Source: Krasilnikovozyma curviuscula (Eukaryota > Basidiomycota > Tremellomycetes > Cystofilobasidiales > Mrakiaceae). Taken from it: DNA of 49,223 nucleotides. The DNA lies in contig MVAQ01000163.1 of the NCBI GenBank assembly GCA_014825775.1, positions 1-49,223 of the forward strand. The letters are read 5' to 3'. How positions within the stretch are numbered: the first letter of the stretch is position 1; each line of letters opens with the position of its first letter. Position numbers and translations under genes: made by a program. Shown piece by piece: positions 1 through 49,223 of this stretch. The notes beneath the pieces were generated by a model that was given only the letters and a program-made list of their open reading frames with translations, did no database searches and had not been told where the DNA came from.

Positions 1-1
1 C

Positions 2-3000
2 GAATTCTCAAGCATAAAAAAATCTGTCGATGAGCGGCTAGCCGTTGAGGCGCACTACGCGATCCACTTGGAACGGATGGAGGCCGAGGTAAAAGATTTT
101 TTGAAGGACGAGGATGTGAGGATCCCAGTGGATTTTGAGTGGAAGTCCATGGAGAGGGCGATGAAGAAGGAGATTTGGCAGACAGCCGATCTGATTCGGC
201 CCACTAGTCTGGTACGGCCTCTTTGCTTTCTCTCCTTCTTGCTGGTGAGATCGTAATTCAATACGGAGGCTGAGTATTGACGCTGGTTGTTCCTCTTTAT
301 AGGGCGCATTCAAACGAATGTCTGCTGCTGTCAACTCATCGGCAATCCTGGCGTTGATGCAGGAAATGAAGGCTCGAGAAGAAAGCGCAGCTCGTATTCT
401 CAAAAAGTCGCAGCTAGCGTCTCGACGTCCAGAACATCCATCGTCGACTCGACTCAACACCCGTCCCTCCTTCAACAAGCCGTCAATAGCAGCCTCGCCA
501 GCTTCGGTTCGAACCATCGCAACGCTATCCCTCTCCAAACCGAAGAAGCCTGCATTCACGTTAACTAAGATCAAGAAGCAGACTGACCTCGACAAGAAAT
601 CTATCACGGGCCCTCAATTTAGCATACAAGGCAAAGTAGTTCAAACCCTCCCTCGCCATTTCAAAAGACACAATGAAACGATCTCACCACCAAAGACTGT
701 CGCTGGCCTTCGAATGTATCTGAAAGAAGCTGTTACTTACCTTAAGTTCTCGCCATTACCTCAGGCGCTGAAGAGCCTCTCCATTCCGACAGAGGAGGCC
801 AACGCTCTCTTGAAAGCTTTCACTCAATCCATCACTATGGAGCTTGAAGAAGCTCCAGACGACCGATTCATATCTGCGTGGGATATCGAAGCCATGCTCA
901 TTGATGCTCGAGGTCCCTCGGAAGAAGCTCGCTGTGGTTCGTGGGGCGATGCGACAGGTTTAGCGATCAACCAACGGTTCTTGTGGTGGGCCGGCGATGA
1001 GCTTAGAAGACGAACCTCAACTGTCATCGCACCCTCTCGCAGTTATTCTCAGTCATCAACCGCTCGTCCTCACTTTGATAATTACGGTCCAGTCACCACC
1101 TGCTCCATCACCCAGCTTGCCAGGTTGGATCAAATCAGCACCTTTACCGATTTCAGAAATCCAGCTTCGTTCTTCCCAAACGCCCGAGCAAAGAAGAGGA
1201 AGATCGTCATGCACGTCGGACCAACAAACTCTGGCAAAACCTTCAACGCTCTTCGCGCTCTCGTCAACGCCAACAGCGGGACTTTCGCTGGACCTCTCCG
1301 TCTGCTCGCTCATGAAGTCTGGGACAGGGTCAACAGAGGGACCGTCGGTGGCATGGACGGTAAAGGCAAGCCATGCAACATGGTTACGGGAGAGGAGGTT
1401 CGAATGACAGATCCGTACACTGAACTTGAGGCGTGCACCGTCGAGATGTTTGACAAGAGCAAACCCATCGAGGTTGCGGTAGTAGACGAGATCCAGATGA
1501 TCTCAGACTCAAGTCGAGGTGGTGCTTGGACAGACGTCGTCCTAGGCTCGACCGGTAAAGAGATTCATCTCTGCGGTGAAGACCGAGCTGTACCTCTCAT
1601 CGAGAAAATGGCTAAGGACACCGGCGACGACATCGTCATCAACCGGTACAACCGTTTGACTACTCTCCACGCATCTAATAAGAGTCTTGAAGGCAACTGG
1701 TCCAACATTCAACCTGGTGATTGTGTTGTCGCGTTCAGCAGACGATACGTCTTTGAGGTCAAGGCCATGATTGAGAAGCAAACGGGTCATAAATGCGCTG
1801 TTGCCTATGGCGGTTTACCTCCTGAAGGCCGTGCTGATCAGGCGCGGTTGTTCAATGATCCTGAAAGTGGCTACGATGTTATGGTTGCTAGTGATGCGAT
1901 CGGAATGGGCCTCAATCTGTAAGTCACATCTTCTATTTCGCTTTGCTTCGGCATAACTGACAAACGAGCTCTCCTCATTGCATCACTTTAGAACTGTCAA
2001 GAGGATTGTGTTTGCATCGCTTCGTAAATTCAATGGAAAGAAGGAAGTTCCACTCTCGCTCAGTCAAATCAAGCAGATCGCAGGTCGAGCAGGTCGGTTC
2101 GGAATGGCACTCGGTGGTGAAGCAACGACATTTCGACAGATCGATCTGCCAATCCTCAACAAGAATTTGCCCTTGGTCATCCATGACCTGACTCGAGCGT
2201 CACTTCTCCCAGCAGCCCAAAAGATGGAAGAACTCTCGAGGATTCTGGGTCCGGAAACTAGTTTGACGACTGTCCGAACGCTCGTCGACAACTTTGGCAG
2301 AACTGACCTCCACTACAAGTTAGATTCACCTTCGACCTTCTGTTCCATCATGCCCGTTATCGAGCGTGCCGCACCTCAGCTCACCTTCAAGGAGAAGAGC
2401 GTTTTAGCTGACACACCGCTCAACACTCGCGACGCTAAAGCAACGGCTGTCTTTGAGAAATACGTCGCTTCTTACGCCAAAGGACAACAGGTCAAGGTCA
2501 TGAAGTGTCTCGGGGACGAGAATTGGTTGGAACTGGCTGCCCATGTCAACAGACGATTCCCCAAGCCCGGTCTCACGAAACAAGAAGATGCTCTTTCCAA
2601 GTTGTTCAGCGGGACCATCCCAAGCGCTGGTATTCCAAAGGACTACTCTTACAATGAGCTTGCCAAGCTCGAGTCTCTCCATGCGGTTCTCGGGTGCTAT
2701 CTGTGGCTTCACATGCGCCTTGCGCTCAACTTCGACGACGCCGAGCTCGTAAGGGCCCTCAAAATTCAGACAGCATACGCGATGGAGGTCGTATTGGAGT
2801 ATATGCGTGTACCGAAGAAGAGTGAGATGGGCACAACGCATGAACATCGCTTGGCCGTGTTCTTGGCCATGAAGGAGGACGCGGCAGCAAGAAAGATTCC
2901 GTACGAGCTCGGAGGGCAGCTGGGCATGCAGATGCTCCAGGGCTTCTCGGAAGAGGAACTGAAGGGCAGTGCAGGAGATTCGAGGACGCAGTTCTTCCAG

Positions 3001-3222
3001 CCGCTCAAACAGACGGTCAAGGCGTCCACCTGGTCTACAAAGGGCAAGATCAACAATTGTGAGTTGCTCACCTCCTTTTTTCCCTCTCTCGTATGCTTCT
3101 TTTGTTAAACCTCCTGCTTTTTCTGTCATCAAGTCTTCAATTCTGTGGTCACCACAAAGTAGTTTTACATACACCTCTCACATATAGACTATACTGCATC
3201 TCATCTGCATCGAGCTTCTTGA
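2..3222 (+). CDS. SUV3: Mto1 C-terminal region fused in frame to Suv3 mitochondrial RNA helicase (5' partial)
   Basis: Model: exons <2-211, 303-1918, 1992-3058, 3188-3222; phases agree and give 976 codons from the window edge. The Suv3 part is clear: Walker A GPTNSGKT (about nt 1218-1241), VVDEIQM as the DExH box (about nt 1480-1500), VASDAIGMGLNL across intron 2, and QIAGRAGRFG (nt 2075-2104). Suv3 is the ATP-dependent helicase of the mitochondrial RNA degradosome. The first ~95 codons look instead like the C-terminus of Mto1/GidA, the mitochondrial tRNA uridine-34 modification protein: an AVEAHYAIHLERMEAEV helix, then a PVDFEW..M segment, then IRPTSLGAFKRM. No stop separates the two parts. 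A Ser/Arg-rich, targeting-peptide-like stretch (nt 360-530, ending near RTIATLS) lies between them. The gene starts upstream of the window. If the last intron (3059-3187) is retained, the protein ends at 3108. The helicase call is firm; whether one fused protein or two products are made is open. Confidence 0.9.
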
Positions 3223-3381
3223 CTTCCAAGAGCCTCAAGGGCTGTTGTACCATCATAATCCACTATATCCCTAGCACTGTATCCATACCTCCAAACCTCG
3301 TTCACACATATTCACAGATTTTCTCATTCAAAATTCGTCCTGTCGTCATAGGGATGGAAAGCCAGCAAGTCGCCAAGCGCC

Positions 3382-4302
3382 TCAGTTACCCTTCATCGCC
3401 TTCAACCCAGACCTCGTCTTCGAGCCGGGCCACGATTCCTTGATGACATCTGCAGATGCAGAGTTCCTGAACGGGAAAGACGCCGTCCTCTTGTCCGCGC
3501 CAGTTGTCTTTGAGAGGTAAGGCTTCTCTGCGCCAAATACGAGAAGCCAGGATCCCCAGAGGCCGAAGAAAGTCGTGTAGAGCGAAGTGATGGTTGATAA
3601 TGCGCCGGCTTTGTTGGTTGAGTAGGCGATGAGGGCGATGAGCAGCATTACTGGCACCAGGAACGCGAGCGGGGATGCTCGTGACGGCAGGTATGACGGC
3701 GGCTCGGGAGAATGGGGTGGTGGTTGGGATGTCAAGAGGAAGAGCATGGCGGCTATAGCAATCAAGCTGGTGGAGTTAAAGGATGAGTTTATGTGATCTG
3801 GCATGAATATGAAAGCGAGGAGAAGGTCGTACCTGCATCCCAAAACCAGAGAGAGGAACCATTCGAGCTCTGTAGTCTGTATCGACCAGCCTCGATCACC
3901 ATTGTCACTCAAGAAAGATAGGATACGAGGGTAGAGGAGGAGAGGCAAGGAGATGATAACCAGCCTAGAAATGAACAGACAATATGCGTGAGCTTGCCTG
4001 CAGGAATGAAGGAAACGTAGCTGTTCAACCCACGAGCCACTTAACGACCAAGCATAGACGGATATCGCATCCAGTCCCTCGTCCTTGAAGAGGTCTGGTA
4101 GGTCACCGTCATCTGCTGGTGGCATTCGCTGAGGTGGTGGTGGGTACGACGAGTGCTTGGACGAAGTGGAATGGCCTGTCGAGTCGAGTTCCTCCAGGGC
4201 GATATCTGGTGTAGATTTTTTTAAGGATCCAGCGTACAGCGAGGTCGACATGTGTTTATCAGAATCGAGAGGGTTTATGATCATGGTCGCTGGAGGCGAC
4301 AT
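3382..4302 (-). CDS. multi-pass membrane protein of unknown function (306 aa)
   Basis: A single uninterrupted ORF, which is unusual among intron-rich neighbours. The first ~110 residues are polar and rich in Ser, Pro and Asp. About five hydrophobic segments follow: near residues 115-140, 150-175, 183-200, 222-243 and 250-272. The tail is basic and polar. A possible GTACG..AG intron inside the second hydrophobic stretch (3832-3766) would break the frame, so I kept the ORF whole. I recognise no family motif. It is convergent with the SUV3 gene, with about 160 bp between the ends. An organellar or ER membrane location is inferred only from the hydrophobic profile. Confidence 0.6.
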   Translation of the reverse strand: MSPPATMIINPLDSDKHMSTSLYAGSLKKSTPDIALEELDSTGHSTSSKHSSYPPPPQRMPPADDGDLPDLFKDEGLDAISVYAWSLSGSWVEQLRFLHSCRQAHAYCLFISRLVIISLPLLLYPRILSFLSDNGDRGWSIQTTELEWFLSLVLGCRYDLLLAFIFMPDHINSSFNSTSLIAIAAMLFLLTSQPPPHSPEPPSYLPSRASPLAFLVPVMLLIALIAYSTNKAGALSTITSLYTTFFGLWGSWLLVFGAEKPYLSKTTGADKRTASFPFRNSASADVIKESWPGSKTRSGLKAMKGN

Positions 4303-5100
4303 AGGCTGCTGCGCTGGATATCGCTTGTGATGTGAGGTCGATCACTTTTCCCAAAAGTCAATCCCATTTCTTGCTACGTGGAGCTTTTCACTCTACAGAA
4401 TCATTATTGGATATCTGATGTGCAGGCGGTGGCTCAGCGGCGACACAATCACCTCGACAGCCTCACGCTTAATCGATTCACGAAACGAGCTGGCGACGTT
4501 CGACAAGATGAACTCCCCCCTCCTCTGACCACCCGAGCCGATGAAGTAACTATGGCGCCTATCCTAAACTTCGGGGAAAATCAGCTGTCTTGAGGCTTCA
4601 GGGGAGACCTTACAGGGACAACAGACGTCAGTCAGAGCCTGAAACAAAGAGCATGAACTGGATCTTACACTCTGCTTCTACTTTTTCTTTGGCTCCTACT
4701 GAAGTATTGTGAGGTGAGAGTATCTTCTTACCGCCCTGGGGACTTAATACATGATCACATCTGCGGCAGCGCTGTGTCTGACGACCGCAGAAGGTTCGTT
4801 TGGCCTTGAGTTCCAAGTTGCGTACACCGCGCTCCGGCTACTATTTGCGCAGACAAGGAGCGAAAAGCGCCTCACGTGAATGACTGATATCACGCTTGCA
4901 ATATTACACATTTAATGAACACAGTGAAGCTGGAGAAAAATCTAGTTATATCCAGAGGAGGAGGAATCGTACCCAGCGCGAGCAGATGATAGATATTAAG
5001 GGGGCGCACTAGGCAGTAAAATTATTGAAAGTGCCAAAGAAAAAGAAAGACAGGAACCGATAGAGGGAGAAGATTGTTTAAAAAATTACACATTGTTCAA
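4303..5100. other. intergenic, 798 bp
   Basis: It lies upstream of the membrane-protein gene that starts at 4302 and downstream of the Boi-like gene that ends at 5101, both on the minus strand. It should hold the promoter of the first and the 3' UTR of the second. Short ORFs at 4378-4593 (+) and 4628-4816 (-) show no domain, intron structure or compositional support. I see nothing else that I can name. Confidence 0.5.
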
Positions 5101-8100
5101 TTAACCAGCCAAGTTGAGCTTCTGCAAGTCAGCAGCTCTCTTGCGGATCGAATTGATGATCTGAGAGGAGAAGAGACAATTGTCAGCGAAATGTTGGTAT
5201 GTGAAAAGTTGCATACTCACAGCATCAATTCCAACAGGGTTTCCTCTAACGACGTCGTCAACGTGCATGCCGTCCATGTCGATTCCAGCGTCAATGAAGT
5301 AGTCGAACGCCTGATACAAGAGATCCGTTTGCTCCTCGAATCTGCCGTTAGCAGAATGGAAAGCATCATCGGGAATACCACTCTTTGTCTTTGTGACTGT
5401 TCAGGGATACTTCAAGGTCAGGACGAGCTTGGGCGCATAAATGCGAGGGTGAAACTGCTTACCTGTTTCTGTCAGCCTCACGAGAACGAGACCGCTCTGG
5501 AACGATGTTGGGTTGCTGATGACCCTCGGCATTGACAGTGGGAGATGAGCATTCACCCACTGTAGGTTGGTAAGAGGGGCAGAACCCATAGGCGGCGATG
5601 ATAATATTGCTGGAGGCGGCGGTGCGGGGAGGGATGAGATGCTGCCACCAGAAGGTTTCCTCACTTCCCCTCTCTCCCCTCGAGTTGGCCGTGCTGGAGC
5701 TGGCATATTATAAGCAGTCACTGATTGCCTTGGTTCTGTCACTCGTCCTGTCGGCGGTAGTCCCATCTGTGATGAATAAGTTTTGACAAAGTGAGTAGGG
5801 AAACAAGCACACATACGCAACAAAACTCACCAAGACTGATGCATCTCTAGCTGTCAGCTGGTTAGGGTTGTCTCGTCTCGCAGCTCGCTGAGTAGCCAGC
5901 TGCTGAGACGGAGAAGGTGGGCGCGGGGCAGGATTCATGCTTTGCGCCTCTTTCAGACTCATCGTAGGTATGTTACACGACGAGACGACAGCAGCTGTAT
6001 GAAAGAGATCAGAAAATCAGTAAGCCTGTTCCAACTGAATAAATAAGTACTTACAAGAGTAATCTCTGGAGATGGTCGCTTTCATCAGTGTTTTCATCCA
6101 TTCCCTCACAACGCTCTGCTCAGTTGAACTGAAGTAGTGTGGAGGATGAGTGTCGTGTACAATTCTAAATCCATAGAAACCTGGGTTGGTGTTCTCATCA
6201 GCAATGATCTTGTAGCCGGTCATGTTTATGTAACCCTTAAATTTAGCGTCCTGTAGTGAGAATCAAAGAAATCAGACACACAAACTCAGTTTATCAAGCC
6301 AAAAGGTTAAAGGGACTCACATTCTCAGTCTTTAGGTAATACAGATGTTCGCCACTGAGAGCAAAGAATCTGACTTTCCAAGTGTTGTATCTCTCTCCCT
6401 TTTTCCGCAGAGGGCCTTGGAAGTCGGGTTTGGGGATTCGATCGAGAGCTCTGGCGGCGTCGTGCTCTCCCATAACCTCAGGTGGAGGACTCATAGGCGC
6501 ATCTTGGTCAGCAACAGACATACGCTTTTTCAGAGTAGCAGCTGGAGACGTCATCGCTTCGGCCAACGGGGTACGAGATCCTCGTCGGAAGGTGGTGGAT
6601 GGCGATTTGGTGAAAGATCCGTTTCTCGAGGAAGAGCCACTCAAGTCTGGCGAAAGCTTGGAGTCGTGAATACTTCCACTTCAACAAGAAAACGGTCATG
6701 TCAGCAGAACGCCGAGTCACTTTGAAAATGCAACATCACTTACTTCGACATTCTAGGAGCTGGTTTCCTGTACTTGCTACCACCACCCATCAAATTACCG
6801 ACAAAACTTCCGGTTCTTTCTCTGTCAATGGGGGGAGGCCCACTGGTAGAATTACCGCGCTTGTGGCTGACGGAACCGGTTCGCTTGGACACAGAAGATG
6901 GGCTTGGTGTTGCGCTAGAATCATCAAGCCCAAACTTGTTCGAGGACCCAGACTAAAAAAATGAAGCAACACATCAGTAAACATTTAGACTGATATTTTG
7001 TCGACACAGAGCTCACGTTTGCTTCACCGACGACGTCCTCATCGATTCTGCTACCGACCAAACTGTCGACACCACTAGCTTGCCTAGTATGAGTATGACT
7101 ATGAGACGATGGCTCTTCTTGCCATGTGGATGGAGTGCGAGGAGAACTCTGATCCTTGAATTTAGCGCGCAAACTCAGCATGAGTTCGATGTTTGAGGGA
7201 TCATTTGTAATAGACAACTTACATTAGAGTTCAGACCCAAACCGTAGCTGCCTTCACTGAAGGCACCATTGTTTCCACTAATAACAGAACCAACGCCAGA
7301 GCTAGCAAAAGTGCCACCAGTTCTCAGAGGGCTCTCTATACCTGAAGCTGACGCTGGCGCTGAACGTCCGTTGGGAGCCATGAGGGAGCCCTCTTCACTA
7401 GTGGCAATGCTTCCAGCTCCTACATTGAACTCCTTCTCTTTGGCTTTGAGCTCGTTGATGGCCTTTACCAGCTTTACTCTGACACCGAATGCATTGATTC
7501 CGATTTCCTCTTTCAACACGCCAAGGTCACCCATTTCGAGAAGGACATCTCCCGTGATCTCATTCTCCTCGAACTTGGCATAGACGAGGGAACCAGGTGG
7601 AAACCCAACCATTCCGCACCACTCAAGGACATCCTGGAGGGTCCAAGAAGAAGGCTGGTTGAGCGACGGACCTGAAACGGCTGATGTCGTCGAGGAAGGT
7701 GGCGGTGGAGCTGTGATGACAAGACCAGTGACAGATTGAGGAGCAGGTACTGGAATAGGATTCTCAGGTGTTTTAGGGAACATCGAGGCAGATTGTGGGA
7801 TCTCGGGCGTGAGCGCGATGGCAGGCTGCAGCTCGGTCGATGGTGTCGGTTCAACAGCGGGCTCAACACTGGCTGTCACCGCAGGAGCAAGAGCTGTTGT
7901 AGCTGCAGCCGGAGCTGTATCTATGACTGGTTCTGGTGCAGGTGAAGGGCTTGGGGTGTGATGAGCCGATTCGAAGGGCGACTTGGTGGCGGAGGAAGGT
8001 GTGATTGGTTTGGGTTCGCTAATAGCAGCTGGTGTGGAAGTAGCCGATGGTACAGCTGAAGATGCGTGGCCATTGAAGTAAGCAGCAGTAGAGGCAGCAG

Positions 8101-9299
8101 CAGCACCAACAACGGCAGCAGCAGCGGCAGCTGGAGCGGCGATTGACGAGATGGAAGGATGGGCCATGACCTGAGAAATAGACTGCTGCATCTCCTGGCT
8201 CTTTGGTGCTGAATCTGGTTGCTCAACTTCAGGCACTTCGTATCCAACCTCCTTGTCGACTCCAGCAGAATCAGGAGCTCCAAAGCTGCTCCCCGCCGCA
8301 GCGGTGAAACCAGGATGGTGACCTGCCTCGTCCTCTTCTTCGTCGTCAGACTCGTCACTGAAATCGTTGGTGCTCAACATTCCACCCCATGGACCAGCTT
8401 TGGCAGCAGCAGCAGTTCGAGCTTCTTCTTCTTGTTCTTGCAGCTGCAATTTTCTCGCCTTTTCTTCGCGCTTCAGGTTTTCCTGAACTGCAGCATCAGC
8501 CAAACGCTTCCTGGTCGCGACGGACGAGAATGCTTCGTCTGCTCCGTTGCCGTTTGGTGTCTTTGTTACCTCTTCGTCGTCTGTTGGAAGGTGGCCGTGC
8601 TCTGACGTGGCATAGTTGGAAAGATCTCTGGAGGCGTACGAGTGCAGAGATCGGTTGTCACCATTGATGCTGGCGGCGGATGGATTGTGGTTGACACCAA
8701 GCGACTCGATTGCGTTCTGAATGTCCGTCATGGTCGAAGACATGTCGGGGTGATTCTCAACAGAGGGCGAGGATGGGTCTTTGAGGTGACCGTTGGTGTA
8801 TCCATTTCCATTGACGGTAGGTGGAGAGCTGGGGGGCAGCGACAGAGCTGGAACGGAGGTAGAGGGTGGTGAATTCTTGACTGGACCATCACTGATGGGT
8901 GGAACAGCATGAGTGGGAGGTGGGATCGTTGAAGTGTACGACACTGGGAATAGACCTTCCTGTCCTTTAGTGTTCCTTCCCTATGTACGTAGCGAGCGGA
9001 GAGCGAAAATCCCAACAATTGCAGATCAAATCAATGAAATCGACCAACAATACACCAGGTAGAACAAGTCATATCAAAATCAGTCAGTATGAGATCCTTC
9101 GGGAAACAGTGTACTACTACAACTAAAACGCCAGGAAGAGGAGTAAGGCCATTCAGCTTACCTGCCACCAGCCGTCACCATACATGTCGTCCTTCTCCAG
9201 GACGACGATAGCTTCACCTAAGTAGAAAGACAGCTCATCTGGATTTTCAGCTGTGAATGTATGCAGACCATAGACGATCTCGTCTGAGGAAGAAGGCAT
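5101..9299 (-). CDS. BOI1: Boi/Pob1-type polarity scaffold: SH3, SAM, PH and a C-terminal calponin-homology-like domain
   Basis: Ten exons with consistent phases: 9299-9162, 8980-7223, 7154-7017, 6952-6744, 6678-6321, 6250-6055, 5994-5831, 5766-5463, 5396-5221, 5160-5101; 1166 aa. Domain order: SH3 at residues ~5-70, split by a 181-nt intron inside GDGWWQ/GRNTKGQEGLFPVSY; a long low-complexity region rich in Ala, Pro and Ser; SAM at ~500-575 (WTLQDVLEWCGMVGFP); PH at ~780-930 (FQGPLRKKGERYNTWKVRFF ... FRIVHDTHPPHYF), split by introns. Boi1/Boi2 and Pob1 combine SH3, SAM and PH, bind the plasma membrane and help exocytosis at growth sites with Cdc42 and formins. The C-terminal ~115 residues (LQWVNAHLPLSMPRV ... 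SGLVLVRLTE ... FDYFIDAGIDM) look like a divergent calponin-homology fold. The ATG at 9299 is the first in frame after a stop; an optional upstream exon (9539-9426) is discussed in the findings. Confidence 0.9.
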
Positions 9300-10253
9300 G
9301 GCCTAAGGTACACAGAGTAGGCAGCAGGAAGGAGCTTCGTCAGTCGACTTTGGTCACCTTGGTCGGACAGAAAGACCGTAAGGAAGGGAACTCTTACTAG
9401 TAGCCTCTAATAACCTGGTTTTCACCCAATTGTCAATCGCTGGATGAGAATCAGCAGAATCGATTGGGGTGTACGGGAGAGGCGTAACAGCTTGCCTCCC
9501 ACAGCCCAAAGCGTTTTGCGCTTCTTCGGAATCTGCCATTTTCGGCCTTTTGAAAAAGAAGATTCTCTGCAGTATATACACATCCCTCTATTCGCTTTCA
9601 AGGTTCACTGCAATCAGCAAGTAGAATCTAATAGACACAAACGAAAGCTTTCTGGCGTAAGCCCTGGAGAGAAGGCGAATCGAAGTCTCGCAAGAGCCAT
9701 AGAGATGAACGTGTGCCTGCGATGAGCGCAGATATGGGTTTCGCGTCTACGCAGGGTCCAAACCCTGACTAAAACTAGTGGAAAGACGATGCTCTCCTAA
9801 CATCTCATCTGAAGGTGCTGAGTGCTGTTGTCTCCACCTAAGCGGTCGGACGCAGTTGAGTCTGGAAAGATGAACGCTGTCCTTCATAATACAGATGCTT
9901 GACAAGAGCTTTGAGGTGCGTTCATCAGGTCATTATGGGAATAACTCCAAGCCTAAAAGTGCGGTATGCTCTATTTCAGCAGGTCTGTCCATCACTGTAG
10001 CCGTTTGTTTTCTTATCACCATTGCTGGTAGACTAGCCATTGTATTTCGCAACGATTGTCGAATAGACTTCAGACTATTGATACTCAGACAAATAACACA
10101 TAGCAAGACAATGATGTAGTACGTGCCGAATGCTGTGAAGACATGCCTGAAAATCTCCTATACTTCGATCAATCTAAAGGTGTAAATAGTTTTTTTCTTT
10201 TCCCTTGCAATATTTGGAAGCAAAGTGTAGACTTTACATCACAGGTGCATGTA
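9300..10253. other. intergenic/5' UTR region between the BOI-like and ZAP1-like genes, about 950 bp
   Basis: It holds the promoter or 5' UTR of the Boi-like gene on the minus strand and the 3' flank of the Zap1-like gene. A minus-strand ORF (MADSEEAQ..., ATG at 9539) could be an upstream coding exon. The rest (about 9600-10250) shows only short unsupported ORFs. Confidence 0.45.
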
Positions 10254-13105
<2,852 letters not shown>

Positions 13106-13531
13106 AGCTACCAACCCTGAAAAGTGGGTGGTGGATTGGGGAAAGGTGAGAACCCTCGCGGTCGACTGAAAACACGCCATGCGACCCACAAGTCCAACGT
13201 CTTTTCAAAAGAAGATGAACAAGAAAGTGTTACTAGGTACTCTACAGCATGTGCTCCCTTACTTGCTCCTATAAAACCTCAGATTCCTAGCGGAAGACGA
13301 AAAGGAACGGGTGGCGAAAACTGTCTACGGCGTGGAAAACCTTCAGAAGTCGAAACCAACTAGCGACAGGCTCTATTAAGGTCGCCAGAAAGACAAAATT
13401 CTCTGATTGTTACCATCATTTGGCGAAACTCTTCTATTTCTGTATGAAGAAGCTAAGAGCTTGGATCAGAAATTAATGATATCCATAAAAAAACCCCCCG
13501 CTACATATACAACCCAACCCCATCACCTCAT
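13106..13531. other. intergenic, about 430 bp
   Basis: It lies upstream of the Zap1-like gene and downstream of the dioxygenase gene, both on the minus strand. It holds a promoter/5' region that includes the optional upstream ATG at 13180 and, at 13489-13500, an A-run followed by a C-run. I see no other gene. Confidence 0.45.
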
Positions 13532-15154
13532 CTAGTTGTAGGTCGCCTTCAGTCTTCCAACGATATACGCCTCCGTCGTGATGGGCTCAAATTTTTTGCC
13601 GTCACCGATGCAAGTTGGGAGGCAGTCAATGACCTGGTCTCCGTTGGGGTTGCTGAAACTGTTGCCGGCGCGCCATGAAGACAAGACAACGCAGAATTTA
13701 GAATGTCAGGCCACGTACAAAGAAAGAAGAGCTCCGTCAGTACCACTCACTAAGCGATGCTCTGCCTCCTCGGAAGGACCGCGATGTCCTCCTTCCCTTC
13801 GTCCGTCTTGATGACTTTACTCGGCGGTGGGGCGACGACTCTATGCATGGTCGATCTCAGCACCCCATTACTCCACCTCGCTAGTAAATCACCGACGTTG
13901 ATAACAATGGTGCCCGGTACAGGTGTCGCAGGTAGGAACGCGCCCGTGAGACGATCCTGCACCTCGAGCCCTCCGATGAGGTTCGGGTCCTGGTGTAGGA
14001 GAGTACAGGTACCGTAGTCATGATGTGCACCCGCGCGGGTTCCACCACGGAAAACACTTTGCTCCGTCGCTGGGTAGTTAAGGAGGCGCATATTGTGATA
14101 CTGGTCGAAACAACACAGCAACCTTTCGCTTAGCTCTAATGTATGAAGGTAGAGAAATTGTGTGTAAACCGTACCATCTCATCACATTTTTTGTCGAAGA
14201 ACGTCTCTTCCAGCTTAAGACCTAGGGACGTAAAGGAAAAGAGACGTCCCATCAGCACCAAAATGGGGCCGCCAGTCAAAGGCAACAAAAAAGGACCTGC
14301 TCACCGATCGCGATGGCACGCATTATCTCGAGGTGGAGCTCGTGGTTCTGGTTGAAGAAGGTAAGGAAATGTTTCTTAAAATCCTTAACTTTGTCGTTCG
14401 ACGGCCATTCGTTCTTCCATCGAGGTTCCCCGCCGTCGATGGCGTCGTCTCTGCCGATTTCGAGGGACTCTTTGAAGTCTGCAAGAGGATACGATTTAGG
14501 AGGCATGAGAAGAGAAAGGAAAGAAACTGCTTTAGTTAAGAACAGCATCAGCGTACCTGGTGCTGCTTCACGCATCTGCTTGATTTCATCCTCCGAGCTG
14601 GACGTCGTCACTCGTTCTCTTCCATGTGCGACATATCCTCTATTAGCCCTCGGATCTTCAAAACAACGGAGTAAATTCGAGTTAGCTCTTCATTACCCCA
14701 TATGGAGTCTCCTGTCGTTTGGAAGTCTTTAGAAGAAGGTGGGAAGTCTGCTCGTGAAACGTACCTTTCCAAGCCAAAGTGTTCTTGTAATCCAAAGGCA
14801 AGTCGAAGAACTTTGCTGACTACAGCAATGAAGAGATCGAACTTGAGCCATTGGTATCTCTTAAATTGAGAGGTCCAGCTTCAGCAAAGTGCAACTTACG
14901 AGATCAAAGGACTTTTTGATGTCGCTCTCTGGAATACCATGACCGGACACATACATGAACCCAGACGTCTTAAGGGCCTCTACGACCTCGCTGGCCGTCT
15001 GCTCCCTATTCTTGAACGCCCTGAAGTCGTTGAAGTCGATGATCGGGATCTTGGCTTCGCCTGCCGTCGACAGACAACGACGGAGCAGCAGCTGGCTCAC
15101 AGTCGAGGTTGACTGTCTGAATGATCTCAGAGGGGAGGACAGGAGGACTGTCAT
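13532..15154 (-). CDS. thymine-7-hydroxylase-like 2-oxoglutarate/Fe(II) dioxygenase
   Basis: Seven exons: 15154-14900, 14819-14765, 14655-14557, 14478-14305, 14221-14175, 14100-13751, 13658-13532; 368 aa. The N-terminal ~35 residues are rich in Arg, Ser and Leu and could target mitochondria. Next comes the DIOX_N-type start IPIIDFNDF. The iron ligands are the HxD of AHHDYGT (~H236/D238) and the His of RSTMHRV (~H296); the 2-oxoglutarate-binding RxS lies in RRQSIAYF. The segments RANRGYVAHGRERVT, REAAPDFKESLEIGRDD and NVGDLLARWSN are close to fungal thymine-7-hydroxylase, which oxidises thymine in three steps to 5-carboxyuracil. Choosing the acceptor at 14101 (74-nt intron) rather than 14134 keeps the spacing of that family. 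It is divergent from an iso-orotate-decarboxylase-like gene, the next enzyme of the pathway. Substrate is inferred from motifs and neighbour. Confidence 0.85.
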
Positions 15155-15365
15155 TTTTGGTTCGATGGGTGGTGGGATGTATTCGAACGCGCCAGAGTCG
15201 CAGGGTGAGCCTGCTTTTTGTAGCGTCGAGGCGGCTCGGCGGAGTCGGAAACAGTCTCAAGCAAGCAAGTGAGTCGTCTCCAAGAACATCAGGGAAGAAA
15301 CCGTCCTTCCCAACCATCTCAGTCCCATATCTGCCAGAAACCACATGGCTACGGCTCTCAAGAGA
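15155..15365. promoter_or_regulatory. shared bidirectional promoter of the thymine-salvage pair, 211 bp
   Basis: The two start codons (15154 on minus, 15366 on plus) face away from each other with only 211 bp between them, so both 5' UTRs and promoters must share this interval. That favours co-regulation, but I could not name a specific operator in it. Confidence 0.55.
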
Positions 15366-17042
15366 ATGGGGAAATCCCTCCTGGTTGATTGTCACACGCG
15401 TGAGTGCACTGTCCTTAGTTAGGGCACGTTGTAGCTGGTTGACCTGAGCTTTGCTTGCTGCTCCTACTAGACGTCTATTTACCTCGTGAGATTACTCTTT
15501 CTCATACACTGTATTTCCAGAGGAGCAAAAAGCCTCTAACTTGAGCCCGCTCCGACTCTTTTCTCCCAGAGTATATCTCGCTCCTTCGAAGCAGACAGCA
15601 AACGCCCCGCATTCACAGACGGGAGGATGGCGAGGAACGACTCTTTATCCTGGACAACGAAAGTCTCGTCGTAGGTGGCCGTCCCGTTGGACCTCAGTAC
15701 TGGTCGAGAAAGGACAAGATTGCGTTTATGGACACGCACGGTATCGATGTGTCTGGTAAGAGGAGGGCTCTGGACTCTATTCCTTTCCCCTCATAGTCAT
15801 AGAAACTAACTCGTTCTTCCTCGTCCTTGATTTAGTTATCTCGTGTGCCAACCCATGGCTCGACTGGCTGGAACCAAAAGACGCCGTCGGAACAGCAGAA
15901 GAGATGAACATCGGCTTGCAGAACTTCTGTGACGAAGAAAAGGATGGGCGACTCTTTGGACTAGGTAAGGTCGTTTATATGCTTGCTGATATCATTTCTT
16001 TCCTCGATTTCAACTGATCCACCTCCGCCGCCTCCGAGTAGGTCTGTTGCCTCTCGTCCCTACTCTGCCACCCTCGTCGATCCTCCCACTTATAGAATCG
16101 CTCAAGAAGATGCCTAAGATCAAAGGTCTCATCATGGGAACGCGTGGGTTCGGCAGCGGGCTCGACGATCCAGCGATGGACGCCGTCTGGGCGTCGATCC
16201 AAGAGTGGGACGGCGTCGTCTTTCTCCACCCTCACTACGGCCTCGGCAATGAGGAGTTCAACTACGGTAGTAATGTTGAGAACGGACATGTCCTTCAGCT
16301 CGCTATGGGCTTCCCTATGGAGACGACCATCGCCGTCACCAGGTTGATCCTGTCGGGCGCGCTAGACAAGTTCCCAAAGCTCAAGTTCCTCCTCGCTCAC
16401 TCCGGAGGGTGCATTCCTCAGCTTTCTGTAAGTTGCCGCTAATATGTCATGTAACAACTTCTGCTCACCAGCGCCGTGTTCTTTGTTCACTCAGTCCCGA
16501 CTTGCCAGTTGCGTCAAACACGACCCTGTCGTCCAGCAAAGGCTCGAACATGACCCCCGATACTATCTGGGTAGAAACTTCTGGTTCGATGCCGGTACAT
16601 TTGCCTTTCTCCGCCTCGTAGATTGTATTTGCCTTTCCTAACCTTGCCCCTCGTTCTAGTGTCGTATGGACCTGAAGAGATGGAATTCACCGTACGTGCA
16701 TTTTATTTTATTCTTCTTCTCACTTTTTTGTATTGTTCTGACCGTGGCTGTCTATCCGGTTTGCATCACATAATACAGGGCAAAGTCGCTGCTCGAGCAT
16801 CCCGCTACACTTCCTTACCCTCCGCCCAATCAGCTCCCTCTTTAGCCGTCAAGTCTAATGGTTCGGATAAGATGCTCTTTGGTACAGACCATCCGTTCTT
16901 TCCACCTCTCTCGGGTGACCCGGACGAGAAGTGGGAATCTGTCGTGACTAACTTAAAGGCGATTGAGGTTGTCAACGGATGGGCTGAGGAGGACAAGGAA
17001 GGTGTAAAAGGGTTGAATGCTGTCAAATTATTTGGGTTGTAG
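15366..17042 (+). CDS. iso-orotate decarboxylase-like amidohydrolase (ACMSD family)
   Basis: Eight exons: 15366-15399, 15471-15485, 15570-15755, 15836-15964, 16042-16427, 16495-16594, 16660-16691, 16779-17042; 381 aa. The very short first exons give MGKSLLVDCHTHVYLP, whose HxH (H10, H12) is the metal-binding start of the ACMSD family. Then follow VISCANPWLDWL, IMGTRGFGSGLDDP, FLHPHYGL (His ligand), GFPMETTIAV, LLAHSGG (His) and MLFGTDHPFFPP (Asp ligand). This set matches fungal iso-orotate (5-carboxyuracil) decarboxylase better than generic ACMSD. That zinc enzyme releases CO2 to give uracil, the last step of thymine salvage. The divergent neighbour is the hydroxylase that would make its substrate. 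Exon 2 is only 15 nt. The substrate is inferred; the fold and metal site are clear. Confidence 0.87.
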
Positions 17043-17248
17043 AGCAGTGGAATTATCTGTCGCCTTTGATTGTTAAACGACCTTTTGTTGGTTCTCGCAA
17101 GTTTACAGTCGCTTCAAATATCCGATCATATGGATATCAAAGGGATTACAACGGATGCAGAGAGCAGAGAAGTATCATACAACCATAAAAAGATCGTTTA
17201 AAGAGATAGGGAAAAGATAGGAAAGGAAGAGATGGACCGAGGCGTAGT

Positions 17249-20200
17249 CTATCTAGGAGGTGCATCTCGGAGTATTCGGAGGAGATCATCGATTTTGTAT
17301 GGTTTTGTGACGACTTCATCAAATCCAGCAGCGAGAGCAGCTTTTACCTGCCCTTCACGAGCATTACCTACATGGGCGATAGTGGTTCGGTCAAAGTTTC
17401 AATCGCGATGTTAAGCTTCACTCACCAGTCAGCGCGACGACATAAGAACGACTTGGGAACGTCTTGTCTGCTTCCCGTTCTCTGATGATCTTGATGCAAC
17501 CTAAACCACTCAGCCTCGGCATTTCAAGGTCACAGAGAATGAGATGGAAAGGACGTTTTCCGTCTGTTGAAGCTTCAAATGCCCCCTCAAGCTGCTCAAG
17601 GGCGAAGATACCATCATCAGCTGTCTCACAGGATGAGCATCCTCCTTTGAGCAGTTGACGCTTGAGAACCTTTTGGTTGATCACTGTAGAAAGAAAGCCT
17701 GTAAATCACTGCAATTTATAGAGCAATGTCTGAAAAGAAAAAACACTCACGGTTGTCTTCAACTACAAGGACTTTAGGAGGTTCACGGGATGTAAATTCC
17801 AGATCCTGCTGAGGGACAGTAGTATTTAAAGTGGGATGTGTGGGAGAGATCTTCGTTTTTACATAGAATCTGAACACTGTTGTGGCACAGGCGAAAAGAA
17901 AATGAGGTCGGGGACATGAGGCAATGGTCCAAAACGAGACTTACAACATCCTTCCGTCTCCTTACTCGACACCTCAATTCCACCACCCATTAGCTCCGTT
18001 ATTCTTCGGCATACATACAGACCAAGACCACTGCCACCGAAGACATGTTGAGTTTCCTGTGATGCTTGCGCAAACTTCTGGAACAACTTCGACAGATCGA
18101 GTTGGGCCAATCCAGGACCAGAATCTCTTACCGACCCGTAAATGTATACTTCATCATCTGGGTGGGGAAGACCTTCGAGCGAGGTGGAGGACGGTTCACA
18201 GGTTCCGGGAATAGGAGGTGATCTGCTCAAGTCAATACCCACCTCGATCTCTCGCTTTTGAGCATTCTCGGTAAACTTGATAGCGTTAGATATGAGGTTG
18301 ATGAAGACTTGACCCAAACGAACTGAGTCGGACATGACCTGAGTAACACCCATCTCGACGAACCGAGTAAGGGATGTTCCCAGCTTAATGTCCAGAGCGA
18401 TGTGCTTCGATCGGGTTTCAGCTGCGAAAGAGGAGACAAGTTTTTGTGCTTCGACCTATAGTAAACAGGAGGTAACATATGTCAGAAAAAAGTATTGAAA
18501 AGACTGAGGAGGAGGTACTTACTTGAAGATTCACAAGCGCTGGATGTATTGTGAAAGTGTCCAGCTGAATTCGAGCCAGCCTGAAAGTTAATCATACCTA
18601 TCAGAACGGTGAGCCTCTAGGATGCAGGATAAATAAGCACGAACGAGAGAATGTCGTCCGCAATTCTTTGTTGTGAGGCTGCTGACTGGTAGATCGACTC
18701 AAGTCCATCAATATCCTCTGAAACCACCAAAACAAATCAGTATGATCGGAAGAGGCGGGAAAGTTTTCATATTACTGACCGTCAAGAAGGTTCAGCAGTT
18801 CCTTCGTTGGGGTGAGGGGCGTACCAGCAGAGAAAGCAGCGTCGAGCTCCTTACGAAGCACTGGCAGGAGGGTACGCATCAGCTTCCAACCAACATTTTC
18901 AAGCTCTCGATGAAATAAACTCACATTCGAAGTTACCCTTGGCGAGGGACGAAATCTGGAGAATTGCGCTGACCGGATTTCTGATCTCGTGAGAGGTGAC
19001 ATCGACGATGAGTTCCTGCTGTTTTCGTGCATAGTCAGCTACCCTCCTTCTCTCCTCCGCTTCTTCTGTGAGACGTTGCTGTTCGATGAGACGAGCTTGA
19101 CGTTCCTCTTCCAGCTGTTTCCTCTCTGTGATATCGGTCATCGTTCCCAACAATCCGAGCGAACCACCCAGATGTACGAGAAGAACATGCACATATTTTC
19201 CGGTCCTCCAAAATCTGAAATCAACGCTGACGTCCGCGCTGGACTCGAAGACTGAACTCCAAGCGCTCTTGACTAATCCCAGATCCTCTTTGCATACGTT
19301 GTCGAACCAGGAGTTGAGCGGGCGTTCAGCTGGATGACCGCTCATGGACAGGAAGCTTTGGTTGACGTAAGAAATCTGAGACGAAGAGGCATCAGCCTCG
19401 GTTTTTTAGAGAAGTAGAACGTGACTTACTGATCCTGAAACATCAGCTCTAAAGACACCATTTGGTGAGCTGTCAGAAAGAAGACGGATTTCCTGAGTCC
19501 TCTCGCTGAACTTCTGCTCCAGCTCGACCCTTTTCTTTCCAGTTATCATCGCCAAATGGCACCTAGCAACAAGTTCCTTGGCCTTGAAAGGCTTTTGAAC
19601 GTGATCGTCGGCGCCAGACACAAGACCAGAGATCTTCTCCTCTTCTTCGGCTCGAGCAGTCAACAGTATGATTGGAATGAGATTGAGAGAAGATTCAGTG
19701 GCTTGTCGGATTCTGAGCGCAGTTAAAATCGAAGTCAATCTCTACCATATTCCAAACCGACAATAAGGTGAACTCACTCATGTAGAAGCTCATATCCAGA
19801 AAGACGTGGCATAGAGACATCCGACAGAATCAAGTTTGGCTTGTGGACAGTTGCCAACTCAAGAGCTTCTTGGCCGTCCTTCGCCAGCAGCACAGTGCAG
19901 TATCTCGAGAAGATGCCATTGAGGTATGAAAGCATGTCTCCGTTGTCGTCTGCAATCAAGATAGTATCTTCCTTGGACCAGAAGAGTGTTTCCACAGAGA
20001 GTGGTAAAGACTGGAAATAAATTATTGTTCAGCTCAAGTTCCAGTGCTGTCATTGTTGACAAAAACTCACCAGGGATGTTCCATCTCTATCACTGGAACT
20101 GACATATCCAGAATCAGACATGGCAAGGTCAGAGTTCCTATCCAACCCAATCCAATTCGCTGCTTCTTCGACCATCCCTCTGGTAGCGAAATGTCTCGAA

Positions 20201-23200
20201 TTTTCAGAGAAACCGTCCGCCGAGTGTTCTACTCGGTCTTCAGGCAAGTGAGATGTTCCTAAAGGAAGACTGACTGTGAACGTAGAGCCGTGTGCTCCTG
20301 AAGGATTTTCTTCGGCAGTCGTTGAAGTGATGGAGAGAGTCCCGCCGTGAAGTTTGACGAGTTCCAAAGTGAGGTTTAGACCGATTCCAGTACCCTCGTG
20401 ACTTCTCGAGGTGGTTTCCACCCTATGGAATCGCTCAGTGACGTGGGATATGTCTTGTGAACGGATTCCGACACCCGAATCTTCAACTGACATTTCAACA
20501 TGGTCTTCCATGTATATCAATGAGACTCTGATTTGACCGCTCGACGTAAATTTGAAGGAGTTTCCGATGAGATTAAAGATCTACAGAGACCTTTTGGTTA
20601 GATTGACGATTGGTGACGTTACAGACTGACTTACGATCTTCTCCCAAGACTCGCTGTCCACGAATACAGGCTTCTTGTCTCCCTCGTCGCATTCAACGAC
20701 GTACTTTACACCCCCCTTCCTAGATATCGCAAACGGTTTTTAGCTGGATTATTTCTCTCATAAAACCCACAAAACTTACTCAATTGCTGAGCGGAACAGG
20801 GAAGCCAGATCTTGGGTGTACACACCAAGGTTCACTGGCCTGAATGTCGCAGAAAGTCTTCCAGCTGACGTAAAGAATCACTCAGTACTCGAATAGAATA
20901 AACCTCTAGGAAATACCAGCTCACCTTCTACCCGAGAAACATCCATGAGCTGGTCTTAAATCGTCAAGTCACTCGTAATATCAGACAGCGTTGCAATGAG
21001 CGGGAGAAGAGAAAGTCACCCACCAACTAGCCGTCCTAGCCGATTAGCATTGCGGAGAGCGATATCGAGCATCTTCTTTTTCGTCTGATCCTTTCCTGCC
21101 TCATGGGCTGCCAGGTCAGTAAGAGGAGCCTGGATGAGCGTCAATGGAGTACGAAGCTCGTGGGAAATGTTGGAGAAGAATGCAATCTTGGCAGCGTCCA
21201 GCTTCGCCAGCTCTTCAGTCTTCTTCAGCTGGAATTCAAAGCTCTCAACTGATGAGAGAAGGGTACAGATTTGAGTTCTCAGCATCTCGATCCAGTCAGC
21301 ATAAGAATTGTCGAAGGGGCGACGAGTGTTGAGACCAAGGACCAGCACCATTTGTTTGGACGACTCGCTGCAATCTGAAGAACAGTTTAAAAATCAGCAG
21401 CAGTCACTCAATAAAGGAGAGAGAGAGAGACAGTGTTAAAACTCACCGGGATTCTGGAGAGGGATGCAGATTGCGTTGTCCACGTCACCATCCCAAGGGG
21501 ACAGATGCTCGAAATCCTTGGTTGCAGCAGCACAGTCCTCAACCAACACAGACTGCTTCGTCAGGAGCGGCTCAACAATTGGCCAGGGGAAGTTCTCGTA
21601 GTCCACAGGGATGAGATGGCCGAGATGATCTTTGTAAGTCGCCTTGACACACTTCTGAGCGGCGACACACATCGATGTCGTTTGCGTGAGGGTTGGTGTG
21701 TAGTCGAGAATAATTCGGGATGGAGCACTGGGATGGACATCTAGAAGAGTTGCAAGATAACGAAGCGCTGAGTTAGTCTATGTGCAGAAATGGCAAAGGA
21801 AAAGAGAGAGAAGTAACACTAACCTGGTACACCGATGCTTCCCTTGAGTTTGAAATCCATCTTGACATTTTTCCTCCACATCTTGCAGCTGGTAAGACCG
21901 GAATTTTCCTCTCCAAACTCCCTCTGCAGCCCAGCAATGAACTCAGCTGCATCCGACGCCAGCGTCGTTTCGTAGAGGAGTGCGAAGGGAATATCCTTTG
22001 GATTGAAGCGACAGGTCTCCATAATAGCATCAATGAGCTCGTTAAAGGTGACAACACCCCAGGTTTTTGATGAAAGTTCTCGCAGAGTCAAGAGCCTTCG
22101 CTGAGCGATGACCCGTTCAGTTGTCTCGAGGCTCTGATGGTACATCCCACCATAGTCACCACCTGACGGAGAAAAAGAAGCAACCTGAGTAAAGAGTTTT
22201 AAATGACAATACTGGACAAAACACGGACCTTCAACTCTGATTGGGATTCTACTCCAAGTGTGATAAGTCTCCAAGAGACGAGATTGACCAGGCGCTTGGA
22301 GGAAGAGAAGGTCATCTATTCTTCTCACAGATAATCCAGACGAGATGCAGACCTCAGTTGGTGGACCTGTCAGAATATCCCACTGCATGTTGGACTTGAG
22401 TTTACCGTCGTGAGCACATGGTTTACCAAACAACTGAACGTCCAGTCTGTAATCAACAACATGAGTCAGTCCATAAGGAGGAAGGGGTGGGGGGTTTGCT
22501 CCGTGCATCGTAATCCTAACAGCGACACTGACCTTGTCGAGGCGAAAGCTTCGTTGTATAGCAATACCCGATCTTTAACACCCCACCAGACACAAGCTTC
22601 ATCTTGGTTTCCCATCACAAGGGATCTGGAACCAAACTGGTCAGATACTTTCACCAACTTCCAAAGTCAATTGAAAATATGCGACTCACATCACAGATTT
22701 CAGACTCTGCGGCCATTGGTCTGCGATGAGAATGAAAGTTAAAAAAACGTGGAGACAATTAAGCAATTTGATTATTTAGTCCAAATCAAGAGAATATTCT
22801 CTTACTTCTTGGACCCAGTACGGTCTTTGACCAGTCAATTGTATCCAATAAATCCAACGCAGTCTTCCTCGACAACCCAACAGCCGCTAAAGCTTCACTT
22901 GTAGCTTCTTCAGAGCCGTTGGAAGAGCAAGCCATGTCCAGAGCCTTCTGGATCGTCGGGTGGGTACCTCCCCATTTCTTCGTGTGGCCGTGCGAGTGCG
23001 ATGGGGATGAGTGCGAGAAGGCGTTGGCTGGACCTTTTGAAGGCTGGGACTGGGAGGTTGCTCGTGATCTTCGCTGGCCGTTGACGGGAATGAGACGGCT
23101 GGTGGAGGTGACGGGGTGCAGATGGTTGTTCGAGCTGACGCTGTTGCTCATTCGGCTGACTGATGTACGCGGTGTAAGCTGAACCAAAGTAAATTCTGAA

Positions 23201-23721
23201 CCTAGAGGATTCAGAACTACTGCCTCGTAAGCCTTCTCTATAGCGTTATAGGATGACAAGCTGGATGGTACTGTGGTTGCAGCTGATTCAGGAGACAAGC
23301 TGGCACCGCCGACTTTGAAGTAGAGCACGTCTGGATGTTCCGCAACGCTCCCAGCCCATGGCTGATTTTCCAGTATCGTGTCATTGAAACCGACTGATCC
23401 GCCGTGTGAACCACCTTTGGTGTCGATTTGCTCGCGCAACGCTGCCCGAAGCCGTTGGAACGAAACTGAGTCAAGGGCCTGAGCTAATGAGAGATTCCCC
23501 ACCAATGACTTGAAGGACTGGTTGGACCAAGCAGGTTCTAAGGTCGAGGTCGAGGTCCCATCTTGGGATGCTGGGAGGAGGAAAGCTGGGTGAGGGTGTA
23601 TCTCAAGGAACGGGAGAAGGTGAACATCGGTTGCTTCTTGTGACTTTTGTGGCTGACTAGACCCCTTGTTTAGTACAGAGTTGACCTCGAACTTGGACCT
23701 TATATGGTCAATGTCGACCAT
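17249..23721 (-). CDS. TCO2: hybrid histidine kinase with two kinase and two receiver modules (Tco2-like)
   Basis: I traced 21 exons with matching phases, 23721-22806 down to 17367-17249, giving 1714 aa. Order: a polar N-terminal region (to ~300); a PAS/GAF-like sensory part (~300-650; [30 protein letters not shown]); kinase 1 with [11 protein letters not shown] (His ~702) and an ATPase with VEDSGVGI and GTGIGLNLT; receiver 1 with LIADDN and Asp ~1048 in LILSDVSMP; a PAS domain (~1140-1240); a coiled coil; kinase 2 with [12 protein letters not shown] (His ~1285) and an ATPase with [15 protein letters not shown] and GGSGLGLYV; and a C-terminal receiver with VVEDN and Asp ~1641 in ILCDLEMPR, ending in KPYKIDDLL. 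No membrane segment, so probably cytosolic. All phospho-acceptor residues are present. In Cryptococcus, Tco2 has this dual arrangement and feeds the Ypd1-Ssk1-Hog1 pathway. The ATG at 23721 is the first plausible one. Confidence 0.92.
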
Positions 23722-24369
23722 GTTAGGAGCCTGTGGTGTCCTTGTGGGACGAGCTTCCAAAAAAAAAACAGGCGGAGTCAGCTCAGCTCACGTCTAAAAT
23801 CCCGTTTCATTAAGAAACTGCTTCGTTAATGAGGAAAAGTTACCTGTCTGTTTCTCTTGATCCTGGCGTGAATCTCAGCCTTCCAAGCTGGATCTCATTG
23901 ACTGAAAGGGGATGGTGGGTGGGATCAAGCGACCTGGCGAGCACTAGGTGGTTTTAGTAAGCGTCCGTCGCGGCGACGCTCCCCTCGGGTTAGGATATCT
24001 CGACACAAATAGATGGCGGCAGCATATGTCTGTATTGGTTTTTAGATAGAAATCGACGATCCCATATGCATAGGAGAGCTGTTCTAGCCGACGCCCAACC
24101 AGGAGGCGGCCGGGAGAGCTGAGCGTATATATATATAGCTAGGAAGTCGCATGAATTTTGTAGCTCCCCTCGAACCAGCAAACCAGCCAAAAAGCAGTTT
24201 CGAGACTGCCCATCTGGAACAGCTCCCCACAACATCTTGCTTCATTTCTGGTGGACTGGCCTCGTTTCTGCTCCCTGCAACTGCTTTGAAGTGTGCTTGG
24301 GCTTGATCGAGTGTGGGAGGAATAGCTCTGAACGGCGATGAGATAGAGAGGCAGACAGCCTATTGAACG
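23722..24369. promoter_or_regulatory. divergent intergenic region between the histidine kinase and NPR2, 648 bp
   Basis: Promoters and 5' UTRs of both genes must lie here. An A/T homopolymer sits at 23758-23769 just upstream of the kinase start, and a TA-rich stretch at 24127-24137 (TATATATATA). Short ORFs here have no support. Confidence 0.45.
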
Positions 24370-26832
24370 ATGGCCGAAGAGTACGTTCAGCCCTTATATC
24401 ATTAGGGATTTCTTTATAAAATAACGCTCCTCCCTATCTCGTCTCTCAGCTCGTACCTCCCAGCAATCATTGGTGTCTTCTACACCGTCTTTGATAACAA
24501 ACTAGGACCTATCGTCAAGTACCAAGTACCTTCCAACATCGTTTCATCTCCTGACCAGCAGCTCAGTGGCCGATCTGGTGGTGGTGGTGGAACTGTAGCA
24601 ACAGCGACCTCAGGTGGTACCACTTCCAGCGTGAACCTGGAGTCAAGTCGTAGTCCAGCTCCAAGCAGCATCAGCGTCAGCGTCCAGCCCGTCAGAAGCA
24701 TTAGTCGATCTCGCCTTGGACCTGGAGCAGAAAAGGAACGACAGCGGAGCAGGAGTCGAAGCCGAGAGAGATCTAATCGAGACCGAAGCCCTTCTGGTTC
24801 TTTCCCACAACAACCTCTAGCGAGCTCGCTATTTCTACCCTCGCTGTCATCAAGTAAACAACAAGAACTCTCCAGCCAGCTGTCGTTGCAGAATCAGCCT
24901 CTAATCGACTTCAACTCCATATCTCAGTATGTCATTCCTCAAAAACCGTTCTGTGGGAGGCTGGTCAGCATTCTGGCGGGTGAAGGTGGTGGATACAGGT
25001 GTGTAGGATGGCCAGTGTGTATAGAAGATCAAAAATATGAGAGGAACGACTTCAGGTAGGTACTGAACTTGGGCCAGGTCAAGCCTTGACTACTCACTCG
25101 AATACTGCAACTCTTTACAGGTTCAATATCGTCTTTGTCTTCCCAGCTCAATCAACCCAACAAACCCATTTCTTCACACCACTTGTAAAGAAAACGAATA
25201 GACTCTTGCGAGCGTTTGAAGTCGACTCGTCTTACCTCTCATCCCCAAACACGTCGCACAAGGTCCTGAACGTCATTGAACAGCTCTTCGAAGATCTCAA
25301 CACATATGAGGAGACAAGTATACCCGTTCTAGATTTTGGAAACGCACTAGATTTGAGGGTTGGAAGTGGCTGGCTAGACAAGTGAGTAGCTCCCCAATGT
25401 TCATTTTATTTTCGCTACTGACTTGGCATTCTTTCACGTCTGTGACAGTCCTCCGGCAGTGGAAGACTGGCACGTCCCCATATCACTAGTAGATCTTTCT
25501 CCCAAAGCACATGAAGAGAACTGGGATCTCACCATGCTTCGAGTAAGTCATCCTCAAGCGTTTCTTGGTGGGAGCTTGCTTACTGACGGATCCCGCTTGG
25601 CGCAGATATCTCCTTTCATTGATGGAGTGAGGCATGTCAAGTTAATTGCTGAACTAGCTGACTGTGATCTGCATATGACTCGACTATGCATTCAACATCT
25701 CCTGTGGGTCTTCCTGAAGCTACGTCGTATCGCTTGTGACAAGATAGCCTGCTGACTGAGCTTTGGTTTATAGATACTACCAAGTTGTGATAATCACAGA
25801 CATATTCCAACATTCTAACATATATACGCTGAAACCATCTATTCAGTATTTAGCTGAGGATCCATCCGTGGCTAGCGAGTGCGCTGCGTATGTGCTATCC
25901 AGTCGTACGTACTCGCTTCCTTCATGAGTTGCTGGTACACAGTGCTGACAAATAGCGTACTTATGTAAAACTCAGTCTCATACGATCCACCATCTTGGCC
26001 GCAGCTCCTTAGACTCTACACGAAGCTAAATCCTAATACGTCCGTCAAGGAATGGCAGAGGGCGAATCCATCCATCGCAGCGATGGGAATCGATGTGAGG
26101 AGGTTCATCTCCTTTGGTATCATCAAAGGATTTTTGCGAAGAGTCCATCGATGGCCTGTGAGGGCTGAGCTCGCACTCACCCCCCCGATGGGGACGATGC
26201 ATGACAGTCGAAGCTCAACCAACGCCAACTCTGCCCGTGGTGCTCATTACAAGAGCTGGGATCGACCAGGTGTCACCATTGGCTCAGAAAACGATTCTGG
26301 GTTTCAATCTGAATCCGGTATCGATCCCAATCAAAGCAACATCACCGCCAACGACTCTGGTTTCAGTAACATTGGCGCCCCTGATTACATCCAGGACCTA
26401 CCAGCTCAGTATTACCACCAACATCAGCAGACGATGCCCTCAAGAGCGGGTAACGACTCAACGAGTATGTCAAGGTCCCCTGGTGATAGCCAGTTTAGTC
26501 ATCACTACACCAACAGCAGAAAACAACATCTATATCCGACAGCATCCGTCACTTCTCTCAACAACACCTCGCCCAAAGACACGAAATCACTGATAGCACC
26601 AAACACGGTATCATCTCGGTTGAAGAAAACTCGTGAACAAGTAGTCGTAGGACATCCAGTTGACTTGCTTCCGCTTTTGGACGGCAATCACAACACGGAC
26701 GAACTGAGCGTTAGGTTTGGTGTCGGTTGGGCGAAGCTGGAGAATTGGTTCAGAAGCATAGGCGGTGTGATGCAGGGAGAAGAGCAGAGGATACCCGGGG
26801 ACTACGGAAGTGTTAAAGTCGTGCTCAGATAG
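24370..26832 (+). CDS. NPR2: Npr2 (NPRL2), SEACIT/GATOR1 subunit
   Basis: Seven exons: 24370-24380, 24450-25055, 25121-25381, 25449-25542, 25606-25703, 25774-25904, 25976-26832; 685 aa. The 11-nt first exon codes MAE plus two bases. It leads into SYLPAIIGVFYTVFDNKLGP and VKYQVPSNIV, the conserved start of the Npr2 longin-like domain. Further family segments are SQYVIPQKPFCGRL, YRCVGWPVCIED, NIVFVFP, LYYQVVIITDIFQHSNIY and, near the C-terminus, HPVDLLPLLDGNHNTDEL. Npr2 acts with Npr3 and Iml1 to inhibit TORC1 when amino acids or nitrogen run short, at the vacuole. An Arg/Ser-rich insertion (residues ~90-135) and a Ser/Asn-rich insertion (nt 26200-26600) make it longer than yeast Npr2. The family call is firm. 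Confidence 0.93.
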
Positions 26833-26925
26833 TATCTCAGTGACTTGTGATCACCAGCTGATCCCAAGGACTTGTGTACAACAATTATCATAACGCTACA
26901 AATGGTATGCAAGGACATGTAATAA

Positions 26926-29477
26926 CTAGAACATATATTCCATGGTAAAAGTGAGGTTGTTTTCCAGGGTTTCAGGAGAGGTAGAACTGTTTGCGTAGGT
27001 TGGTGAAGCGGTGGATTGGGGAGTTGATGGACAAAATGTATGGTCAAAGAACTCAGACAGATTCACCATCTCGTCAAAGATCTTTATCTCTTCTAGTATC
27101 GAATCAACCTGAAAGACGCTCTCAGCAGCCTTCGACCAAGCGAAAGCAAGCTGGTTCAACCCTGCCTTCATCCAGCCTACTTCCCGCATTTTCACCTCAA
27201 ATGTATAGCCTGTGGCAACATCGACAGGAGCAGAAGCCATGAACTTAGCAATTCTCCCGAGCTCTAGAAAGAATGCTGCTCCTCCCATCAACATGTCGCT
27301 GTTGAGACGCTTCGCGACCTCGAAGGCACAGTCTCTGCAAACAGCAAGGGTTGAAATGAAACACTGCTGATAGACCAAATCTAACTCAGGCGTGAGATGG
27401 CGGTGTGGCTCCAGCATGCTCTGATAAACCAAACGGTATCAATGTCACGTGTGTTGAGTCGGAGTTTTCTAAGATTAGGGAAAAAAACGAACTAGTATCC
27501 TGATCCATAAGCGACTGCCCACGAACCTGAGCAAGAGACCAAAGTAGCGACGTACATCCTAAACGAAACAGAATGCACATATTCAGTGTGCTATTGACTA
27601 CAAGAATAACGTCCAAGGGTGGTGAAACGTACCTGAGATGTTGGACGCTCACGCTACGAAGGAAGGTGAAGCGTAGAAGTAGTAAATTAGACAGTCAGAA
27701 ATAAAAATCGTGAAATCTGATTAAGGAAAATCTCACCTCCAGCCTTTCAATTTCTTCAGAAGGAATCTCATCTATCTTCTTCGTTAGCTCTGCACCCCAC
27801 TTCCAGATGGCGGACAGTGTGTCCGATGCCTTTCGCGTTTCACGAGCCAATACAGAGGGAAAGTCAACCTTGTCTCCCTTTTCAAGAAGATCTGTGAAGT
27901 TTGAAATGATTTCATGACTTTCGCCAATCATCATGACTCCAATGATTGCCGTCATTGGTACTGAGGGAGCTTGAGTGAACGGTGCATGCAGCTGTGGGAC
28001 TTTGGGGAATGCAGCTCTGAGGTTCTCCCGCCAACTAGATATTGATAACACATCAATTACGAAACGAATCTTCAAGATAAGTATGAGTTGACTCACTCTG
28101 GTTTGGTATGTATTTGTCCAATGACATCTGTCCGAGCGAGAGCAATCTCAATCCAGGAATTAAACGTCATTCTCAGCTCTTCCTTTGAGTCATCCCAGCT
28201 TCCTTCGTTCCAGGTGGTAATCATGTCTGGTTCCTGCTCAAAATTGCGAGGAGGGAATATACGATTTGGTTCGTGGTATGAGTTAACTGTCATTCTCAAC
28301 TTCGCCCATTGTTCAGCAACAACTTTCCGGTTTGCCTCCAGCATCTGAAGTGAATCCTGCCAAGAAACCAGATTTAGAAATGGGAGAGTGAGATCCAGAA
28401 ATGGGACTGAGAACCTACGGAATTGTTCGATCCTTCCACTTCACCCATCAGCTTTGCTCGCCATTCGATGCACGGACTAAGGACTAGCAACGCCTGAATC
28501 CCGCTGACGCTGGCAGTCTTCATGATGTTTTCCTCCTCCATACTGACCATAGCGCGTCTGAAGAGAGCTTGGCAAACTTTTTCTCGCGCTAAACCAGCAA
28601 GATGAGAGGGAGTATTGGGAGCTGGATTGGAATGTAAGAAGGAAACTCAGTGAGCGATCGCTTGTACACAGGAGGTCGCTATCGACGAACCGACAACGAT
28701 TGGGTTTGCAGAATAACGCGCTCCTAATGCTAAAATGGCTGCACCAAGAGTTCTTTCACCCAGACTTAGATTTCTTGAGTAAGCGACTCCGGGTTGCATA
28801 GTGAAGTCCAGATCTTCCAAGAAGCCGTTGACAGTTGCGTCTGATACTGTAGTACAGGGATATGTCAATTCAATGACAGCGTAGGATTCAGAAGAAATTT
28901 AGCTAACCAGCGTTATGTTGGAAGTGGGCATGGGTTCTGAAAGTATAAATGAGGTCTCGAGCGACGGAAACCGCCAATACGCGTTGGTGCATAAACGCGC
29001 TGGACGACGACGGACCAGGAAGTGAGACTTGGGCATTCGAGCCAGATGAGATCGAAGAGGAAGGAATAGGTTTAGTGCGCTTTCGACTCGAGAGGAAATC
29101 CTTGGTGCTGTGTCGAGCCCAAGAAGGTAACGTCAGTTTTCCAGAGGAGAATTCAGTTGAATTAGGGGACACCTCACCAGTCTAGATCTAATAACGAAGT
29201 AGAAACAGCTTTAGCCAGAACGAGGCAAGACGAGGAAACAGTCGGTACGGGGCCCACGTACGTTTTGAAATACAGCGTAAGCACTTCATGCCCAAATGAA
29301 CTTCGCCCTCTCCATTCGAGAAGTCACACCTTAGCTTAGCAGACCGACAACCATCACAACTAGAATATTGTCCTGTACCGCTGTCGGTCAGCGTTAAGCT
29401 CGAGGTCTCAAGCGACACAGGTTCCACTCACTACGTCTCCTCTTCATGCTAGGTTGGGACGAAACACTCGAAGCCAT
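26926..29477 (-). CDS. Zn2Cys6 fungal transcription factor, tandem copy A
   Basis: Eleven exons: 29477-29432, 29372-29262, 29187-29178, 29107-28908, 28846-28691, 28621-28419, 28356-28097, 28034-27737, 27653-27633, 27558-27493, 27420-26926; 621 aa. It starts MASSVSSQPSMKRRRR, then the binuclear zinc cluster CDGCRSAKLRC...CLRCISKHLDC. Its third and fourth Cys are 14 residues apart (usual 5-12). Exon 3 is 10 nt and codes HLD plus two bases of the last Cys. The middle region is helical and resembles the fungal-specific regulatory domain (GERTLGAAILALGARYSANP, LAGLAREKVCQALFRRA, LRMTFNSWIEIALAR, PSVPMTAIIGVMMIGES). The target genes are unknown. It is closely related to the next gene (29878-32576), in the same orientation. 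It is convergent with NPR2, with 93 bp between the ends. Confidence 0.88.
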
Positions 29478-29877
29478 TGGAGTCAGAGCTGTCGTTCCAG
29501 AAACTATTTAAGGAAAACGAGAAAGGGTGAGGAGGTCTGCAACATGGTTGTAGAAAATTCTTGGGCTGCTGTTTCATCTACTTCGTCACGCCCTCGAGCA
29601 GAATCCATGGAGGATCGGATGCCAGTTGCCACCACCACGAAAGTCAGCTTCACATGCAAGTATAAAGAGAGCATAACGAAATTGCGAAAAGCTTCAGAGA
29701 TAACTAGCTTCAACGTAAGTAACAGAAGAGAGCAGAAAAACGACATTGAAGTAGTGAGGTGCACAGGCATTGCTGGCGATCGATCGTCAATAAGAGATGG
29801 TTACAACAGCTTTTTGGATACAGCTACAGATACGTAAGAATTTGTCTTTTTTCTAATGGCACCTTAACCTCGTACAA
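29478..29877. other. intergenic between the two Zn2Cys6 genes, 400 bp
   Basis: It holds the 5' region of copy A and the 3' region of copy B. ORFs on both strands (29454-29837 and 29504-29770) overlap it with no domain or splice support. I see no repeat that would mark the duplication junction. Confidence 0.4.
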
Positions 29878-32576
29878 TTAAAACTTCGAATCTACCGCAA
29901 AACGCAGATAATCCTGGATCTGGTCCGTAAGGCCAAAACAAGAAACAGTCGCCGTCGTCATTGGCGGTGGAGAGCCATCAAAAGAATCGGTCAATTTGGA
30001 GAAAAAAGATTTGGTTGACCATAGGGGTGAAGAAGCATCGACTTCGGGAACAACGACGAGCTCATCAAACATTCTTGAATCGCTCATAACCTTGTCAACC
30101 TTCGCGACACTGTTTGAGGCGGTGGACCATGCAAAGCTGAGATGCTTCAGGCCTTCCTTCATCCAGTCCACCTCTTTGGTTTTAATTTCAAACGTGAAAC
30201 CGAAAGAGACGTTCACCGAAGCTCCCGCCAAGAACTCAGCGATGACACCCATGTCGCTGGATCGAGTATATGAAAGCTACAGTTAGCTTTCCAGGTTCAA
30301 GGCGAAAATATTAGCGACAAACAAGCTTACAGTAAGAAAGAAGGCCCTCCCATGAGCAAATCTCCCTGGAGAAGCTTCGCAACTTCAGCTGCACATTTTC
30401 TGCTTGCACCGACCGCACAATTGACACTTCTTTGATAGACCATGGCAAGTTCATGTGAGTGGGACTGGTAAGGTTCAATCATTTTCTGTCGTCCAAGAAG
30501 GTCAAACATCGGATTAGAGGCCAATTTCACCAGGCTTCGAGAAGAAAGATCTTCACTCACGGTCATCCGAATCCACAACAGGCTTCCGACAAAGTTCAGT
30601 AGAAGCCCCCAGTAACGTCGTACATCTTGCGAAGTTGGCCGTTCTCTCTATATGATGACGAGAGATATAAAATACGTTAACGCTGGTAGAGGAGTTTGGA
30701 AGGTTAAAGCTCACCTCTAGCTCCTCAAGCTCTTCCTTCGGGATCTCTTCGATTTTCTGCTTCAACTGAGCTCCCCAGCTCCAAACAGCGATCAAATCAT
30801 CCATAGCTTGACTCAACGTCAAAGCTAAGTTCTGCAATGTGCCCTTAGAGAATCCATTCATGAATCGCTGCATAACCTCGTGTGATTCGCCAATCATGAG
30901 AACACCGATGAGAGCCGTCATGGGCACAGACGGTGCCTGATTGAACGAGCTGTACAATGTTGGAACTTTCGGAAAGGCTTCTCTAAGATGCTCTCGCCAA
31001 CTGAGGCAAAAAGAGATACGGATTCAGCGAGAGGGTGGTGGTTGATTAACAAGGAGGTCCATCACTTACTGAGGGTGTGTATGAACACTCCCGATCACAT
31101 GAGAACGAGTGAGAGCGATTTCGATCCAAGAGTTGAAGGTCATTCTGAGTTCTTCTTGTGAGGTGCCCCTGCCAGTTCCATCTCGTGCTGCTAGTTGTGT
31201 AGACCAGCTATACTGAGTGTCTTCGTCTTCGAACGTTGTTGGTGGAAAGATACGAGTAGGCTCATAGCAGGAGTCAAATGATATATGAAGGCTCTTCCAA
31301 TGTGATAAAATGCAAGCCTTGACTTTAGCGAGCTGTTGAAGGTTGTGCTGTGGATGGAAAATCAACACATGAGCGGATGCAGTCTTTGGTTGACGTTTCT
31401 AGAACTGACCGAATTATGAGACCCTTCTACCTCCCCAAGGATTGCAGCCCTCCAATGCAGCATTGGGCAGAGCACCAGAAGCGATTGGATACCGTTCACC
31501 GACGGTGACTGGAGCAGGTTTTCTTCTTCCATGCAAAGCTCAGCACGACGAAAGAGGACCTGGCAAGCCTTCTCGCGGGCTATCCCTGCAAGATGAAATG
31601 GAGTGTTTGGAGCTGATGTGAAATGGAAAGGAAAACAGGAAACAGGGTTAGTTCGTTCTCCTCAACTGAGTTGAAGCGAGAAGACTTACGGACGATGACA
31701 GGATTCGCTGAGTACCTTGCACCGAATGCAAGGATAGCAGCACCTAGTGTTCTTTCACCAGGTTGAAGTTTGGGCTGATGAGTAGAACAGGTACCACCAG
31801 GTTGAAGAGAACTGTCGAGGTCGTCGAGAAAGTGGGATAGGGTAACGTCGGCAACTACGATAACATCAGATCAGTAAACAAGCGCTCGCTAGGAAGAAGC
31901 GGCCAGAAAGTGAAAGAAAGTAGGAATGTGTACCTGCGTTGTGTTGAAAATGTGTTTGCGTAGTGAATGTTATGATCAAGTCTCGCGCAACCGAAACGCA
32001 GACCGCTCGGCGCTGCATCGCAGAAGACGAAGAGCTTGGGCCTGGTATGTACAAACGTTGCGATGAGAAGTACCTTGCTGCCGCTGGAGAGCTGTTTGAC
32101 TCTGGTGTGGAATACGACTGAGGTGACAGTGACGAAAAAGGGTTACGCCTTCGAGTGCTAATGAAGAGCTTAGTGCTGCAAAGGGCCGTGGTCAGTGTCA
32201 CGGAAGCCGACGAGGAAAGAATCCGACCATCTCACCAGTCCAGATCTATTTCAATCAAAACACAGAGTAAGCTCGTCAGTACTAGCTCGTGCCAATAAAT
32301 AGAAGCCGGGCCTCCTCACGTTTGCAGATACACCGCTTGCATTTCATGCCTGCCCAGTCCCTGTTCTCGGTTTCACCTGCTGAGTAGTCGCATTTAACTC
32401 TGGCAGTACGACAGGCGTCACAAGAAATGTTTTGTCCTACGTAAAAAGCATCGTCAGCTGGTATTTTTTGTCACAAGTATTAAAGGTATGGGTCACCAAC
32501 GCCGTTTCTTCTTCGACCCCGAAATTGGTGTGAGAGAAGTATGCCTTCTCTTCTTCAGTTCTATAATTGAGTCCAT
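29878..32576 (-). CDS. Zn2Cys6 fungal transcription factor, tandem copy B
   Basis: Eleven exons: 32576-32501, 32436-32320, 32245-32236, 32175-31934, 31854-31690, 31612-31410, 31347-31070, 31000-30715, 30647-30561, 30485-30331, 30256-29878; 665 aa. Zinc cluster CDACRTARVKC...CKRCICKHLDC with 16 residues between Cys 3 and 4, and again a 10-nt exon coding HLD. It aligns with copy A along its whole length (GERTLGAAILAFGARYSANP, LRMTFNSWIEIALTR, PSVPMTALIGVLMIGESHEV, RERPTSQDVRRYWGLLL). It has an intron near the 3' end (30330-30257) that copy A lacks, and it lacks the copy A intron at 27632-27559. The donor of intron 1 (gttggt) was chosen because it gives RRQNISCDAC, matching copy A. An in-frame ATG in a good context at 32699 could extend the N-terminus by 41 residues. 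Confidence 0.87.
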
Positions 32577-33104
32577 TCTTATCAGCTCTGTGGATGTCGA
32601 GAAGCTCCAGTGGCCATATTTGTAAGCTACGTGAACGCAGCGATCCACCCCCTCTTTAGACAAGAAATCCACGACGGATGAGGGGGTTTGCGCCACCATG
32701 GTTTTGTTTACAAGAAAAGCCGTCTGAGAACAAGATGACCGAGCAGTGTATTTGATTGAAATACCTTCATTGGTGTTTAGTTTACCACCTTCGCAAATTG
32801 CGACATTTTCAAGAAGCGTTTTGCTGCGAAGTCTGTCATACCTGTGAGGCAGGCACCGGCGGAGGGGAATATGGACGGAGCAGTGTACAACAAGTGGTAA
32901 CCAGGAGGGGTATTCCAACATCTGAAACCAGCTGCTGGCTTGTAACGTAACAGCGTATCGTTCAATTCTATTGCCCTGGTCCTTAATGGATCCATTACTG
33001 AATGGCTTGGCGGATATTCCTGACAGCCTGTCCGGGACCTCCTCACCGACCTCTGTGAACCGCTGGTACGACTATGAGGTTTGAAGGCTAAATGATACTC
33101 CAGA
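32577..33104. other. intergenic, 528 bp
   Basis: It lies between the start of Zn2Cys6 copy B and the 3' end of the first small duplicated gene. It contains the possible N-terminal extension of copy B (to 32699). A long minus-strand ORF spans 32777-33358, but it crosses the splice sites inferred for the small gene, so it is probably chance. Confidence 0.4.
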
Positions 33105-33569
33105 TTAGCCCTTGTTGTATACAAAGCTCCCGATCTGTATAGGTGGGCGAAAGCAAGGTCAAGATTTAATCGTTTGTCGAAACTGTCTTCTCTACACATC
33201 CAGCAGCCAGATGAGACTTCACTCACTCTGATATTCAGGTACAGCCTCGGCTTTATTCCAATCATTTCAAAGTAGAGCACCCGAGGGATGATAGTGACTG
33301 GGCAATGCTTCCAAATTGTCAGTCCAGATTGAGAGGGCTGGTGCAAGGGTGTGCACACTCACAATTCTACAACGAAACAAGGTTAGGAAAGATTGATGAA
33401 GGTCAGCCTGGACTCTCCAAAAGATGGCATTGAAGCAGGACGAAGCAATGCTCACTCTTCGTCTGGGCTGATCTGTCGTCGGAAAGAGCAAAAGACCAGG
33501 AATGCGGATGTCAGCAATACGGCTGCTAGGGAAGACACAGGGCAGATACAGGTGAATCGTAGACTAACA
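33105..33569 (-). CDS. small multi-exon gene of unknown function, copy 1 (5' end not resolved)
   Basis: Exons inferred by comparison with copy 2: 33569 upstream (5' limit unknown), 33522-33456, a 4-nt exon AATT at 33366-33363, 33297-33227, 33134-33105. The product contains LLLFPTTDQPRRR, then NFTIIPRVLYFEMIGIKPRL, and ends IGSFVYNKG. The same exon order, phases and stop codon occur in copy 2 about 800 bp away. The differences are mainly at third codon positions, while intron sequences and lengths differ. That pattern supports coding. At the codon where copy 2 has its ATG this copy has TTG, so the start is either further upstream or lost. I recognise no family. Confidence 0.4.
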
Positions 33570-33894
33570 GCTCCAAGGCATTTCCAGAAAGTAGCACAGA
33601 TAGTGGGTAGAGGTTGCAATGGGTCGTTGGGAGTATCGCACAGCCTGAGCTGGGATCCCTTCCCCGCCCCGACGCATGAAAATCCAGACGGGTGGCAAGT
33701 TGGACCGCAAACGCAGAATCTCAGAGAGAATTTTGTGCTTTGTTATGAGGCACCAGTTGGGGTACATACTGTAGCTGATAGGAAAGCTTGCTCTGGAGAA
33801 ACGATTACAAGAGGCGAGCAGTACAATCAACAAGCTAATGGGATGTGCTACACCACTCAGACATAACTCAGTGACCCCAGGCATCGTCATCTAC

Positions 33895-34392
33895 TTAGCC
33901 CTTGCTATACACGAAACTTCCCACCTAGATAGAGGCGAGATAAGGAATGTGTGAGCTTTTCTCTCCGCATCGACCCTGCTCTCCTCCCCTTCGTAATGTA
34001 CATAGAAGTGACACTCACTTTGATTCTCATCCTGATATAAAGCCTTGGCTTAGGCCCAATCATCTCAAGATAGAGCATTCCTGGAATTATAGTGACTAGG
34101 CGATCAGGGGAGGAAGGAAGAACCGTTTCAAAAGGTGCGATGAACGACACCATCTCTGGAGGACGACCGCCAATTTACTACTCACAATTCTGTGGTTCAG
34201 GTCAAATCGAGTTCCATACGAGGTTATCAATACCAGTCCAGAGATGATCAACAGTTACGAAGGGACTCTTACTCTGTGTTTTGGTTGGTCTACGGTCGTA
34301 AAGCTTTGAATGGGAAACGGAAGCAACAAGTCTGTCAACAACACTGCTGCTCTGCTGCAAAGGCTGCGAGTTCGGCCCACTTACAGCTCCAT
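33895..34392 (-). CDS. small multi-exon gene of unknown function, copy 2 (66 aa)
   Basis: Exons 34392-34385, 34354-34273, 34189-34186, 34095-34019, 33924-33895; 66 aa with ATG and TAA. The ATG at 34392 sits in a good context (GCCATGG). Product: MELRAAVLLTDLLLPFPI, then TTVDQPKHR, NFTIIPGMLYLEMIGPKPRL and VGSFVYSKG. The third exon is only four bases (AATT) flanked by AG and GTGAGT, as in copy 1. Four introns in a 66-residue gene is odd, so these may be the 3' exons of a longer gene. An acceptor-like CTTTAG just upstream of GATGCC (about 34397) would allow that. I recognise no domain. Support is the codon-level conservation with copy 1, not homology to a known family. Confidence 0.42.
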
Positions 34393-34916
34393 GGCATCCT
34401 AAAGTTTGACAGTTGCTTAAAGCTGATCAGAAGAGAGCGGTGGTTGGTTGTAGCACTGCATTGCCTTGCCTTTGTTGATTTCCATCCTGAGTCCGATTTC
34501 AAATGTACGCGGTTTCAACGCTATTTACCGCCAGTCAAAGAAACGGTCCCGTCATCTGGAACGGTCCTTTGGCTCTGAGCTACTTCCGTCTGCTTTAAAT
34601 AAGGCAGATGAGACGTGAAGAGTTTTAGAAAGCACATGCGTCTGATGCTACGTCACGAGCGAGAAGATGGACCACCTTGCTCAATCTTGCAAGAAACTTT
34701 TTTTCGTGATGCCGAATCCAATGTGTAATCATTAAGAATTATATGAAGAAATATAGAAAAGCGTAAAAGCACAAGCAACGGTTGACCTAGAACCAGCAAA
34801 AAGTAATACAGATGAGATATTCCAAAGGAGGGCAGAAGACGCGCACGAGCGAGCTTCCCTCCTTGATCTCTTTTAATTCCCCCCAGATAACCCGATAAAA
34901 AGAAAGATGGGAACTC
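34393..34916. other. intergenic, about 520 bp
   Basis: It lies between small-gene copy 2 and the 3' end of the MFS transporter. It may contain further 5' exons of copy 2 (an in-frame short ORF with ATG at about 34485 on the minus strand ends quickly). I see nothing else that I can name. Confidence 0.35.
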
Positions 34917-37486
34917 TTAGAGGATGTATCTGAAATTCGGGTGACTAAAATGGCGCAGGTATGTCAGCAAGAGAGCAAAAGAAGGGGGGATGGATGGATA
35001 GAAACATAATTGTCAACTTACTTGTCACCAAGAGCAACAATCTCATCTTCCGTCATGCCCTCCAAGCCGAATCGTTTCAGGTCCTCCTCAGATTCTTGAG
35101 CATTCTTCTTCACAGCGCCGGACGTTGCTGGGCCGTACTTGGCATCTCTCCTCGCATTCTCCCTCTTCATGCCGAAGTGGACAATGACAGAGCAGATCAA
35201 GCAGAGGCAGGAGAAGCCAAGAGTCCATGCGTGGCCAAAGACGAATCGAGGGGAGTCCTGAGTTCGGTAGACTTGAGAGGACACGATACCTCCAGAGTTA
35301 CCGAGGGTGAAAACCATTCCCATAGAGGTTGCTTTCTGGAAAGTGTAGTGCAGAGATATGGTTAGTTTCCTATTCGTTCGCTGGAAAGTTGAGACATGGA
35401 AGGGAACATACCTTGTAGTGGTTCGCAAAGTTGTTTCCGGTCCAAGTAATGGTGGTAGCAATGGAAGGAGCCTTTAATCCCATCGCAACAACAGTGAATT
35501 TGTCAGAATGTCTTCAAATCCCAGTGGTAAAAAAAACAAAGACTTACGATGGAGGCAACGGTAAGGAAAACAGCGAAATAAAGAACTCCAGTTCTATGGA
35601 TTGGGACAGTGATGAGGATGATGTAGCCGATGATCGACAGAGTGGACCAGAACATCATGAAGTATCCTCTTTTGCCATATTTGTCGGAGAGCACAGCAGT
35701 GACGACAGTAGTGAAGAAGGCAAGGACGTATGCTAAAGAAACGAACAAAAAAAAAGAAAACAGTCTTGTTAGTGTTAAACACCAATAAGCAATACTGGAA
35801 TTACAACTCACGAGGGACTGTCAACAACAGTGACTGCGAGGTGGTCCATTTGCCGAGCTTGGAGACGATGGTAGGGGAGAACAGAGATTGAGAGTAGATT
35901 GGCTCAGCGCATCCAATGTAGATACACATGAACATCCAGGTCTTGTAGTCACAGAGGGCATTTCGGACTTGTTTCCAAGCGAACTTGCCCGTGTTGGGCA
36001 CACCAGCGGAATCAGCTCTGAGACGACTAATGACCATTTCACGTTCTTCCTCGGTCAAGAATCGAGCCTGTTCAGGCCAGTCGTGGACAAAGAGGGGAGA
36101 GATGGAGGCGACGACGATGGTGAGGAGACCCTGTAAACAGAAATAAGGGCGTCAGCACAACACCCTTAGCTGATCAGGATAGCAGTGGACTCACTTCGAT
36201 GATGAAAATCCAACTATGATGTAATTGGAACCAAATCAGTGAGAGAAGTCAGTAAAAGATTACGGAGTGTCGACAGGCGCGGGCTGCTGGGGCGTGGGCT
36301 TTGTACTAACCTCCATCCCTCGAGGTGACCAAGACCGTTCATTTTGCTCAAAGCAAAACCAAGAATACCACCGAAAGCACCTGCGTAACAGAAGAAAACG
36401 ATACTTTAGTTTAGACCGTGACAGCCGGGAGGAAATGATAACAATCAAATACTAACCAGCGAGGGTGGCAGCAGAAAAGAAAAGAGCGATTCTCAAATTC
36501 TGTTCACGTCTTTTGTACCAAGAGGTCAAGAAAAATGACAATCCAGGGAAGAGACCACATTCAAAGATACCTTTTTGTTTTGCATTGGTAAGAAGGGTTT
36601 AGTCAATTATCAGTTTAATTACGAGGCCAAGGCCTCACAACTTACCGAGCAAGAATCTAAGTCCAAGAAGGGCCGAGTAGTTCTTTACGAAACCCATAGC
36701 CATTTGAGTAATACCCCATAGCCTTAGTCACACAAACGATTGAAATTTTCATGTTGGAGTCGGCAGAAAAAAAATGAGACGACCGTCTTTTAATTAGATT
36801 GAAATATCTCTACTTACAACATGATGAAGGGAATCCAACGGGATGGTCTGAGGGCTTTGAGGGCCAAGTTAGAGGGCACTATAGCAGCGGAACGCGGCCC
36901 GTCGGGAGGTGGTGTCAGCTCTGAAGCGTGAAGAGAAGACCATCCAAGAAAGTCAACGTACCTTCAAAGGCGACATAACTGACGAAGAAGATCATAGATG
37001 CAGTGTTGTACTGTTGAAAAAACGAGTCCAGAGAGACGCAAACAATAATGAGCTTCCACTTTGACAAACCCCTCCACTGACATTGGCTCGATTTCATGAT
37101 CCGGTTACTAACCTGAAGAGAGGTCAGACCCAGTTGAGTGGTCAAGCCAGTAATCTTTGCTACTCCAATATTGATACGATCCAAGAATGAGAGCAAGAAA
37201 AGAAGACTAGAATCAAAAGGGCCAACATAAGAGAGTGAGTAGCCTGCACCTGATCGGAAGCCTGCCGGCAAGCTATTGCAACTAACGTGAGCCATGGAAC
37301 CAAGTTCTATCGAGTGATAATATATATGTCAGCATCATTGCAAGATCCCAGGATCCAAGGTCGCTTTTAACTTACTTTGTCAAGCTTCCAGACGAGCGCC
37401 TTGTCCTTCGCTTTAGCCTCGTCAATCTCAGCCTGAGTGGGCTCTCCAGCATATATCGTTGATTTCTCTAGATTTTCTGAAGACAT
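34917..37486 (-). CDS. MFS transporter, allantoate permease (Dal5/ACS) family
   Basis: Fourteen exons from ATG 37486 to TAA 34917, about 507 aa. It starts MSSENLEKSTIYAGEPTQ and has a cytosolic N-terminus ending VWKLDKNLVPWLTLLFLL. The family signature FLDRINIGVAKITGL is present in TM1-loop. Further segments are FIMLLWGITQMAMGF, LLGLRFLLGIFECGLFPG, FFLTSWYKRREQNLRIALFF, ARFLTEEEREMVISRLR in the central loop, SDKYGKRGYFM, and WTGNNFANHYKKATSMGMVF. This is the anion:cation symporter family (Dal5, Tna1, Liz1, Vht1 types), which imports organic acids, allantoate/ureidosuccinate, nicotinate or vitamins by proton symport at the plasma membrane. The substrate cannot be read from the sequence. About 12 membrane segments are expected. 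The last exon is short (NHPNFRYIL). Confidence 0.9.
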
Positions 37487-37872
37487 GTTCTTGATGGTTT
37501 AGTTGGAAAATGTTGATCGTTGGTAGAGCGGTACGTAGTGTTTTCAATCTAGCTCGAGTCACAAAGACGTCCCAAAAAATATTTTGCCCTTGGGAAAGTG
37601 CGCGCTAGTCGCCCGAAAATCACGGCCAATCAATTACCACAAAAACAATTGCTCTCAAAAGATAGTGCAACTGCACTACATGGCTTTGATTTCGGTCAGC
37701 GATAAGGAGGTAAGATTGGGCTCGCGGTCCTGATGCTGGAAACGTATGAGTGTGACGGACCCACTTCAAAATATGAGCTCGTCCAGTTGGAGATAAACTT
37801 GCAAACTTTGTGCTAAACAATAAGGGCCGATGAATAACCAAATAATGCTGTGACGGCGAAGATAAATAAATG
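37487..37872. other. intergenic, 386 bp
   Basis: Promoter side of the MFS transporter and 3' flank of the GT18 gene, both on the minus strand. No supported ORF. Confidence 0.4.
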
Positions 37873-39962
37873 CTACAGGACAAACATCTTATCTTCAGAC
37901 TCTCCTTCGCTCTTCCGGTACTGGAGCAGCCCGAAAGCTCTTCTACGCCAGTCAGTGCCTTCGACAAGAAGTTTGGCTCTCGCTTCTACCGCTTCAAGAG
38001 TCATATGCGGCAAGATGTAACTATGACAAAAGAGAATCAAGAGACAGTTAATCCAGATCGGGGGGAATGCAATATTGAGATACAATTACCTTTCTATCGG
38101 GTTTTCTAAAGCACTCTGCATTGCCGCGAGAAAGCCCTTTTTGTCTCCTCGAACGACGTGATAAACGTACGGCGGATTAATATCTCTCAATCCTTCCTGT
38201 TGAACATACCACTGACTGCGATCGTTAGGTTTCCTAGAGTTGTGTCTAAGAATAGGATTCAAGAACGGCGTGCCTGCTCAAAGCTTCCCAAAGTCAGAAT
38301 TTATGACGCTCGCTGCAGGGAACTTCAGACAAGACGCACCAAGGCACAACGCATCGTACGGGGACGGACTGAGTGGTGGATCACCTTGTCCGTACAGTAT
38401 TGCGCTTTCCCTGATTGTTTTGAAGAAATCTGCTTGTTGCATTGGCCCCCCTAGGCGTTCAATACCTTCGGGGACTTCCAATCCAGAGTCGAGGTTGCAT
38501 GCCGCAACAAAGTTCATGCCCAGCTTCTCTCTGGCAGTTTTGATGATATCAACTGACCCTATAAAGATTGAAGTCGGTAATTAGTGTAAGAACACAGAGG
38601 TAAATTGAAGGGAAAGGGCCCACGTACAAGGATATTGGTCGTTGTGAAAGAAGAATGATCGTTTCGCAAAAGCAAACGCCTGTACTTTCTTTTGCACTTT
38701 TTCAGGAGATATTTCCTGTAAAAGGCCATGAATGTGAGCCAGTTACAATGTCTTCGTTATGAGGATTAGTACTCACCTTTTTACACCAACTTTCAATACT
38801 ATACCCTAAATACGTGTTGGCGATGCGAATCTGCTTCCTTTTCCTCCATATTGCCCACCACGGACGTTTGTTGTCATATGGATGCAGAAAGGAAATGGGT
38901 TCTGGGCTCAAAGTCCATAGGAATCCTAGAGGGTTTCCGTCAGTCGGCCAAAAGTGCCATGAGAAGAGCTGTCGTAAATGGAGGACGAGGTGAGTGGAAG
39001 CAAGCAATGACACTCAAGTCAAAGATGAGATAGAAACTACCTTCCAGGATGGTACACCTGTACTTTCCACGAGAACGTGAGAACTCGCAAGTTCGCCTGG
39101 AGCAGTGTGGGCGTGAGAGGATGGTGGCTGCTTGATGCATGTCGGAGTGTTCCAACACGATCTGGCCGTTTCAGCACCGACAATCACGACTGAGGATTGC
39201 AAAAGGTCAGAATGTCAGAAAAAGGTTCTTATGAGTTGCTGTGGGAACGCGAACACTATAGCTTACTGTTGACATAATCCCCAAGCAGCTGATACTGCGC
39301 GGTGATCTCTTCTATCGTAGACGCGTACAGAATATGGTACTTGAGAGATTCGAAAGCTACCAAAGTCGATCGTGCCCTGTTCGTCAGTAAACCATCAGTT
39401 TTGTGCATTTTTCGTACTAGGTAGACCCGCAACCGTACCAGATAGCTTCACCACCCGTCCAATTTCCCCACTTCATTCCAATAAAGTCCATGCTTCCAAC
39501 TATAACTACAGGAGCGATCGGCCTGGTCTGGTGGTGCTGGGACAAGATCCGCCTCATTGTCTCTTCGTTCCACTGCACCATCGCCCTCATACCAGCTTCA
39601 GCTTCATCCTGAGTCGCTTCACCACTCGAAGATGGCAAATAAGCATGCTGAGAGGTATGAGAGAGAAAATCTTCTATCGTTGGTAATGGCCGAGGTGGTG
39701 GGGGGTCGTAGGAATAGATGGCCTGCGACGCCGCCCTTTCGAATTCTGCCTCCAGAGTTGTGGTCTCAAATTCGGTGTTGTTGACATAGCTCAAGAAGAG
39801 TATAGATGCCAGAAGTGTAAGGAGGGTCAGAGGTATTGGGGACAAAATCTTCCTTGGCCTGATGAAAACATCATAGCAGAGAAATAAGAGCTCAAGACTT
39901 AGTGGACGAATACAAGGCAGCCATCGCTCACCATCGAAAGCTCCTTGGCAACGAGACCACAT
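37873..39962 (-). CDS. GT18 (MGAT5-like) glycosyltransferase, type II membrane protein
   Basis: Eight exons, about 526 aa. Exon 1 (39962-39439) gives a short cytosolic tail, one membrane anchor (PLTLLTLLASILFLSYV, residues ~43-60) and a Pro-rich stem. Later exons give PVVIVGSMDFIGMKWGNW, GFLWTLSPEPISFLHPYDNK, IRIANTYLGYSIESWCKK, FKTIRESAILYGQGDPPLSP, SPYDALCLGAS/CTPFLNPIL and MTLEAVEARAKLLVEG. The order NTYLGYSIE, then LYGQG.PP.SPSPYDALCLGASC.PFLNP, matches the C-terminal half of N-acetylglucosaminyltransferase V (family GT18), where a near-identical pattern forms the donor site. The donor at the GAS/C junction is gtctga, a weaker site, chosen because it alone keeps frame and motif. GT18 enzymes act in the Golgi on N-glycans; the fungal substrate is unknown to me. 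It is divergent from ALG7. Confidence 0.75.
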
Positions 39963-40601
39963 CTGTAGGTAGTATGGAGTATCTTCTGGACATTCTAATA
40001 GTTCAAACCCTCATCCGACGTTGCAAACTGCCACCCAACGCGCTGTTGACGTCCTTAAGGTCAAACTACAGTGATGACTGCCCACCTGTTGAACCTTCTA
40101 CGATTGGGGTTTCAATAATTATGAAACAAGAGTCTAGGGAAGGGGAACAAAAGTCAGTCCCATAATTTAAACCATGAACATGGAATAAACCAGCTCCCCA
40201 ATCGAAACGCACTGCACCTCCGTCGGTCAACACAGAATTTGCTCGGGAAACCAATCAAGAGCCAGAGTTCACGAAATCCTTCGGGTTGTGTTTCGCGAGG
40301 TAGGTGGATAAAGATAGATTTGGCAGCGGAGAGTGACCGGTCGAGGTTGGAACGATATCAAGGCCAGCGCACGAAAAACTCTGGAGGCGGTAGACAATAT
40401 CTCAAGACAACAAGATATTGGATTCAAGATTGCATCTCAGACTGGGGTCGAATCTACTTTGCTACAGTGAGCTTTTGCCAGCTTCTTTCTTTTCAACCTG
40501 ATTTCAGAAGATTCATATGTTAACGCAAAGTATGAAACGTGTGTCAACAAATCCTGCTGCTTTTCACAGAACCTGCCCCTGATTTACCTTCAGCTTCAGA
40601 A
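39963..40601. promoter_or_regulatory. divergent intergenic region between the GT18 gene and ALG7, 639 bp
   Basis: Both genes start at the edges of this interval, so it carries both promoters and 5' UTRs. ORFs at 40066-40254 (-) and 40239-40523 (+) lack support. Upstream non-coding exons are possible. Confidence 0.45.
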
Positions 40602-42316
40602 ATGGCACCATTACTACCCCCCCGCTCGATACCCAAGTTCCTTTCGCTCGGGCTGATCCCAATATCGCTCAGTTTAATCCTTTCGCCACTAATCAAAGAG
40701 GTGCCAACACTACACCCAGTCTTCGAAGCCTATCCAGCATTGTCAGCATCCATTGGATTCAGCATCCTAGCTGGTCTGGCTACTTCCTATGTGGTACCAG
40801 CACTGGGTGAGACGTTCATCGCCAAAGGCTTTGGAGGAAAAGACATGTGTAAAGTTGCGAGTGATATGATGTGAGTATCAAGATACTGCTCTCGTTGTTA
40901 CCGATGCTGACTTCCTTTCATTATGATGATACAGTCCGGAATCTATGGGCCTTCCAGCTGCTTCAATCTACATTCTGGTTTTGTTGCTCTTCATCCCATT
41001 TCCCTTCACTGTTTTGAGGACACCACCGCCTTCTCCATCCCTTTTGTCGCACTTGACAGGTACCAAGGTTGAGCACCTTGATCATGAGAGATCGAAGGAG
41101 GTACCGTTTGCGTATCAAGAGGTGAGCTTTGTTGCACCAGAAGCTGTGATCGTGCGTGGCCGTCTAATCGTTCTCTCGCAGCTTGCGACCTACTTGTCCT
41201 CTATCTTGACTCTCCTTCTATCAACACTACTCGGTCTCTGTGACGACATTTTCGACATCCGCTGGCGTCACAAACTTCCTATCCCGCTGCTCGGCTCTAT
41301 CCCTTTACTGCTAGTGTACTACGCTCAGGGAGGAATAACAACAATCGTTTTGCCAAAAGGTACGCGATGGATCTATAACAGTGTTCTTGGTCAGGCTGGT
41401 CACGTCGTCGACGTAGGATTTCTCTACTACTTGTACATGGGGCTTCTGTCGACCTTCACCACCAACTCCATCAACATCATTGCCGGAATCAATGGTGTGG
41501 AAGTCATTCAAGCCCTGATCATTGGCTTGAGCGTCTGTTTCAATGACGTGCTATACCTGCCAATCTGGGGTGGTCAAGCGATTCTGCAGCGGGGTGGAGA
41601 GGTCATGTTAGAACGACACTTGAGTAGTCTGTACTTCATGCTACCTCTCGTTGGAGTATGTACTGGGCTCCTGTATCACAATTGGTAAGTCTCTTTCTGT
41701 CTGTGGAATCCCGCTCAGAAGTTTGCGCTTATGACCCGACTTTTGTCAGGTACCCAGCCAGAGTATTCGTGGGAGACACGTTCTGCTACTTCTCAGGAAT
41801 GTCCTTTGCAGTTGTTGCAATTCAGTCGCACTTTCCTAAGACATTGTTACTCTTATTCATCCCTCAAACGTTCAACTTCTTGCTCAGTTGTCCTCAGTTA
41901 TTTGGATTGGTCGAGTGCCCTCGACATCGGCTGCCTAAGTAAGTCAGCAATAGAAAAACAATCTTTCAAACTCTAATCTTCCTCACATAACTATCAGATA
42001 TAACTCTACAACAAATAAACTCACCAACTCACTGGTCACTTTCAAATCTCCACCGCCGCTTCGAACTACACTGACCCTGAAATTCCTGTCAGCTCTCCGT
42101 CTGGTGAAGCTCACCTACGAAACGTCACATAACAAGACTTGGATCTCAAGCTCAACTAATTTGACAATTCTTAATTTTCTGCTGTTACATCTTGGGTCGA
42201 TGTCGGAAGAACGACTAGTTGTGACCATGGGGTGCGTGCAGATTGCAGGGAGTATCGTCGCTTTTGCCGTCAGGTACGGAATGGTTAGTTTATTCTATGA
42301 TGGCGATAGAAGATAA
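40602..42316 (+). CDS. ALG7: UDP-GlcNAc:dolichyl-phosphate GlcNAc-1-phosphotransferase
   Basis: Five exons: 40602-40870, 40935-41121, 41182-41684, 41750-41938, 41998-42316; 488 aa. Alg7/DPAGT1 transfers GlcNAc-1-phosphate from UDP-GlcNAc to dolichyl phosphate at the ER membrane, the first step of the N-glycan precursor and the target of tunicamycin. Seen here: [20 protein letters not shown] (first conserved loop), the Asp-rich [56 protein letters not shown] with the catalytic Asp, and [10 protein letters not shown]. About ten hydrophobic segments span the protein. The intron at 41122-41181 is exactly 60 nt without a stop, so an unspliced message would add 20 residues just before the catalytic loop; homology says it is removed. 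The family call is certain. Confidence 0.97.
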
Positions 42317-42653
42317 ATTTTGTGGTATTCGACTACTCTTTCACATTTGGCAATATTCGAGGAAGAAAAATGATGTGGTGTAGCGTTGTGGGGTAAGCTA
42401 GCGGTCGTGTTCCAGGCGAAGAAACTACGAAATCGTTATAGAGCCGGTTAACGCAAGACAGCGCTATCAAAAAAGAGTGTCCAGAGAAGCGTAAATGTGG
42501 TATTCTGAAGTGCAGAGAAAAATAAGAGAGGAAAATATGGAATGCAATGGAATTAAATGGAAGGCATGAACGAGTCAGCTTGTAAGATGAGAAGCTGATA
42601 TGATCCTACATTCCATCAAGATCTGTGTTGAGATTACCACCGCCGCCAGTCTC
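42317..42653. other. intergenic between convergent genes, about 340 bp
   Basis: 3' flanks of ALG7 (+) and the large membrane-protein gene (-). If the last intron of the minus-strand gene is not used, that gene ends at 42754 and this gap grows to about 440 bp. Nothing else visible. Confidence 0.4.
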
Positions 42654-45600
42654 TCATCGAATTGGGGTGGTACTCTTGACAGTATGGTGAGGAGTACTGA
42701 TAATTGAAAGGGAAGTCAGCACTAGGTACAGAGATGCCTCCTACACTATCCTCTCACCTTATCGAAAGTCCTCCGACCGAGCTCAGGCCTCTAGCATGCC
42801 CAGCATAAGACTTGAACGCCTCGTTGGAAGCTATCCTAGTATTGCTATTTACCACCGCAGTACCTGTTGTGCCTGGTTGCATCATGCTGTTCATGTTTTC
42901 CTTATCAGTGGTTCCAGATAATCTAGCTTTGGTAGAAAAAGGGAAGCTGAGAGGCTTGAGAGTACTTATGGAACTAGGAAGCGAAGTTGAAAGTGTGGGT
43001 TGCAAAGCACTGGAGACGTGAGCATCTGTAATTGCTTGAGACGAAAGGTTTCTGTGGTTATGGCTGAGAGACACGGCCGCCAAAGGTGTTTTCAGCTGAT
43101 ATTGAAATCGTTTTGAGGAAAATATGGAAGCTTGGGCACTCGTTGAAGCTGTAGATTGGGGATTTAGAAAGGTTGCGAACAACCTCGTCCTGTCATTGTC
43201 GATAGCGATAATTGAGGAAGCCGATTGGGAAGGTTTTTGGTCCCAATTTCTGCCAAGACTCACCCCATTTTCAAGCTCAGTACTCAAAGGGAGCATTTTC
43301 CCGGCGTTACGAAGAGCGGAGATGCGACAGGAAGGCCCTTTTGAGGTTGCCAACGGAGAGGGTGTCGGCGTCGACATGTAGGTTTCCATCGATTCGACAG
43401 TCAGCGAACATTCTTCTTCATCCGCTGAATCGTCAACTTCATCATCAGCCCTATTAGAGCTCTGTTCCTCCTCTGATTCTGCTTCGTTCAACGAGGCGGT
43501 GATAGGTTGGCTCGGCGACAAGGCAACGTCCAAGCCACTCTGGGAATCTTTGGAGTCCCACATTGGCACTGGACGGTCTACAAAAGACTTTTGAACGCCA
43601 GCCATGAAACTGACGATGTCAGTCATTTCCTCGTCTTTAGTCGAAGGGAGTTGCGGCTTGATAACTGGTGTTGAGGGTTGGAAAGTGAATGACCTTATAC
43701 TATCCTGACCAGGTTTGGATGAGTGTTGTGAACGGGTTGATCTAGGAGAAGTTTCTTTTACCATCTCCTCCTCGAGACTGACGAGCTCTGCTCCTCCAAT
43801 CCAGCTCCCTCTCCACCCAGCAAGAAGGTCACTGATGGTGCGCTGATGCTTCAGCGATGCTCGACCGGCATTCAAAGTTTCGTGGCTGGCCTTCTGCTTG
43901 AGGTTGAACTTGCTAAGAATGTCTTCACCCCAAGTGCTAGTTTTCAGGTTTCTCCCACTGGGAGTGACTGTTACAGAAAGTGGGTCGGTGATGTGAGGTA
44001 GGGAGAGGTACGACCTGTGAGAAGGACGATGTTTGAGACGAGGGGTCGAGGCGAATTTGATAGAACCGAATGAGACGTTGTTGATGGTGGAAGCATTTGA
44101 GACCGATTTCATGTGCCCTTTGTGAACAGTACCTTCTGTAACGAAAGGAAACACCAGCATCTGCCGAGCACCGAGGAATGACTGGGGGCCATCTGCGCTT
44201 GATCTTCTCACTTTGATCCCTTTGCCCAGAACAATGCCGGGAACGAGACTGAGGAAATGGCAGGGACATTAGTATAAGCGCGTTGATACCATCAGCGTTT
44301 TTTCTCACTTAGGGAGCAGTCCAGCGCTCAACCAGTCAATTTCCCATTCCTTCTTCACTTCGATCCCACTTTCGACACCAGCCTCCATCCCGAATGTTTT
44401 TCTCTTCCACTTCTCATCCTTTTCGGGAACCCTAGGAGCCGCCACAGGCTTGACAGGAGGTGGTAGTGATGAGGTTGTGGGAACCAACGGTCGAGAAATG
44501 ATGTCTACAGAACCTCTCACCACTCTCTCTGCCTGCATAATCCTGGCTTCCTTCAAGCTGGAACAAGACAATTTGGTCCACAAACCTCTACGTTTCTCCT
44601 GTTGGTTTCCTTCAGCCTCATCTTCTGTAGGACTGGAGTGGTTGAATCCAAAAGAGCTGGCTAAGGAGATGACAGAAGGAGGTCGAGGATGCGGAAACCA
44701 GGCTGTAGCTGCGGAGCGTGGGTGGTCGAATCCATCTTGAGCGTAAGGTAATGGAAGCTGAGAGAGGCGAGGATAAGGAACTAGCATAGATACAGCTCTC
44801 GACAACATTGAAGATGCAGGTCGCGCTTGTCCGTTCTCAAGCCTGTAAACAAGAGTAGAGTCAGATCAGCGACCTGCCGTCTGAAGGGCAGTTTTAAAGC
44901 GGCAGCCTTACCAAGAATCCCCACCTCGCATAGTCATAAATCTCTGAGATTTACCATTCGCCGTGGGATACCATCTCTCTCTCAAAACGTCTCGCCTCTT
45001 CTCATCCTCGCTTGGAGGAGTGACAGCTCTGGAAGGTTTACTCAGTAAGACCAGTTTTCTAGGAACAAACTGCTGTGGCTGTGGATGAGAGGCTACAGCT
45101 GAAGAATCCCACTCGGGTGTTGTGGATGGCCTGGCTGGTCCATCGCTGAGGGACAGTATGCTTTCGGGTCTGTCGCTGTTGCGGAGGTGGGCCGTTCTTG
45201 AGTCACTATCCGTAGCAATGAAACCAGAGGAAGCCGCCATGGGAGGAAGAGAGCGAGGAAGTGTGTGTTTAATGAAAGCGAAGAAGACAAAGAGGGCCAA
45301 TGGAGTCGACATCGTTAGGGCAGCAACCAGAATGACGGCGCAAGATGTTGGAATCGAGGTTCGTGATGGATACAACAATTGATAAAACTGAGCAGGGAGA
45401 GTCAATGTCTGCAATAGTACCAAATGAACTGGCTTCAGTACATCAATTACAGGAGAAAGCGGTAGAGGAAAGTTTCACCCAGAGTGTCCATACACCTGCC
45501 AGACTACAAACCCAGCCAACAATATAACTCCTTTCTCTTGGGCTTCGACCTCGTGCACCAACGCCAGAGAGCAAGTTCAAAGAGCCCATCCATCTCTGGA

Positions 45601-47465
45601 GTCCTTGGTCCTCCTCGCCGCGTTCGAGATCAAGCGAGCTCGCACCTTCGACCTTGATCCACGAGTCTCTACGCAAAGAAGGCTCCTTCTTGTTGGCGTT
45701 GCTGCGACCAGATGAAGCGAACATCGTCGTCGATGATCCACCCCATTTTTGGCCACTGCTCTTGACGGAAGTCAACGACCTCGCGATGGTCGGAAGGGGT
45801 GGGAGAGGAATGGCAGGTGGAGGCCCAATAGGGGCGTCGAAGCTGCTGGACAGGGAGTTCGCCGAAGCTCTGAAGCGGGTGTCGGCATAGATGCTCTGTG
45901 GCTGCTGTCGTTGCTGCTGTGGGTGCTGGTGCTGCTTTGGCGGGATGAACGCGAAAGGATCAGGACCGATGAGGCTGACAGAGCTCTTTTGTTCTTCGTC
46001 TTCTTCTTCGATGAGAGTCTCGCTATAACGCTTTAATGGAGTAGTAAGAGATCGTAGGTTCTTGGGTGATGCCGGTTGGTGACCTAAAGGTTGAATGAAT
46101 GGGATGGTGACGATGGCTGGCGAAGCTTGCCTGCCTGGAGAAGGGGACCTCGAGAGGATCAGCCTAGCGGCTGTAGCGGTAGGTTGACAAGGGCTGGTAT
46201 GAGGTGTGTCATCTTCATTCAAGTCTGAAGAAAAGTAAGAGAAGCTCGAGATAAGAGTCGAAGGTGGCTGGGATGGGGAGGAGAGCCAACTTCCCCCGCC
46301 CGTTGAACCCTGGTAGAGGGGGGTATCGTTGTTGCAGATAACAGTACTGAAATCCTGAGAGCTATTTGCTGTTGGGTGCGGAAATGGAGAAGAAGGTCTT
46401 ATAGATGAGAGGTCGAAGGAAGGTAAAGTAGAAGTCGATCGGGAAGGACTTGACAACCTGTAACTCCCAGAAGAGGTCAGAACTGTAACAGGAAACACAA
46501 CTTGAGGAAGTTTAACTTACCAAGATGATGTTTCAGCCCAACCAGGTGGTCTTCTACCTCCATTCTCATAGACGCCGTCCACGAGTGTCTGTTCACTTCG
46601 CCATCTCCCGTCCGCCTTCGCAGATCTACCTCTGATTCGTCCGGTTAAGCCCCACTTATTTCTCTCTCCTAAAAATGAAGCGGCTGAGATCGCGAACCCA
46701 TCTTTCTCGCCCTCGCAGGTCCGGAACACGGTGTTGTAAATAAGGCCGGAGATGGCGACGACGGAGAGTGTTGAGACTGCCAAGGTGACGGCTGAAGAAG
46801 CGTACGGGCTGGGTAAAAATATAGACAGGAGGATGAGGATGGTGGCTATGACGATAGTAGAGACAATGGTGGTGACGGTGAACACGGAGTTAGACGCGAC
46901 GCTGTCAAAGGCGCTGTCAATAGAGACGGGCGTTGTAGGTCTGGAGAAGACTAGAATCCTTCCTCTGTTCTTCCAAATGGTGTTACTGAAAAGGATGATT
47001 GACAATCCAGTCCAGAGGACTGGTTTGATGACGACCGCAAGGAAGAGAAGAGACAGCTTCACCTGTCCAACTGGCTGAGCTTCACCAGCGACGACCAAGA
47101 CGGTACCAACGACCTCTCCCACCAATCCGAGGAAAGAGAGTTTGATTACAAGGGGAATCTGTCGAGGTTGGGATGCTGGACGAGAGGAGAGGAAGTCGAA
47201 AGAGCTTCTACTCAACAATTTCTTTTGCCACGGTAACGTGATGGAGGGTGCAGAGAGACAGAGGTTCAGTGGCCTGAGCAGCAAGATGGCAATGACTGCG
47301 GCCGAGAGCTATAATCAAAACCAATTGAGAGAATTATAGAAATCTGAGTCAACTGGTGGTCCGAATAAACCAAGATCTTTCGAGGGTGCCTAGGTGATGG
47401 GACAAGCGGCTTACCAAAGAGACAGCTCCTAGGATCCCTACCGAAGCAGGAGGTATAGCAGTCAT
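42654..47465 (-). CDS. large multi-pass membrane protein of unknown function
   Basis: I joined several long ORFs into one gene because splice sites and phases agree: ATG 47465, exon 1 47465-47415, exon 2 from 47308, then blocks ending near 46530, 45480, 44910, 44307, 42760 and a short last exon to 42654; roughly 1450 aa. The N-terminal ~260 residues hold about six hydrophobic segments (LLSAAVIAILLLRPLNLCL, LVIKLSFLGLVGEVVGTVLV, LLFLAVVIKPVLWTGLSII, FTVTTIVSTIVIATILILL and others). A long polar Ser/Pro-rich region follows. Then come two more membrane segments (YIVGWVCSLAGVWTLW and SCAVILVAALTMSTPLALFV) and a very long polar Ser-rich C-terminal tail. I do not recognise the family. Without the last intron it ends at 42754. 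The single-gene model is moderately supported; two genes are possible. Confidence 0.55.
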
Positions 47466-48544
47466 GTTTAGAGGAGCTTAAAAAACTATGAATAGAGAAT
47501 ATGTTGAGTGATGTACCCAGAGAGCAAGGCGGCAGTGAGTATCTCTGTGTGAGATGTGATGTGGTTCGTGAAGACGCGTTGTATTGATTGCTGTGAGAAA
47601 GTTTAGATTCGTTGCTTATGGTTTATAACAGGGTCGTGAGCTTATAATGGGTAGATAGAAAGGTGAGACGGACGCTTTAGTTCATGTTCAGTTAGACAGA
47701 GCACAGACCTCGAGCGGAGCGGAGAGATGCAATGTTTTGGTTTCAAGGGGAAATCAGCGAAAAATGGAAAAACAGCCGCGCCGTCTATCACGCAGTATAC
47801 TTACATCTTAAAAATCAAATCAAAATTATGCTTTTTCCCGGTGCAGTGTTCTTCGTCAAGTGGAAACCCGTACGTCGCGAGTGCGTTGCGCTAGGTTGCC
47901 CTCCTCTCGTATGCGCTCTGCCCAACTACGCTGTCTTGAAAGTTGAACTGTTGAGAAATTATCACGCAATGAGACAATGTTCAAACTATATACTTTATTC
48001 AGATCTTCCAAAACTCTCAAGCGGGTTTCGGCTCAATACAGCATGCTCGCATCTCGCTGCGGTGAGATGGATTTTCCAGCGCTCGTCAACAGCATTGAAA
48101 CAAAAACCAATCCTTTCCTCTACCGGCACAGAGATGTCAAAGGATGCTTCAGAGTTTTCAAATCTTTTGACAAATCTTTTGACCCACTTTCTACTTCAAT
48201 TTCGAACGGACCAAAAGGTGTTTCTTTGCGGCGGCCAACGACGCTGGGCCTGTCTTCCTTGCGGCAAGCGCATATCTCTGCCCCGAAGACGCAGCTGCAC
48301 TGCTAAAAGACCAAAACAGAGGATTTTATACCTTGATTCTATGATTCCTAGAGCAGGAGAGAGGATTTCTCCACGGACTCGTTGCTCCGAAATAAATCGA
48401 GTTAAATAGCCGCGAAAATGCAGGAAGGTGGCGTCGCCTTATCTGGCCAGCTGCGATTTGCTGTAGACAGGACCTACCAAACCCCATCCCTCGTTGTATT
48501 CCTTTACTTCGTTTCCCCTTCTCCCCCTCCCCTCTCACATCACA
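47466..48544. promoter_or_regulatory. divergent intergenic region upstream of glutamine synthetase, about 1.08 kb
   Basis: It separates the large membrane-protein gene (-) from glutamine synthetase (+). A CTTATCT at 48438-48444 is a GATA-factor core (AGATAAG on the other strand) about 100 bp before the GLN1 ATG, where nitrogen-regulating GATA factors would be expected. A second weaker core, AGATAG, lies near 47652. The plus-strand ORF 47732-48409 (225 codons) has no domain, intron pattern or good composition, and I do not call it a gene. Confidence 0.5.
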
Positions 48545-49223
48545 ATGGCTCTCAGATTCCCACATGACCCAGCCAAGTTGGCTCCATATCTCACCTTGGA
48601 CCAAGGTGGAAAGATCATGGCTGAGTGTGCGTTAAAAAATGCCCTATATTTCGCTTGAAAAAAAGCAGCAGACTGACTCTTTTTGGGTGGATTAGACATC
48701 TGGATTGATGGTAATGGTGGACTTAGATGCAAGACTACCGTGAGTTTCAGCTTTCCTTTATGTGGTATGAGCTTGTCCGGTGGTTTTCGACGCTGCGTCG
48801 GGAAAGCCTCCTCGCCTGCCTGGGCCTCCCCTCGTCCCCTCCTGGCGCGCTTGCCCTGCATCGCTCTGCCTGAGATGGCAGCAGTCGCATGCCAGAAGCT
48901 CCGTTGTATCGTATACAGCTTTTGCTACACTCTCTTTTGCCTCCTTTTTCTTCTGGGGTGTTCTGGCTGGTTAGCTGTAACTACTCAGTCGGCTCGCCTT
49001 CCCCTCTCGGAACAACTGCTTGGTCGGAACATCCCGGTTTTTGCGCCTTGTAGCCAATCAATGCGACGCTTTTAAACCATCGATACCGTCTTATAATGCC
49101 GTCCACTGACTGTATTCCCTTATGTTTTGCCTCTCATCATCGAAAATCATGACTCGAACCATTTTTTCACCGCCGGCCAATCTCGACTTTTCTTTTTTTT
49201 TTTTTTTTTTTTTTTGCCAATTT
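48545..49223 (+). CDS. GLN1: glutamine synthetase, first two exons (3' partial)
   Basis: Exon 1 48545-48626 gives MALRFPHDPAKLAPYLTLDQ and GGKIMAE; exon 2 48696-48739 gives YIWIDGNGGLRCKTT, the conserved start of the glutamine synthetase beta-grasp domain. Phases agree (T|AC for Tyr; phase 0 at the end). The enzyme makes glutamine from glutamate, ammonia and ATP in the cytosol. After GTGAGT at 48740 I find no further glutamine synthetase exon before the window ends, so intron 2 is at least 484 nt, far longer than others here. A GATA core lies about 100 bp upstream of the ATG. The identification is firm despite the short coding part. Confidence 0.9.
49193..49215 (+). repeat. poly-T homopolymer (23 T)
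   Basis: An uninterrupted run of T near the window end, inside the apparent long second intron of glutamine synthetase. It could be a polypyrimidine tract, but its exact length is prone to sequencing error. Confidence 0.9.

Follow-up and report, generated by a model that had tools for sequence, protein, structure and literature searches.

The window, that is the whole stretch of 49,223 nucleotides analysed, is contig C70 of a 22.4-Mb genome of 387 contigs. Its first base is the contig edge and lies inside the last part of a gene of the MTO1/MnmG family. The gene in the window has 973 codons and three introns and ends with a TAG stop at position 3162. The encoding of MTO1 and SUV3 as one fused gene is well supported, and its features are the following.

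2 to 211, + strand: MTO1 coding exon, still open at the contig edge, for the C-terminal helical domain of MTO1/MnmG (TIGR00136, jointly with 303 to 374; PF13932 weak)
212 to 302, + strand: first intron, 91 nt, GT-AG, phase 0
303 to 374, + strand: end of the MTO1 C-terminal domain (TIGR00136; AlphaFold helix at exon residues 12-39, modest confidence)
375 to 704, + strand (357 to 704 when counted from the aligned Met): linker between MTO1 and SUV3, acid-poor and rich in Ser, Arg and Lys (pLDDT below 50 at exon residues 41-124)
510 to 521, + strand: R-T-I↓A, candidate processing-peptidase site, proposed cut after nt 518
705 to 1918, + strand: N-terminal region of SUV3 with its DEXQ helicase domain (DEXQc at 1161-1649)
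1919 to 1991, + strand: second intron, within SUV3, after GMGLNL
1992 to 3058, + strand: SUV3 exon with the helicase C-terminal domain and SUV3_C
3059 to 3133, + strand: last intron, GT-AG
3134 to 3162, + strand: last exon, including the TAG stop

A preliminary description of this DNA had claimed a run free of stops from Mto1 into Suv3. This holds once the intron at 212-302 is removed, as exon 303-1918 is then open in the frame of 2-211, but not for the unspliced DNA, in which the frame meets a stop at 254-256. If the intron were kept, MTO1 would end at that stop minus its last helices. The Ser/Arg-rich stretch of the same description falls inside the linker, whose 116 codons (nt 357-704) include 14 Ser, 9 Arg and 15 Lys. 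The linker is open in the fusion frame only; the other five frames contain 5, 4, 5, 2 and 10 stops. Of 5000 linkers with shuffled bases, 42 were without a stop.

The identity of both halves was given by the domain matches. In a protein scan, residues 5-94 of the product matched positions 527-614 of the 616 positions of TIGR00136 (mnmG_gidA) at E 1.6e-7, which is in agreement with the claim that the first ~95 codons are Mto1/GidA-like. The PF13932 match reached 23.1 bits, under its cut-off of 27.1, and the MnmG chains of the PDB aligned to the MTO1 part at E 0.22 at best. In the genome search with PF13932, even at E 10, the MTO1 C-terminal domain of the window was not found. As TIGR00136 is matched up to position 614 and the PF13932 and PDB matches are weak, the MTO1 part is divergent yet reaches the end of the family model. 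By its domains, the MTO1 half is predicted to be a tRNA-U34-modifying enzyme of the MnmG (GidA) family. The SUV3 part matched DEXQc_Suv3 (E 3.4e-60), Helicase_C and SUV3_C, a complete helicase domain set as had been described, and was placed within fungal SUV3 in the tree. Both MTO1 and SUV3 act on mitochondrial RNA. The profile search of the genome also gave matches to TrmE_N, the family of the MTO1 partner (MSS1/MnmE). Matches to the RNB domain occur on three contigs (C119, C46 and C100), and one of these RNB-domain proteins could be the partner of SUV3.

The upstream FAD domain of MTO1, for which the preliminary description had proposed to look, lies at the end of contig C52 rather than in the window. 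The GIDA family gave four matched stretches in the genome, all on C52 between 51,298 and 52,742, and this contig ends at 53,176 with the last MTO1 exon still open. The exon model comprises 51,068-51,218, 51,299-51,481, 51,594-51,971, 52,062-52,175 and 52,243 to the contig end. It begins with MIRRGARTQPFSHSLSARRQHNRRAYATS, a putative presequence with a candidate R-x-Y↓A site. The joined MTO1 pieces of C52 and C70 are colinear with the MTO1 of Phaffia (43% identity, 679 residues), of which about 11 residues fall at the break between the two contigs. The SUV3 domain and the junction DNA have one genome match each, both on C70, and the GIDA stretches represent one gene. Because these genes occur singly and the MTO1 pieces are colinear with the Phaffia protein, C52 and C70 are most likely neighbours with an unsequenced gap between them. 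Given this link, the MTO1 domain set would be complete, with FAD/GIDA on C52 and the C-terminal helical domain on C70. Among the best 120 of 7998 matches to the MTO1 of this genome, no named Tremellomycete MTO1 was present, and reptile and mucoromycete ones were; fast divergence or loss are possible reasons.

Relatives were sought among proteins with residues 1-500 of the window product as the query. MTO1 and SUV3 parts were together in three of the best 120 of 3628 matches (P0001, P0003 and P0004), so that the same fused model, which the preliminary description had suggested seeking in relatives, is found in Phaffia and in two further sequences. P0001 from Phaffia rhodozyma, with 1505 aa, has GIDA, GidA C-terminal and SUV3 domains and is the whole fusion. 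In P0003 and P0004 the MTO1 C-terminal domain leads into SUV3 in a single frame, and the sequences stop at or just past the place of the window intron 1919-1991. At the position of the first intron of the window, both have extra residues between the SL or SI and the GA codons (VRLPV...SHQ and VSIRL...RPQ), which start with V, end with Q and contain no stop. Since the V...Q ends fit GT...CAG read in frame, this stretch reads, from the protein letters, as a retained counterpart of intron 212-302, identical to it in position and phase. A second search compared the Phaffia MTO1 half with proteins of about 830-2600 aa, and among its best 120 of 484 matches the Pfam column gave SUV3 domains in P0001 only. 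Unfused fungal MTO1 (MnmG family) and SUV3 have the same family domains, including the MTO1 C-terminal and SUV3 domains, but are separate genes among the matches listed. The 15 named SUV3 proteins of Tremellales, Trichosporonales and Filobasidiales among the best 120 of 3628 carry the MTO1 Pfam domain in no case and gave no BLASTP match to it above chance.

The gene of Phaffia is like that of the window in its MTO1-then-SUV3 order, complete domains and similar junction (RPSF...APSVRAFSTSLPL in P0001 and RPSF...PASVRTIATLSLS in the window), with MTO1 halves that are 43% identical. The displayed name of the P0001 record, 'NAD/FAD-utilizing protein possibly involved in translation', covers the MTO1 half only and does not mention the helicase.

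The SUV3 tree was built from 55 sequences (54 chosen from the 120 listed, and the window) and rooted at the midpoint. The four fused SUV3 sequences and P0002 form one clade with support of 100/99, in which the inner pairings are weaker (window with P0003, 85/70; Phaffia with P0002 and P0004, 92/88). P0002 counts neither for nor against the fusion because its listed sequence begins inside the linker. The clade groups with Agaricomycetes (98/93), apart from Naganishia, Cryptococcus, Kwoniella and Vanrija; thus the SUV3 tree alone does not put the fusion within Tremellomycetes. As a guess, from Phaffia as the sole named member, the lineage of the fusion is Cystofilobasidiales. In the tree of the MTO1 half (46 hand-chosen rows, with meta310, which is without the search motif, dropped), the window and Phaffia each form a long branch whose placement is not resolved, and the window MTO1 is 43% identical to that of Phaffia as against 45-48% to many other basidiomycete MTO1 proteins. 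In BLASTP of the window MTO1 C-terminal domain against the 120 proteins of the SUV3 search, the best fused match was P0004 at E 0.12, and Phaffia and P0003 were not matched. The domains of Phaffia, P0003 and P0004 match one another at about 1e-17 to 1e-26, and that of the window is therefore the most divergent of the fused set. The MTO1 half thus does not bear out a common origin. A single origin rests on the SUV3 clade, the common junction and the common intron place, from which one fusion event in the ancestor of the fused SUV3 clade would be the simplest reading.

The junction was compared over the linker, measured from the aligned Met (window nt 357) to the first SUV3 helix common to all four proteins. 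It has 116 residues in the window, 106 in Phaffia, 114 in P0003 and 136 in P0004, with net charges of +17, +13, +2 (barely basic) and +12 and acid-free runs of 50, 50, 74 and 68 residues, respectively. A loose motif, R-x-[YFIL]-[AS]-[ST], which is the textbook motif widened by letting in Ile after the sequences had been seen, occurs in all four junctions (window SVRTIATL; Phaffia SVRAFSTS; P0003 SRSFSTS and ARRYATE; P0004 GRRYSSK). It stands 51, 51, 53 (and 76) and 63 residues from the aligned Met, and was present in all four linkers at once in 3 of 20,000 joint shuffles. The strict motif R-x-[YF]-[AS] is found in three of the four, and the window fails by its Ile. Among unfused proteins, 16/113 SUV3 (vs 6/883 internal segments) and 58/118 MTO1 (vs 3/826) have the loose motif within their first 70 residues. 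The strict motif occurs in 44/118 MTO1 (vs 9/826) and in 11/113 SUV3 (vs 49/883), so that it is hardly enriched at the N-termini of the latter.

Among the named Tremellomycete SUV3 proteins, the loose motif was found within the first 90 residues in 9 of 15 and was absent from 6. The distance from this motif to the P-loop is 199-228 residues in seven of the nine, all seven of Tremellales, 230 in P0008 and 136 in P0080. In the fused proteins it is 236 (window), 207 (Phaffia), 219 and 196 (P0003) and 232 (P0004). The comparison of these distances places the junction at about the old SUV3 presequence position, and it lends support to the idea, raised in the preliminary description, that an ancestral Suv3 start is buried there.

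A presequence classifier was trained on unfused N-termini in 50-residue segments; the AUC across families was 0.81-0.82, with moderate sensitivity (0.22 and 0.39 at 5% false positives). The top segment falls in the junction in all four fused proteins, of which only that of Phaffia also includes the MTO1 N-terminus. As controls, 513 segments were taken from seven other ORFs of the window, each of at least 300 aa and presumed non-mitochondrial. Without the motif feature, the junction score of P0001 is reached by 1 of these 513, that of P0003 by 1, that of P0004 by 4 and that of the window by 25. When the control ORFs were added as negatives, the top segment stayed in the junction in two of the four (window and P0004) and moved elsewhere in P0001 and P0003; of the 513 held-out segments, 10 then reach the best score of P0001, 4 that of P0003, 2 that of P0004 and 10 that of the window. 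The classifier may partly read disorder. The AlphaFold model of exon 2 (38-row alignment, mean pLDDT 76, pTM 0.58) has a helix at residues 12-39, the end of MTO1, with pLDDT of about 53-71, and the SUV3 fold from about residue 133. Residues 41-124 have pLDDT below 50 and contain the R-T-I↓A site (exon residues 70-73), and the junction is thus predicted to be disordered. Overall the junction appears to resemble a buried mitochondrial presequence, for which the evidence from motif and composition lends support without being decisive; the re-test with control ORFs weakened the classifier result.

The locus probably encodes a tandem mitochondrial precursor that is cut by the mitochondrial processing peptidase. 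A complete MTO1 gene would have been joined in frame, most simply once, to a SUV3 gene whose own presequence was retained, giving one nuclear gene for a precursor of the order presequence, MTO1, buried presequence and SUV3. The presequence at the N-terminus of MTO1 would carry the whole chain into the matrix, where the processing peptidase would remove it and also cut the buried site near nt 518. The cut would release a normal SUV3 and leave a short basic tail on MTO1, and the outcome would be a fixed 1:1 supply of the tRNA-U34-modifying enzyme and the mitochondrial RNA-decay helicase, which may be of benefit. We infer the cut, the separate products, the import via the first signal and the single origin of both halves. 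Of the mechanisms named in the preliminary description, cleavage fits the junction best, and nothing specific was found here in support of internal starts or alternative splicing.

The fusion might instead stay whole as a two-headed matrix enzyme, in which tRNA wobble modification is coupled to helicase-driven RNA surveillance and the junction is a flexible tether. This reading is tentative and the less likely one, even though the fusion persists through a deep SUV3 clade, the long stretch predicted as disordered suits independent heads, and MTO1 and SUV3 are both generally known to work on mitochondrial RNA. A tether needs no processing motif, whereas the junction has a candidate one near the old presequence position, and passages of PMC8847149 and PMC4381221 report that Arg5,6 and Rsm22-Cox11 are cut. 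It is unlikely that an uncut MTO1-SUV3 inspects and modifies mitochondrial tRNA wobble bases while its helicase arm passes faulty or excess RNA to the degradosome; if true, a whole fungal lineage would have retained tRNA modification and RNA decay in covalent linkage.

An improbable reading is that the locus gives two messages, an internal transcript or start of its own being the additional or sole source of SUV3, and that the open frame is a by-product of gene crowding. In its favour are the in-frame Met residues directly before the basic stretch (MQEMKAREESAARILKK) and the stop at 254-256 of the unspliced first intron, which would end an MTO1-only product. However, the frame is open in all four sequences despite the divergence of the linker, and the retained stretch in P0003 and P0004 is free of stops. 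The conserved internal Met was rejected as specific evidence for a SUV3 start, because 23 of 90 unfused MTO1 proteins also have Met at the aligned position (Leu in 66 and Val in 1) and it is therefore not specific to the fusion. An artefact of assembly or gene model is very improbable: the window does begin at a contig edge and MTO1 is split over two contigs with a gap between, but the junction is wholly within one contig, the same junction is seen in three other sequences, and the junction DNA and SUV3 domain occur at a single place in the genome, with the GIDA stretches belonging to one gene.

The proposed cut tandem precursor has counterparts in other fungi. A passage of PMC8847149, reporting Friedl et al. 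2020, describes Arg5,6 of S. cerevisiae as two mitochondrial enzymes made from one precursor by an internal processing-peptidase cut. MTO1-SUV3, like the precursors of the Arg5,6 type, has two mitochondrial proteins in one open frame; its enzymes are different, and the cleavage is experimental in Arg5,6 but inferred here. The same passage (PMC8847149) gives internal targeting-like stretches and cleavage motifs for Atp25, Etp1, Rsm22-Cox11 and others, and S. pombe Rsm22-Cox11 is described in part of PMC4381221 as cut after import. Rsm22-Cox11 and Etp1 of S. pombe are like MTO1-SUV3 in being fused nuclear-coded mitochondrial proteins (excerpts of PMC8847149 and PMC4381221), but they are unrelated protein pairs and no common origin is implied.

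No description of the MTO1-SUV3 pair was found in open-access full text, and no functional work on Phaffia P0001 in the literature searched. In the search for Phaffia gene fusions, the available portion of PMC4393869 has 'gene fusion' once, in a reference title; it also states that transcript evidence was weighted highly in the gene models of the Phaffia genome, an annotation from which P0001 may come. The zebrafish Mto1 paper, in the portion available, names SUV3 only as a polyadenylation regulator (PMC8096277). Fused mitochondrial precursors are thus a known kind, and the MTO1-SUV3 pair, its clade-wide retention and its apparent buried presequence are undescribed in the literature searched. 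The gene adds an apparently undescribed pair to the small set of fused mitochondrial precursors known from fungi. It also suggests a route by which a fusion may survive, in which the second protein has its import signal buried within the chain, where cleavage may come to take place. Phaffia is a culturable species in which it can be asked whether the supply of MTO1 and SUV3 has to be matched, or tRNA modification and RNA decay are physically coupled.

Other composite MTO1 models were seen among the best 120 of 484 matches to the Phaffia MTO1 half. Many Pezizomycotina records have MTO1 and VPS45 (PF00995) in one model, and MTO1 is combined with an SSB-type domain (PF00436) in several records of Chaetomiaceae and others. 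Of 14 such models, 13 have the FAD motif of MTO1 well inside the protein, which makes MTO1 the later part; these may be adjacent genes that gene prediction has merged, or additional real fusions. Elsewhere in the window, an ORF at 3382-4341 on the - strand, membrane-protein-like by eye, is convergent with SUV3, with about 220 nt between the two stops. Another at 10798-12177 on the - strand has a long poly-Gln run and Cys/His pairs, which presumably resemble C2H2 zinc fingers.
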